Assembly (NCBI GenBank): GCA_030710605.1
Contig: CP092869.1
Coordinates: 13,771,295 to 13,835,294 of the forward strand
From: Cordylochernes scorpioides
Taxonomy: Eukaryota > Arthropoda > Arachnida > Pseudoscorpiones > Chernetidae
Length of the DNA stretch: 64,000 bases
Direction: 5' to 3'
A model generated the notes under the pieces. It searched no databases and was not told where the DNA came from. It worked only from the letters and a program-made list of their open reading frames with translations. The position numbers and the translations under genes were made by a program. The first letter of the stretch is position 1, and every line of letters starts with the position of its first letter. Of the stretch, positions 1 through 64,000 are shown piece by piece.

Positions 1-130
1 AGTAGAAGTTTGATTTATTTGTGAAAGGAAACATTCGCGTCTTAATGTATCGTCATTTCTATAGCAAATTGTATATAACTTAAATTTGCTGGAGGATGAT
101 ATTAATGTAACAAAAATGTCGCCTTTGAAA

Positions 131-396
131 ATTTCTTCTTCTTCTTTCTTATCTCCACTCAATCATATATTAGTATATCAAGTTGTGACTCTTGATGGTG
201 TCTGTTTGACAACCATTGGGTGAAGTAGAATGCGTCTGCCTTTGTCATTAAGACTGGGAGCACTACTCAGTAGCAGACCGACTTAGCTCCAAAAGAAATG
301 GCCACCTCTGACATGAGGAACAGATGCCATGTGCAGCTGCTCCTAACATGGAGTACAAACGCTGCTCATCCTGTATCCCTGGAGCCCTTACAGGGT
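131..396 (-). mobile_element. SINE-like retroposon, family A, copy 1
   Basis: Read on the minus strand this runs from a GC-rich head near 396 to an A/G-rich tail at 131-165 (TTCTTCTTCTTTC on the plus strand). It matches 49307-49566 in opposite orientation over almost its whole length, and that copy has a clear target-site duplication. A short reading frame (324-578) overlaps it but is only a by-product of the repeat. No pol III boxes were recognised, so calling it a SINE rather than a 5'-truncated LINE tail is inference. Confidence 0.7.
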
Positions 397-917
397 ACTA
401 TCAGCATGGCCAGCTGAACCCAGGTTTTTTAGTGAGCTTGTTACTGCTCCCCCTCCTCCTTTTTCATCCGGGCTTGGGACTGGCAAAGGCGGAGTTGATA
501 TATGAAAATTTACCTATTGTATATTCACCTGAATTTGCCAAAACTGGTGTTGTATCTTATTCTTTATTTCAACTGTAACGTTTCCTATTTAGAAATAAGG
601 GAGATAGTCACAATACTTTGTGTTTTAATATTTAATTAAATTACAACAAGGTTAACCATAATATAGAAACAAAACTTATGCAAAATTAGAGAAAGAAATA
701 AAGTACAGCGCAGGAGAGTAGCAGCGACCGTACAGTAGCAGAGAGGAATCAGGTGTAGCTAGTTCGCCATGCTGCCTGATTGATCAGCAGTCCCAGGACT
801 TCCCTTTAGTCCATCTCACCTTCCCGGGTTCTGTCCCCTCTAAACCGAGCTAACCATGTTCCTATACGTGTGGATTTCAATTGTCTTCAGGCTAGTGCGC
901 TCCCCCTTCTGGCCCAT
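397..917. other. No gene seen; mixed-composition spacer
   Basis: The stretch contains a pyrimidine-rich segment (430-480) and a moderately GC-rich segment (720-905). I see no open frame with coding character, no tandem repeat and no terminal inverted repeats. Confidence 0.4.
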
Positions 918-1240
918 GATGGCAAGTTGAATTAGTAGCCTACTGCGACAATGTCGGCTTTCCTCATTCATATATTACACACACAATACTTTATTAAGAC
1001 CATCAGTCTTATACAGATTCACCACAGGAGGAAATAATAGATAGAGCTCCTATACTCCAGGCAGCGCAGCACCCAACAACACTCTCCAGGTCCGACACAT
1101 GTCCAATGGCCACACATTCCTTTGTGCATACGTTAAGGTTAGCGAATCTCTGAACAGGCTAGTGTGGAATCAGTCTTCGCTTTTCTCGTCCAAACGAACC
1201 ACGACATTCGGTTATTCTATTAATCTCCTCTGAACGGTGA
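918..1240 (-). mobile_element. Retroposon family C, copy 1
   Basis: Matches 9932-10261 in inverted orientation over about 320 bp. On its own sense strand the family ends with a short hairpin (AAGACCGGTGGTCTT in the best copy), then an AATAAA signal and a (TG)n tail, the layout of a LINE or SINE 3' end. Here the plus strand begins ACACACAATACTTTATTAAG at about 970. Other copies lie at 11470-11670 and 44213-44545, with more diverged ones at 33175 and 61065. Confidence 0.7.
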
Positions 1241-1549
1241 CTGTGGTCCTTCATATACCCTATACATATATAAAGAGATAGATGCAGGGTAAACTCCCCC
1301 ACGGGGTGTAGGTACATATAAGGAATGGGGTAGCCAAGAAAGCCTCAAGTCCAGCCACACCCTGGCTGCGTGTTGGCGTGCGCCACGCCCCAGCGGTCCT
1401 CCTGCGATGACAACAAGAGGCTCCTTGACTGCAGAGTTTCTGAGACCAAAGTAAAAACTCTTCCATATTCTACTGGTTAATGGACCCTTCTATGAATGCA
1501 TCGACAGCCAATCCTAAGATTTATCAAAATTTTACCTCAATAATAAAAG

Positions 1550-1948
1550 TACAGGGTGATCCAAAAGTCCCGCACAACTTAAAAAATTAATAACTCCGCG
1601 AATATTCGCGCTAGAGCAATGAGGTAAACACCATTGTGTTCAGGATGCAATGGGATTTTTTATGGCAAATAATGTAAAATTCGAAATTGATTTTAGTTAC
1701 AATTTTATTAGCCAGATGGCGCTCTACCAGAATCAGAGATTCCGCGGCCAAATTGTTTGATAAATTGAAAAATATAACTAATCGACACGTATTTTTCCTT
1801 TTTGAATACCAGGAAAGAACCCTAATAATATCAAATAACAAATTAATAAAACACCACTTCGCCAAAAGTATGAAGAATTGGTTAACGATTTTCAAATACA
1901 ATCAGAGATATGTAAAATAGGTAAATGCAAATTAAAACATGTAGCAAA
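1550..1948 (+). repeat. Mariner-type element end (left inverted arm)
   Basis: Begins TACAGGGTGATCCAAAAGTC, the style of a Tc1/mariner terminal inverted repeat with a TA target. It is matched base for base, with few differences, by the inverted copy at 9322-9720. The two arms enclose about 7.4 kb containing LINE debris and a mariner-like transposase remnant. They are either the long terminal repeats of one old composite element or two separate short copies in opposite orientation. Frames 1611-1901 and 1687-1920 are non-coding shadows of the arm. Confidence 0.65.
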
Positions 1949-2111
1949 AATAAAATTGATATTTTAGATACGGTTTGTTTCCGAAGATAATAAATTTCTA
2001 ATATTTTTAATTCAACTCTCACTCAGTATCGATTATATTTATTTTAATTCATTTGAAAAATATGTATCTATCTCTGATAATTTATTTTACTCTGGAATGC
2101 CGTTGTTGTTG

Positions 2112-2905
2112 TCATGTCCAATAAAGAGCCTCAGATGTACCATGCATCTCCATCACATCAGCAGCAATGTCCACTATCTTGGGTGTGTAAAGCTCTGGGT
2201 CTATGTCAAATTTCTGCAAGGCTGCGGCCATTGCAGGACATGAGAATATGTGGGTAGGTGTAAGTTCCACACCAGGACAATTGTTGCATGCCCTATAGGT
2301 TCTTGTGCCATCTGGATGTATTGTCATTCCTTTATAGTGTTTTGTTCTAAGTCTTGTTATAGTTTTTGTCATTTTTCTCTCAGAGTTTATTTCGCATTTT
2401 GATCTTTTCTTATTTTTTTTGTTTAATTATCTTGTATTCTGACAAAGAATCAGCGTCAAATAATGACATTTGTTCTTTTCTTTGGCTCAACTTTCTGGCT
2501 TCCTTTGTCAATTCAAATGCCATTTCATTACCTCCGATCCCAGCATGGGCAGGGATCCAATGTAGAATGCAGTTATTCTCCAATGGTTCCAGTTGGGTAA
2601 GTAACGAGTGTATTTTCTGTGTGATTTTAGTATTGCCCTTCTGAATTGCTTCTAGAGCGGATATGGAGTCGCTGTATATTAAAATTCCTTCTGCTTGATG
2701 CAGGGATGGTTGGTTAAGGCATACATCAAGGGCTTTCCAGATAGCTGTCAGTTCACAAGTGAAGTTTGACGAAATCTGTCCTGCTCCTTCTTTGATTTTG
2801 ATGTTTGTTCCATCTTGCAGTATTATGTTAATTCCGGCCCCTCCATTACTCAGGGTAAGGTCTGAAGATCCATCTGTATATGCTGTTAAAGGGCGTGCCT
2901 AGCAT
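2112..2905 (-). pseudogene. Jockey-like LINE: RNase H domain and C-terminus
   Basis: Reading leftward from about 2905, the translation shows an RNase H domain. TDGSS holds the first catalytic Asp, CELTAIWKAL the Glu, YSDSISAL the second Asp, then HWIPAHAGIGGNE. The final catalytic Asp expected after GNExA is Phe (GNEMAFEL), so the domain would be impaired. The frame breaks at an 8-A homopolymer (about 2411-2418). With seven A the frame continues into the C-terminal tail (2372 down to 2112), which contains a Cys/His cluster (CNNCPGVELTPTHIFSC). The stop is followed immediately by a (CAA)n tail (2100-2111), the 3' end. The 5' part is lost where an opposite-strand LINE begins near 2905. The extreme 3' end recurs at 31726, 33985, 47645 and 48608. 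Confidence 0.85.
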
Positions 2906-2929
2906 TTTTAATCAAGAATTTGTACTATG

Positions 2930-5900
2930 AGGACATAGCCGTTAATATTCCAAACACATTAGACCTTGAAACCCAAGGTATCAAAGTCTACCTCAATCAA
3001 AACAAAGCCATCAACATATTACAATATGTATCACCCTCCAAACAATACATTTATTGACGATGGAACAATGGCTCAATTTCTTACAGACAACACTATTATT
3101 TTAGGTGACCTTAATGCCAAACATCAACTATGGGGATGTTCTACGCCAAACCCAAGAGGCAAAATACTATCAAACATATTTGACGACAATGCCTTCATGT
3201 GCTTAAATGATGGGAATCCTACCCATCATTCCTACAGCTATAATACTGCACAAGCCCTTGATATAAGGTTTTACTATCCTGACATTTTCCACAAATGCAA
3301 ATAGCAAATATTAAAAGGTTTTGAAAGTGATCATTTGCCTAATTTGATAGAAATTAGCACCAAGACCAAAACTAGCTCAATTAAGAAAAATTATGGAACT
3401 TCAAAAAGGCTAATATGATATCTTTCGAAAACACCATTATTAAAGCAGCCAAAGGTTCAATACCAAGAGGTTATATTAAGAAATGGATTCCAAATTATAC
3501 ACACCAGGCAAAAAATATTCAAACACTTATAACTAAAATAAATGAACTACAAAAAAGTGAACCCAAAACCAAACAAATTGTAGAACTGAACTGAACATTG
3601 TGATTGCAAAAATAAAAAGATTATACGTAAATGTGAAAAGGGAAAAATAGAAACAAATTTGTGAAAACCTGAACCCAAGAAACCCAAATACAAAACTTTG
3701 GAATTTGGCAAAACAAATTGGCAGAGTCCAGCCACAAACTGAAAACACAAATATGATTGAGAATACAGATGGTACACCAGCAACTAATGACAAAATTGCT
3801 GCCAATCTTTTAGGTAATTCATATCAAATAAGTAGTAAAATCAAGGTTGAAAAAAGGCCCGAAAGATTATTCATGACTGTAAAAATGTCACCAGCACTCA
3901 TAATATTTTCAATGAAAAAAATCAATATGAAAGAGCTAGCTTATGCATTAGAAAACACTGACCTAAACAAGACTCCTGGGCCAGATGGAATCCATGGCCG
4001 AATGATATCAAACTTGGGCAAAATTGGCAAAGAAAGACTTCTTAATATTTTCAATATCTCCTGGAAAACTGGAAAATTGCCTCAAGACTGTAAAAATGCA
4101 GCAATAATTCCCATTAAAAAACTTTACAAATCTGCTGATGACCCAAAAAACTACCGACCTATCTCCCTCACAAATATTTGCTGCAAATTAATGGAAAAAA
4201 TTATATTCAGACGACTCACCTACCACCCCGACACAAGAAATCTCTTACCAGAAGAACAATATGGATTTAGGAAAGGACATGGGACAATAGTCCAACTCTT
4301 ATTTTTCACACAAAAGGTAAAAGATGCACAAAACAAAAAGCCAACTAACCACACCATAGCTGCTTTTTAGACCTTACACAAGCTTTTGATAAGGGGTATG
4401 GAAAAACAAGTTAATTACAAAATTATACAAACATTTCAAAATTGATGGAAAAGCTATCACTTGGATAAATGATTCCCTTAAAAATATATACATCAGGGTC
4501 AAATATAATGGCACTCTATCTAAAACCTTCAAATTGTACCAAGGATTACCACAAGGATCAGTCCTTAGCCCAACTCTCTTCACCCTATTTATTGCAGGCA
4601 TAGAAGACAAATTTTCACATAAAACCAATATTGGACTTTTCGCTGATGACATTATTCTATGGAGCAGCAACACTAACTGGAAAAAAGCTGAAAGAGATTT
4701 GAACAAGACTATTCTCCACCTAGAAAAATTTGCTAATAAACATAAATTAGAATTTAACCCCCAAAAATCTGAAACCTGTCTTTTTACTACCGATAAGAAA
4801 CTATACAAAATAAGACCAAATATTATTCTGAAAGAACAACAATTGCAATATAATAAACATCCTAAATATCTCGGCTACACCCTGGATCCAGAAATTAACT
4901 CCAGTAAACATATTGAAGGAGTTGTTAGAAAAGGAAGAGACCGACTAAAAATCTTGAAATATATTTCAGGAAGAGTGGAGAGCTGAAGCAACAACACTAA
5001 AATTAACTTACACATCTCTAATGAGACCTATCTTGGAATATGGATATCGAATCTATGGTACAGCATCTGAAACAAATCTAAAAACACTGGAAAGGATACA
5101 ACTAAATGCACCTAGAATTATTACAGGTCTTCGAAATACCTGCCCTAATAATATTGTACTTTGCGAGGCAGACATTATGCCCTTAAAGGATAGAATAAGC
5201 TACAATCTGCCAAAATATATGAACAAAATCAAGAGTTATGAAAATAAACACAGAACTTTCAATTACATACTTATTTGGGAACCCAATATAAGACTCAAAA
5301 AAGAAGGCCCTCTCCACCTGGCCAAAAGAAATGGATTTTTAAAATATAAAGTGGAAAAATATTATTTAGCTGAAAAAATATCTACATGCGAACCACTAAC
5401 AAAATGTTTTTTTTTAATGCCACTTTAAACGAGCCCACCAACAAACAATACCAAAATCCAGAATACTTAAAACAATTATCATTAGAAATAATTAATAAAA
5501 TTCCTAAAAATGCAATAACTATCTATACCGATGGTAGCAGAGACGAGTTGGGACACACTGGCAGTGGCTCTCTCATTAAACCCACAAATGGCAATGAGAA
5601 AATGAACAGAAGAAACCCAGATTTTTGCTCAATCTTCAGATCAGAACTTATAGCCACATATTGTTGCACCAGGCTGCGGCTTGGCAGACTCTTCAGCCCT
5701 GATTCTCTCCTGTGCTGGGTCTTGCATCTTACCAGAGCGTGTTTCAACCATCCTACAAATTTATAAAAGGGAATAATGAGATAAGTCTACTTTTAGTAGC
5801 CTCCAGAATCCTTTATTTATTTTCTCACATCAAAGAGAGCAGTGAAGTCACACGTGTACCTAAATACAAATAATGACAATCTAAATAATCTGTGTTTTAA

Positions 5901-6350
5901 ATAAATATCATAGAATATTTTATATAAAAATAAATAAATATATAATTTAAATTTCAAATATATTAAAATTAATATAAGAAATACGCCATTAATCATGATG
6001 TAACAATATGAAGTCTTAAAATCCATCAGAAATACTAAACATCACGATATGTGGATTCCTAATCATAGTAGAAGTGCCATACAACACTTGAGTCACACAG
6101 GGGAACTTAGAGACAAAGTAAGCAGGAACATAATTGGTTATCTCCAAAAACTCTCAATACCTCAAAAATTCACCTTCAATGGATACCCTTACATATTAGC
6201 ATTGAAGGCAATGAATCTGCTGATGCGCTAGCGAAAAAAGGCACAAAAGAACCCTTGCTACAGAAAAATAAACTTACTTTTAAAGAAATAGAAACAGTAG
6301 CCAAAATAAACAAGAACTGGAGGGTCCCACCTAAGCACAGTTGGTACACC
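2930..6350 (+). pseudogene. Jockey-like non-LTR retrotransposon, broken (EN-RT-RNase H)
   Basis: A decayed LINE on the plus strand. Endonuclease remnant at 2966-3370 (ILGDLNAKHQLWG, then ESDHLP). Reverse transcriptase at 3900-4990, with TPGPDGIHGRMI, NYRPISLTN, the AFDK motif near 4385, GLPQGSVLSP at 4540 and the catalytic FADD at 4639-4650. A thumb-like region follows (5021-5400), then RNase H starting IYTDGSRDE at about 5523. RNase H is interrupted by a 344-bp LTR at 5662-6005 and resumes, ending in WIPLHISIEGNESAD (from about 6178) with the last catalytic Asp kept. Frameshifts or stops occur near 3303, 3595, 4366 (a shortened T run) and 4990, so it cannot make an active protein. The element appears to lose homology after about 6350, and its 5' end is missing. 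Confidence 0.85.
5662..6005 (+). mobile_element. Solo LTR-like element, copy 1
   Basis: A 344-bp insert starting TGTTGCACCAGG and ending GATGTAACA (TG...CA, short inverted ends), flanked on both sides by ATAT. Removing it together with one ATAT rejoins the LINE RNase H reading frame, so the ATAT is a 4-bp target duplication. A 4-bp duplication and TG/CA ends fit a Gypsy-type solo LTR; some Drosophila Gypsy elements also favour ATAT. Poly(A)-like AATAAA sequences lie inside. Related copies are at 17961-18627 and 30357-30680. A short DNA transposon with ATAT target preference is the alternative. Confidence 0.6.
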
Positions 6351-6759
6351 CTAGAAGCAGATGGCCACCCAGACCTTTCAGTCCACAAGCCGGCATGCGA
6401 AGCATGCCCTTCGCTACTATTCTGTTCAACTCATAAGCCAAGTAACGGTATCCAAGCTAGTGCTTGGACATTGTGCCTGGAAACACCACCTCCCAGACAA
6501 CGTGTCTGGAAGGATTTCTATACCGGTGGCCTTTAATCACAGCAAAATAGGAAACTATCTACTGTGTCCAGCAGGGACCGCGGGGAGGCAGCCCCCGGTC
6601 GACTCTGTTCACTCACAGCTGAGGAAAAGCTCAGCTGCCACGTCGTGGGCTTTCTCAGGAAGCTTGCTGTGATTTCTCAGCAGCTTACTCTCGATCGCGC
6701 CCCTCGCCCTCCTTCTCTCTTCCTGCACACCCACTACCCTTGTTTGGCTTCAGTATTGG
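6351..6759. other. GC-richer insert, no gene recognised
   Basis: This stretch is visibly GC-richer than its neighbours (for example 6560-6700) and sits between two LINE fragments. Three overlapping plus-strand frames are open for 60-100 codons, but none resembles a family I know and none has matching start or splice context. It could be an unrecognised insertion or a captured fragment. Confidence 0.3.
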
Positions 6760-7850
6760 CACTATAATTGATATCTTCCAATTCTTTGGTAGTTTACCAG
6801 TTTGCCATGAAATGTTCAGTATTCGTAGGAGTTGATTATTAGCTTTGACTTCAAAGTGTTTAATCATTTGACCAAAGATTAGATTATCTCTTGGTGACCT
6901 CTTGGATTTTTTTATTGATGAGTTTAGCTCATTCAGTGTGAAGTCTCTCGAGAAAATATCTTGTTGATGGAAGTTTCTTGCTTGTGTTTAACTAACTGGT
7001 TTATATCATTTTTAGAGTCCTGTCTTCATTCGTATAGTTGAGTATGGAAGTGCTTGAAAGATATTCAGCAATTATGTCAGCCATCTGTTTGTTCTCATTC
7101 TCGCTGTTCTATTCATATCGGTTAGAGTATTGGAGGATTGGTGTTGGTTTTGATTGTTCTCTAACACTCTAATTATATTCCAGTGTTGGCTGTCCTTTCT
7201 TGGATCCATTTTTTTCGCAGAATTCTGCCATTTTTCTTGTTTGAATATGCAAATTTTTTGTTATATTTTGTGAATAATTTCAATGAGTTCCTTTCTGTTT
7301 TATTTATTTTAAGAAGTCCGTTGATATTGATATCTAAGGTATCCACAGGTCTTTACGTCTACCTCTAGTTATCGATGCTCTTTTGCAGCTTTTTAAATGT
7401 TCGAAGAGAATTTTTCCAAGCTTTTGTCAAGCGTTCTGTAATTCAATTTTTCGTTGCACAGTTCTTCAAGCTTTTCTGTGAATTTTTTTCAAGTCGGCAT
7501 TCCTAAAGTTCCATGTTCTTTTATTCTAATGGACATTCTCAATTTTGAAGTTTAGGGTTGTTAAAATTGGTCTGTGGTCACTGATTGCACCTCTCAGGAT
7601 TTTCCATTGTGTTGTGGGTGCGATGTTGTAATTTATCGCTGTGATGTCTATTGCGGATTCTGTGCCTGTGGACTTAGATAGATAGGTGTTCTCTCCGTTA
7701 TTTAACGGTGTAAGGTCGAGGTCGGTTAGCATGTCCTCAACCTACTGACTTTTGTTATCCTGGACAGGTGATCCCCGAATTGAACTTCTGGCGTTAAATT
7801 CGCCGAAGTATGATTGTGATATCCGAAGACGCTTCACTTAATGTCTCTAT
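6760..7850 (-). pseudogene. Second LINE fragment: endonuclease C-terminus to RT start
   Basis: Read right to left: GEFNARSSIRGSP (about 7800-7760, the GDFNA-type endonuclease motif), then ISDHRPIL with the conserved Asp-His (7526-7732 frame), a linker, then the start of reverse transcriptase ILNISWQTGKLPKNWK followed by IIVPILKPN (6745-6867). It resembles the corresponding parts of the plus-strand LINE at 2930-6350, so it is likely the same clade. There is at least one internal stop in the endonuclease part (after NKSQ, about 7745). It is cut at the right by the transposase fragment and at the left near 6750. Confidence 0.75.
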
Positions 7851-7861
7851 TGTGTGTGCCC

Positions 7862-8585
7862 ATACAAAATGCAAAGATTTCACGAGCTGAAAGTTGGCGA
7901 TTTTGAGATGCGTCAAGAATTCGCTGCATGGGTTTTCCGGCAAATTGATATTGATGAAAACTGGCTGTCGAATGTTCTGTGGACAGATGATGCTCACTTT
8001 TCTCTAAACGGAGAATTTAACATTCAAAACAGCCGCATTTGGGCAACAGAAAACCCTAGGATTTTCACAGAAATGCCACTTTACCAGCCTAGAGTTACAG
8101 TTTTGTGTGGGTTCACTTCTTTTATTATTGGGTCATTTTTCTTTGAAAAATCAATGGAAGAACTTTTAAAACCGTTTTTGTAACTGGTGAACGTTATGAG
8201 AAAAGGGTATTCCCATATTGCAGGGTAAAAGCACTAAGCGAAATAACATTCATGAAAGATGGAGGACCTCCTCTTATCTCCCGAGGTGCCAAACAATTGC
8301 TGAAGGATACGTTCGGTGAAAATCGTGTGATAGGTCGCCACTTTATATACCAGTGGCCTCCAAGATCAACAGACTTGACGCCTTGCGATTTTTGTTTATG
8401 GGGATACATTAAATCGTGTGTTTATCGATGCTGGCCTACCACATTGGCCATGTTGAAGGCTTCTATCAGATGGCACGCTTTATCAATTTAACAGATATGT
8501 TATTTAATGCTGTCCATTCTGTCATTTATCGTCTGCAGGCGGTGATTGAGAATGAAGGGTGCCACATTGAGCAAGGATTGTGACC
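7862..8585 (+). pseudogene. Mariner-superfamily transposase, C-terminal two thirds
   Basis: DDE-type transposase. WTDDAHFSLNGEFNIQNSRI carries the first catalytic Asp (about 7985), FMKDGGPPL the second (about 8255), and WPPRSTDLTPCDFCLWGY the third. About 37 residues separate the second and third acidic residues, as in DD37D-type mariner relatives. The C-terminus VIYRLQAVIENEGCHIEQ ends at a TGA near 8582. Two frameshifts (about 8165 and 8470) break it, and the N-terminal DNA-binding part is missing. It lies between the inverted arms at 1550-1948 and 9322-9720, so it may once have belonged to that element. Confidence 0.8.
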
Positions 8586-9321
8586 TAATACAAGAGAGAA
8601 GGCAGTTACCTCATGTGTTGTATAAGCCGCCATGTATTATATTATCTATCAATATTTTGCAGCTCTTTGTGTTGGGATATGGGGATAATAAATGCTGTCC
8701 TCACATCTTGACTCTTTTTTTTTTGTGAACAGTAATATTTTGTTTGTCATTTGCCCACGTTTTATGTAGTGCAAACCAGAGTGCTATAACTTCTCGAATA
8801 ACACTGGTACACACAATTTTACCCCTTATGTTTAGTTTTTCGCTCATTAGAAGAAATACATAGATAATAGATAACATAGAAATACATACATAAGAAATAC
8901 ATGTAGCATAAGGAATATTTTCTGTACACCAGTAACTTTAGAAATTTTGTGAAAAAAAAATAATACAAAATGATTTTACTACCACGTTTTTCAACGCAAA
9001 AGGTCGATTTAAAATTTATTTTTATTTGAGGGGACACATTTTTAAAATTGTGTACAGTATAATAAACAATGATAACATTTGACAAGCCCATAGGATATTT
9101 GGAATAAAGTACGACAAATATATTTTGTCACTCCCCTCTATATTTCATTTGTTGGATCATGACAAATATCCAGTTAAATAGTCAAGGGTCGCCAATCAGT
9201 CAAGAAACTACACATTTCTTATAGCAAGAAATTCTATTAATAGTGCCATCATAATTTTTGGTACTGGCAGTATTTTTCAAACATTCAATCTATTTCACAA
9301 AACCTCATATAAAAATAAATA
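8586..9321. other. AT-rich spacer, nothing recognised
   Basis: AT-rich sequence with short poly(A) and poly(T) runs between the transposase remnant and the right arm. I see no coding frame of interest and no repeats. Confidence 0.4.
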
Positions 9322-9720
9322 TTTTGCTACATGTTTTAATTTGCATTTACCTATTTTACATATCTCTGATTGTATTTAAAATCGTTAAACAATTCTTCAT
9401 ACTTTTGGCGAAGTGGTGTTTTATTAATTTGTTATTTGATATTATTAGGGTTCTTTCCTGGTATTCAAAAAGGAAAAATACGTGTCGATCAGTTATATTT
9501 TTCAATTTATCAAACAATTTGGCCGCTGAATCTCTGATTCTGGTAGAGCGCCATCTGGCGAATAAAATTGTAACTGAAATCAATTTCGAATTTTTCATTA
9601 TTTGCCATAAAAAATCCCATTGCATCCTGAATACAATGGTGTTTACCGCATTGCTCTAGCGCAAATATTCGCGGAGTTATTAATTTTTAAAATAGTGCGG
9701 GACTTTTGGATCACCCTGTA
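9322..9720 (-). repeat. Mariner-type element end (right inverted arm)
   Basis: Inverted counterpart of 1550-1948, ending GACTTTTGGATCACCCTGTA. The frames 9258-9659 and 9356-9625 are the same non-coding shadows as in the left arm. Confidence 0.65.
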
Positions 9721-9931
9721 TATGCATATCAAGAAGGCTTCTAGAATGGAGACATGCAATTTTCAATGTGTCATATTGCAAAGATGTATTTATAAGACTA
9801 AAGTATAAACTACAGATGTATCTTCTATTCTACTGGTCAACAGTCCACACTACGAATGCATTTAGAACGACAGCAAATTCGCCATATCAAAGTTTTACCT
9901 TTATAAATTGTTGTTGTTTTTTTTTTTTTGG

Positions 9932-10261
9932 TTACTGTTCGGAGGAGATTAATAGAATCCCCGAATGCCGTGGTCCATTTGGATGAGAAAAGCGAAGACT
10001 GCTTCCACACTAGCCTGTTCAGTGGTTCGCTAACCTTAGCGTATGAACGAAGGAACGTGTGGCCATTGGAAATGTGTCGGACCTGGAAGCTGTTGTTGGG
10101 TGCTGCGCTGCCTGGAGTACAGGAGCTCTATCTATGCTTCCTTTCTTCCCGTGGTGAATCTGTATAAGACCGGTGGTCTTAATAAAGCTTTGTGTGTGTG
10201 TGTAATATATGAATGAGGAGCCGACATTGTCGTAGTAGGCTTCTAATTCAACTTGCCATCC
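9932..10261 (+). mobile_element. Retroposon family C, copy 2 (best 3' end)
   Basis: Sense-strand copy of family C. Its end shows a hairpin AAGACCGGTGGTCTT at about 10168-10182, then AATAAAGC and a (TG)n tail. The sequence beyond the tail (10206-10260) is also shared with 918-970, so the homologous unit extends past the simple 3' end. Confidence 0.7.
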
Positions 10262-10940
10262 ACATTGAATGAAATTACAATTATATATAAAACGGTATAC
10301 CTTGATCTGTTAAAGAAATAACAATTTTTCTAAATATTTAAAGAGATTGTTACCTCTTTATCAAATTTTGGCGTCTATTTTGAAACATAGGAGAGATGGC
10401 CTTTCCTTTTTAAGAGAATAGGTGCTCCTTTTTGCCTATTGGAGTGTTTTTCGTCTACAATTTCGTGTATAGAAGAAGATAAGAATGGGGTAGAGATACC
10501 AATGGGAACTCAATCGATCTGTACAAGAACTACGCGGTAGATGCTGGGTGGTCGAAGCAGGTATCTACTTTACGATTCGTTCCAGATTCACGCCTCTTCA
10601 CATCGCTGTGACACCCAGTTGTCAATTTCTTGGCGGTGGCTCCTTTGATATCGAGTTCTGTAATGGATAGATCGTCACATCATTCAATCTATCTTTCTCT
10701 ATTTCAAATCCAATTTCCAACATACAATACGTTATTATTTTAACTTAGTGTTTAGATGGGACTTTGGGGAAAGACATATTTATACATTAATAATCTTCAT
10801 CATCTTTCTTATCTCCACAAATTCAATTCTTGAATATAGATAGAACGCTATAACCTTGTGTTTAAATTGTGAAATATAAATAGGGATTTGGAAGCTAATA
10901 AATTCAGTCGGATATTAGCCAAAGGTTATCTCAAAAGTTC
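10262..10940. other. No gene seen
   Basis: AT-rich sequence with a small fragment of the family A/B tail (CTTTCTTATCTCCAC near 10802). Nothing else is recognised. Confidence 0.4.
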
Positions 10941-11165
10941 GAGACTGATAGCAAACAAGTACCATGAGGGAAAGTTGAAAAGCACTTTGAAGAGAGAGAG
11001 AGTTCAATAGTACGTGAAACCGTTCAGAGGTAAACGGGTGGGGCCTAGAACGGGAGCCCGCAGGGTCTTCGATTACACCTCTTTACAGTATTTGGATCCC
11101 TGTCCAACGGGACGTCACAACTGGTTGAGTTTGAGCTGTCGTGCGGATGCGTCCGATGTCTTTCC
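10941..11165 (+). pseudogene. 28S rRNA fragment (D2 region), degenerate
   Basis: Begins GAGACTGATAGCAAACAAGT, then ACCATGAGGGAAAGTTGAAA, GTACGTGAAACCGTTCAGAG and GTAAACGGGTGGGGCC. This is the highly conserved core before the D2 expansion of eukaryotic large-subunit rRNA. It is followed by D2-like sequence (CTGTCCAACGGGACGTCAC, GCTGTCGTGCGGATGCGTCC). Substitutions at conserved positions (ACCATGAGG for ACCGTGAGG, an extra AG in the GAGAGAG run, AACTGG for a GACCCG-like site) and the absence of flanking rRNA show a dispersed dead fragment rather than rDNA. The GC-rich open frame at 11014-11253 is only its shadow. Confidence 0.85.
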
Positions 11166-11305
11166 CACGGGATCGGTGCTGTTACAGGCGTTTTTCTTAA
11201 AACGTTGTTTTCCTTATTACTTAGCGAATAATATTATTACAGCGAATACATAATAATATATAATACAATTACTTTATTATGATACATTAGCGCGCCATCT
11301 GTTAT

Positions 11306-11435
11306 GAAAATTAGAAACTATTATAGACGCGTATGATTCTTTTTAAAATTAAACAATTTCCATTGCAGTAAGGACAGTAGAAATTGTTTAAATTTTAAAA
11401 AGAATCATACGCGTCTAAAATAGTTTCTAATTTTC
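11306..11435. repeat. Foldback, about 55-bp arms, 19-bp loop
   Basis: The left arm 11306-11360 is nearly perfectly complementary to 11380-11435, with the loop at 11361-11379 (CATTGCAGTAAGGACAGTA). The same terminal sequence bounds the large palindrome at 46158-46571, so this is a short internally deleted member of that family. Confidence 0.85.
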
Positions 11436-11469
11436 ACAATTACTTTATACATAATAAAAAGACATTATA

Positions 11470-11670
11470 CACACACACAAAAGCTTTATTAAGACCACCG
11501 GTCTTATACAGATTCAACACAGGAAGCAATAATAGATGGAGCTCCTATACTCCAGGCAGCGCAGCACCCAATAACAGCCCTCTGATCCGACACATGTCCA
11601 ATGGTCACACGTTCCTTAGTACATACGTCATGGTTAGCAAATCACTGAACAGGCTAGTGTGGATCAGCCG
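11470..11670 (-). mobile_element. Retroposon family C, copy 3
   Basis: The plus strand reads CACACACAAAAGCTTTATTA then the GACCACCGGTCTTATACAG hairpin region, closely matching copies at 918 and 9932. It is truncated near 11670. Confidence 0.7.
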
Positions 11671-11765
11671 CGTTCTAGTACAAAGACATTATACATAAAG
11701 GCGAATAATTATGGTATTTCAATTTTTTGCAAGTGTTTACGAACTTCTGGGATAACCTTTTAGTT

Positions 11766-12740
11766 TTCTCATCTCTACACCACCTCAACGCCACAGAACA
11801 AAGTAGGAAAAAAAAGTTCTCAGGTTTTAAGTCAACAATACAAACAAATAAGTGGGTGGAAATCAATTTTAGACTGCAGCCACTTTCTATCAATAACTTC
11901 CCAGGATGTTACCCAAGCGTAGCCTCGTTTTCTACCCGCCCCTCCAGGAAGATAGCCTTCCGTCATTACATGTCGCAGCCGCCCGAGACTTCTTGGGAAC
12001 AACTTCTTATTGGTGCACTTTCTCCATCAAAACATTCGGAAATAGGGAACACTACATTCATGGACAAAACTTAAGGAAATTGTACCGTTTAGCACATACA
12101 AGATGCGTTCCTTAATTTCTCTCCAGGACTGGTTTAAATTTTTTTTTTTCTTTTTTAAAAGCTTGATAAAAAGAAATTTGCATAGTTAAATACTGGACAT
12201 TTGACCATACCTGACTGAAATAACGAGTCCCGCACGCGCCAATCTTAAAAAAAAAAAAAAGAAGAACAAGACAACTTCTTTGTACGGTTCGTGTTTCTAA
12301 TTTTTTTTTTTTTTTTTTGAATGGCCGCTTCTGAAATGCTGATTTATATAATCTACATTAAGTTTATTTTTTTAAAATACGGAACAGTCCAGGAAATTAA
12401 TGAACGCACTTTGTATATCAGGATTCAGATAATAAGTAACCGTACATTTTTGTGCATTGGTAAATTTATTTAACTAGAACTATTGAACATAGAACAGCAA
12501 TCTAGTTCCCTAACTGGAAAATACCTTAGAATTCTATCAGAGGAATAAAGCTTAAGAGAATTACTCAAGGAGAAATCGGCTTTATCAATATTTTAGGTTG
12601 TTTCTCATTAGATAATATATCTAAATATCTTGTATTCGCATTTAATAACACAAAGAAATGATAATGATATCATTAAGATGCAAGGCTATTAGAATGTCTG
12701 ACGTCAATAGAGATCGTTCAGATGTTCCCTACTCGAGATT
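11766..12740. other. No gene; contains a MITE-end fragment
   Basis: 12054-12100 matches the end of the MITE at 47393 (CATGGACAAAACTTAAGG). Long A and T homopolymers occur at 12139, 12248 and 12300. An open plus-strand frame at 11727-12074 (115 codons) has no family resemblance and ends inside the MITE fragment, so I do not call it a gene. Confidence 0.4.
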
Positions 12741-12741
12741 A

Positions 12742-12743
<2 letters not shown>

Positions 12744-12779
<36 letters not shown>
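12744..12779. repeat. (TA)n microsatellite
   Basis: About 17 uninterrupted TA units. The neighbouring minus-strand frame 12704-12964 runs through it (an Ile/Tyr repeat) and is unlikely to be coding. Confidence 0.95.
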
Positions 12780-12784
<5 letters not shown>

Positions 12785-14509
12785 AATGTAGTTTGTTATT
12801 CTGTTGGATGAATGTAGTGTGGCATGTTGGTTAGAATCGGTCGTGGTGGTTGAGTGATGGGTGGTAAGGATACACAGGATCCAGAGGCCCCGTGATGAAA
12901 TAGATCGGGGAGGAAAGATAGAAGGTCCGAGAACAACCCCTAGAACAACTGGTGTTGAGACCACCTCGGTGAGAACTGACTCTTGATCATCCCGTCTAGC
13001 CGCTTTTAAGCCGCTTTAAGTAAGATAAGTCCCCTAGGGGAGAATGAAGTCGTGATACTTGTTTACCAAGGGTTTTTTTTTTTGTTAACCTGGCTATCTT
13101 ACCTTGTACTCCAACACAGGCCATTTTATATATATATTTCCGAATATTATGACATATATGTATATGAATAACATGTCTGTATCTTGGAAACAATCGTTCC
13201 ATTCTAAACAGTGGCCAAATGTATTCCTCACGTTGAAACAAAGAAACGTAATTTCCATCCGTCCTAATGGGACTAGGTACATTGTGGCTGGCTCGATGGC
13301 CTTGCGGGAAAGTGCCCCATTTTTCTTCTCCTTCGCCACGATCCTATCTCGAATAGCCCAGGGTCACTTTCCTCAGGTGTGGAAGAATCGTGTACAATAC
13401 ATCTTATAGTCGTATTTCTACCTGTTTTCTTTTATGGGCTTGTGTACGATATTAAAGTGTTGATACCTTACCAAATTGGGGCCTTGCAAGAAGTTGAATG
13501 CTTTTGCGTGTAGCCATAGTGCATTCTTACCCGTTCGATTGCTATGGTGGTGTCTTGTCTAAATTGAGTCTAGAGCATCAGATTCTCATGTTGGACTTTT
13601 TGCATTAAAATCTCAAAGAAGTACTGTAGAGATTGTTGCCCTGCTACATATTCCTTCCAAAGTTGTTATGTCTATTGGGGTGGGGTCTGGGTGGTATGAA
13701 TTTATTATTTTTAATGTTTGTTGATTCTTTAGAAAGATTTTAATGACTTGAAATTTGGTTGTCTTATCTCTGTTAGTGTCTACGTTAATTTCTTCATATT
13801 TTAGGGTTTTTTATTAAGAAGGCGAGAGAATAAATAGAATTGATGAAATCTTGTCTTTTTACGAGTTTCTTGTCGTATCTAAGACTTCCTCTAAGGATTA
13901 TCTACCTAACGAGAATGGTATTTGAGAGAGAAGAACATCTTGTTTAAAGATGCACCAAATCACTTCTTTTTCTTGATTTTATCTGTCAAAATCTCATAAT
14001 TTCGAATCTTTTTTTTTTTCACATTACCAATTTTTATAAATTCGGACATTTTGACAAAATATTGTGTCGTCGAAAATTTATTGGTCCGAATCTGTTCATA
14101 GGAAGAAAGCGTTTTGATCCATGTTTAAGCAGGAGAAATGCCATTTTCACAATTGACTATATTTCATCTCCGACCAAATTACAATGAGAACGCCATTTTG
14201 ACAAGAAAAATGAAAGCAGGCAATAAATGCGCCTTCTCGTCCAATAAGTGCTGTATGTAGGGACATGCATATATGAATATGTTATCGTATTAACGCAAGT
14301 AGTCGCTTACGTCCATACAAATGCGTTGGACATTGCGATCTCATGTAACATGTATATGCCTTTTCTCTACTATTGTACTCGGGATTTTCTAACAAGAGTA
14401 ACTTGAAATGTTGAAAGTAAATTGAATAGTTCGATCAATTTTAAATCGACGGGAGATCGCTAAACCGTTCGATAAACCCTTTCAGAATGACGACCAGGTC
14501 ACAAGGGTT
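12780..14509. other. Long spacer without recognised features
   Basis: Mixed AT-rich sequence. Overlapping open frames on both strands at 12996-13409 are about 80-100 codons without family resemblance. No repeats matched elsewhere in the window. Confidence 0.4.
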
Positions 14510-15265
14510 CATGACCTACACCTAACCTAACCTTAAAACAACTTAAACCTAACCTTATAACAACCTAAACCTAACCTAAACTAACTAAAACCCAACCTAA
14601 ACTAACCTTAAAACAGCTTATACCTAGCGTAAACCTAACCAAAGCTAATCCAAACCTAACTTAACATAAACTAACCTAAACTAACCTTGAAAAAACCTAA
14701 AACCTAGCGTAATACTAACCAAAGCTAATCCAAACCTAACTCGATATAAACTAACCTAAACCTAACCAAAACGAATCCAAACTTAACATAAACTAACCTA
14801 AACCTAACCAAAACTAACCCTGAAAAAACCTAGCGTAAACCTAACCAAAGCTAATCCAAACCTAACTTGATATAAACTAACCTAAACCTAACCAAACTAA
14901 TCCAAACTTAACATAAACTATCCTAAACCTACCCTAAACTAACCTTGTAAAAACCTAGCGTAAACCTAACCAAAGCTAATCCAAACCAAACTTAATATAC
15001 ACTAACCTTAGCCAAAGCTAAACTAACCTTAAATAAACCTAGCGTAAACCTAAGCAAAGCTACCTAACTTAACATAAACTAACCTAAACCTAACCAAAAC
15101 TAACCTTGAAAAAACTTAGCGTATACCTAACCTAAACTAATCCAAACCTAACTTGATATAAACTAACCTAAACCTAACCAAAACTAACCTTGAAAAAAAC
15201 TAGCGTAAACCTAACCAAAGCTAATCCATACCTAACTTAACATAAACTAACCTAAAGTAACTTTA
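14510..15265. repeat. Degenerate telomere-like array (CCTAA/TTAGG type)
   Basis: About 750 bp of CCTAACCTAAAC-type units, resembling the arthropod TTAGG telomere repeat read on the C-rich strand. Many units are mutated to CTAAACCTAACC or CAAAGCTAATCC. A higher-order pattern is visible: an ACCTAGCGTAAACC block recurs at about 14622, 14700, 14829, 14954, 15039, 15116 and 15198, i.e. at about 80 or 125 bp. Being flanked by ordinary sequence, this is interstitial rather than a chromosome end. Confidence 0.85.
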
Positions 15266-15689
15266 CATCGTCATGGCGTCCACTCGGAAAAAAAGCAGTA
15301 TTTGTTTACCAACCAGCCAAAATGGACTGAATTAGGATAATAGCTTCTCACTATAGTGTATTCATATGCGATTGCTATAGTGGATTCGTATTTTATTTAG
15401 TTTAGCATCCGTCCCTGATATTTGTTCAACTAGACGTATCTGTATAATGGATAGAGTGATCGGCTGTGAACCAGCTGGGCACACACCAGCATGACTGTCA
15501 GTTCCGCAAACAACGGCGGTGCCCAACTGACAACAAGGACGCTGACGCAAAGTTTGTTGCGTAATGGAAGAGCTATTCTGACTCACTAACCTGGTGTCCC
15601 GTACCTTTCCTGGCCTGTACATACTGCCCTAGCTAACGCGATGTCTCCTTGACAGAAATTGGAATTTTGGACAGAGATTTGGCCTAGCT
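15266..15689. other. Spacer, no gene recognised
   Basis: GC-moderate sequence. A minus-strand open frame of 86 codons (15362-15622) has no recognised features. Confidence 0.35.
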
Positions 15690-15702
15690 ACATTAATAGA
15701 TA

Positions 15703-16014
15703 TGGAGGTCGGTGGAAGGATGGTCTAAACCGTTGGTTTTTGACCGCTACGACCCGGGTTCGATTCCCGCATTGGACACTTTTTTCTGACTGAAAATTTG
15801 CTCCAATGGCCCCCGATTCTTGCAAAAGTCCAACCCCACCAGCGAGTGCAAGTAACTAAACGGGGCTCTGGCACATTTGTAAGTGCAAAGTCGAACTGCT
15901 TTTCACATGTGTAGACATGTGGTGCACTTACAGTAAAAGCAGTCGCCTACTTCTACCCACCATGATTATCATGGCCTGTACCACGTGTACTAGGGATATA
16001 TAAGCAAAAAAAAA
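15703..16014 (+). mobile_element. tRNA-derived SINE (family T), full-length copy 1
   Basis: A 312-bp SINE with a 13-bp target duplication ACATTAATAGATA at 15690-15702 and 16015-16027. The tRNA-like head at 15707-15778 has an A-box region (GTGGAAGGATGGTCTAAACC) and a clear B box GGGTTCGATTCCC. The body is conserved among copies and ends in a ten-A tail (16005-16014). A 7-nt loop around TTTTTGA in the tRNA-like part suggests a vestigial anticodon arm. It probably was mobilised by a LINE; which one is not visible. Confidence 0.92.
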
Positions 16015-16027
16015 ACATTAATAGATA

Positions 16028-16270
16028 AACACCTCTTTGGCAAATACTGAGGATTTCATAGATCCCGTGCGGATCTGACGATCTGACCTTGGACTGATGA
16101 GGGCCATTAGCCTAAAACTACGGTCTTCAGGTGGATGCTCTGAATTTGCCTAACCTGGTGTAGTGGCTTTGTCACCGACCCGATGCTGCTAGTTTGCGAA
16201 GACAGTCAATAGGTGGTTCTTAGTTTAAACGTTTATTTTGACGGGAGAAATGTCCTTTCTTATTATTGAC
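16028..16270 (+). mobile_element. Hammerhead-bearing element, diverged copy
   Basis: Aligns with the minus strand of 35249-35526 over the ribozyme region, the GTGGCTTTGTCACCGA segment (about 16163), the GCTAGTTTGCG segment and the TATTTTGACGGGAGA end (about 16231-16246). The 5' arm is missing or altered, so no foldback is seen. It abuts the 3' target duplication of the SINE at 15703-16014, so the SINE inserted at or in its edge. Confidence 0.6.
16088..16131 (+). ncRNA. Hammerhead ribozyme motif, degenerate
   Basis: Stem I CTTGGA (16088) with TTCAGG (16126), two G-U pairs. Core CTGATGA at 16094-16100. Stem II GGGC-CATTA-GCCT. Then AAAA where GAAA is required. Stem III A-C/G-T around TACG, and cleavage triplet GTC at 16123-16125. 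The G12-to-A change should abolish activity. It is a homologue of the intact motif at 35382-35436. Confidence 0.65.
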
Positions 16271-16594
16271 ATTTGATATAATCCTGTAGAAATCTATTTT
16301 TGCTTTCACCACTACTGAGTCAAGCTTCTCAAATACTTTCATATTTAGATCACTATTTTTTAGAATTTCGTCCTTTATTATAAAAGAGCGCTGAATACTT
16401 TAACCAACTTATAAAATAAAATTCAATTACAATAAGTTCATATTTTATTAATTAAAGGTAAGCTTTGGAATTAATACCTCTTTTTCAGACACACACACAT
16501 TGTAGAAAAAAAATCTTGAATTAAACCTTTGTTTTGTAGAGCAAATTATTAAACTTTTAAAAATTATAATTAATATTATTCAAAGTACACATAC

Positions 16595-16850
16595 ACACGT
16601 GATACAGGCCAGGATAATCATGGTGGGTAGTCGTTGGTGAAGACTTTTACTGTGAGTACACCACATGTCTACGCATGTAAAAAGCAGTTTAACTTTTTCA
16701 CTTACAAATGTACCGTATCCCCGATTGTTTACTTACACTTACTGGTGAGGATGGACTTTTACAAGACTCGGGGATCATCGGAGTGAATTTGTATTCAGAA
16801 AAAAGTTCCCAGTGCGGGTTTCGATCCCAGGTCGAAACTGTCAGAATTAA
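16595..16850 (-). mobile_element. tRNA-derived SINE family T, diverged copy
   Basis: Minus-strand copy recognisable by CCAGGATAATCATGGTGGGT, the CACCACATGTCTACGCATGT block and the B-box equivalent GGGTTTCGATCCCAGG near 16817. It is much more diverged than the copies at 15703, 18075, 19785 and 38095, so older. Confidence 0.75.
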
Positions 16851-17084
16851 TGGTTTATTCCACTCCTCCATTGATCACGTAATCTCTTGTAGCTGGACTT
16901 TACATATAAGGAAATCTGAAATGGTTTTCTTAAAGAAAGTTCACAGAACACCGCGAGATAAGTTTAATTATTGCTGATACTTCAAACAGATTTTATATAA
17001 AATTATTCGACAAACATAAGCAGTTTTATACTTCTCAGTTATACGGGAAGAATGTTGTTTATTTGTTAAGTGAACTGATATCCC

Positions 17085-17165
17085 ACATCATTGGACGAAT
17101 GTGGCCATGTTTGTATATAAAAGAGGGTTGTAACGGGATGCGAGGAGTCGTGGAGTGGTGTTCGG
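17085..17165 (+). promoter_or_regulatory. Promoter-like block in a dispersed repeat
   Basis: CATTGGACGAATGTGGCCATG followed about 15 bases later by TATATAAAAGAGGG (TATA-box-like, about 17116). A second copy lies in opposite orientation at 21165-21255 (AATTGGACGAATGTGGCAAT then TATATAAGAGGGG). The conserved ATTGG plus TATA arrangement suggests a core promoter inside an LTR or retrogene 5' region; no adjoining gene is visible. Confidence 0.4.
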
Positions 17166-17337
17166 GCATGAACATGGGCACAGGTTTTCATTAAGATAAA
17201 GGTTGCCTGGCTAGTATTCATATTTCCGTAAAAAATAGCCACTTCGCATGAAAACGCCCTTGCAATCTCAAAACAATTTTTAACGCCTTGCCAAATTCTG
17301 TATTTTTATTTATTTATCCTGACGAGAGAAGGCAAAA

Positions 17338-17557
17338 GATTTTTAAAATTACAAAATATTTTCTCACAATGAGTTTCTTTTTTATTAAAAAATGCTAGCT
17401 TTCAAGTGATAATCGCTCTTCAACGGGCTTAATAAAACATCGACTTTATCCTATCAGAAATCGTTGAAGAGAGATTATCACTTGAAAGCTAGCGTTTTTT
17501 AAAAATAAAAGGAAACTCATTGTGAGAAAATATTTTGTAATTTTAAAACTTTTTTCA
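17338..17557. repeat. Foldback with about 95-bp arms
   Basis: The left arm (to about 17433) and right arm (from about 17463) are inverted copies. Both include a CTAGCTTTCAAGTGATAATC-type segment and TTCTCACAATGAG. The short centre is at 17435-17462. A single arm of the same family lies at 27795-27905. Confidence 0.75.
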
Positions 17558-17960
17558 CGATTTAATCATGAATAAAACAAAATATTTTTGTTGAAACGTT
17601 AAGAAAATAAAACTTTAACTGGTCGATAGGTCTTTTTTTACAGAAATATGGATACAGGTTTGTCCATCAGTCTTAGCATGATTCTCAGCCACCTGTCTTG
17701 TATCTGAAGAGGTCAATCAACACTTCCAAAACATCTTAAACTGCTGTGGGGTCAGGCATGAGGAAATCCATCGCCCTACATCGGTGAAAAGTGAAAAGTA
17801 AACCGGGTTTGGACTAACGATCAGCTTTTGTCTGTCCATTGTCTCTCTCTCCCTAGCTAGGGACTCGTTGGAACTGGAAGCGTAGCGTTAGAGGGGACTT
17901 AAGACTTGGTATAGCTGTCACTAGACCCAACATTCAAACTTTGTTCTAATTATGAAATAT

Positions 17961-18627
17961 TGTTGCACCAGGTTACAGCTTGTCAGACTCTTCAACCTTC
18001 ATTCTCTCATGTACCGTGTCTTGCATCTTACCAGAGCGTTTTCCAACCATCCTATAAAATTTATATAAGGGAATGGGAGTCGGTGGAAGGCTGGTTAAAC
18101 CGTTTGGTTTTCGACTACTACGACTCGGGTTCGATTCCCGTATTGGACACTTTTTTCTGATTTAAAAAAATGCTCCAATGGCCCCCGATTCTTGCAAAAG
18201 TCTAACCCCACCAGCGAGTTCAAGTAACCAAACGGGGCTCTGGCACATTTGTAAGTGCAAAGTCGAACTGCTTTTCACATGTGTAGACATGTGGTGCACT
18301 TACAGTAAAAGCAGTCGCTAACTACCCACCATGATTATCATGGCCTGTACCACGTGTACTAGAGATAATTAATATATATATGTATATGGGAATAATGAGA
18401 TAACTCTACTTTAAGTAGCCTCCAGAAATTTATTTCTCACATCAAAGAGAGCAGTGAAGTCATACAGTGTACCTAAATACAAATGGTGATTTTTATAATA
18501 CATAAATTAGTTTATAATATATGTATATTCTGTTTAATAAATATAAAAATATAAATTTAAATTTAAAATATATGAAAAATAATATCACAAATTAAGATAA
18601 AATAGGTGCCTTAGCCATGATGCAACA
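17961..18627 (+). mobile_element. Solo LTR-like element, copy 2, split by a SINE
   Basis: Same family as 5662-6005: starts TGTTGCACCAGG, ends ATGCAACA, again between ATAT (17957-17960 and 18628-18631). The LTR is interrupted at about 18075 by a tRNA-SINE; the two halves join across GGGAAT and then align with copy 1. Confidence 0.7.
18075..18380 (+). mobile_element. tRNA-derived SINE family T, copy 2
   Basis: tRNA-like head with B box GGGTTCGATTCCC (about 18127) and a body matching copy 1. It lacks a long A tail. An imperfect duplication (ATATAAGGGAAT left, GTATATGGGAAT right) flanks it inside the solo LTR. Confidence 0.9.
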
Positions 18628-18639
18628 ATATAAACTTCT

Positions 18640-19030
18640 CAATCGTTTTCTGTGAAAAATAGACACTTCGGCCAGTTAGAGTTTTTTTATATTGTCGCGT
18701 AGAAAATGACACTGAGAAACTCGCCTTGTAAAGTTTAAAGAAACTTAACTTTCCAAAAATAAACTTAGACGTTGAGTTTTAAATGACTTCCAAGAAAGAT
18801 AATGTTTATTCTCTCTCTGCCCGTGGCGCGGTCTCCTCGAGCCACGAGTCACAAGCTCTTCTACCCTTCTAATGCTGTTTTCTCAACTTCTTGAAATAGA
18901 GCTTCAGATCATATATAAATACCGCAATATTCTCAACGTTTCAACAAAATTCTTTTATCTTCTTCAGGAGAAAAATAAAGCATTTGGCAAGGTGTTAAAA
19001 ATTGCTCTGAGGTTGCAAGGACGTTCCTAC
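18640..19030 (-). repeat. Dispersed repeat (GAAACGTTGAGAA family)
   Basis: Contains ACACTTCGGCCAGTTAGAG and, further right, CTCAACGTTTCAACAAAATT. Related sequence recurs at 17581-17645, 29620-29660, 30005-30075, 37985-38060 and 51790-51850. The family usually reads TTTTTGTTGAAACGTTGAGA followed by an ACTGGCCGAAGTGTC block. Function is unknown. Confidence 0.6.
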
Positions 19031-19699
19031 GTGATTTTTCGAATTTAGTACAACATCAAAGCACGATACCGATACTGGAACTGCCGCTGTATCAGACCTC
19101 TCATCAAAGAGGCCTTCTCCATCCTGCGGTTGGCTTCGGACCTTCGCGGCTGGCTCTTCTTAACTAAGGCTAAAGCTTTGGTGGTAAAACCTATCTTCCT
19201 ACGTTACTGATTGTTGGCAGTTGTACAATTTAATCCATAATTTTGCTTTATTGCTTAGTTAATTTATCTTTAGGTTAGCAAAACCTAATGAAGATATAAA
19301 ACATCACTACAAACATTCAAATTAAACTTTAAAAAACGAGTAGAAACCAACTTAGTGTTGTTCACTTAACACTGAAGTGGATACTAAGTATATTATCAAC
19401 CAGCAGGTTCTTCTGTACAAATTTTGGTGTCTACACTCACTCACATCCTGTAGATCCTATTAATTCCATATGCAGCAGCGCCAAGTTAAAACATCCGTTG
19501 ACGTCTAAAGTCCTTGAGTTTCTGCAAGCTATCTGAAGTTGGAACAAATAACAAAGCCTTTCTTCTATCTGAAGGAATTCAACTACATCCTTTATACCTG
19601 TCAGGTACAACTTGGAATGCTGAATTATTGTTTCAGATTCCTGGTATATATGAACCTGCAAATAACATCACGACTAATACAATACATTTTATATATAAT
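19031..19699. other. Spacer, no gene recognised
   Basis: A segment around 19290-19400 (ACATCACTACAAACATTC, CACTTAACACTGAAGTGGAT) recurs at 22400-22520, so it is part of a dispersed repeat. Overlapping short open frames at 19437-19756 are not convincing. Confidence 0.4.
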
Positions 19700-20262
19700 G
19701 TTGTACTAAAAGTTCGTATTTTTCTTATTACTTTACCAATAATATTATTACGGTGAATACATCTTCTTCTTTCTTATCTCAAAGCCATGATAATCATGAT
19801 GGGTAGTTAGCGACTGCGTTTACTGTAAGCGCACCACATGTCTACACATATGAAAAGCAGTTCGACTTTGCACTTACAAATGTGCCAGAGCCCCGTTTGA
19901 TTACTTGCACTCGCTAGTGGGGTTGGACTTTTGCAAGAATCGGAGGCCATTGGAGCATTTTTTTTTAACAGAAAAAAGTGTCCAATGCGGGAATCGAACC
20001 CGGGTCGTAGTGGTCGAAAACCAAACGGTTTAACCAGCCTTCCACCTACCCCCGTTGGAATACGGTGAATACATAATACAATTACTTTATATATAATACA
20101 AAGACATTATACATAACGGCGAATAATATTATTACGGCGAATACATAATAATACATAATACAATTACTTTATACATAATACAAAGACATTATACATAACG
20201 GCGAATAATATTGGTATTTCAATTATTTGCAAGTGGTTACGAACTTTTGGGATACCCATGTA
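19700..20262 (-). mobile_element. Mariner-like MITE family L, with nested SINE
   Basis: Ends GTTGTACTAAAAGTTCG (about 19703) and GAACTTTTGGGATACCC (20242-20258) match the MITE at 34169. The interior contains a tandem duplication of the AAGACATTATACATAACGGC segment (20101 and 20184) and a SINE at 19785-20055. A tail fragment of the family A/B retroposon (CTTCTTCTTTCTTATCTC, 19763-19780) sits at the SINE edge. Confidence 0.6.
19785..20055 (-). mobile_element. tRNA-derived SINE family T, copy 3
   Basis: The minus strand carries the tRNA-like head with B box GGGTTCGATTCCC (plus strand GGGAATCGAACCC, 19988-20000). The body closely matches copies 1, 2 and 4. Confidence 0.9.
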
Positions 20263-20630
20263 GAAAACCTGTCTCCATAGCTTTAAAAACATTGTGACTT
20301 TAACAACCATGCATTGAAATTTCGGAATATGCGACTTTATTACTTTCTCTGTATGCAACAATTATATGATGAGAGAATTATTTTTTTTGTAAATTGAGAT
20401 CATTTTTTTCCTCCAGTTATTTACATCTAGTAAGGAAATGAAAAATTCTTCCATTTATTATATATAGATGGCACTTTATCGCTTTGTAATTAATTTATGC
20501 CTAACTGGCCTTGTCCTTATTGTTTGCGGAAGAGCATTGCTCGATGCAAATATTTATATGTAATTATACTGTTCTAGAAGCGTATGTCCATAATTTGCTT
20601 GAATATCATTTGTAAGATTTCATCCTTCAT
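20263..20630. other. AT-rich spacer
   Basis: Nothing recognised. Short AT tracts lie around 20382 and 20460. Confidence 0.4.
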
Positions 20631-20639
20631 TGCAGCGTC

Positions 20640-20810
20640 TATAAGCAGAATCGTCCAATACAGTATTAGAGCTCTAAGAAGCGTTCTGGTGGATTGAATT
20701 GGCGAAACCATTGGGAGGGTTCACCACTGATTAGTCAAGCACTTCCCAATATATTCTTCATCGCAGTAAGGACAGTAGAAGTTTATTTTGTGTTTGAAAA
20801 AAAAAAGAAA
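20640..20810 (+). repeat. Structured repeat with CTGATGAG/CGAAAC motifs, copy 1
   Basis: Member of a family with copies at 22780, 34400, 46230 (minus), 46434 and 52560. The core reads TTGGCGAAACC, TGGGAGGGTTCACC, CTGATTAGTCAA, CTTCCCAA. TTGG pairs with TCAA here where other copies have CTGG with CCAG. Confidence 0.75.
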
Positions 20811-21164
20811 CTTTCATGTTTTATTATGCTTCCATTTCTTATGTATAGATAGAACGTTATCGCCTTGTACGGAGAGGAATGTTATAAACGTGACAAAGGT
20901 TACTATTACGGGTTACCACACAAAATGGAATAAACTAGGGCCTAAAGTAAATGTAACTTAATACACAGCGTACACTCAAGAGTACAACACCAACAACAAG
21001 AAGGAGGTAAATGAAACTCGCGATTGGTAAAATAAAAACAAAACAGTACTTTATTGTAGCGTTGGTAGGAATCGGACTCAGGTCACATCGGGATGCGAAG
21101 AGATTCCCCAGACACGGAAAAACCACGTAGTAAAACACTTTAAGCATCTCCACACAAATTCTCA

Positions 21165-21255
21165 ACGCTCTGGGGCCCCCTCGCATTCCCTTAGTCCCCT
21201 CTTATATACAGACATTGCCACATTCGTCCAATTAGAAGGTGTGAGAGATTGGTTC
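21165..21255 (-). promoter_or_regulatory. Promoter-like block, second copy
   Basis: Inverted homologue of 17085-17165. On the minus strand ATTGGACGAATGTGGCAATG is followed by TATATAAGAGGGG and a GGGAATGCGAGGGGGC segment. Described with that copy. Confidence 0.4.
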
Positions 21256-21739
21256 ACTAACAAACTAGACAACATTCTTTCCGTTAAAGCCTGATCAGAA
21301 AAAAAAACTGAAAATGTTTGTCAATATAATTTGACAAACGAATGATTTCTTTCTTTATGGGATGGGTCAAGGAATTTACTGACCGTTCTTAATCTCATTT
21401 TAAGGAAGCATTGATGATTTGGCTGATGAGGTCGGAAGGAAACACAGCTCAAATAGCCGAAGGTCATCGCCGCGATGCCTCTTCAAGCGTCCGTCCTCCT
21501 GTAACCCAGATTTTTTTATCACCGGTCGGCCTTGTTTGGGGGTGGCTTTGTGGGACAGCCGCTACGTACTCATTCAGCACCTATTTACATACTGAACAAA
21601 GGACTTGTCACTCTTAAAAACACCTTCTGGAGATTTAGCAACCCACTGAAGACGCTGAGAACTATTTCAGAAAAGAAAAATATAGCAATAGAACGCTATA
21701 ATTTCTACAGATCAATTGTAAATAGATTCATACACAAAA
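21256..21739. other. Spacer, no gene recognised
   Basis: A GC-moderate part at 21411-21620 has two overlapping open frames, neither recognisable. Confidence 0.35.
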
Positions 21740-21915
21740 GAGGTAGTGAGGAAAGTTTCAGAATAGATGTGTAAATAAATCCATTTTCAAACAAAGGCTC
21801 ACGTGCACATGGGGAAAGGGAGAAAAAATTACTGTATTACTTTGTTGTTGTATGGCGAATCCATACAGGGCAATGGGCCCTAATAAAAGCCTTTTTGTTG
21901 TTTGTTTGTTGTTAA
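21740..21915 (+). mobile_element. LINE-like 3' end with hairpin and poly(A) signal
   Basis: GGGCAATGGGCCC (about 21868) is followed by TAATAAAAGCC and a (TTTGTTG)n tail. The order hairpin, AATAAA, simple tail parallels family C (AAGACCGGTGGTCTT, AATAAAGC, (TG)n). An upstream open frame ends at 21774 in FYRSIVNRFIHKR..., possibly the tail of the encoded protein, but it is not identified. Confidence 0.45.
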
Positions 21916-21929
21916 CAAAGGACTTGTCG

Positions 21930-22779
21930 GGGTAAGCTAAACAAATGGATATGCAAATTTGAATGTTATCGAACTAATTTGTATATTATATGTTGAAATT
22001 ATGACACCTTTCAGACACACACACACCTAACTCTATATTTCCCCTCATTCAGAATAAACGGAAATATGCAAATTAAATCATTATTTGACTAAATTGCATA
22101 TCCCGGAGTTGAGAGAAACTAGGACTTCTCTGAACTAACTCTTATATCAAAAAAATAGTACAAAAGTGAATTGTACAGGAATCAGGATGAAAAATTAAGA
22201 AAAAAATCAATTCCTAATCAGAAGCTTTTTAGTTTTACGATCAGGAGATGCCATTTTTTCGTATATCAAAGTTTCAATGAATTGGTCAAATAGTGTGGAA
22301 ACATATGCAGTACAAATGGAATACGCAAATAAGTCCGTAATGATTCGTGTGTGTAGTTGTCTTTATTTTATTCTAATTGATTGTATTGTCAAGGTGAAGC
22401 CATAAAACATCACTGCAAGCATTCGGATTGCGCTTAGGAAGTGAGTGGGGGCCAGTTTGGTGTTGTTCACTTAACACTGAAGTGGATACTAATCATATTA
22501 TCAAACAGCAGGTTCTTCTGTACAATTTTTGGCATAAACATTTTGTGAAATTTCCATACAGTAGCTTCTCATTTAAGTCTGAACCCGATAAAGACAGAAT
22601 TACTTGCACTACGGGAATTATGCTGAGGTCATATTCCTACCTATCCCTGAATAGCAAAAGGTCCCCTGGCAGCAAAAATCGGTAGATTTATGAAGCAAAG
22701 TAAATACATTAAAATGCATCAAAATGTCTTAAATATCTTAACCAAGATTTCTATTCAGTGTATCATATATAAGCAGAAT
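21930..22779. other. AT-rich spacer with a dispersed-repeat piece
   Basis: 22400-22520 matches 19290-19400 (see there). The rest is AT-rich and unremarkable. Confidence 0.4.
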
Positions 22780-22920
22780 CGTCCAATACAATAGTGGATC
22801 TCTCTAACAAGCGTAGTTTTGGATTAAATTGGCGAAAACTCCGGGACGGTTCACCACTGATGAACCAGACCCTCCCAATATATATATTTTTTCAATTGTA
22901 ATAAGTACAGAAGAAGGCTT
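22780..22920 (+). repeat. Structured repeat, copy 2
   Basis: TTGGCGAAAACTCCGGGACGG, TTCACCACTGATGAACCAG, ACCCTCCCAATA. Same family as 20640, with some helix positions degraded. Confidence 0.7.
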
Positions 22921-22970
22921 GTTTTATTTGTAAGAGAAAAACAGTGCTTAATATAGTTTTATTTTGTATA

Positions 22971-23163
22971 TACACTCAATAACAAAACTTTTGTTTTTTG
23001 TGTCACCGGTCTTCTATTTTTTGGAACGAGACAGAGGCTGTTCACACTTGGTTTTCTTGTGTGTTTTCAATAAAAGTCACTGTAATATATTTCAGAGTTA
23101 TTGTCTGAATCCCGATATACATGCTGAAAAGTACAACTTCCTTAAGTTTTGTCCATGAGTGTA
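22971..23163 (+). mobile_element. MITE with mariner-like ends
   Basis: Begins TACACTCAATAACAAAACTT and ends AAGTTTTGTCCATGAGTGTA, so about 22 bp of imperfect terminal inverted repeat with TA at the edges. A full inverted copy with better ends is at 47393-47579. The right half of this copy is the seed of the tandem array that follows. Confidence 0.75.
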
Positions 23164-23620
23164 TCTTTCAGAGTTATTGTCTGAATCCCGATATACATGC
23201 TGAAAAGTACAACTTCCTTAAGTTTTGTCCATGAGTGTATCTTTCAGAGTTATTGTCTGAATCCCGATATACATGCTAAAAGGTACAACTTCCTTAAGTT
23301 TTGTCCATGAGTGTATCTTTCAGAGTTATTGTCTGAATCCCGATATACATGCTAAATGGTACAACTTCCTTAAGTTTTGTCCATGAGTGTATCTTTCACG
23401 TTATTGTCTGAATACCGATATGCATACTAAAAGGTACAACTTCCTTAAGTTTTGTCCATGAATGTATCTTTCAGAGTTATTGTCTGAATACCGATATACA
23501 TACTAAAAGGTACAACTTCCTTAAGTTTTGTCCATGAATGTATCTTTCAGAGTTATTGTCTGAATACCGATATACATACTAAAAGGTAAAACTTCCTTAA
23601 GTTTTGTCCATTAGTAAAGA
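23085..23620 (+). repeat. 76-bp tandem array derived from the MITE right end
   Basis: About seven copies of a 76-bp unit (CTTTCAGAGTTATTGTCTGA ... AAGTTTTGTCCATGAGTGTA). Starts at 23159 and 23235 give the period. The unit equals the 3' 76 bp of the adjacent MITE including its terminal repeat. Later copies share derived changes (ATACCG for ATCCCG), showing stepwise growth. Confidence 0.9.
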
Positions 23621-23956
23621 GATGGTGCCGCGTTATTGCTTTCTGTTTAACATCAAGATTTTCACAAATATCTTCAGGAAGACGACACACAGAGATACAA
23701 AAAAGGAGAAGATGGCCTTCTATTGACCTAGAGATGCTACATTACCTACACAATAGAAATTGTCCTTCTCCAGAGAAAAGAGAGTAAAGACTTTGGCTCA
23801 TTTAGACACCAGTTTGTTTCTTCTCCTTTCTTTCTTCTTTCTCAGTCCTTCTTTCTTATTTAGGTGACAGGAATAAAAATAATGGCTCAAATAGTTCGAA
23901 TTTTTGTAGAATTTCTTCTTAGAATACGATATCAAAAACTGGGAATATACATATAG
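23621..23956. other. Spacer between arrays
   Basis: No gene or repeat seen. There is a CTTTCTTC-rich pyrimidine stretch near 23825. Confidence 0.4.
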
Positions 23957-25198
23957 GGTGGTGGTGTCTTGTCCATGGAGCAGATCAGATCGGTTAATGC
24001 ACTCTGATCACAATACCATCCAACTGAGGTGGTGGTGGTGTCTTGTCCATGAAGCAGATCAGATCGGTCCATGCACCCTGATCACAATACTGGCCCACTG
24101 AGGTGGTGGTGTCTTGTCCATGAAGCAGATCAGATCGGTCCATGCACCCTGATCACAATACTGGCCCACTGAGGTGGTGGTGTCTTGTCCATGAAGCAGA
24201 TCAGATCGGTCCATGCACCCTGATCACAATACCGGCCAACTGAGGTGGTGGTGGTGTCTTGTCCATGGAACAGATCAGATCAGTCCATGCACCCTGATCA
24301 CAATACCGGCCAACTGAGGTGGTGGTGGTGTCTTGTCCATAGAGAAGATCAGATCGGTCCGTGCACCCTGATCACAATACCGGCCACCTGAGGTGGTGGT
24401 GGTGTCTTGTCCATGGAGCAGATCAGATCGGTCCATGCACCCTGATCACAATACCGGCCAACTGAGGTGGTGGTGGTGTCTTGTCCATAGAGCAGATCAG
24501 ATCGATCCATGCACCCTGATCACAATACCGGCCAACTGAGGTGGTGGTGGTGTCTTGTCCATGGAGCAGATCAGATCGGTCCATGCACCCTGATCACAAT
24601 ACCGGCCAACTGAGGTGGTGGTGGTGTCTTGTCCATGGAGCAGATCAGATCGGTCCATGCACCCTGATCACAATACCGGCCAACTGAGGTGGTGGTGGTG
24701 TCTTGTCCATTGAGCAGATCAGATCGATCCATGCACCCTGATCACAATACCGGCCAACTGAGGTGGTGGTGGTGTCTTGTCCATAGAACAGATCAGATCG
24801 GTCCATGCACCCTGATCACAATACCGGCCAACTGAGATATCTTGTCCATGGAGCGGAGCAGATCAGATCGGTCCGTGCACTCTGATCACAATACCGGCCA
24901 ACTGAGGTGGTGGTGTCTTGTCCATTGAGCAGATCAGATCGATCCATGCACCCTGATCACAATACCGGCCAACTGAGGTGGTGGTGGTGTCTTGTCCATA
25001 GAACAGATCAGATCGGTCCATGCACCCTGATCACAATACCGGCCAACTGAGATATCTTGTCCATGGAGCGGAGCAGATCAGATCGGTCCGTGCACTCTGA
25101 TCACAATACCGGCCAACTGAGGTGGTGGTGTCTTGTCCATGGGGCAGATCAGATCGGTCCATGCACCCCGATCACAATACGGGCCAACTGAGGTGCCT
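23957..25198. repeat. 74-bp minisatellite, about 17 copies
   Basis: The unit runs GGTGGTGGTGTCTTGTCC, ATGGAGCAGATCAGATCGG, TCCATGCACCCTGATCACAA, TACCGGCCAACTGA. Units with two or three GGT repeats alternate (71 or 74 bp). A shortened variant with GAGATATCTTGTCC and GGAGCGGAGCAG occurs at 24834 and 25049, 215 bp apart, so a three-unit block was duplicated. GATC palindromes recur. A short related piece, GGTGGTGTCTTGTCCATG, begins the insertion at 51129. Confidence 0.95.
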
Positions 25199-25304
25199 TG
25201 TCCGTATGGATGTCCTTTTCTGGATTGATGTCTGTCATGTAGAGGGAGGGCTGCAAGGATGGCCAGGTATATGGTTCGGAGTGAGTTGATACATATATAT
25301 GTTA

Positions 25305-25660
25305 TAAATAAAAATATTTTCTGCTTGATTTTTGATTATCTTGATTATGCTATGGTAATGCAGTCGTTATATAATTAAATAAAATTAGTTATCAAAAATA
25401 GCTTTAATTGAGCTTATGGAATATATAAAAAACATAATTTGATAAAAGTATTCCTGGCTTAAGGCGTAAGAATCTAAAAAATGAAAAACTTATTTACATA
25501 ATGTACAAAAGGTTTGAGCCGGCCATCGAGAAACAACAACAATGAGTTTTTATAGGGGGAGCTTGACCTCTGGCGGTCGATTTAGCAGAGTATTTTAATC
25601 TATGAAATATAATTTTGAATAATATGATATTCTAATATAACATATAAATATGTGCACCAA
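25305..25660 (+). repeat. Dispersed repeat family G, copy with empty Helitron site
   Basis: Aligns with 35978-36745 across TTGAGCTTATGGAATATATA, CTGGCTTAAGGCGTAAG, GGTTTGAGCCGGCCATCG and GACCTCTGGCGGTCGATTT. At about 25424 it has uninterrupted sequence where the other copy carries a 377-bp Helitron. A 3' fragment is also at 46575-46690 (minus). Confidence 0.85.
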
Positions 25661-25806
25661 GAGAGACACCTCTCCCTTTGACTATACATCAAAACAATAA
25701 ACAATTTAACATAACACAAACGAAATGCCACTACAAAGACATTAAGAACAAATTTCAACGGTTACTATTAGAATCTCTTGTTTCCAATGAATATAACAGC
25801 ATAAAC

Positions 25807-26050
25807 TGTTGTACCGTTCCAATTAAAAGAACGAGTAAGAATTAACACGAGGAGATCTATTACATTAGAAAAACCCAACTTTATTACTCTCTTGACTTAT
25901 ATATATACATCGCGCCACTCGCGGATATGCAAATATATTCACCTATCAAAAGAAACAACATGTAAACTATACAAAACAAAACAATACTATGCAAATGTCG
26001 CGAGGTATGCGACATTAAGAATAAAATTTGCATACGGAATCATTACAGCA
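25807..26050 (-). repeat. 3' LTR of the element
   Basis: 244 bp. The element's ORF runs into this LTR and stops inside it at 25987. On the minus strand it begins TGCTGTAATGATTCCG, where the 5' LTR has TGTTGTAATG. Confidence 0.9.
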
Positions 26051-27350
26051 CCCGCCACCGAAGACCCATCATCACTCCTGAGATGAGACTCCTGGTGGTC
26101 CATGATAAAATTGTCCTCCAGCCATTTGGTGATGGTGATTCGGCTATTCCAGATGATATGGATAATATAACTTTGTTTAGAAAGCGTTTTACTTTCTTCT
26201 ACCTTTGATTCATCATATTCAACTATTTCTTGTACATTATCTTCCATATCTTCCAATGATATTCTGAAACATTTCTCGTAAAGGGAATTTTGATGGCTAA
26301 TAAGAAACTTCCATTTTGAAGGCTCATCTTGTGAATAGCGTAGAATCTCCATTGTTAGTAGGTATAGGACTATCTTTAGAGCCATCTCCATCTTGTGATT
26401 CACTTTATCGAAATCACCTATTCCTAATTTCATATTTCTTTTTTCACTGCTTGTTTGAAACGAATAAATTCCCCTCCCGAGAGTCTCCAACAGAGTATCG
26501 TAACAAGGTAGCTCTCTCAAAGCTTCTTCGCCGATACCAGGCTTTGGTTCTTTTTTGCCAATACCAGACTCCTTAGTAGGTTCTTTTTCTCCAGCCTGGG
26601 TGTCAGGGACATCAATAATGCAATCAGAAAGTTTTTCTGTATTCTCTGAATCTTTGTCAACTTCCACAGCTTGAGTGTTAGGAACATCCATAACGCAATC
26701 AGAAATTTCTTCTGTATTCTCTGAATCTTTGTCAATTTCCCCAGCTTGAGTGAAAGTGGCATCATCAAGATCACAGAGTCCTGCATTATCTGCATCAATA
26801 TCAGCAATAACATCCTCTTTCGTAAGAGACTCTGCACTTTCAGTTTCTATAACTGACTTTTTATCAACTTGAGCTTTTTCACTTTCTTCAACAACAGACT
26901 TTTTCTCAACTTCGGTGTTAGGAACATCAATAATGCAATTAGAAAGTTCTTCTGTATTCTCTGAATCTTTGTCAATTTCCCCAGCTTGAGTGAAAGTGGC
27001 ATCATCAAGATCACAGAGTCCTGCATTATCTGCATCAATATCAGCAATAACATCCTCTTTCGTAAGAGACTCTGCACTTTCAGTTTCTATAACTGACTTT
27101 TTATCAACTTGAGCTTTTTCACTTTCTTCAACCTCAACATAATTTCTTTCAACTTCAGCCTTTTCACTTTCATCTGCTTCAACGAATTTTTTCTCAACTT
27201 CGGCTTTTCACTTTCTTCAACAACAGACTTTTTCTCAACTTCGTCTACATCTTCTTTTATATTTCCACAAAGAATGCTCATCATCAAGTTCTGTTGCTCC
27301 ATCATTTCCCTGAGGAGACTTTCCATGGTATATCCTGTCGGCTGCGCCAT
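25987..27350 (-). pseudogene. Acidic internally duplicated ORF of the LTR element (one frameshift)
   Basis: The start ATG lies at 27350-27348: its A is the last base of the 5' LTR and its TG begin the primer-binding-site-like sequence. It begins MAQPTGYTMESLLREMMEQQ. A one-base deletion near 27202-27204 breaks the frame; downstream the frame is open to 25987, in the 3' LTR, about 454 codons in all. The N-terminal two thirds is rich in Glu, Lys, Asp and Val, with EVEKKSVVEESEKAQVDKKS-type repeats and two nearly identical 80-residue blocks (240 bp apart, ATTFTQ-like segments at about 26760 and 27000). The last 200 residues look globular and helical (LGRGIYSFQTSSEKRNMKLG, KWKFLISHQNSLYEKCFRIS). 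There is no zinc knuckle and no Gag or Pol motif that I recognise. It could be a divergent Gag or a captured host sequence. Confidence 0.75.
27333..27349 (-). other. Primer-binding-site-like sequence
   Basis: TGGCGCAGCCGACAGGA directly abuts the 5' LTR. TGGCG... starts are typical of retrotransposon primer-binding sites complementary to a tRNA 3' end. The exact tRNA cannot be assigned here. Confidence 0.55.
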
Positions 27351-27593
27351 GTTGTACCGTTCCAATTAAAAGAACGAGTAAGAATTAACACGAGGAGATC
27401 TATTACATTAGAAAAACCCAACTTTATTACTCTCTTGACTTATATATATACATCGCGCCACTCGCGGATATGCAAATATATTCACCTATCAAAAGAAACA
27501 ACATGTAAACTATACAAAACAAAACAATACTATGCAAATGTCGCGAGGTATGCGACATTAAGAATAAAATTTGCATACGGAATCATTACAACA
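27350..27593 (-). repeat. 5' LTR of the element
   Basis: 244 bp, direct copy of 25807-26050. It includes a TATATATA stretch (27441-27448) that could act in transcription, but strand-specific promoter features are not clear. Confidence 0.9.
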
Positions 27594-28410
27594 GGAAAAT
27601 AGATTTACCATCACAATACCTTAGATATCTCAGAAGAAATCATTAGATAAATTTTATAGGTTCTGGATGCCCTAAAAATGTAAATAGACATATTCCATAA
27701 AATAGTTCAATTACAAACCAATTTAAAAAATTCAGTTATAAATATCCACGTTCGTTTTTGTAAATATTTCTGGTGGGATTAAGTCGATATTATAGTAAGC
27801 CCGTTGAAGAGCGATTAACGCTTGAAAGCTAGCGTTTTTTTTAAATAAAAAAGATACCCATTGTGAGAATATATTTGTAATTTTAATACTTTTTTCATAA
27901 TTTTATCATGAATAGAGACAATACGCTTGCTCATCACTTAGTAAGAAACTTTACTTGGATGATAAAACATGAAACCAGTTTTAGCAAATTTAGACAAAAA
28001 ACTAAGCTGTATACCATGATTTTGGGCTTTGGCCCTCATCAACAAAAGATAAGCAATGAGGAAAGTTTACAGAGTAGCAAAATATTTAAAAAAAATGATG
28101 CTCTGTTAATAAAATAATACTTTGCTACAATATAATTACGTACGCAACATAACAGTGAAAGAAAAACCTCTAGAAACAGTTTGTGGTGACAAAAAGATTG
28201 TCTAAAGATTTGTCCAAAATTAACATAACTAAAGTCATATATTGATTACTTTAAAAGAAATTACATAAAAATAAATAAAACTTTCCTAAAAGTTTCCAAA
28301 ACATTCGATTTCAGAAATTATCGATAATTCGATAAATTTACAATTTCATTCTGCCCTAGTTTAAATTTTTCTTTCCCTTTCAATATAAGATTACAAGTAA
28401 CAAATTTAAT
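27594..28410. other. AT-rich spacer with one foldback arm
   Basis: 27795-27905 is a single arm of the foldback family at 17338 (GCCCGTTGAAGAGCGATTAA, CTTGAAAGCTAGCG). 28010-28130 resembles 29755-29850 (AAGATAAGCAATGAGG). No convincing gene. Confidence 0.45.
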
Positions 28411-28800
28411 GGCGCAAGCCATCAGCAACTTTCAGTTGCACGATAAGTAGATGCCTTTTTCAGAATATATGCACCTTATCCCAGTACAATATCACATTTG
28501 TACTATTTTTTACGCGGTCTCACACAATTCTGGCCTTAACTACCCGTTTCATGATTTTTCAGGATGCCTTGAATGACTAGTTTTTTGGTCATTGAGGTAC
28601 AGCTTTCACCACGCTGATGAGGGCCAACAGTCCTAAACGCGTCCGTGGTTAGCTTTTCTTGATTAATCAAGAATGGGTATTTGACCAATTCTGGAATAAT
28701 TCAAAATCAACAAGAATAGTTGATATTTATTCCGATAGGTGGCGCAAGCGATAAACAACTTTCAGTTGCACGATAAGGAAATGCTATTTTCATAATTTAC
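28411..28800 (+). mobile_element. Retrozyme/Penelope-like repeat unit with hammerhead
   Basis: A 60-bp sequence (GGCGCAAGCCATCAGCAACT, TTCAGTTGCACGATAAG) occurs at 28411-28470 and again at 28741-28800, 330 bp apart, with a hammerhead motif between. Tandem units of about 300 bp with type I hammerheads are known for animal retrozymes and Penelope-like pseudo-LTRs. A related inverted copy is at 34610-34870. No protein is encoded. Confidence 0.55.
28608..28649 (+). ncRNA. Hammerhead ribozyme motif, one core base lost
   Basis: Stem I ACCACG/CGTGGT, 6 perfect pairs (28608-28613 with 28644-28649). Core CTGATGA at 28614-28620. Stem II GGGC-CAACA-GTCC. TAAA replaces GAAA at 28634-28637. Then CGC and GTC (28641-28643). 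G12 is the general base, so the T should abolish cleavage. The ACGCGT around stem III is self-complementary, as in dimerising Penelope hammerheads. Confidence 0.72.
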
Positions 28801-29057
28801 TGGCAATGTGTTTCTTTTTTAAAATATCATCAAATATTATTTCTACAAACCTTACTGCAATGATAAATTTTATGAATACAATAAAGTCTGAATTCTGCTT
28901 TTACACTTTGATATATTTCAATAAGGAATCAAGAGTTACGCTTCACTTATATTTCTCAAGCTTTCGGCTAACATGTACTTCAAAACTGAAATCCAGAAGT
29001 ACAACTTCAATTCAAATCGTGAAATGTAAACACAGTATTTTTGAATGTAAATAAATA

Positions 29058-29337
29058 CACATATCCCCTGATTTACACGGTACTTGTTTTACACGTTTTC
29101 GCTTTTACACGGTTTTCCAAATAAGTTTTTTTTTGTTTGTTTTTATCGCACTATACTAAATGCTACTGTGATTGAACACATGCGCTGTGTACACATCTCA
29201 CGAGGAATCCCGAGCTTATGTGCTGACTACATATTTTAACCTGTCAATGCATTTTATTTTTATTTCTGTGTACATCTATCCCCCGATTTACACGTTTTCT
29301 CAGGAACGTATCTACCGTGTAAATCGGGGGATAGATG
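29058..29337 (-). mobile_element. TA-flanked MITE family H, copy 1
   Basis: Ends CACATATCCCCTGATTTACA (29058) and GTGTAAATCGGGGGATAGATG (to 29337), flanked by TA. About 280 bp, inverted relative to 42441-42722. A secondary inverted pair (CGATTTACACG ... CGTGTAAATCG) lies near the right end. TA target and end style suggest the Tc1/mariner or pogo group. Confidence 0.85.
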
Positions 29338-29446
29338 TACTCATTTATATTATTGTGTGATTAGGGATACCTAATTGTACAAAATACTACAAAAATAAAT
29401 AATAAAAAAGAATTTAGACAAAATATTTTTATTGAAACATTGAAAT

Positions 29447-29530
29447 AAGTCGGTGGATGAGTGGGTAACACCCTCGATTCCCGACAGTCATGAACCGGGA
29501 TTGAATCCCACGTTAACATTTTGTTTAATA
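29447..29530 (+). repeat. tRNA-derived sequence (SINE head), second type
   Basis: GGTGGATGAGTGGGTAACAC resembles an A box and GGGATTGAATCCC a B box, with tRNA-like spacing. No acceptor-stem pairing was found, so it is not a functional tRNA gene. Confidence 0.55.
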
Positions 29531-29683
29531 TGTGAATAACCTTCATATATCATTCATTGTTTCAATTATCATAAACTAGGTTGCTCTTGTTGAACGGTAC
29601 CTAATAAAGTGATTTTGAACCGGCTGAAACATTGAGAAAATAAAACTTTTAATTGGCCGAAGTGTAATTTTTTAAATTAATAT

Positions 29684-29859
29684 TGCCACGTGGAAAATAA
29701 GGAAAGACCAACTTTGGGATGAGACAACAATTTATTTAAGACAAGAACAAACTATGAATGATAAACAAAAGATAAGGAATGAGGGAAGTTCACAGAGTAA
29801 CAAAATATAAACATAAAAAAATGACAATAAGTTAATAAAATAATGAATACTTCGATACA
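29684..29859 (+). repeat. LTR-like insert between ATAT sites
   Basis: Starts TGCCACGTGG and ends GATACA, flanked by ATAT. The right flank ATATGAATGTCGG is the same as that after the LTR-like copy at 30357-30680, and the left flank is also shared. The two inserts therefore occupy the same site in paralogous repeats, or belong to one larger repeat. Confidence 0.4.
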
Positions 29860-30061
29860 ATATGAATGTCGGCCTGACATCCTCTATATTCAAGATAAAA
29901 AAGAGACCAAAATAGACATTTCGGCCATTCAAAGTATTATTTCCTCAAAATTTCAACAAAAATCTGTTGTCTTCGTCAGAATAAATAAATAAAGCATTTA
30001 GACAAAAGATTTTTGTTGAAACGTTGAGAAAACTTTAACTAGTCGAAATGTCTATTTTTTT

Positions 30062-30234
30062 AATATTTTCCTATCCCTGGACACTTTTATTTTTCCGTTC
30101 ATCATTACTCTTCATAATTCACCATTTCATACCTCATCCAAAAAGGTTAGAAATAGTCAATATTTCACCTTGAAATAGGTTTTGATTTTTCATTGAAAAG
30201 AAACTCATGCGGTGTAACTTCAAGTGTTGTTTTA
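30062..30234 (-). mobile_element. MITE family F, partial copy
   Basis: Shares TATCCCTGGACAC, TTCATCATTACTCTTCATAA and GGTTAGAAATAGTC with the inverted element at 41851-42056. Terminal repeats are degraded. Confidence 0.55.
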
Positions 30235-30356
30235 CATCCTTTATCTACAAGATAAAAAAAGAGATCAAATTATCAAGAATTAAATGCTTTTGTTGATGCG
30301 TTGGATTACGTTGAGAAAATAAAACTGGCCAAAGTGTCTATTTTTTAAAATAATAT

Positions 30357-30680
30357 TTCGCACCAAGTTGCAGCTTTGCAGTGGTCGTCGACCTTGGTTT
30401 CCTCCTTCTTGGTGTTATACACCGATCGGGTTTCCATACTCAAAGCAAATAAATAAAAGTTAATAAAAATAAATTACCTTTTAAAGTTATTGTGTTTATT
30501 TATTCTTCCTCGTAGGTCGTGATCCGCAGTCTAGGTCCTCTCTCGCTCCAATAACCAATCAAGATATATGTACAATAACAATATTACAAAAGGAATGATG
30601 ATAATCTAAATAATCTGTTTTAAATAAATATTAAATATCATAGAATATTTTGAATAAATGTAGGGCGCATTGATGGAACA
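30357..30680 (+). mobile_element. Solo LTR-like element, copy 3
   Basis: Starts TTCGCACCAAGTTGCAGC and ends GATGGAACA between ATAT sites (30353-30356 and 30681-30684). The termini and the GATAATCTAAATAATCTG part match copy 1; the middle differs. Confidence 0.55.
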
Positions 30681-30897
30681 ATATGAATGTCGGTTAGAGA
30701 GAAACGACATCCTCTATCTATAAGATTTAAAAAGAGATTAAATTATGAAGATTTGGATGCGTTTGTTGATGAGTTGGATTGCTTGATGATCATCGGCCAG
30801 TTTGGACGTCGGAGTTCGATACGGAGGGAGGGGGGCGATGGCTGGGTGTCAGCTGCCAGGCGGCGCTTGAGTCGGCTTGTTGGCAGTCGGTGCTAAG

Positions 30898-31154
30898 ATG
30901 TGGCCCATCCCGCCGCCCGACTACGAGGACTGCGAATTCTCAACGGATCACCGCGAATTCCTGGAACAATGTGGACTTGCTAGAACCCTGGATGAACGTG
31001 CACCTGCAGGATGGAGGGACATCTTAGTCCCAGGACCCCCTGCACCTGATCTTTGTTATCGTCGACAATGGGCATTACGATCTCGTGCATTCTCATTGGA
31101 ACGTGCAACTATCCGACGTGGATCTCGACCTCGCAAGTCCTGCTTAGATTTCAG
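30898..31154 (+). CDS. Candidate exon of an unidentified protein
   Basis: From an ATG at 30898 (A at position -3) the frame reads MWPIPPPDYEDCEFSTDHRE, continues without a stop, and at 31155 meets GTGGGT, a possible splice donor after TTTCAG. The segment is clearly GC-richer than its surroundings, has G/C at many third positions, and is rich in Arg, Pro and charged residues (ALRSRAFSLERATIRRGSRP). I recognise no domain. The frame stays open past the donor to 31335 but turns AT-rich and loses coding character. It could be a real host exon, a retrocopy fragment or part of an unknown element. Confidence 0.4.
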
Positions 31155-31344
31155 GTGGGTCTCAATACTTTCTGGTGATGGTGGTGGGGCTTATAATGAT
31201 AAACATACACCTAATCCTTTATCTCACATCCCCGTTTTTATCAAGCTAAACTATAAACTAGCATCGCTTAACGATATTTCGCTTAACGACATGTATCTTG
31301 TCCATATCTTCATCGTAAGCAGTTCATATCTTTAATTAAAAAGC

Positions 31345-31500
31345 ATATATTGAATCATAATATCATTTATTTTACCAATATTTCAGTTGTGTGGCCAAAC
31401 ACCAACTTTTTTCAAGGTATTATAACATATAAATGTGTGCCAACAACAAACTCAGCGCAACATAACGTCAATAGAATTAATATTTCAGTTCTATACATTA
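31345..31500. repeat. Dispersed repeat family K, copy 1
   Basis: Contains CCAATATTTCAGTTG, CCAACTTTTTTCAAGGTATT and CAACAACAAACTCAGCGC. Other copies are at 41735, 42872, 43550 and 59886. Full copies are palindromic. Confidence 0.7.
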
Positions 31501-31725
31501 AAATCCTAATATAAAATAAGGATTCCTTCAAAGAATAAAAATCTATCGTTATAGCTCATTACAATAACCCTATAGCTCAATCTCTGTAACCCACGATACA
31601 TACTGCATTCCTTCTTTTGTTATATCGAATAGCTTTTTTTAAAAAAAAAAACAGAAGAAAGTAAAATTTTAAAATATATCAACATAAAGTAAAAATGCTT
31701 CTAAATAGAAATTTTAAATACATTG

Positions 31726-31850
31726 TTGTTGTTGTCGTGTCCATGAAGAACCTCAGATGTCTCCATACATCTCTTTCACAGCAGTCGCAATGTCCACTAT
31801 CTTGGGTGTGTAAAGCTGCTGCTATGGGTCTATGTCAATTCTTTTACGCA
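31726..31850 (-). pseudogene. LINE 3'-terminal fragment
   Basis: TGTTGTTGTCGTGTCCATGA and TCGCAATGTCCACTATCTTG match the last about 120 bp of the LINE at 2112. The minus strand encodes a piece of its C-terminus. Confidence 0.75.
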
Positions 31851-32280
31851 ATTTAAATACATTGACAAGATATTTGGAATGCCTATTTCAACTCTTTTTA
31901 CCTATAGTTTATAAATGCTAAAAAAAAGTCAAATATATAGTTAAATTTTATTATAATAGATGCATATGAATCTATATAAGTATTATAATTGTGAAATGTA
32001 CCTTGCTATAGTTTTAAAAATATTTGAAAAAGTATTTTAATCTCGTGTTTTAAAATTTGAATCCATTGTCAGAATCGTCAGCTAAGTTGTCTATTCTCCA
32101 TGTTAGGAACAATCTCATCTGTAGCTAAGTTTGACTGTCATAGTATTTGCTTCATATTCTTTGATCCAACGGAAGACATACATTTACCTATTATGAAACA
32201 TGTCTTAATAAAGTTGTCTAATATGTAGGCATTTGAGATCAGAAAGAAAAAGAATTATCGAGTATTTGCTAAAAAAACTG
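31851..32280. other. AT-rich spacer
   Basis: Nothing recognised. Confidence 0.4.
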
Positions 32281-33080
32281 ACTATATAATGTTATATACG
32301 ATGAATCAAAGGTTAACTAGCGTTATAAACGGGAAGGTTAAAACAGTTTTTAAAGTTAACGGAACAATGAGGGAATAAATAACCTAAAATATATAGCAAA
32401 GTTCGAGATGATAAGATGAATGAGCTCGCTTAGCTAACGTTATAAACGGTAAGGTTAAAACAGTTTCACTACAATTTTGAAATTAAACTGAACAATTTTG
32501 ATGTAAAAATGAATATAAAATATAAAAACAACGTTACAAGATACAAGAGTTCTAGACAACAACGTTCTAGATGGTAAAATTAGCGAGACTCGCTTAACTA
32601 GCTTTATAAACAGAAACGTAAAACAGTTTTGTAAATAAACGAAACAATGTTGATGTAAATGTGAAACTAAAATATAAAACAACGTTACTATAGAGATATT
32701 CAACGACGTTTGAGATGGTAAAAGGAACTAGACTCGCTTAACTAGCTTTATAAACAGAAACATAAAACAGTTTTGAGAATAAACGAAACAATGTTAATGT
32801 AAATGTGTGTGAAACTAAAATATAAAACAACGTTACAATAGAGATATCCAACAACGTTCGAGATGGTAAAAGGAACGAAGTTCGCTTATCTAGCTTTATA
32901 AACCGAAACGTAAAACAGTTTTGAGAATAAACGAAACAATTTTGATATAAAAGTGAACTCTCTTAAAATATAAAACAACGTTACAATAGATAGACAACAA
33001 CGTTCGAGATGGTAAAAGGAACAAGACTCGCTTAGCTAGCTTTAAATACTGAAACATAGAACAGTTTTGAAAATTAACAG
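32281..33080. repeat. 147-bp AT-rich satellite, about five copies
   Basis: The GAGATGGTAAAAGG block recurs at 32405, 32568, 32712, 32860 and 33005, spaced 163, 144, 148 and 145 bp. Other shared blocks are AGCTTTATAAAC, GTAAAACAGTTTTG and AACAACGTTACAATAGA. A further diverged unit is at 33535-33650. The period is close to nucleosome length. Confidence 0.85.
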
Positions 33081-33174
33081 AATTTACAATACAAAATTAA
33101 AATACAAATTTTACATATCAATTCTGTACATACGAAATTTACGTTTTCACTTTTCTCTTTCTTTATTTTTATAA

Positions 33175-33380
33175 ACACACACACACACACAAAAGCCTTT
33201 ATTAAGACACACTGGTCTTGTAGAGGATTCTCCCCGAGATTACAAGAGAGATAGGCCTGTGAAAGTGGGGAATATACAGAAGAAGAAAAAGAAAGATTAT
33301 GTAAGTATGATATATACATACACATACATATATACAACATAACAACAAAAGCCCCCATTAAGACCCAAAGTCTTATTTTT
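33175..33380 (-). mobile_element. Diverged family C 3' ends (two)
   Basis: CACACACAAAAGCCTTTATT, AAGACACACTGGTCTT at 33178-33217, and AAAGCCCCCATTAAGACC at 33348. Related to family C and to 61065-61350 but without the longer body. Confidence 0.5.
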
Positions 33381-33950
33381 ATAAATACTATATTTTTTCT
33401 CTCGTATGCAAAAATATCTTATTAATACTCATATCGTTCTTTTTTTCTGTTTAGTTATCGTAAAGCCTGTAGAAGGACGTCTGAAAACTTGCTAATAAAG
33501 TTCGTACAAGGTACTCCTCTTCAATCGTCGTATTATTTTGCTAACAGAACAATGTTAATGCAAAAAAAGTGAACCTAAAATATATAACAACGTAACAATA
33601 GTCGCGTCGACCAAACGACCTGTCCCAGTTTAAGATGGTAAAATGAAAGAAGAGGCCCTCTTGAAGAAAACGGTGTCAGCGATAAATATCACCTCAAGAA
33701 CTCGAGGTCTTTTCGTCCAATCAATTGGCGTTGATGGAAGTTTCACCTCTCTCAGTTGACACCGTTCTTGTCTTATTGTTCTTCTACCAGTGACACACTT
33801 CAATGCTTCCATTCTGGGGACAACCGTTTCGTTGCTGTCGAAAATCCCTTAGACCGAAATTTAGCAGAGAGTTCGCTTTACAGCCATTTTAAAATAACGA
33901 CGTCAATTAACTTAATAAAGAACTTTTCAATTATATCATTGATTTCATGT
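33381..33950. other. Spacer with a stray satellite unit
   Basis: 33535-33650 resembles the 147-bp satellite. CCTGTAGAAGGACGTCTGAA near 33468 resembles the hammerhead-like relics seen at 46805 and 52990. No gene. Confidence 0.45.
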
Positions 33951-33984
33951 TAGATACCCATTGTATCGGTTTTGCTCTTCATTG

Positions 33985-34130
33985 GAAAATGGCCGCAGCC
34001 TTGCAGAAAATTGACATGGACCCAGAGCAGCAGCTTTACACACCCAAGATAGAGGACATTGCTGCTGCTGTGATAGAGATGTATGGAGACATTTGAGGCT
34101 CTTCGTTGGACATGACAACAACAATATACC
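33985..34130 (+). pseudogene. LINE 3'-terminal fragment, sense on plus strand
   Basis: Encodes AAALQKIDMDPEQQLYTPKI then EDIAAAVIEMYGDI, matching the C-terminus of the LINE at 2112, and ends GACATGACAACAACAATA, the (CAA)n tail. Confidence 0.8.
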
Positions 34131-34168
34131 CAATCATCTGTATTAAACATAATGTATTAGCAAACCGC

Positions 34169-34358
34169 CTAAATACAAGGTTATCCTAGAAGTTCGTAAA
34201 CACTTACAAAAAATTGAAATACCAATATCATTCGCTGTTATGTATAATGTCTTTGTATTATGTATAAAGTAATTATATTATTATGTATTCGCTGTAAATA
34301 ATATTATTTACCAAATAATAAGAAAAACACGAACTTTTGGGACAACCTTATAAAAGAA
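34169..34358 (+). mobile_element. Mariner-like MITE family L, near full-length
   Basis: Starts ACAAGGTTATCCTAGAAGTT and ends GAACTTTTGGGACAACCTTA, an imperfect 22-bp terminal inverted repeat. The interior has the ATTCGCTGTTATGTATAATG and TGTATTCGCTGTAAATAAT segments. This is the reference for the interrupted copies at 11185, 19700 and 49613. Confidence 0.75.
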
Positions 34359-34399
34359 ATGAAGCTATGTTTTTTCAAATAAATCCAAATTTATAATCA

Positions 34400-34520
34400 G
34401 AATAATTGAATACAATATTAGAGCAGTTTAGTGGATTAAACTGGCGAAACGTCTTGGAGGGTTTAACACTGATGAGTCAGGACTTCCTAATATTTTTCCA
34501 TTGCAGTAAAAACAGTAGAA
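34400..34520 (+). repeat. Structured repeat, copy 3
   Basis: CTGGCGAAACGTCTTGGAGG, ACACTGATGAGTCAGGAC, TTCCTAATATTT, then the shared TTGCAGTAAAAACAGTAGAA end. CTGG pairs with TCAG. Confidence 0.7.
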
Positions 34521-34609
34521 ATTTTTATTTGATTTGAAAAAGAACAATTCTTGCCAACATTTCGTACAAGCATCTGCATGTAACGAAGCCTGAAATTAAC
34601 CCCATGGCA

Positions 34610-34870
34610 TTGAGACAATTCTGGTTTTATGGTAAAATGTATTTATCAGCTCAAGGTCAGGTAGAATTAAGGGGAAAAACATATCTTAATCTTTGTAATT
34701 GAACGTTGCTGATAGCTTTCGACATCTATCGGAATAAATATAAATTCAAGGTTGAACTATTTTTATTCCAGGATATTTACTATAAACATTTCACTTAGTA
34801 AATATTGAAAAACCAAATACGTTTGCGTACTCGTTTCGGACTGTTGGCCCTCGAAAGCGTAAGGTAGGCT
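34610..34870 (-). mobile_element. Hammerhead-bearing repeat, inverted relative of 28411
   Basis: The minus strand shares ATCAGCAACGTTCAAT and TTTATTCCGATAG with 28411-28800 and ends in a degraded hammerhead (34824-34866). Confidence 0.55.
34824..34866 (-). ncRNA. Hammerhead ribozyme relic
   Basis: On the minus strand: CTTTCGA (for CTGANGA), stem II GGGC-CAACA-GTCC identical to that at 28621, then an intact GAAAC. Stem I is reduced. The first core strand is mutated here but intact at 28614, while the second is intact here but mutated there, so the family ancestor probably had both. Confidence 0.55.
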
Positions 34871-35236
34871 GTGTCTCAATGATCAAACAAGATCATAAAG
34901 ACTTTATAAAATCGAGGAAAGTGTATCTTATACCGAAAGTGCGTCAAAATGCAGAAATATGCGGTGAAATGGAATGAATTTTCTACACATTTTAGTGTCA
35001 CACACACAATATCTAAAGGTACGGCATTAAGAAACTGAAAACATCTCGGATCACCTACAAATTTGTCCCAGCCACTTTGCCAGCTAAACACCTCTTTAGA
35101 AAATAGTGAAGATTCCATCTTTGTGCATCACTATTTCCAACTTATAGTTATCGAAAAATCGTTTGACAATGATTGATAATTTAAAAATATGTTTTTTTTT
35201 TTCTGTTTCAAATTTATTTCAGTTCTAATATACATT
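34871..35236. other. Spacer, no gene recognised
   Basis: An 80-codon minus-strand frame (34876-35118) has no recognised features. AACACCTCTTTAGAAAATAGTG near 35089 resembles AACACCTCTTTGGCAAATACTG at 16028, so the hammerhead family may extend this far. Confidence 0.4.
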
Positions 35237-35248
35237 ATTATCATAAAT

Positions 35249-35526
35249 CCAAAGAGACAAAGGTCGCCTCTCCCGTCAAAATAGACGTCAAAACCAGACG
35301 ACATCTATTGACCGTCACCGCAAACTAGCGGCCTCGGATCGGTGACAAAGCCACAACACCAGCTTTGGCAAACTGAAAAGCGTCCACCTAGAGACCATGG
35401 TTTCGGGCTAATGGCCCTCGTCAGCCTAGGGCGGACTTTAATGGCGTCTGGTTTTGACGTCTATTTTGACGGGAGAGGCGACCTTTGTCTCTTTGGATCA
35501 ATATCCTCCCGGCAAAATTTCCATCT
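35249..35526 (-). mobile_element. 278-bp foldback retroelement carrying a hammerhead ribozyme
   Basis: Flanked by a perfect 12-bp duplication ATTATCATAAAT (35237-35248 and 35527-35538). Inside are 54-bp perfectly complementary arms (35247-35300 and 35445-35498, containing TTTTGACGGGAGAGGCGACC) and between them about 144 bp with the ribozyme. Inverted partial pseudo-LTRs plus a type I hammerhead are hallmarks of Penelope-like elements. Here no RT or GIY-YIG sequence remains, so it is a non-autonomous derivative. Perfect arms and duplication suggest a young or gene-converted copy. A diverged relative lies at 16028-16270. Confidence 0.85.
35382..35436 (-). ncRNA. Type I hammerhead ribozyme, apparently intact
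   Basis: Read on the minus strand: stem I outer GTCC/GGAC (35436-35433, 35385-35382), a small internal loop, stem I inner CCTAGG/TCTAGG (35430-35425, 35392-35387, one G-U). Core CTGACGA (35424-35418; position 7 may be any base). Stem II GGGC-CATTA-GCCC (35417-35405). GAAA (35404-35401), stem III A-C/G-T closed by CATG, and cleavage triplet GTC (35395-35393), so cutting is expected between 35393 and 35392. All invariant positions are present. ACCATGGT is self-complementary, allowing a dimeric stem III. It would self-cleave transcripts of the element. Confidence 0.85.
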
Positions 35527-35539
35527 ATTATCATAAATG

Positions 35540-35977
35540 TTATGATTTTCGCATGAACCGTGTTGTGTTCAATTTGACATCTTTTGCGGATAGTAACTTA
35601 ACTTAATGGAAACTTATAAACGCACACAATTATAACAGATTATCTTTCTTTTAAATATATATATAATTTTTTTAAATTTACCGTTCAAAATATTGAAGAA
35701 AAAATGGCCTATTAGGGAAAAAAAGTAAAATTCGTTTGCTTTAGAGCCCTATACTAACGGCCTAGTTTTCTCTATAGCTTGTTCTATTTTCATAATCAAA
35801 AGATAACTTTACAAATACGTTCTAAAAGTTTTTAGAAATAGACAGAGTTTTCTTTCAATAAAACAGTTTATTAAATACGATTACCTTACTTAAGCCAAAA
35901 CATTTTTGTATGGGAAGAAAAAAGTTAAATTATGGCTGCAAAGCAAAGCAACAATTTTATAGTCAGTGGTCAAAAAT
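35540..35977. other. AT-rich spacer
   Basis: No gene or repeat recognised. Confidence 0.4.
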
Positions 35978-36745
35978 AAATATATATGTTATATATAAAA
36001 AATAATGATATTTCTGTTGAATTTGGTTATCCTCTTCTCTTCTCTGAGGATTATGCTATGGCAATACAGTCATGGTTAAAATCTTGAAAGTATAATTATA
36101 TAAATAGTTTTGATCAGTAATTGCTTTAATTGAGCTCATGGGATACTAGACGGGTGACCCGGGCTTCGCCCCGGGATTGACCCGTGTGCATATCTACCCG
36201 AGTGATATATATTTAGATAAGTTTTTTTTATAATTGTTTGTTATGAGCATTATCTATTTGTTTGCATCAGCATAATTTAATATAATCTTTGATAGAGGGC
36301 GCTGTTCGTGAGCTAAGTAGAATAATTTGAATATATAGTTTTTATAATTGATTTATATATTTTTAAAAATAGCCTATCGTCTTCCCCGTATTTTTTACCT
36401 ATGTATGGAAATTTTGGTTTGAATTAGTGAATTACTGCGAATTTGTATACCGGACATACAAACAAACAAACATACAAACAAACAAACATACAAACATTGA
36501 TTTTTATATATATATAGATAGATATATAAAACATAATTTGATAAAAGTACTGCCTGGCTTAAGGCGTAAGAATCAAAAAATGAAAAACTTATTTACATAA
36601 TGTACAAAAGGTTTGAGCCGGCCATCGGGAAACAACAACAATGGGTTTTTATAGGGGAAGCGTGACCTCTGGCGGTCGATTTAACAGAGTTTTTGAATCT
36701 ATGAAATATAATTTTAATTAAAATAATATTCTAATATAACATATA
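35978..36745 (+). repeat. Dispersed repeat family G, copy with Helitron inserted
   Basis: Parallel to 25305-25660 on both sides of the Helitron at 36146-36522; described there. Confidence 0.85.
36146..36522 (-). mobile_element. Non-autonomous Helitron, 377 bp
   Basis: On the minus strand it starts TCTATCTATATATATATAAA and ends CTAG. A GC-rich hairpin (CCCGGGGC-GAA-GCCCGGG with one bulged G, 36158-36175) lies 8 nt before CTAG. Insertion is between A and T without target duplication, and the empty site is preserved in the paralogous repeat at about 25424. Contains a (CAAA)-rich microsatellite (36450-36495). Hairpin, CTAG, 5' TC and A|T target are the diagnostic Helitron features. No Rep/helicase is encoded. 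Confidence 0.9.
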
Positions 36746-38090
36746 TATATATTCAAACAAAAATAAAAATAAAAGAATTAAAATTACAAGGTGAATATAA
36801 CAGTAAGTTTTCAAATGTAAAATTCTTGATCTTGCCTGTTTTCTATTCAATAAAACTAAGTAAATCTAAAATTAAGTTACCTATCTCTTAATCATGTATA
36901 GCCTTTCTCTAAATACGGTCAACAATTAGCTAGATTTGATGGCCAAAGAGTTTATTTTCGTCTAGCCACTTAATGAGGAAAACATCACAAAACCTGTTCT
37001 ATTAAACACAATACCATTTTAAATATAGAATCTCTCTTATCCTATGAACATTAATTATAGCACGCATCTCAGATTAACTCAGAATTTGCCTTTAGGCTTC
37101 TAAGTTGACGTCCCAAATCTTCCATAGGGGACAGACGCTCCTTGTCAAAATGGTGCCAACTTCTTCCTTTTTTCAGCCTTTTGTCTATTCTGTCACGCGC
37201 CATCCTTTTTTTTAAATAAGATTTTTTGACACATTTTTAGAGTTTAATTTACTTCCTACAGTATTTTTTTTTTTTTTTTTGTGAATCAGGAAACACATTT
37301 AACGGTATCAAATTGTCGTTTATTTTTTTTTTTTAATTTTGGATAAACCATTATTCCTTTTGATTTCAAATTGCACATGTGAATTAGGGTCAAAAGACTC
37401 TCTGTTAGAATGAAAGAAATAGGTTTTGTGATTTTTCTTCTTTATAATCTCATATAAAATGGGTTAACGAAAGATATGTAGGTTGTAATCCTTGCTAAAT
37501 TTCAGTATTTTGCCGAACACAACACGCTCTTCTTCATTGATAGATAATTCTACAATGTCAAATCATTCTCTTTATAAATACAAACGCATTCTGACTATCA
37601 AAATATTGAAATTTTTTGTATAGGTCCAAATTAGCCTCTTTCCTTTAAGTATATTCTCAATGTGAATTTCGATATTTTTTGAAAAATTAAATCATTTTAT
37701 ATGACTAATTTTAACTAATAATTTGATGGTAAAGATAGAAGCTGCCTGGCTGGAATTCATAGTTCTTCAAATTAAATTGAGCCTTAGAATAATTTTTAAC
37801 GATCTGCCAAAGGTTTGATTTTTGTTCGCTCCTGACAAGGACAAAAGATTTTTATAATAACGAATAGATTCAAAAAGGATAAGTTTCTTTATTTGAAAAA
37901 TCAATTCGAGCTTTCGGGCGCAAGCTTTTTTTTTTAATCTATTCGTTATTATAATTATTGAAAGGATTATTCGTCTTAAAACAAAAGATTTTTGTTGAAA
38001 CATCGAGACAATATAAAAAGATTTACTGGCCGAAGTATCTTTAATTTGAAGAACTAATAATTTGATAACACACTCCTACACATCTATATT
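36746..38090. other. AT-rich spacer with repeat scraps
   Basis: Homopolymer runs at 37208, 37266 and 37324. 37838-38060 contains diverged pieces of the GAAACGTTGAG and GCAAGCTTTCGGG repeat families. No gene seen. Confidence 0.4.
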
Positions 38091-38094
38091 CCTT

Positions 38095-38405
38095 TTTTTT
38101 TTTTTTTTGCTTATCCCTAGTACACGTGGTACAGGCCATGATTCTCATGGTGGGTAGTTAGCGACTGCTTTTTACTGTAAGCGCACCACATGTCTACACA
38201 TGTGAAAAGCAGTTCGACTTTGCACTTACAAATGTGCCAGAGCCCCGTTTGGTTACTTGCACTCGCTGGTGGGGTTGGACTTTTGCAAGAATCGGGGGCC
38301 ATTGGAGCATTTTTTTTTTAAACAGAAAAAGTGTCCAATGCGAGAATCGAACCCGGGTCGTAGTGGTCGAAAACCAAACGGTTTAACCAGCCTTCCACCG
38401 ACCCC
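38095..38405 (-). mobile_element. tRNA-derived SINE family T, copy 4
   Basis: The T-run at 38093-38109 is the reversed A tail. B box GGGTTCGATTCTC on the minus strand (plus strand GAGAATCGAACCC, 38342-38354). Full-length, close to copy 3. Confidence 0.9.
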
Positions 38406-38810
38406 TTTATCTTTAATAATAAACTTTTAAAAACATTTTGACCATTGTCAAAGCAAAACCAAACAAAAATATCAAAATGAACTAAACAAAGTCGAAGAGT
38501 GGTTTTCTTTCATTGGTTTCTCAACGCCAGTAATAACAAACATTATTTAAAAGAGCTTCTTTTTGTTAGTTTTTTAATCTTAATGATCGAATCTAAAAAA
38601 TATTCGAGAAAAAATAGTTAAAAGTTGCATATCGGTGTTAGTTTATTAATTGATATTCTTAAAATAGTGTCACGTTTGTGAATTTTATAATTAATTATTT
38701 CTTTTTTATTTTCAATGAATTTTGTATATTAATTTAAAATGTCATTTTTTTGTTATCATCATCACATACAATGTAATTTTATATATATTTGATATATGAA
38801 TTGAATATCG

Positions 38811-39957
38811 TGCATTTACAACACAAACCATCTCTCCACTATGGAATAAAACCCCTCTGATCTAGGAATTCCAAGAGCTGTGTATTCACAACACAACCCC
38901 CTCTCCACTATGGAATAAAACCCCTCTGATCTAGGAATTCCAAGAGCTGTGTATTCACAACACAACCCCCCTCTCCACTATGGAATAAAACCCCTCTGAT
39001 CTAGGAATTCCAAGAGCTGTGTATTCACAACACAAACCCCCTCTCTCCACTATGGAATAAAACCCCTCTGATCTAGGAATTCCAAGAGCTGTGTATTCAC
39101 AACACAAACCCTCTCTCCACTATGGAATAAAACCCCTCTGATCTAGGAATTCCAAGAGCTGTGTATTCACAACACAACCCCCCTCTCCACTATGGAACAG
39201 AACCCCTCTGATCTAGGAATTCCAAGAGCTGTGTATTCACAACACAAACCCTCTCTCCACTATGGAATAGAACTCATCTAAGCTAAGAATTCCAAGAGCT
39301 GTGTATTCACAACACAACCCCCCTCTACACTATGGAGTAAAACCCTTCTAAGCTACGAGTCCCAATGGCTGTGCATTCACAACACAAACCATCTCTCACT
39401 ATGAAATAAAACCCCCCTAAGCTACGAGTTCCAATAGCTGTGTATTCACAACACAAACCCTCTCTCCACTATGGAATAGAACTCATCTAAGCTAAGAATT
39501 CCAAGAGCTGTGTATTCACAACACAAACCCTCTCTCCACTATGGAATAAAACCCCTCTAAGCTACGAGTCCCAATGGCTGTGTATTCACAACACAAACCA
39601 TCTCTCACTATGAAATAAAACCCCGCTAAGCTACGAGTTCCAATAGCTGTGCATTTACAACACAAACCCTCTCTCCACTATGGAATAGAACTCCTCTGAT
39701 CTAGGAATTCCAAGAGCTGTGCATTCACAACACAAACCCTCTCTCCACTATGGAATAAAACCCCTCTAAGCTACGAGTCCCAATGGCTGTGCATTCACAA
39801 CACAAACCATCTCTCACTATGAAATAAAACCCCCCCTAAGCTACGAGTTCCAATAGCTGTGCAGTTACAGAACAAACCCTCTCTCCACTATGGAATAGAA
39901 CTCCTCTAAGCTAGGAATTCCAAGAGCTGTGCATTCACAGCACAAACCACTATGGAA
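38811..39957. repeat. 70-bp minisatellite, about 16 copies
   Basis: Unit of 69-71 bp: TATTCACAACACAAACCC, TCTCTCCACTATGGAATAAA, ACCCCTCTGATCTAGGAATT, CCAAGAGCTGTG. Two subtypes alternate, GATCTAGGAATTCCAAGAGC and AAGCTACGAGTCCCAATGGC. The left side is dominated by the first and the right by mixed blocks, pointing to block duplications. Confidence 0.95.
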
Positions 39958-40249
39958 CAAGCTACCAGTTCCAAGAGCCAACCAGGATCCAGGACAGTCA
40001 CCCCTGACACCCTGCCCTACATCAGACCCCACTTTCCCCAGCCTCGCCCCCAGATTTTCCCGTATCATTACGTCCTCGTCCTCCATCAAAGTTGCCTTTC
40101 TCTTCTTTCTCTTTCATTTTTCATATTGAAGACTCGGATTGACTACAAATACTCTCGTTGTGGGCCTTGGGTCTTCTTCATGACGAAGATTGAATAATTA
40201 TGCACTAAGTGCAATTCTAAACCTGCAACCCCAAAACACATTATTGACT

Positions 40250-40359
40250 GTATTGACTCATCCATTGATGAGCTCTACTCTTCCCCGGCAGACACCATCA
40301 ACAAGCTTTACAAGCTTGATACCTTAATATGATTGAGTGAAGATAAGAAAGAAGACGAA
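40250..40359 (+). mobile_element. Retroposon family B, copy 1 (3' part)
   Basis: CTCATCCATTGATGAGCTCT, CCCCGGCAGACACCATCAAC, AAGCTTTACAAGCTTGATAC, then ATATGATTGAGTGAAGATAA and an A/G tail. Matches 50143-50256. The last 40 bp are shared with family A. Confidence 0.75.
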
Positions 40360-40750
40360 TACTGAATTCTGTCATTTACTAACTACATCCCTCATTCCGT
40401 GAAGTGAATGAAGACAGTAAACTGTATAGATTGTTTGCTAACCTGAGACATGTTCTTTCCAGTCAGGCTTGGAATATCTCTTCAATTTCCCAACTGGCAA
40501 GATTGGAACGTGTATGTATAATAACTGCATGCATCAACAGTGATGAAGTGATATATGTAAATAAGTTATTGCAACAGTCATTGTTGCAACATTCACGTTA
40601 TTGTAGAAACTTCAGTCGAGAGATAGTAAGTTATAACGTTGCATGTAGACTATTGATTTCCTGTACTGTGCAAATTCACTGCATTTTTACAAACGAAGCT
40701 GTTTAAATCTATATTATCGCGAAGAAAAATAATCTAATAGACTTCCGAAT
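40360..40750. other. Spacer with an unassigned open frame
   Basis: A 100-codon plus-strand frame (40404-40706) has no family resemblance and AT-rich codons. Not called. Confidence 0.35.
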
Positions 40751-40752
40751 TA

Positions 40753-41030
40753 CACCAATACCTCGCTTTGCGTCGTTTCGTTTTGCGTTTTTTTCGAAGT
40801 TGCGTCGCTGCTTAATTTTTACTGATTTTCACTGTGCGTCGTTAGATTTTCAAAGTTGCGTTGTTTTGGATTCGAGTATTTAATTTTTTTCAATTTTTTT
40901 CCTAAAATATGGCAACACCTTTGTTTTTGATTTCGCCTTCACATATTTTCACTTTGCGTCGTTTCAATTTGCGTCGTGTTTTTTTGGAACGTAACCCCGA
41001 CGCAAAGCGAGGTATGGGTGTACTTTAAAT
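40753..41030. mobile_element. TA-flanked MITE family I, 278 bp
   Basis: Ends CACCAATACCTCGCTTTGCG and CGCAAAGCGAGGTATGGGTG, about 24-bp terminal inverted repeats, flanked by TA (40751-40752 and 41031-41032). GCGTCGTTT motifs recur inside. Pogo/Tigger-like in style; no transposase. Confidence 0.9.
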
Positions 41031-41734
41031 ATTTATTTAATTATTTATATGAAAGATTTAAAATATAAAATAAAAGTTACTATGTACATGAGCCAAATCT
41101 ACCCAGCAGTTAGAGCAAGAGGGGAGAACTGAGTTTTTCTACCTTCCATGTGGCGTCACTGTTTTCCCTGACCTGTCGGTCCAGTCCAGATAAGAAGGAA
41201 TACCAGGAAACTCTGTCCTCCTGACAATATTTACAAAGTTTTACCAAATATCGTTTAGTTGCATTCACTAGCATCACTAAAACAGTACAAGAATCGTGAG
41301 GGCTTAGAAATAAGTATTTTAAGATAATCTAAAAAACTAAAACGTTTAACCTAGCAACAGAGTGCTAATACAAGGTTACAAAATCTTTTTTAAAAAGGCC
41401 AATAAAAAGAACAAAAACATCACAAATTCCCTATCATTTACATCTAGATTTTTCTTTAAGTCTGAAAGGATTTTGGTGAGATAAGGTCACCCACTACAAT
41501 AGTTTATCTCTTTAATTTCACAAATGCCACAACGGCCACATTTCGTCACAATAGCCCTGCTATTAGAATTCTCCTGACCTACTTCACACTCTTGGTTGGT
41601 TGGTTGGCATTGGTCTATTCAATATGGAAATATGGTGTTTACACTGTACATAGGATAACACACACGATTATACTTTAATATACTATATTTATATATTTTT
41701 TAAAAATAGAGCAATCCATAAAAAAATCTTTAAA
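41031..41734. other. Spacer, nothing recognised
   Basis: No gene or repeat recognised. Confidence 0.4.
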
Positions 41735-41840
41735 TAAAAAGGCATATATTAGATCAAAATATAATTTATTCAACCAATATTTCAGTTGGCTGAATGCCAA
41801 CCTTTATCAAGGTATTATAACATTTTAAAGTGTGTTTAAC
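41735..41840. repeat. Dispersed repeat family K, copy 2
   Basis: CCAATATTTCAGTTGGCTGA and CAACCTTTATCAAGGTATTA. See 59886-60138 for the complete palindrome. Confidence 0.75.
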
Positions 41841-41850
41841 TTTAAATTAT

Positions 41851-42056
41851 AGAACAACGTTTAACAAGTTTTACCGCAAATGTTTCATTTTTCCAGAACG
41901 AAAAATCGTAATTTTTAATAATTTTAAGGAGAAATAACGACTATTCCTATCCTTAGGGATGAAGTATGAAAGGATGAATTGTGAAGAGTAATGGTGAACG
42001 GAGTGTCCAGGGATGGGAAAGAAACATTTGCGATAAAACTTGTTAAACATCATTCT
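41851..42056. mobile_element. MITE family F, 206 bp
   Basis: Ends AGAACAACGTTTAACAAGTT and AACTTGTTAAACATCATTCT, extended inward by TTTACCGCAAATGTTTC and its complement, about 36 bp imperfect. Related copies are at 53573, 54049 and 30062. Confidence 0.8.
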
Positions 42057-42440
42057 ATCGCATTTTTTATTCAGAGATAAGCTGTTAGAAGACAGGAATA
42101 TGTCTTCTTCTTTTTGACTATATTCTTAACTCTAATTATCCAAAATTGATTCGTGGCATCTTCAAACCGCTAATAAGATTTTGGCTAAAAAAAAAGCCTA
42201 TTCAATGCTAATGTGTTTGAAAGATAATTTTTGACTTGAATTTCAAAGTAGCTATTTCTTTCCTTTATAAAATAACAATTGAATATAATGCTGTTATAAA
42301 TGATATATCATTATAATCTTATTTTTATACTTTTTCTTCGTTGTTGCTAGGAGTGATCGTGAATGATTTCAAAATATGTAAATATGTATGTAAATCTTTG
42401 AGAGGTCTTCTTTAGAAAATATAAAAGTAATTTATAAATA

Positions 42441-42722
42441 CACCTATCCCCCGATTTACACGGTAGATACGTTCCTGAGAAAAACGTGTAAATCGAAAAT
42501 TATTATTATTTTTTTTAATTAGAAATACAGACACAGTGTGCGTGTGCAGCAAGTCAGCACATAAGCTCGGGATTCCTCGTGAGATGTGTACACAAGGCAT
42601 GTGTTCAATCACAGTAGCATTTAGTATAGTGCGATAAAAACAACAACAACAAAAATTATTTGGAAAACCGTGTAAAAGCGAAAACCTGTAAAACAAGTAC
42701 CGTGTAAATCGGGGGATAGGTG
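42441..42722 (+). mobile_element. TA-flanked MITE family H, copy 2
   Basis: CACCTATCCCCCGATTTACA at the left and GTAAATCGGGGGATAGGTG at the right, TA at both edges. 282 bp, matching 29058-29337 in reverse. Confidence 0.9.
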
Positions 42723-42771
42723 TAGTCTCTTTTTTGAATAAAAAGGCATATAACGACAGTGATAATCTTCT

Positions 42772-43040
42772 CGGTATTGTTTATGCGATAAAACAGAATA
42801 AAAGAAGAAAATTGCACCGTTATAATTGTCTATTAAAGATACTTTTCTTCTTTTATTCTGTTTTATCGCATAAAAAGGCATATATTGGATCAAAATATCA
42901 TTTATTTTTACCAATATTTCATTTACCTGAACGCCAACTTTTATCAAGGTATTATAACATTTTAAAATAACGTTCAGCCAACTGAAATATTGGTAAAAAT
43001 AAATGATATTTTGATTCAATATATGCCTTTTTAATTAAAG
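42772..43040. repeat. Two adjoining foldbacks, the second of family K
   Basis: 42778-42866: TATGCGATAAAACAGAATAA pairs with TTATTCTGTTTTATCGCATA. 42876-43040: AAGGCATATATTGGATCAAA ... TTTGATTCAATATATGCCTT, with family K centre. The unusual chaining suggests serial inverted duplication. Confidence 0.75.
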
Positions 43041-43549
43041 ATTTATTTATGGATTGCTCTATTTTCAAAAGGATTATCTTTGTCTATGCTAACCTTTTCT
43101 ATACATTTCTCTATCTTCAGTAATGATTTTAAATAAGTCTTGCATCTTTATCGTCAACATTATTTTCTTAAAGATTAAAGATTAGTTGATATCTATTCTG
43201 GAAAAAATGCAACTTTTAGTTGAACGATCTGTTATGTAATTAAAGTAAGTAAGAAGGACGTAACCAACTTTACATATTATTTATTATTAATAGCAATTAT
43301 ACAAAACATATCTTGGTATATGTTTTACATGAAAACAACAAAAACGATAAAAATTATATACATACAAGTTCCTTTTCAAACACAAGCTCATCTATAGCCA
43401 ATGTTACTCTGTGTAATATTCCAACACGATCAGATGCCTTTTTTAAATGACAATTTTTTTTTTCTAAATTTAGGTTAAATATAGGCTAATATCATAAAAT
43501 GGCATTTCGCAAACAGAAACAAAGCATTTATTAATACATATAGTATTTT

Positions 43550-43700
43550 TTAAAAGCATATATTGGATCAAAATACATATGTATACAAAATGTATATATT
43601 TTACTAATATTTCAGTTGTATGATTATTGAATATTGGTAAAATAAATGATATTTTAATCCAATATATGCCTTTTTAAATTAAAGATTTATTTATGGATTT
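43550..43700. repeat. Family K, shortened copy
   Basis: AAAGCATATATTGGATCAAA and TAATCCAATATATGCCTTTT with a compressed centre. Confidence 0.7.
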
Positions 43701-43725
43701 CTCTATTTTCAAAACATATAGTATA

Positions 43726-43886
43726 CAGTTAAGCCTGTCTATAGCGCCACCTCTTGGGACTCACCAAAATAGGGTGCTATAGAGAGGGGGTGCTATAGAC
43801 AGGTCACTTTTAATGTAAATCGCATCGTACTACGTATTTAAAATCGGTCGCTATAGAGAGAAAGGCGCTATAGACAGGTTTAACTA
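43726..43886. mobile_element. Pogo-like MITE family P, copy 1
   Basis: Starts CAGTTAAGCCTGTCTATAGC and ends CTATAGACAGGTTTAACTA, with TA next to the ends. Internal CTATAGAGAG motifs are repeated. The 5' CAGT and TA target resemble pogo/Tigger elements. Copy 2 is at 56716-56892. Confidence 0.85.
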
Positions 43887-44212
43887 TATATATAATATAC
43901 ACGTGTATTATCTTCTATTAAATCTATAGCTACAAAATAAATAAAAGAAGAAAACAAAAAGGTAAATATGGTATCCCAATTTGATCTTGTAAATGCATAA
44001 CATCAAGATATGCAAAAATGATTTATCATACAAAGGCCTTCTTAAATTTGTTTATGGGAAGGTTGAACCTTTGGACCCCAATAGACCTTAGGAGAAAGCA
44101 TTTTAAACAAATAAACTTCGTGACATCACAATTCTAAGTACCAGAAGATGAGTCAAACTTCATTGTTTATCTCCATTTCTGTTTATACAATTTCGAAGGT
44201 ATTAGGTAAACA

Positions 44213-44545
44213 CAGCTTTATTAAGACCATCGGTCTTATACAGATTCACCACAGGAAGAAATCATAGATGGAGCTACTATACTCCAGGCAGCACAGAGCC
44301 CAACAACAGCCTCCAGGTCCGACGTTATAACAGAATACACACATACAGCTTTATTAAGACCATCGGTCTTATACAGATTCACCACAGGAAGAAATCATAG
44401 ATGGAGCTACTATACTCCAGGCAGCGCAGAACCCAACAACAGTCTCCAGGTCCGACGTTATAACAGAATACACACATACAGCTTTATTAAGACCACCGGT
44501 CTTATACAGATTCACCACAGGAAGAAATCATAGATGGAACTCCTA
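44213..44545 (-). repeat. Family C 3' end in 133-bp tandem
   Basis: Three starts of ACAGCTTTATTAAGACC (44212, 44345, 44478) give a 133-bp period. The first two units are complete through AGGTCCGACGTTATAACAGAA; the third is cut at about 44545. A further diverged piece (ACTCCAGGTAGCACAGAACC) follows at 44779. Confidence 0.85.
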
Positions 44546-45613
44546 TATTATTATTTATTTAAGTAACCCAGGTTCCTGGAGCGTACAGAAGTCGCCAACT
44601 ACCCGGGATGTCCTTCTGACCTAAGTCTTCTTGGATTTATATACAATGCCAGTGGAAGTCCAATTAATGAGGTGTCGTCAGGCAGATTTCTTTCTTGGGA
44701 GATTTTCTAGGGATGCTGGACATATGTTGGTGATACCTAGGAGAGTGGCTGTCTGGAATCTTTGGTGTTGGAAAACTCCTATACTCCAGGTAGCACAGAA
44801 CCCTACAGCCTCCAGGTCTGACACATGTCCAGTGGCCACAGAATCCACCGTACATAGGTTAGCGTATTTTTACTTTTTAATATTCATAATCGACGTATAT
44901 TTATTCCTTGTTTTAACATCTTCTAAACGGTCTAAATCATTGTTCAATTTAGTATATTTTGCAGAGTTTCTTTCATGGTCTTTTTCGCTACGTAGCTATT
45001 ATGATCAAACTAAGGGTTCGACATTGGGTTATACGTTTTTGTATCAATTTGCATACCAGTTTTTAATATTGCATTTTTATCTGCTTGATCATGTTATTTA
45101 TTATATTCTCAATCGAGTTATTCCAGGATCCATAAGCTCTCCCTAAAATTTCTGCAAAACGCATTTCGTGATCTAAGAAGAATACGTAGATAATATGTTT
45201 CTTGAAACTTACAGTAGATAATATAAATGATAGAATATGTTAAATTTCCGCCAATTTAATGTAATGTGTCTCCTATGAATGCTAGTGGATATGAAGTAAT
45301 AGCCATATTTTTTATGCCAATTTAAGGTTTCGTCGTAAAAATTGGAAATATGTCAGTGAAGTATGTGCAATATTGGATTTAGCAACATTAGTAACCGAAT
45401 TTAAAGTTGAGGTCAAGATTTAATGGCGACTCAAATATTCCGTCTCGTTGTAAAATGTTGATTTGCATACCCTCAAGATTGGAAGAACTCAAAATAATCA
45501 TATTCTTCAATGGGTAAAGCTTTGATGTCAATTTGGCTGGAATAATGATGAAAAATAATTCTGAGGGCCCTTGAATTGTTAAGATTTTTTATCTATTCGT
45601 TTTTACTCGATTA
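44546..45613. other. No gene called; open frame of unclear meaning
   Basis: A 171-codon plus-strand frame (44631-45146) overlaps a family C fragment in its first third and continues with AT-rich, Phe/Tyr/Leu-rich codons. I see no domain and treat it as chance. Confidence 0.4.
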
Positions 45614-46118
45614 TCTACTTATATAATTGCCTTATTCTGAAGCTCACGGATAGAATGCGCGCCCATTGGCTGCCGGCGAACACGTGTCTTCCCTGCCCCC
45701 CTCTAGACAACCCTGTTATCGGCTGTGTGATACATACACCTGTCTATAGCGGCCACTCTAGACAACCCTGTTATCAGCTGTGTGATACATCCACCTGTCT
45801 ATACAGACCACCCTGTCTATAGCGGTCACTTTAGACAACCCTGTTATCATCAGTGTGTTACAATCACCTGTCTATACAGACCGCCCTGTCTATAGCGGTC
45901 ACTTGAGGCAACCCTGTTATCAGCAGTGTGATACATACACCTGTCTATACAGACCACCCTGTCTATAGCGGCCACCCTAGACAACCCTGTTATCGGCTGT
46001 GTGATACATACACCTGTCTATACAGACCACCCTGTCTATAGCGACCACCCAAGACAACGTTTTTAAAATATATTCGCACTCGGGTAAACCCCGGGCGTTG
46101 CCCGGGCCATTCGTCTAG
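45614..46118 (+). mobile_element. Helitron-like element with internal minisatellite
   Basis: The 3' end is CCCGGGC-GTT-GCCCGGG hairpin (46090-46106), 8 nt, then CTAG (46115-46118) followed by T. It is homologous over about 40 bp to the end of the Helitron at 36146. A candidate 5' end TCTACTTATATAATT at 45614 is preceded by A. The 3' terminus is clear; the 5' boundary is less certain. Confidence 0.65.
45700..46065. repeat. 73-bp minisatellite inside the Helitron-like element
   Basis: About five units: GACCACCCTGTCTATAGCGG, CCACCCTAGACAACCCTGTT, ATCGGCTGTGTGATACATAC, ACCTGTCTATACA. The CTGTCTATAGCG part equals the terminal sequence of MITE family P (43726, 56716). Confidence 0.9.
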
Positions 46119-46157
46119 TTATATATATAATATGATGCACTAGCGCGCCATCTGTTA

Positions 46158-46571
46158 TCAAAATTCGAAACTATTATAAAGGCGTAAGATTCTTTTTGAA
46201 ATTAAACAATTGCTACTGCCCTTACTACAATGGAAAAATTATTGGGAGGGCCTGGCTCATCAGTGGTGAACCCTCCCAGCGGTTTCGCCAGTTTAATCTA
46301 CCATACCGCCGTTATATTGCATTTTTGGAACTTCCTTTCATAGTTCTTCTAAAATACCCATTCCAAGAGTCTACTAACAGTATCACTATAAAAGGAAGTT
46401 CCAAAAATGCAATATAACGGCGGTATGGTAGATTAAACTGGCGAAACCGCTGGGAGGGTTCACCACTGATGAGCCAGGCCCTCCCAATAATTTTTCCATT
46501 GCAGTAAGGACAGTAGAAATTGTTTAATTTCAAAAAGAATCTTACCTCTTTATAATAGTTTCGAATTTTGA
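46158..46571. repeat. Large palindrome, about 185-bp arms, containing the structured repeat twice
   Basis: Left arm 46158-46342, right arm 46387-46571, nearly perfect complements, with a 44-bp centre. Each arm holds the structured repeat (CTGGCGAAACCGCTGGGAGG, CACTGATGAGCCAG, GCCCTCCCAATA). The outer 60 bp match the short foldback at 11306-11435. Confidence 0.92.
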
Positions 46572-46574
46572 TAT

Positions 46575-46690
46575 ATATATATATGTTATATTAAAATATT
46601 ATTTTATTTTAAAAAAAAATTATATTTCATAGATTCAAATACTCTATTAAATCAACCGCCAGAGGTCACGCTTCCCCCTATAAAACTCAC
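46575..46690 (-). repeat. Family G 3' fragment
   Basis: TATATTTCATAGATTCAAAT and CGCCAGAGGTCACGCTTCCC, inverted relative to 25540-25640 and 36650-36720. Confidence 0.7.
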
Positions 46691-47392
46691 AAAGAAGGTA
46701 ATATATATTTTCTCCTCTTTTCAATATCATTAATATTTAAAACATGTAAATAATAATTTGTATATAAAAATAGTATTTATCATCAATTTATTATCGTGTT
46801 AATCCTGTTGAAGGACTGACAAGTCTGAAAGCTTGAACATAAAAATTTGAACAAGAAACCCTGGAAGCTTTATTTACTTTATAATACTCAATATGTGAGG
46901 GAATGTTTTATTCAGAATGAATATTACAGAAAATTAGGCGAGAAGTAAAGGCTACAAGTAGGGATTAAAGATTCAACCTTCCAGAAGACTGTCTATTTGT
47001 GCAGCCAACTTAAGGAATGGTGCCACGAAGTCATTGAGGGCATGCAGGTTAGAACGCTCAACGAGGTGATAGCCAATCTCAGAGGAAACTTTCCTGATCG
47101 GGTAGCTAGGCCGTGACAAATTGGCTGAATACCCTTTCTTTATCTTCGTTGAAGATATCGTGGAACGGTATTGAGATCCTTCTTACACGGCGGGAGCACG
47201 GTTAGAACAGCACGGATATATATCAGGCCAAGTAAGATAGCCGAAGATTTAGCCATTGCTAAATATCCACCATGATTTTCACAATCATTACCACTTGTAA
47301 TTTGGATAGGTAAAAATATTTACTAAATGTTTCAAAACATTACATTTAAGAAAAAATGTTTGTAACTATAAACAAACGTTTACCACAATAAA
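46691..47392. other. Spacer; one hammerhead-like relic
   Basis: CTGTTGA, AGGACTGACAAGTCT (a 5-bp hairpin) and GAAAGC at about 46805-46834 resemble a mutated hammerhead core. 46920-47270 is GC-moderate without a recognised gene. Confidence 0.4.
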
Positions 47393-47579
47393 TACATAGA
47401 CAAAACTTAAGGAAGTTGTACCCTTCAGCATGTATATCGGGATTCAGACAATAACTCTGAAAGATATTTGATACACATTGAACTTTATTAAAGACACACG
47501 AGATAACCAAGTGTGAACAAAATTGTGCCTCTGTCTCCTTCAGAAAAATAGATTCTTTAAGTTTTGTCCATGAGTGTAT
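47393..47579 (-). mobile_element. MITE, full copy of the type at 22971
   Basis: Starts TACATAGACAAAACTTAAGG and ends CTTTAAGTTTTGTCCATGAG, TGTA. About 187 bp, reversed relative to 22971-23163. Confidence 0.8.
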
Positions 47580-47644
47580 ATCATTATTGTGAATTCACAG
47601 TGTCTAGGTGAAATAATGAAACATATTAAAACAATACACTTTAG

Positions 47645-47960
47645 TTTTTGTCGTATCCAATGAAGAGCCTCATGTCTCCATACATCTCTATCACAGCAGC
47701 AGCAATGTCCACTATCTTGGGTGTGTAAAGCTGCTGCTCTGGGTCCATGTCAATTTTCTGTTATTGTCGTGTCCAAAGAAGAGCTCAGATGTTTCCATGT
47801 ATCTCTATCACAGCAGTCGCAATGTTCTCTATCTTGGGTGTGTAAAGCTGCTGTTCTGGGTCCATTTCAATTTTCTGTTTTTGCCGTGTCCAATGAAGAG
47901 CCTCAGATGTTTCCACGCATCTCTATCACAGCAGTCGCTATGTCCACTATCTTGGTATCG
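47645..47960 (-). repeat. LINE 3' ends in tandem, about 118-bp period
   Basis: Three units, each TGTCCAATGAAGAGC ... ATGTCCACTATCTTGGGTGT ... GGTCCATGTCAATTTTCTG. ATGTCC (or ATGTTC) falls at 47705, 47822 and 47940. The minus strand of each encodes KIDMDPEQQLYTPKI-like sequence from the C-terminus of the LINE at 2112. Confidence 0.85.
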
Positions 47961-48075
47961 GTTTTACTCTTCATTGGAAAATGGGTGCCGTTGCCATGTT
48001 AGTCACCTTGGACCAGGATTTGGTCAAATATTCCAAGAGTCCAGGGAAGGGGGTGTGGTTGGACTTCTCCCCCCT

Positions 48076-48342
48076 CTAATACACTTGAGCAGTAAGCTGA
48101 AAGAAGAGTATTCGAGTATAACTAAATGGGAACGCCTCTATCTCAACTTTACAAGAGAAAGGGTCAAGAAGGAACCAACGACCCACTACTAAAGATGGCA
48201 AGGTCAACTCATCTTCTCGGAATCTCACTCTAGCCTTCCAAAATTTCTTTGAACGTTGCGAAATTTGATTAATAGCTTGAAACTCTTCATTGCGCCAAAT
48301 TTGAAGGTTTCTGTTGTCCAGCTGAGGTTGTATGAGGTTCAT
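48076..48342 (-). CDS. Unidentified open frame, possible exon remnant
   Basis: 88 codons containing NLQIWRNEEFQAINQISQRS and KKFWKARVRFREDELTLPSL, polar and helix-like, with balanced codons in an AT-rich region. It sits between two arrays of LINE 3' ends, so it may belong to another retroelement. No domain recognised. Confidence 0.25.
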   Translation of the reverse strand: MNLIQPQLDNRNLQIWRNEEFQAINQISQRSKKFWKARVRFREDELTLPSLVVGRWFLLDPFSCKVEIEAFPFSYTRILFFQLTAQVY

Positions 48343-48607
48343 CTTGACTTGAAATAGAAATTATCTACGTTGCATATGCTCATTCAACAAATTTCTGTCT
48401 ATGTTCAGGTTGGCCAACTATACCCTTCAAACTCTCTACTCACTTGATATCTATGTAACTGCAAGTTTTCTAAGAGTTTGCTTGGATATGTATTTTGCGG
48501 ACGGAATCTGTAGCATAACATCCAGTATGGGTCAGCATTTTCTGAATGATGTATTTCTCTTTCCCATATAGTCCTTCGTCAAAAAATTTGACAAAGCATA
48601 GGTGTGT

Positions 48608-49017
48608 TGTTGTTGTTGTTGTCGTGTCCAATGAAGAACCTTAGATGTCTCCATACATCTCTATCACAGCAGTCGCAATGTCCACTATTTTGGGTGTGTA
48701 AAGCTGCTGTTCTGGGTCCATGTCAATTTTCTATTGTTGTTGTGTCCAATGAAGAGCCTCAGATGTCTCCACACATCTCTATCACAGCAGTTGCAATGTC
48801 CACTATCATGGGTGTGTAAAGCTGTTGCTCTGGGTCCATGTCAATTTTCTGTTGTTGTGTCCAATGAAGAGATGTCTCCATACATCTCTATCACAGCAGT
48901 CGCTATGTCCTCTATCTTGGGTGTGTAAAGCTGCTGTTCTAGGTCCATGTCAATTTTCTGCAAGGCTGCGGCCATTGCTGGGCATGAGAATATGTGGGTA
49001 GACGTTAGTTCCACACC
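48608..49017 (-). repeat. LINE 3' ends in tandem, second array
   Basis: Same unit as 47645-47960, at 48678, 48796 and 48905 (118 and 109 bp). The last unit continues into more internal LINE sequence (GCAAGGCTGCGGCCATTGCT, ATGAGAATATGTGGGTAG), so the array grew at the tail of a longer truncated copy. Confidence 0.85.
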
Positions 49018-49306
49018 AGTATAGGTGTGTAATAAGCACTTATATATATATATGCCATATATGTGAATATTTCATATAATCCCTTGTTAATATCATGAAA
49101 TAAGGTCCTTTAATTTTAAAAATATAATTACAATAAATACATGTGAACATATGTCTGTAGAGATAATATATTTGATGGTATTATATTAAAAAGAAACACA
49201 CATTGCCAGTAAATTCAATTGTTACAAAGTTTAACACATACATGTGTGAAAATTCTAAACTATTATAGACGCTTAGTAATAGTTTCGAATTTTCATAACA
49301 GATTGC

Positions 49307-49566
49307 CCCTGTAAGGGCTCCTAATCCAGGGATACAGGATGAGCAGCGTTTGTACTCCATGTTAGGAGCAGCTGCACATGGCGTCTGTTCTTCATGTCAG
49401 AGGCGGCCATTTATTTTGGAGCTAAGTCGGCCTACCACTGAGTAGTGCTCCCAGTCTTAATGACAAAGGCAGACACATTCTACTTCACCCAGTCATGATG
49501 GTTGTCAAGTCTCAAGCTTTACATGATACCCTAATATGATTGAGTGGAGATAAGAAAAAAAGGAAG
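49307..49566 (+). mobile_element. SINE-like retroposon family A, copy 2, with target duplication
   Basis: 260 bp, flanked by a 12-bp duplication ATAACAGATTGC at 49295-49306 and 49567-49578. Starts CCCCTGTAAGGGCTCC, ends ATATGATTGAGTGGAGATAA, then an A/G tail. The insertion interrupts a repeat related to 46158 (TTCTAAACTATTATAGACGC). This copy defines the family boundaries. Confidence 0.9.
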
Positions 49567-49768
49567 ATAACAGATTGCGCTCTAATACATCATAACATAC
49601 AGGTATATAATACAAGGTTATCCCAAAAGTTCGTAAACACTTACAAAAAATTTAAATACCAATATTATTCGCCGTTATGTATAATGTCTTTGTAACATGT
49701 ATGAAGTAATTGTATTATGTATGAAGTAATTGTATTATGTATTATTTTGTATTCGCCGTCATGATTGG

Positions 49769-50131
49769 ACAATTGACAATTGAAACAAATTTTATTGACT
49801 TCTTGTCAATAATTTACATTAAAAATGGAAATAAAACTAAAAGATAGATGATCATGCGGGGGATGTGCCCCGGCGAATGAGCCTTCTTTCCCAGGCGATG
49901 AGCGGGTCCTCTGCTCCTCCGGTCAGCCCAACCTGTACGAAGTACCGGTAGATGATGGATTTGGCAGACGCTAGGATGGCCAGGTTGTCATCTTCGAGGC
50001 CAGACCCGAAAATCCAGGCCCGCAAGTCAGGGGATCGCCCAAAGACACTGAAGGCTTCGATGATGAGGGGCCTGATACGACTGCAGCTCCAGTAGCGATG
50101 GTCAAGGGAGCGATCTACGGAACCGCAGGCC
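49769..50131 (-). pseudogene. 5'-truncated LINE, C-terminal ORF and 3' UTR
   Basis: The minus-strand frame from 50131 to 49855 encodes DRSLDHRYWSCSRIRPLIIE, then WIFGSGLEDDNLAILASAKS and IIYRYFVQVGLTGG, and ends in a stop. The Cys/His-containing tail resembles C-terminal regions of arthropod LINE polyproteins. The 3' UTR ends CAATTGTCAATTGT. An 11-bp duplication GTCATGATTGG (49758-49768 and 50132-50142) flanks it, so it inserted into family B. It belongs to a different clade from the LINE at 2112. Confidence 0.7.
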
Positions 50132-50142
50132 GTCATGATTGG

Positions 50143-50256
50143 GGTTATTGACTCATCCATTGATGAGCTCTCCTCTTTTCCCCGGCAGACACCATCAACA
50201 AGCTTTACAAGCTTGACACCCTAATATGATTGAGTGGGGATAAGAAAGAAGAAGAT
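50143..50256 (+). mobile_element. Retroposon family B, copy 2
   Basis: Together with 49759-49768, this is a family B copy split by the LINE fragment. It ends ATATGATTGAGTGGGGATAA, then GAAAGAAGAAGA. Confidence 0.75.
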
Positions 50257-50337
50257 GTATTGGCCGTAATAATATTATTCGCTAAGTAAAAAGAAAAACA
50301 ACGTTTAAAAAAAACATGAACTTTCGGTACAACCTTA

Positions 50338-51118
50338 TATATATATATTCTAAATGTACGTGATTGAGCACAAATAGACATTTAAAAAACACATTTCAGA
50401 TCTTTTGTTAACGTTAAAAGTGTTTTCCACAAGGAAATCCTCTATGTACAGACTTTCTAAAGACGTTATACTTCAATATTGACCTTTCAATCAAATATAG
50501 ATGTGTATCTAAAGAAGAAATTTGAAGAGCGAATAAAGCAATAGCTGACATAATCTTGTACTCACTTGTTAATACCTTGTCATCATCTATTGACGAAATG
50601 TAAACTGAACATTTCCAAATATATTTGACATTTACGTTAAGTTCTTACAGTTCAAGATCCTGATCATTAGCGAAATAGGAAGTACTGAAACAATACTTAA
50701 GTAGAAAGAGCAATAGAATAAATAATGTTGAAGGAAAGATTATTAGGTCAAGAGATCTCTTGACCTGAAGATCCACCCTTGGGCGGATTGTTGCTTACAA
50801 TACCGATTTACGGCTGGCCAACCGTCTTCTTTTTGAGGCTAAGCCCTCCCTATTTATATCTAGCAAAGCTCACGGTACTGTGCGCAGCTTTACCTCTATC
50901 TCTTAAAACCAAGGTTTCTTAACCTTCTTTTTCCCTCTCAGACTGATAATTTGTAGAAAAAATTGCAATTTTTTGATGTTTTTTTTTTTAGCGTAAATAA
51001 CTTTTTAGGTTATAAATAACTACTATTTAAGTTGAAATTCTTGTTTTTTTAATCGAAATCTTAGAATCAAAATTCGCATTTTTTTGTTTTTTTAGTGTAA
51101 AACACTTTCTAGGTTATA
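50338..51118. other. AT-rich spacer, nothing recognised
   Basis: Two related AT-rich segments at 50990-51130 (AGGTTATAAATAACTACT and AGGTTATAAACAACTACT) form a short direct repeat. Confidence 0.4.
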
Positions 51119-51128
51119 AACAACTACT

Positions 51129-51348
51129 GGTGGTGTCTTGTCCATGATCGTCAATTTCTGATTTTGCTGCTCCATGGAAAGGGGGGTGCCATTGCCCCGT
51201 TAGTCAACCACATTTCAGAGTTCCCTGTTCACGGTTATCATAGCGGCTCGGAGCTCACGACACCGTACTTCGCTCTACAGGGCAGTCCCTTACTTATGCT
51301 GCTTCTCCCGCCCGCCACGTAGAGAAGGGGTTAGACTTCTGGTCAGGA
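51129..51348. mobile_element. 220-bp insertion with 10-bp target duplication
   Basis: GC-richer insert flanked by AACAACTACT (51119-51128 and 51349-51358). Begins GGTGGTGTCTTGTCCATG, the same words as the 74-bp minisatellite unit. Contains GGTGCCATTGCCCCGTTAGTC, related to GGTGCCGTTGCCATGTTAGTC near 47986. Family unknown. Confidence 0.65.
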
Positions 51349-52559
51349 AACAACTACTATATAAGTTAAAATTCTTGTTTCTTAATCGAAATCCTAGAAT
51401 TAAGGCATTAACGTGAAAGTTGACTGAGCCATAGTTTCCAACAGGTAGCAAGACCATAGTACAGCTGGTTTATTCATTGAAATTTTAAGTGGTAAAAATA
51501 ATGTGGGGGTTTTCCCCTTGCCTTCATATGGCATTGACCTGATAGCAAGTTCATCCACCTCTTTAGAAACCATTTCCAACTTCAAGGGCAAGTAGTGAGT
51601 ACTCTTTCCCATGTATTGTAATGTATATGTAATAATTTCATATAAAAACGTAAGACATTGATTTAATAACCTAAACATTCGGAATTACACCAGTCTTTCT
51701 CATATTTGTTTCAAATCATCTGAGAAAGAGCTGTATAAAATTGAAATTTATATGTTCTTAAATAAAAGAAACATTTTGCAGCCTATTTTGTTTAAACGTT
51801 GAGAAAATAAAAAAAACTCTAACTGGCCGAAGTGTCTATTTTTCATAGAAATATTTTAGCCTGTAAAATAGACAAGCGGCGACATCAAAGACATTTCACT
51901 TTCTTAAGTTTTGTCCATGGGTGCATATGAAAACACAAATTGTGATTAACCTGTACATATTCTTCATTGCAAAACTTATTACTTGGATTTCCCCCTTTGA
52001 GTGGTACCTAATATAGTTATTTTTGAACTGGAAATAAACTATTTGCATTATAATTTATATTTTGCTTTCTAATATAAACTTTTTAATATATTCCTGATTT
52101 AAAGCAATACTAGAGACAGCTATTGAAGCTTCTTCTAGAGAATCTCTCATAGAAAATCGATAGAAAAGTCTATGAAAATCAACATCGGCGGAAAGGAACA
52201 TTAAGAAAAAAGTCATTGAATTGATGGCAATTCGATCAAAGTTCCTTCTGAGGCAGTTCGGCGGCTGGTACAAGGGCCATATGCAAATCAACGGGACCGG
52301 AGGGGCAAGGTGGCCATGCGGAAGTCATTCCCGTTGCCATGGTAGCCGTCCAAAATGGGGCCACTGTGACCCATCCCCCTATTGTGTCCCATCCAGGGGT
52401 GTCAAATACTTCAATTGTATGTGTTCATTCAGTGAATGTTTTGGAAAATATTTATTATCGGTATAATAAATTAACACAGAATTTGAATGTAATTCTACTG
52501 TCCTATAAGCTTATGTCCATAATTTTCTTGAAAACCATTTCTGAGATTCCATCCTTCAG
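51349..52559. other. Spacer with repeat scraps
   Basis: 51790-51850 is a GAAACGTTGAGAA/CTGGCCGAAGTGTC family piece. 51893-51926 is a MITE-end fragment (TTAAGTTTTGTCCATGGG). No gene recognised; short open frames at 52055-52626 are not convincing. Confidence 0.45.
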
Positions 52560-52700
52560 CGCTGCGTATATAAACAGAATCGTCCAATACAGTATTAGAG
52601 CTCTGAGAAGCGGTCTGGTAGAATAAATTGGCGCTGGGAGGGTTCACCACTGATGAACCAAGCCCTCCCAATGTATTTTTTCATCGCAGTAAGGGCAGTA
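52560..52700 (+). repeat. Structured repeat, copy with a deletion
   Basis: TTGGCGCTGGGAGGGTTCAC, CACTGATGAACCAAGCC, CTCCCAATG. TTGG/CCAA and TGGGAGGG/CCCTCCCA both pair although the GAAAC segment is deleted. Confidence 0.75.
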
Positions 52701-52904
52701 GAAGTTTGTATTATGTATAAAAGAAACATTCATGCTTTTAAATCCTTTCATTTTATATATATTTATAGGTATAATAAATATTTATGGTATTTTCTACCTT
52801 TTTACTATGTGTAGATAATGGAAAAACAACTTTATATTTGATTAATTAACTAATTAGATTTCTGGAGATGAGTTTCTTTTACATTTTATTAAAGTAATCT
52901 CAAG

Positions 52905-53284
52905 ATTAAACGAAAAAACATGGTAAAGGAAGACGAGTTTCTTTTATTGATGCATAGGTGCAAGCTTTCGGGTAAAAACCCTTCAACAGGCGAGCATTGA
53001 AGCGCGACTTATAAGGACTATGGTACAAATGGTAGGAAGGAATAAATATATATAAAAAAAGAAAGTTTTAAAACTATTTATATATGTTAATATTAACAGA
53101 AGACCGATTTTTGAGAAAAGTAAATATTAAATCTGCAGTCTGAAACCACGAGACGGTGCATGATTAGGGCTATTGAAATAAACATGTGGGAGGTTTAAAT
53201 AAAGGACAAGATTTTACCCGAAAGCTTGCACCTATGCATCAATAAAAGAAACTCGTCTTCCTTCACCATGTTTTTTCGTTTAAT
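52905..53284. repeat. Foldback with 73-bp arms
   Basis: 52905-52977 and 53212-53284 are inverted copies with very few differences (ATTGATGCATAGGTGCAAGC / complement). The loop includes CTTCAACAGGCGAG, and with CCCGAAAGCTTGC it resembles a decayed hammerhead half. Confidence 0.88.
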
Positions 53285-53572
53285 TTCAAATCAGGAAGAA
53301 TTCTTTATCTATATTTAAGGTAATCTCAAGATTTCAGGCATCGCTGCCCTTCTACAGGAGAACATAAATAAATGAATAAAACACCAACTGATGCTCTCTC
53401 TAAAGAACAACACATAGTTACAGAGACAAGATGTCCTTTAAAGAGAGGAGTCTTTTTACTATAAAGTAGCTAATTCATTAAAATGTTGATTTTTAAAGGT
53501 GCTTCTGTAAGTTGTAAGTTGATAGTCAACATGCGCTAACTCATCCGGGTGATTAAAGAAATAAAGATTTGT

Positions 53573-54003
53573 AGAACTACATGTTTGACAAGTTTTACCG
53601 CAAATGTTTCTTTTGAACGAAAAATTGAAATGTATTTTAAGGAGAAATAACGATTATTTCTAACCTTAGTGATGAGGTATGAATAATCATTAAGGTTAGA
53701 AATAATCGTTATTTCCCCTTCCCCTTCTACCTTACGAATTATAACAGGGGTTTGCCAACCTACAAGAATCGACTGGCTTCCAGTTCTTGCTCACATCTCT
53801 TCTCTCCCAAAATTTTAATATTTAACTCATTTTGTCTCCTCTCTAATTGTAAATACGTTGCTGTATCACCTCATAAGCATAAATAAATAAAAAAAGGTAT
53901 GAATAATCATTAAGGTTAGAAATATTCGTTATTTCTCTTTGGGATAAATTTTGATTTTTCGTTGAAAAGAAACACATGCGGGATAGTATTTCAAATGTCG
54001 TTT
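53573..54003. mobile_element. MITE family F, split copy
   Basis: Starts AGAACTACATGTTTGACAAG. The segment AGGTATGAATAATCATTAAG with GTTAGAAATA occurs before and after an intervening 53721-53895 stretch, so an insertion duplicated about 40 bp or the copies recombined. Confidence 0.55.
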
Positions 54004-54048
54004 TACAATCACAATTCGCATTATATTATATTATAAATAACTATTTAT

Positions 54049-54251
54049 AGAACGACATGTTTGGCAAGTTTTACCGCGAATGTTCCTTAGGGATGAAGTA
54101 TGAAAGGATAAATCGTTCATGATTACTCTTCACAATTCATCCTTTCATACTTCATCCCTAAGGTTAGAAATAGTCGTTATTTCTCCTTAAAATAAATTAC
54201 GATTTTTCGTTCAAAAGAAACATTTTCGGTAAAATTGTCAAACATCGTTCT
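54049..54251. mobile_element. MITE family F, near full-length
   Basis: AGAACGACATGTTTGGCAAG at the left, TTGTCAAACATCGTTCT at the right. Internal inverted pair ATGAAGTATGAAAGGAT / ATCCTTTCATACTTCAT. Confidence 0.8.
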
Positions 54252-54494
54252 ACAATCATAAGCCGCATTATATTGTATTATAAAAAAATGCTATATTGAA
54301 TTTCTTTTCTTTTAAAACATCTGAAAAAAAGATTTATATATTCCTTTAAAAAACTGTCTTTTCGTTTTGGGAAGGTCTTCAATGTCTGATGACGACAATG
54401 TTCTTGCAGATTAATGTCGTTATACAATCATAAGCCGCATTATATTGTATTATAAATGTTTGTTTAGGCTGTTTATGAATGGTCAGTACTATAA

Positions 54495-54770
54495 TTACAT
54501 ATTACTGTGTATATTTCCAATCTCTAAGGAGTAGAGCCATCGTGCAAATTGGCCTCCGTCCTTGATCTCTCTGGTTAACAATGAGGATATCTCCTCATCT
54601 TCCTCGCACGTTCTCCTCGGCCAACTAGGCAAAAAGTTGTCGATGTAAAGTGGATGATTTGGCTTCCATCCAGAATGTCTGATCGGTGGGCTGGCCTGGC
54701 CGTACATATCTCTTATGTAGAGCATGGTTCTCTCTAATGGACCATCCGTGACTGCTAGCTTCCTCTTCCT
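54495..54770 (-). CDS. Candidate exon, unidentified protein
   Basis: Open on the minus strand from 54770 (after a TGA) to 54495. Includes TDGPLERTMLYIRDMYGQAS, HSGWKPNHPLYIDNFLPSWP and EEDEEISSLLTREIKDGGQF. Composition is balanced and not repeat-derived, with GC higher than the flanks. An in-frame ATG lies at 54725. No domain recognised and splice sites are not decisive. A degenerate tandem array lies immediately to its right. Confidence 0.35.
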   Translation of the reverse strand, partial: RKRKLAVTDGPLERTMLYIRDMYGQASPPIRHSGWKPNHPLYIDNFLPSWPRRTCEEDEEISSLLTREIKDGGQFARWLYSLEIGNIHSNM

Positions 54771-54785
54771 TCATGGACATCGCCT

Positions 54786-55800
54786 ATCTCATGACTTTAT
54801 TGAAATTCTTTCATCAAAATATTACCATTGACTTTGAACTATCGTAGGCCTTCTCTTTTACCATCTTAGCCTTTGCTTCTTTTGGATAATTAGTCATGGG
54901 TTTATACATTGGTATATCAACATACCTAGACACATACATACAGATCTGTATCTCCTTCCCTCATGATTTTATTGAGTCTTTCGTCAAAATATTGTAGAAT
55001 AGGAAATGATAGTTGACTCAAAGTCTTAGATAACAAAAGCTTTATTGTTTCTCCGAATAAATATATTTAAAAAAAACTCAATCATAAAAATAATGATGTT
55101 ACAAATCTGCCTATTCTTTAATAATCGCAAAAATTTACATATACCTTATTTATATCTCACAATATTACTATTGCTTCTGAACTATCGTTACCCTTTTTTT
55201 ACCATCTAGGCCTATGCTTCTTTTGGATAATTAGTCAGGTGTTTATACATTGGTATATTAACATACCTGGATATCTCCTTCCATCATGATCTTACTGAAA
55301 CTCTTTCATCAATTACCATTGTGCCTTTGAACTATCGTAGGCCTTCTCTTTTACCATCTAAGTCTTATGATTCTGTTTGATAATCAGTCAATCAACATGC
55401 CTGGATATCCCCTTCCCTCAGGATTTTATTGAAACTCTTTCGTCAAAAATTACCATTGCCTTTGAACTATCGTAACCCTTCTCTTTTACCACCTAGGCCT
55501 TTGGTTCTTTTGGTAATCAGTCAAGTTTTTATACATTGATATATCTACCTATACCCGTATACACCCATCCCTCATGACTCTTTTACTCTTTCGTCAAACA
55601 TTACCATTGCCTTTGAACTATCGTAACCCTTCTCTTTTACCACCTAGGCCTTTGCTTCTTTTGGATAATCAGTCAAGGGTTCACTCATTGGTATATCAAC
55701 ATACCTGGATATCTCCTTCCCTTATGATTCTATTGAAAGTATTTCATCAAAACACACTCATTCTCATTGTCTTTGTGAATTATGTTAACTTTTCTTTTAC
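54786..55800. repeat. Degenerate 150-170 bp tandem repeat
   Basis: About six units with TTTATTGAAACTCTTTCGTC, ACCATTGCCTTTGAACTATC, CTTCTCTTTTACCA and TGGTATATCAACATACCTGG. Starts are near 54789, 54959, 55283, 55417, 55571 and 55720. The stretch 55010-55165 is unrelated AT-rich sequence. Confidence 0.8.
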
Positions 55801-55802
55801 TA

Positions 55803-55912
55803 CCTGCTTTTCACATGTGTAGACATGTGGTGCACTTACAGTAAAAGCAGTCGCCTACCTCTACCCACCATGATTATCATGGCCTGTACCACGTGTACTA
55901 GGTATAAGAAAA
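55803..55912 (+). mobile_element. tRNA-SINE family T, 3' fragment
   Basis: Starts at GCTTTTCACATGTGTAGAC and runs through ACCATGATTATCATGGCC to an A-rich tail. The 5' tRNA part is missing (5' truncation). Confidence 0.85.
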
Positions 55913-56715
55913 AAAAACTACCTAAATTTATGTTTACACATACATTGATGAGGGTCTACCATTGCCACTTGGATTATTTGGGAGCTCGTCTATAGAAAGA
56001 GGTTAACTTTTAAAATATATTAGACTTGTTGTTGTTATAAATTGTTATATGTGATCGTATTGTTATATCCATCATAAAGTAAAAGCCACTGGGAGTTGGA
56101 GTTATCTCTTGGAAGAGTGGACTTTCCTTTTTAAATTCCACTCATTTGAAAAAAAAAAACACAATCCAAATAGATTGTTATATTGAATCTGAATACAAAA
56201 TGACTGTTTTTACACTAATAGAAAAACTTAAGTACTCTTATCTCCGGGATTTATCTCCAAATCCTTCCTAAATGACGATTTGTCTTGGGCAATTTGCATA
56301 GGAAGGTAGGCAGACTTATCTGCACAATCACCATTGTGACTGAACAATGACGTGTTGCGACATGGCAAATATGAAATTTGCTGGATAAGTGATTCCACGA
56401 CTGGCTAAGTTGAATGGGACAGTCTACAAGCTCTTTTATGTCTGTAGAAAATGGTAGATGTTTGTGTGTGTATGCTGTAGAAAATGGTAGATGTTTGCTG
56501 AAAATTTCGCATATACAATTTATTTAGGTTTTTGCATATAGGATATAGATATTCTTCTTGAAATATATTGCTATTCAATTAGGTTCTCTTATAGAACTAT
56601 CAATCAATTGTTAAAAATTGTTGTAAATAATTTTTTATGGTTTGATTGTTATGTATATGTGTTTTTATAAATATATTTGATTTTTACACACACTATTGAA
56701 TGAATATTTTATATA
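55913..56715. other. AT-rich spacer
   Basis: A short direct repeat GTAGAAAATGGTAGATGTTTG occurs at 56446 and 56480. No gene recognised. Confidence 0.4.
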
Positions 56716-56892
56716 CAGTTAAACCTGTCTATAGCGCCCCCTCTAAATAGCGCCTTCCTCTCTATAGCACCCGATTTTAAATACATAGTACGATGCGATT
56801 TACATTAAAAGTGACCTGTCTATAGCACCCCCTCTCTATAGCACTCTATTTTGGTGAGTCCCAAGAGGGGGCGCTATAGACAGGTTTAACTG
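56716..56892. mobile_element. Pogo-like MITE family P, copy 2
   Basis: 177 bp, CAGTTAAACCTGTCTATAGC at the left and GCTATAGACAGGTTTAACTG at the right, a perfect 24-bp terminal repeat, TA on both sides. Confidence 0.92.
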
Positions 56893-56999
56893 TATATATA
56901 TTTGCTTAGATTTTATACTTGCACGCACAAGTAATTTTGTTAACTTGAAAATTTACACATTTCGTTACTATATGGAAAAGATACATTTAAGATAAAAAT

Positions 57000-57365
57000 C
57001 ATTCCATAAGTGTAAGAAGAAGACGGACTAAGTCTATATAAACATAGACATTCATCGGATGAAAGCGTGTAATTTTAATCTTTCTGTATTCAAAAATCAG
57101 AAATCTACCGCTGAAAGAGTTTTTCAATTCGTTGTATAGACGCGCCAATTGTAGCAGTGTTCCTACCTGGGAATATTTGAGAAGGCCGCCTCGGTGTAAG
57201 TCGATCTCTCCATGTACCATATTTACCTGTTCATTAGTGGGAGCGGGGATCATTTTTCCTGGGGTCAATTTCATATTCCACGGAGCGCGTGCCAGCCCTA
57301 GGTGCGTGCTCTACAAATTGTACCGAGGGAGTCATGCTGTGTTTATTTATTCCGTGCTGGGTTGT
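57000..57365 (-). other. Possible exon sequence beside the minisatellite
   Basis: GC-richer than the surroundings. On the minus strand two frames are open: one ends EYEIDPRKNDPRSH, the other reads MKLTPGKMIPAPTNEQ then continues to 56999. AACAGGTAAATA (about 57225) and CCCAGGTAGGAA (about 57160) look like splice donors. Function unknown; the long frame continuing into the array is not evidence of coding. Confidence 0.25.
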
Positions 57366-59335
57366 CTGTACCCACGGTTGTATTTTTTCCTCTGTGCCCA
57401 CGTGTATTGGTCTGTACCCACGGTGGTATGTTTTCCTCTGTACCCACCGTGTATTTGTCTGTACCCACGGTGGTATGTTTTCCTCTGTACCCACCGTGTA
57501 TTTGTCTGTACCCACGGTGGTATGTTTTCCTCTGTACCCACCGTGTTTGTCTATACCAACCGTGTATAGATCTGTACCCACGTGTATTGGTCTGTACCCA
57601 CGGTAGTATGTTTTCCTCTGTACCCACCGTGTTTGTCTATACCAACCGTGTATAGATCTGTACCCACGTGTATTGGTCTGTACCCACGGTTGTATGTTTT
57701 CCTCTGTACCCACGGTTATATGTTTTCCTCTGTACCCACGGTTGTATGTTTTCCTCTGTGCCCACGTGTATTGGTCTGTACCCACGGTGGTATGTTTTCC
57801 TCTGTACCCACCGTGTATTTGTCTGTACCCACGGTGGTATGTTTTCCTCTGTACCCACCGTGTTTGTCTATACCAACCGTGTATAGATCTGTACCCACGT
57901 GTATTGGTCTGTACCCACGGTAGTATGTTTTCCTCTGTACCCACGTGTATTGGTCTGTACCCACGAAGTTTGTCTGTACCCACGGTTGTATGTTTTCCTC
58001 TGTACCCACGGTTATATGTTTTCCTCTGTACCCACGGTTGTATGTTTTCCTCTGTGCCCACGTGTATTGGTCTGTACCCACGGTGGTATGTTTTCCTCTG
58101 TACCCACCGTGTATTTGTCTGTACCCACGGTGGTATGTTTTCCTCTGTACCCACGTGTATTGGTCTGTACCCACGATGTTTGTCTGTACCCACGGTTGTA
58201 TGTTTTCCTCTGTACCCACGGTTATATGTTTTCCTCTGTACCCACCGTGTATTTGTCTGTACCCACGGTAGTATGTTTTCCTCTGTGCCCACGTGTATTG
58301 GTCTGTACCCACGGTTATATGTTTTCCTCTGTACCCACGGTTGTATGTTTTCCTCTGTACCCACGGTTATATGTTTTCCTCTGTACCCACCGTGTATTTG
58401 TCTGTACCCACGGTAGTATGTTTTCCTCTGTACCCACGTGTATTGGTCTGTACCCACGATGTTTGTCTGTACCCACGGTTGTATGTTTTCCTCTGTACCC
58501 ACGGTTATATGTTTTCCTCTGTACCCACGGTTGTATGTTTTCCTCTGTGCCCACGTGTATTGGTCTGTACCCACGGTTATATGTTTTCCTCTGTACCCAC
58601 GGTTGTATGTTTTCCTCTGTACCCACGGTTATATGTTTTCCTCTGTACCCACCGTGTATTTGTCTGTACCCACGGTAGTATGTTTTCCTCTGTGCCCACG
58701 TGTATTGGTCTGTACCCACGGTTATATGTTTTCCTCTGTACCCACGGTTGTATGTTTTCCTCTGTACCCACGGTTATATGTTTTCCTCTGTACCCACCGT
58801 GTATTTGTCTGTACCCACGGTAGTATGTTTTCCTCTGTACCCACCGTGTATTGGTCTGTACCCACGATGTTTGTCTGTACCCACGGTTGTATGTTTTCCT
58901 CTGTACCCACGGTTATATGTTTTCCTCTGTACCCACGGTTGTATGTTTTCCTCTGTGCCCACGTGTATTGGTCTGTACCCACGGTTATATGTTTTCCTCT
59001 GTACCCACGGTTGTATGTTTTCCTCTGTACCCACGGTAGTATGTTTTCCTCTGTACCCACGTGTATTGGTCTGTACCCACGGTAGTATGTTTTCCTCTGT
59101 ACCCACGTGTATTGGTCTGTACCCACGATGTTTGTCTGTACCCACGGTTATATGTTTTCCTCTGTACCCACGGTTGTATGTTTTCCTCTGTACCCACGGT
59201 TATATGTTTTCCTCTGTACCCACGTTTGTATGTTTTTCTCTATACCCACGATGTTTGTCTGTAACCACGGTGGTATGTTTTCCTCTGTACCCACGTGTAT
59301 TTATCTGTACCAACCGTGTTTGTCTGTACCCACGG
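57366..59335. repeat. 1.97-kb mosaic minisatellite, 26-bp and 20-bp units
   Basis: Units CTGTACCCACGGTTGTATG+TTTTCCT (26 bp; variants GGTGG, GGTAG, GGTTA) alternate with CTGTACCCACGTGTATTGGT (20 bp) and related units. Longer blocks repeat. Since 26 is not divisible by 3, each strand cycles through all frames every 78 bp. As the unit has no stop in that cycle, several frames on both strands stay open for hundreds of codons (up to 446). I do not regard these as genes. Confidence 0.95.
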
Positions 59336-59885
59336 TGTTGCATTTTGTTAGGTTCATCAACCTTTATCGTCTATTCGCTCAGCTGTCTTTCCTGAACATG
59401 TTTTAGACATATATTGTAGATTACGATGCTTCCATAGATAGAGAGATAAAGGAACTTTGTTGTTATTTTTTTACTACAAACATATTTACAAAATAATAAC
59501 TTCTTAAATCATCTATATGACCTACAATTTGAACTTTCCTTATAATACGCGTGCAGAAGCACAAATCAGACTAAGAGATATTAAGAGGGAATAAATAATT
59601 AAGATTAAGCCTAAAATAATTCAAGTATATTATCAAAGTGTAGTTTTGAGATAGGCGTACTTTAGTATTCCAAAGGTTGAGAGTTACTGATAGGGGTAAT
59701 TGTAGACCACCTAGAGTAGCCATATCTGAGAGACTTATATTTATACAAATTACTTCATATTCCCCAGCAAGTTCACTGCCATCAGTGAGTACAAGTAAGC
59801 AAATGGTATTCCTTTGTGAGTTTAATGGTAAAATTTGAATCTGTGCATATGTAGACATGTAGTCTACATACAGTATCAACATTTT
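59336..59885. other. Spacer with an old SINE scrap
   Basis: 59766-59880 contains AAGTTCACTGCCATCAGTGA, GAGTACAAGTAAGCAAATGG and TATGTAGACATGTAGT, a diverged middle part of the tRNA-SINE family T. Confidence 0.5.
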
Positions 59886-60138
59886 TAATTAAAAGGCATA
59901 TATTGGATCAAAATATCATTTATTTTACCAATATTTCTGTTGGCTGAACGCCAACCTTTATCAAGGTGTTAAAACATATTTAATGTGTGTCAATAACAAA
60001 CTCAGCGCCACATAACCTTTGTTGTTGACACACATTAAATATGTTTTAACACCTTGATAAAGGTTGGCGTTCAGCCAACTGAAATATTGGTAAAATAAAT
60101 GATTTTTTGATCCAATATATGTCTTTTTAATTAAAGAT
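59886..60138. repeat. Family K palindrome, about 115-bp arms
   Basis: Left AAGGCATATATTGGATCAAA ... AACGCCAACCTTTATCAAGG, right CCTTGATAAAGGTTGGCGTT ... ATCCAATATATGTCTTTTTA. The centre is at about 60010. Most complete member of the family. Confidence 0.9.
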
Positions 60139-60409
60139 TTATTTATGGATTGCTCTATTTTCAAAACAGTATAAACAGTAACAAATTTCTACGCACCATG
60201 ATTATCATGGCCATGTGTATTTAGTATCAATGAAAAACACATACATTATATGGATACTTGATCTGGTGTAAGTACACATGTACCAAGCCGGGACCCGGAC
60301 GACCTTGGTGATGTCGCAGCCTGGTACCAACCGGTACTACTGTAGGATGAGAAACAAGAGGTCTTGACACCACAGCTGGGTTGATCTCTCTCTGGAGAGA
60401 TTATCCAGA

Positions 60410-60515
60410 CTTTTGATTGGCTGATGTATCAGTTTTCGTTCAGTTACGTCGATGTTTTGATTGGCTGTTTATCACTTTTCGTTCAGTTACATCAATGTTT
60501 TGATTGGCTCAGCAA
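60410..60515 (+). repeat. Three tandem copies with inverted CCAAT boxes
   Basis: TTTTGATTGGCTG occurs at about 60412, 60455 and 60499, separated by TTTTCGTTCAGTTACGTCGATG-type sequence (period about 43 bp). ATTGG is a reversed CCAAT box and TTACGTCG resembles a CRE. Regulatory function is speculative. Confidence 0.6.
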
Positions 60516-60519
60516 CTTT

Positions 60520-61064
60520 GAAATAACTGAAACACAAATAGTTTCCAATATGCATGGAATGATACAAAGCATTATACTTGGGGATCCTTTCAATATAGAC
60601 GTCTTTCATTTTATTTAATTTATTCTCAGTTCTACAGTTCAATCGTAAATCTCACCGAATCTCATAGAAAAAGAAGGGTAATAGAGATGCCGAAAATATT
60701 ATATATATTATCAACAATTAATATTTTAAATATATAGAATTATTTCATATTAAATTCGGTTTTTAAAAGTAATTTTTAACAACAAAATATATATTGGATA
60801 TTTTGAAATGGTAAATGTAAATATAATTAAGTTTTTTAATCATCTTCTGTTTATTTGTTTTATGGTCTATAGTCAAAAATAATTTATCGTTATTCATACA
60901 TAAGTCAATTATTCACGATAATTATTCGCGATTTTGTTATTTATTCAAACGCTCTTTTATAAAAACTTTCTTCAAAATTTATTATTTTTCAGTAAACATG
61001 TTATTTTACATTTTATATATAATTTATGAGGCAATATTCTTCTAAAATACGCTCATAAATAAAT
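60520..61064. other. AT-rich spacer
   Basis: No gene or repeat recognised. Confidence 0.4.
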
Positions 61065-61350
61065 ACACACAAAGTCTTTATTAAGACACCAATCTTATAC
61101 TAATATCTCATTGGCGGCTTGCAAGAATATCCCCACGATGATTAATCACCATTCATACAGTAGATGAGAAAATGACTCTAAGTTCTTTTTCCTGCTTACT
61201 TTACCAAATTATATACACATACACAAAGCGCCTTTATTAAGACACCAGTCTTATACAGATTCTCTTCTCTCATTGCCGGCTTACAACAATATCCTTACAA
61301 TGATCAGTCACCATCAGGTAGTGGATGAGAAAATGATGAATCTAAGGTCT
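61065..61350 (-). repeat. Family C-related 3' ends, two tandem copies
   Basis: CACACAAAGTCTTTATTAAG (61068) and CACACAAAGCGCCTTTATTA (61213), each followed by GACACC.(A)TCTTATAC, then shared GGCTT.CAACAATATCC and CACCAT.CA segments. Period about 147 bp. A third diverged piece is at 63237-63300. Confidence 0.7.
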
Positions 61351-64000
61351 TTTCCCTACTTACTGTTTTGTAAAAGTTATATAGGGACAAAAGCAACCAT
61401 TCAACTTGATATGGGACTGATTAAAATTCATAGATAAATCCTTTGTCTTTCCTATCTCATCCACTAGACACCAAGTTTGGTGGTTAGGTTTCCATGGTAC
61501 TCATTCTACAACGTTATAATTATCTCACAGATGTTCACCAGCTTTTCTACACACATGTTTTGTGGATTTTTTAGAACGCATTTAGTTGAGTCTGTTTTGT
61601 AAACATGGCTATATCCTATACAATGTAATTCTAATGCATGTATGCATGTAATTTTCTTTCAAGTCCACATTTCACATTCCATCTATCTAAAAAAATCCTC
61701 TAACACACCATTTTTCACAATTTAGTTCTCGCATCAGATCAATAATTTCATCCCATCACTTTTCCTGCTGAAAGGAGATGCTAGCGATAAAAGAGAAAAT
61801 GGATGAAAAACTTCTATAACTTATGTGAAAATAAAGCTATGAACATTTATTATATTATTTTTGTTAAAAGAAATTACCATATTGATAATTAAAAACCAAA
61901 TTTGCCTTTGAAATAGGATATGTACTTTGTATAAAGCAATACATATTGTAACGTTTTTGTGTTAAATGTTGAAATGTTTTTACATTGTTTATTTAAGTTT
62001 ATTGTTTTATAATAATGGAAATGCAAATTACATTGTTGTTGTTTATTATTGGAACGTAAATATCTTTATTTACGGGGCTGCTTAACCAGAATGAATGATT
62101 TTTGAGCCCGAAAAAATGCCGAAACCCGGGATCGAACCAAAAATTGTTTATTATCGTTTGTTTAAAAATATATATATATTGCATGTGATGATGATAACAA
62201 ATTCCTTTTTAATATAATATACAAAAATCAGTGAAAAAAATTATAAAATTCACAAACGTTCCAATATATAAAAGATTTAAATAAAAATGACCTAAAAGAA
62301 AGGCAATTTAAGAGAAATGTTAGAAGAAATTTATGAGACTGGTAATAAATGAAATGGAAGGAGAAATGACGAATGTAAAATATGATATTGTCATTTTTTG
62401 CAAGAGATTTAGAAGCTAAAAAAATGGCAATGTGCTATACGACATAAAAAAGTAGATAAAATAGTTATTTAAAGAAATGATAAGTTATAGTAAAAAATAT
62501 GTAAGAAAATATATTTTGAAATATTGTAGCAAAAACATGACTAAAATTAAATACTGGTTTTTTATATTTTATTATTAGTTGATATAGATTTTGATTCTCC
62601 TTTTTATATTTAAAACACTAACGTCTGCTATCAGTTTTCATAAAATAGAAATTATATTGAGAATTATTTGAAAATCTAATACATTTATTATAAAGTATGC
62701 CGCTTTTATAGATAGGTTCTTTTGTTTTATATAAAAACACATACACACACAACTCTGCTTTGTCAAAAATATATAAACATATTATTTTAAGAATTTATTT
62801 TTATACATAATATTTTGAAAAATATGTTTATCTAAAATTATATATCCCCAAGATAGCGTTCTCAGTAATTTTTTAATTTTTAAAACGTTTTATATATAAA
62901 AATTTTCCTTTTTGTGTAACGGAAATTTAAAAAAAAATCAGTGATTTTTTCAGTGAATTATTTATTATTATCTGGCAACATGGAATGTCCGGCAGCCGTC
63001 AAGGTCGTCTATTGAATCGAATGTTTAAGAATCTTTGAAAAGTGGTAATATACAGTCATTATCCTATTTAACGGGTGCGGATTTACCGGGGTGGCCTAAA
63101 TCTAAAGGAAACCACACACAGTTTGTCATACAAAAGAAAGAAAAATCAGTCTTCGATCGAGTATTGGTTTCAATAAATGGCCATCCGTCTAAATTTCAAA
63201 TGTAATTCTCAATTCCCTTTATCTAAGTTTAATCATAAACATACCAAAGCCTTTCTTAAGACATATAATCTTATAAATTGTTTGAGAGACTGCAAAATCT
63301 GCAAAAGAAAAGAGTAAAAAAGTAAAATCCATTTTCATTTAATGATTTCATAATGCAGTTTACACAAACAAAAACTTAATTAAGGCAATATCATTCACGA
63401 ATTCGTATAATAAGTAAAAAAAGATTAAAAAGTAAATCAAAAATAGCATAGACATGGTGGTATTATATACATATATATACATATTATATAATCTAAATAT
63501 AAAAATATTCTATAATTTAAAAAATATATTGTTTTTTGACCATAGTTTTAGAATACGCCGACTTTTAATACTTGTTGTAAATATGTAGTTATCTAACCTA
63601 TTTTTGAAATTCACTAATATAGAATTCATTTCATAAATTCTATATAACTGTGAAAAATGTTTTATTGTAATTTTCTTCAAGTAATTTAAAATAAAAACTA
63701 CTTGATAGTAAATAATTATTTTTCTGCTTTTCTTTCAAAATGCAAACGACTGCAAACGATACCATTAAGTACTCATGTACTCAAAAGAATCAGCAATTAA
63801 TTTCTATCTCAAAATAATATTTATTATAACATATATATAACCTTTATCACAACCTTGTCTTATGCACTTAATAAAATATTATTAGTATATACAATCAATC
63901 CTCAATTACCATAGTAAATGTGTAAATATATGTAGGGAACTTCAAACACGAATTCCATAGAGAGAATAAGACAATGGTTTAACTATTCTTAAACAAACAA
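61351..64000. other. Long AT-rich tail of the window, few features
   Basis: 62085-62145 has, on the minus strand, GGTTCGATCCCGGGTTTCGG, a B-box-like tRNA-derived remnant. 63237-63300 is a diverged family C end. Otherwise AT-rich sequence without open frames longer than about 60 codons. Confidence 0.45.

Follow-up and report, generated by a model that had tools for sequence, protein, structure and literature searches.

A hammerhead foldback of the pseudoscorpion Cordylochernes scorpioides is one copy of an abundant retrozyme-type repeat with the insertion signature of Penelope-like elements

The foldback unit

The window, a stretch of 64,000 nucleotides of contig CP092869.1 of Cordylochernes scorpioides, contains a 278-bp unit in which a minus-strand hammerhead ribozyme lies between inverted arms, and the whole is flanked by a direct repeat (Table 1). 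The original prediction had described 54-bp perfect arms, which are recovered here as the first part of slightly longer arms. The direct repeat, TATTATCATAAAT, had been described as a perfect 12-bp duplication; it is present, but a repeat search gives its length as 13 nt, one more than claimed. None of the 36 ORFs of at least 100 aa in the window ORF list overlaps the unit, in agreement with its description as a protein-less insertion with a target duplication. Mapping to the monomer of the genomic repeat described below (positions prefixed with R) resolves the unit into two stretches of opposite orientation that meet head to head, and only one of its two ends carries a tail.

Table 1. Coordinates in the window of the foldback unit, its parts and related copies
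Feature	Position	Strand	Remarks
Inverted arms	35247-35304 (left), 35441-35498 (right)	.	Repeat search: 57/58 complementary, first 54 without mismatch
Target duplication, left copy	35236-35248	.	Direct repeat; last two bases overlap the element end
Target duplication, right copy	35526-35538	.	Direct repeat; first three bases overlap the element end
First stretch (putative cDNA)	35247-35439	-	192 nt, R95-R286, 96.9% to consensus; contains the hammerhead; short end at 35247 (mapping to monomer)
Head-to-head junction	35440	.	Single unassigned base between the two stretches
Second stretch (putative cDNA)	35441-35528	+	88 nt, R229-R316, 97.7% to consensus; long end at 35528
Tail, 30 nt	35499-35528	+	Adjoins the right arm; left arm without tail (mapping)
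Hammerhead ribozyme	35381-35437	-	Core intact, helix III minimal; predicted cleavage 35393/35392
Separate fragment of the hammerhead repeat	35061-35118	+	R14-R71, 89.7% (mapping)
Older decayed single-orientation copy of the hammerhead repeat	16023-16248	+	R35-R264, 78.4%; hammerhead core broken

A phage collection contains nothing that matches the unit. In viral contigs, 36 loci share a 15-mer of the arm; these contain only short matches to the unit (best E 0.025 among the first 20 rows) and no match to the remaining window sequence. Rfam also gives several names below the gathering score; those that fall over foldbacks (MIR8622, MIR393 and mir-2) were taken as scores for long hairpins.

The hammerhead ribozyme

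The invariant core of a type I hammerhead consists of CUGANGA, GAAA and UH, surrounded by three helices, of which helix I is the open one. On the minus strand of the unit, CTGACGA begins at 35424, with GGGC-CATTA-GCCC, GAAA, CCATGG and TC after it, which bears out the predicted intact core; by the usual hammerhead rule, cleavage in this copy would presumably fall between 35393 and 35392. A structural descriptor finds this as the single hammerhead motif in the window and finds none in 40 dinucleotide shuffles. All three stems had been predicted to pair. Helix I (11 pairs and a one-base bulge) and helix II (4 pairs) do so, but in a single strand helix III is reduced to one C-G pair with the self-complementary loop CAUG. 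The internal loop for tertiary contacts that had been ascribed to stem I is not clearly present, the one-base bulge being found instead.

Since ACCAUGGU is self-complementary, two strands can pair at helix III, which has 8 pairs in the predicted dimer as opposed to one in the single strand. This dimer is predicted to take a two-hammerhead shape at -52.6 kcal/mol, compared with -22.7 for each strand alone; the best predicted fold of the single strand (-22.7 kcal/mol) is not a hammerhead, and the hammerhead fold scores -16.5. Minimal hammerheads of amphibian repeats and of Penelope-like elements (PLEs), described as working as dimers, likewise have a one-pair helix III and a self-complementary tetraloop (PMC7229834; PMC7761336).

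The covariance-model hit that the original prediction looked to did not appear. No hammerhead reaches the gathering score in an Rfam search of the window, and a 1-kb search gives none up to E = 10; a search of 72 bases alone gives HH9 at 19.9 bits (E = 0.0037) against a gathering score of 52. In 20 related loci, the sole hammerhead call (HH9, 24.1 bits, positions 13-78 of locus L113) lies outside the mapped repeat. The minimal helix III would be expected to lower Rfam scores. The core is intact in 79 of the 94 copies that span it, these copies having been chosen by similarity to queries that themselves contain the core.

A tandem hammerhead repeat in the genome

The source genome comprises 2.62 Gb in 24 contigs. 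A fragment of LSU rRNA in the window marks it as eukaryotic, and the transposon frames among the window ORFs read as those of an animal. A query with the whole unit gave 2,951 first-look candidates, the best 40 of which were scored and yielded 116 matches. At locus L056 two hammerheads lie in direct tandem 318 bp apart, and at L100 the spacing is 319; these spacings point to a 316-319-bp repeat as the basic unit. Its monomer contains the hammerhead, a spacer, the arm and the tail, plus a stretch that is absent from the window unit, and has a G+C content of 49.7%. The window unit, which had been proposed as a new minimal non-autonomous family of 278 bp, is instead one copy of this abundant hammerhead repeat of the retrozyme type.

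A one-monomer tandem query gave at least 163 matches, with 150 listed, in 31 loci. Among the matches listed, full-length rows are 97-100% identical with one exception (89%), and the largest array has up to about 11 monomers. The genome holds young tandem arrays of the 316-319-bp repeat. For mapping, 73 genome loci and three window stretches were placed on a consensus monomer treated as a circle, the origin of which lies after CCATCTAT; the window stretch around 28.0-29.4 kb has no match to this consensus. L037 is the window itself, and L038-L044 are the same places as L045-L051 and were counted once. All genome samples, whether obtained with the whole-unit, arm-free, tandem, junction, GIY-YIG or second-hammerhead query, consist of best-scored candidates and represent the closest relatives of the queries.

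Head-to-head copies and their inner junctions

The best 40 of 995 candidates of an arm-free query were scored, and 35 of these loci were newly retrieved. In 29 of the 35, an antisense stretch precedes a sense stretch, so that the two meet head to head; L106 has the same order but with a 27-nt gap, and L083, L100, L101, L102 and L115 are without it. The other five loci among the 40 scored matches are all head to head (5/5), and the same order is found in 36 of 38 loci of the whole-unit query. With the tandem query, both orientations occur in 14 of 31 loci, always head to head (14/14); 17 loci have a single orientation among the matches listed, which counts against the mechanism proposed below. 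The reverse junction, sense then antisense, was seen once, between two neighbouring inserts in L081. The idea that the window foldback is a one-off accident, raised by the copy at 16023-16248 which has no left arm, was dropped, as most loci retrieved are head to head.

Inner junctions are spread over many monomer positions and are nearly all distinct. Loci with a common inner junction are mostly duplicated regions; L051 and L070 have similar junctions and different flanks. With a 71-base query spanning the window junction, for which the best 40 of 341 candidates were scored, the window itself is the sole full-length match at 100%. Four loci span the junction at 84-88% but have other junctions, and the remaining 37 of the 42 matches listed are confined to one side. 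The original prediction expected the foldback to have moved as a unit and to be traceable as such in the genome. The genome search does find many related copies and target duplications, but the uniqueness of the window junction among scored matches, together with the diversity of junctions, indicates that the window foldback did not spread as a unit, and propagation of the foldback as such was dropped as an explanation.

Overlap of 4 nt or more occurs at 17 of 59 junctions, compared with 12.4% of 388 simulated clean random joins (p = 0.002), and inserted bases occur at 26 of 59, compared with 16.8% in the simulation. Both excesses are as end joining would leave. Loci were treated as duplicates when they had the junction, together with a 300-nt flank or both flanks, in common with a kept locus (dropped: L055, L060, L063, L089, L090, L105, L050 and L053). 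Five duplicates were removed before the 62-junction set used below and eight before the 59-junction set; none were removed before target duplications were counted.

Outer ends and target duplications

The outer ends cluster at two monomer positions, R286 (short end) and R316 (long end), 30 nt apart. In 56 de-duplicated head-to-head elements, all 45 that are assignable have one short and one long end, in either order (22 short-long, 23 long-short). The same is found in 18 of 18 assignable elements in the arm-free sample of 25, in 12 of 12 assignable arrays among 14 from the tandem query and, when wider end limits are used, in 53 of 53 elements with three unassigned. Before de-duplication, opposite ends are found in 51 of 52 assignable elements (64 in all); only L105 departs from the pattern, and its duplicate L091 has one end of each kind. 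Simulated equal-ended elements are recognised by the same pipeline, indicating that the one-of-each rule is not made by the method.

Direct repeats of at least 8 nt flank 45 of 63 elements (duplicates kept), compared with about 7% for mismatched flanks; some of them sit in TA repeats, and the length of the target duplication varies among copies. The A+T content is 75.7% in the 20 nt next to the element ends and 66.0% further out.

Relation to retrozymes and Penelope-like elements

The repeat resembles the metazoan non-LTR retrozymes, which are described as short, protein-less tandem repeats with a type I hammerhead, with thousands of candidates and target duplications longer than 4 bp (PMC7229834). 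The retrozyme definition calls for tandem repeats of about 150-450 bp with a type I hammerhead, within which the 318-319-bp spacing falls; a G+C content below 50% is stated there, compatible with the 49.7% of the monomer, which does exceed the value of 45% also given there (PMC7229834). The available text of that paper describes no inverted copies that meet head to head and carry a one-sided tail, its main text does not contain the word "inverted", and a literature search of limited coverage found no report of such retrozyme copies.

Inverted copies with a one-sided tail have been published for PLEs. Penelope inserts have inverted pLTRs, one of which may bear a tail of 31 bp, and their target duplications measure 8-10 bp; head to head is the most frequent arrangement of Penelope copies, and self-priming on an antisense template has been suggested for it (PMC3846280). 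In vitro, a purified Penelope-like protein for which a dimer is predicted cuts and extends both strands of AT-rich targets, with reverse transcription starting at two adjacent sites of the RNA, one on either side of the tail (PMC11167929). The inverted head-to-head ends with a one-sided tail of about 30 nt thus have a counterpart in the pLTR with its tail, and PLEs also share target duplications of about 8-13 nt, AT-rich targets and a minimal hammerhead (PMC3846280; PMC11167929). The hammerhead repeat carries the PLE insertion signature of inverted ends, one-sided tail and target duplication, and together with its tandem retrozyme anatomy this upholds the link to both classes drawn in the original prediction. 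A link between retrozymes and PLEs has been proposed previously (PMC7229834; PMC7761336), and PLEs have been called a strong candidate machinery for animal retrozymes (PMC7229834).

Unlike PLEs, the repeat is without a reading frame, and its signature takes the form of a rule counted across many small copies. The 278-bp unit has neither a reverse transcriptase nor a GIY-YIG frame and can only be a passenger. According to the available text of PMC11167929, the start site in vitro does not differ between strands, ribozyme mutants leave insertion unchanged and unprocessed RNA is the dominant substrate; these results do not speak for a strict one-of-each use of start sites or for a ribozyme step. 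The use of each start site once per insertion would be a point added beyond the published PLE work.

Candidate helper elements

A GIY-YIG search of the genome, with the best 150 of 17,015 candidates scored, gave 146 listed matches. Pfam confirms the GIY-YIG domain in 4 of 5 stretches tested, and finds no reverse transcriptase in the fifth stretch or in two others. In the element at C22:25102678, the GIY-YIG domain of L118 has a putative reverse transcriptase fragment downstream: one piece of 77 aa in L121 weakly matches RVT_1 (E = 1.6e-4, 21.9 bits, below the cut-off of 29.6) and has a YVDD motif. This order, with the endonuclease before the reverse transcriptase in L118/L121, recalls the Naiad PLEs. 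GIY-YIG pairs within 10 kb of each other are head to head in 11 of 11 cases among the matches listed. In L120 (G000:C1:8986700-8992300), where the endonuclease precedes a reverse transcriptase-like part, the head-to-head pair of GIY-YIG frames is 98% identical over 2.6 kb. The GIY-YIG loci L118-L120 contain neither a match to the hammerhead repeat nor a hammerhead motif found by the structural descriptor.

Proposed mechanism of insertion

The copies also carry information on their template. At 25 of 62 junctions a stretch is longer than one monomer, and 97 of 114 stretches of at least 100 nt cross the predicted cleavage site, compared with two that end there, indicating that the template was circular, multimeric or uncut. 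The two arms within an element agree at 91.7% of diagnostic sites, compared with 65.9% between elements (51 pairs; 0 of 1,000 permutations as high), so that the template of both strands would have been a single RNA, or RNAs identical in sequence.

On the sequence features described above, it is likely that a PLE enzyme used both strands of the target to prime reverse transcription of retrozyme RNA, circular or multimeric, and that the two cDNAs were then joined. Tandem copies would be transcribed, and the hammerhead, probably as a dimer formed through its self-complementary helix III, would cut the RNA into monomers. The host may close these into circles, a step that has been published for other retrozymes of metazoans. 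A PLE reverse transcriptase/endonuclease, probably acting as a dimer, would then make a staggered cut in AT-rich DNA, as we infer from the target duplications and the AT-rich flanks. Both cut strands would prime on the same RNA, the first using the site that ends at R286 and the second the site at R316, 30 nt further downstream. Both primed strands would copy the RNA antisense, sometimes for several laps; the ends, the orientation, the multi-monomer stretches and the variants common to both arms are the basis for this two-strand priming. Joining of the cDNA ends, often with overlap or a few inserted bases, would yield an antisense-sense head-to-head insert, the two ends of which form the foldback. 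The window copy would consist of 192 nt from one strand and 88 from the other.

A more specific form of this proposal, in which a pair of PLE proteins on one circular ribozyme RNA uses fixed starts 30 nt apart, one for each cut strand, appears to us evenly balanced between true and false. If true, every insertion has exactly one short and one long end, and head-to-head arrays are two rolling-circle reverse transcripts joined tip to tip. This would be a paired-start, two-sided form of target-primed reverse transcription.

The main doubt concerns the template, since two-sided target priming might also act on linear multimeric transcripts, with the ribozyme playing no part in movement. The lack of effect of ribozyme mutants in vitro and the dominance of unprocessed RNA as substrate (PMC11167929) favor linear transcripts, and the 97 stretches that cross the cleavage site fit uncut RNA as well as circles. 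Where measured, however, circles are the abundant RNA form of metazoan retrozymes (PMC7229834), and the core is preserved in most copies, albeit copies selected by queries that contain it, so that we regard linear templates as a serious but unlikely alternative. In twin priming, two separate parts of a single RNA are copied, with the start at a poly(A) tail. Such two-sided insertion by LINE-type machinery is improbable here. It resembles the present proposal in that reverse transcription is primed by both cut strands. For L1, twin priming gives inverted inserts with target duplications (PMC2837659), and LINE-like reverse transcriptase frames are present in the window by a reading of its ORF list. 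Unlike in L1 twin priming, the two strands here start at nearly the same RNA position, which places inverted repeats at the ends of the product, and they do so at two fixed adjacent internal sites and not at poly(A); the tail signature is moreover called unique to PLEs (PMC11167929).

In a snap-back or self-priming reaction, one cDNA or antisense template would fold back and be copied on itself to give inverted arms, as proposed for head-to-head Penelope copies (PMC3846280). The greater resemblance of arms within an element than between elements is as this would predict. Near-equal monomer starts at the junction are also predicted, however, and the inner positions lie less than 20 nt apart at only 3 of 62 junctions; nor does snap-back explain the one short and one long end, which renders it quite improbable. 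A foldback or MITE-like DNA transposon carrying a hammerhead and moved by a transposase is hardly credible. The inverted ends and target duplication of the window locus resemble such an element, which would have fixed ends, a common interior and a fixed duplication length; in the repeat, arm length and inner junction differ from copy to copy, multi-monomer stretches read round the repeat, and the duplication length varies.

If a PLE enzyme made the insertion from both target strands, what looked like a new mobile family would be the product of an element of a known kind. Two questions are concerned, which machinery moves animal retrozymes and how PLEs give inverted copies. A small, abundant and young repeat that shows the PLE signature with hardly an exception makes both questions countable in sequence and testable with a short RNA and a purified PLE protein. 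A two-strand scar would help explain the movement of a puzzling class of jumping genes.

A second hammerhead repeat and other features of the window

A second hammerhead family has the core CTGATGA-GGGCCAACAGCCC-GAAA-CGCG-TC and a different, paired helix I. The structural descriptor finds intact cores at L053:2050, L059:8517 and L061:8724, and a spacing of 338-339 bp occurs elsewhere in the genome. All seven loci with two orientations (7/7, within 45 listed rows) have minus then plus, head to head. Decayed copies of this second repeat lie in the window at 28410-28799 (within it 28581-28764) and at 34694-34890.

Among other features of the window, inverted repeat pairs at 1550-1949/9322-9720 (97%) and 918-1241/9931-10260 (88%) frame about 9 kb, and a long palindrome at 46156-46573 is 91% identical to its own reverse complement over about 420 nt. 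From 57362 to 59339 the window holds a long, degenerate array of units of the TCTGTACCCACGG type, with several reading frames open. A fragment of eukaryotic large-subunit rRNA at 10852-11310 (62 bits against a gathering score of 50) is apparently a stray copy. A repeat of about 300 bp is present at 15692-16015, 18061-18368 and 38099-38417, with 90-93% likeness among copies; by reading, it has a tRNA-like start and is likely to be a SINE.
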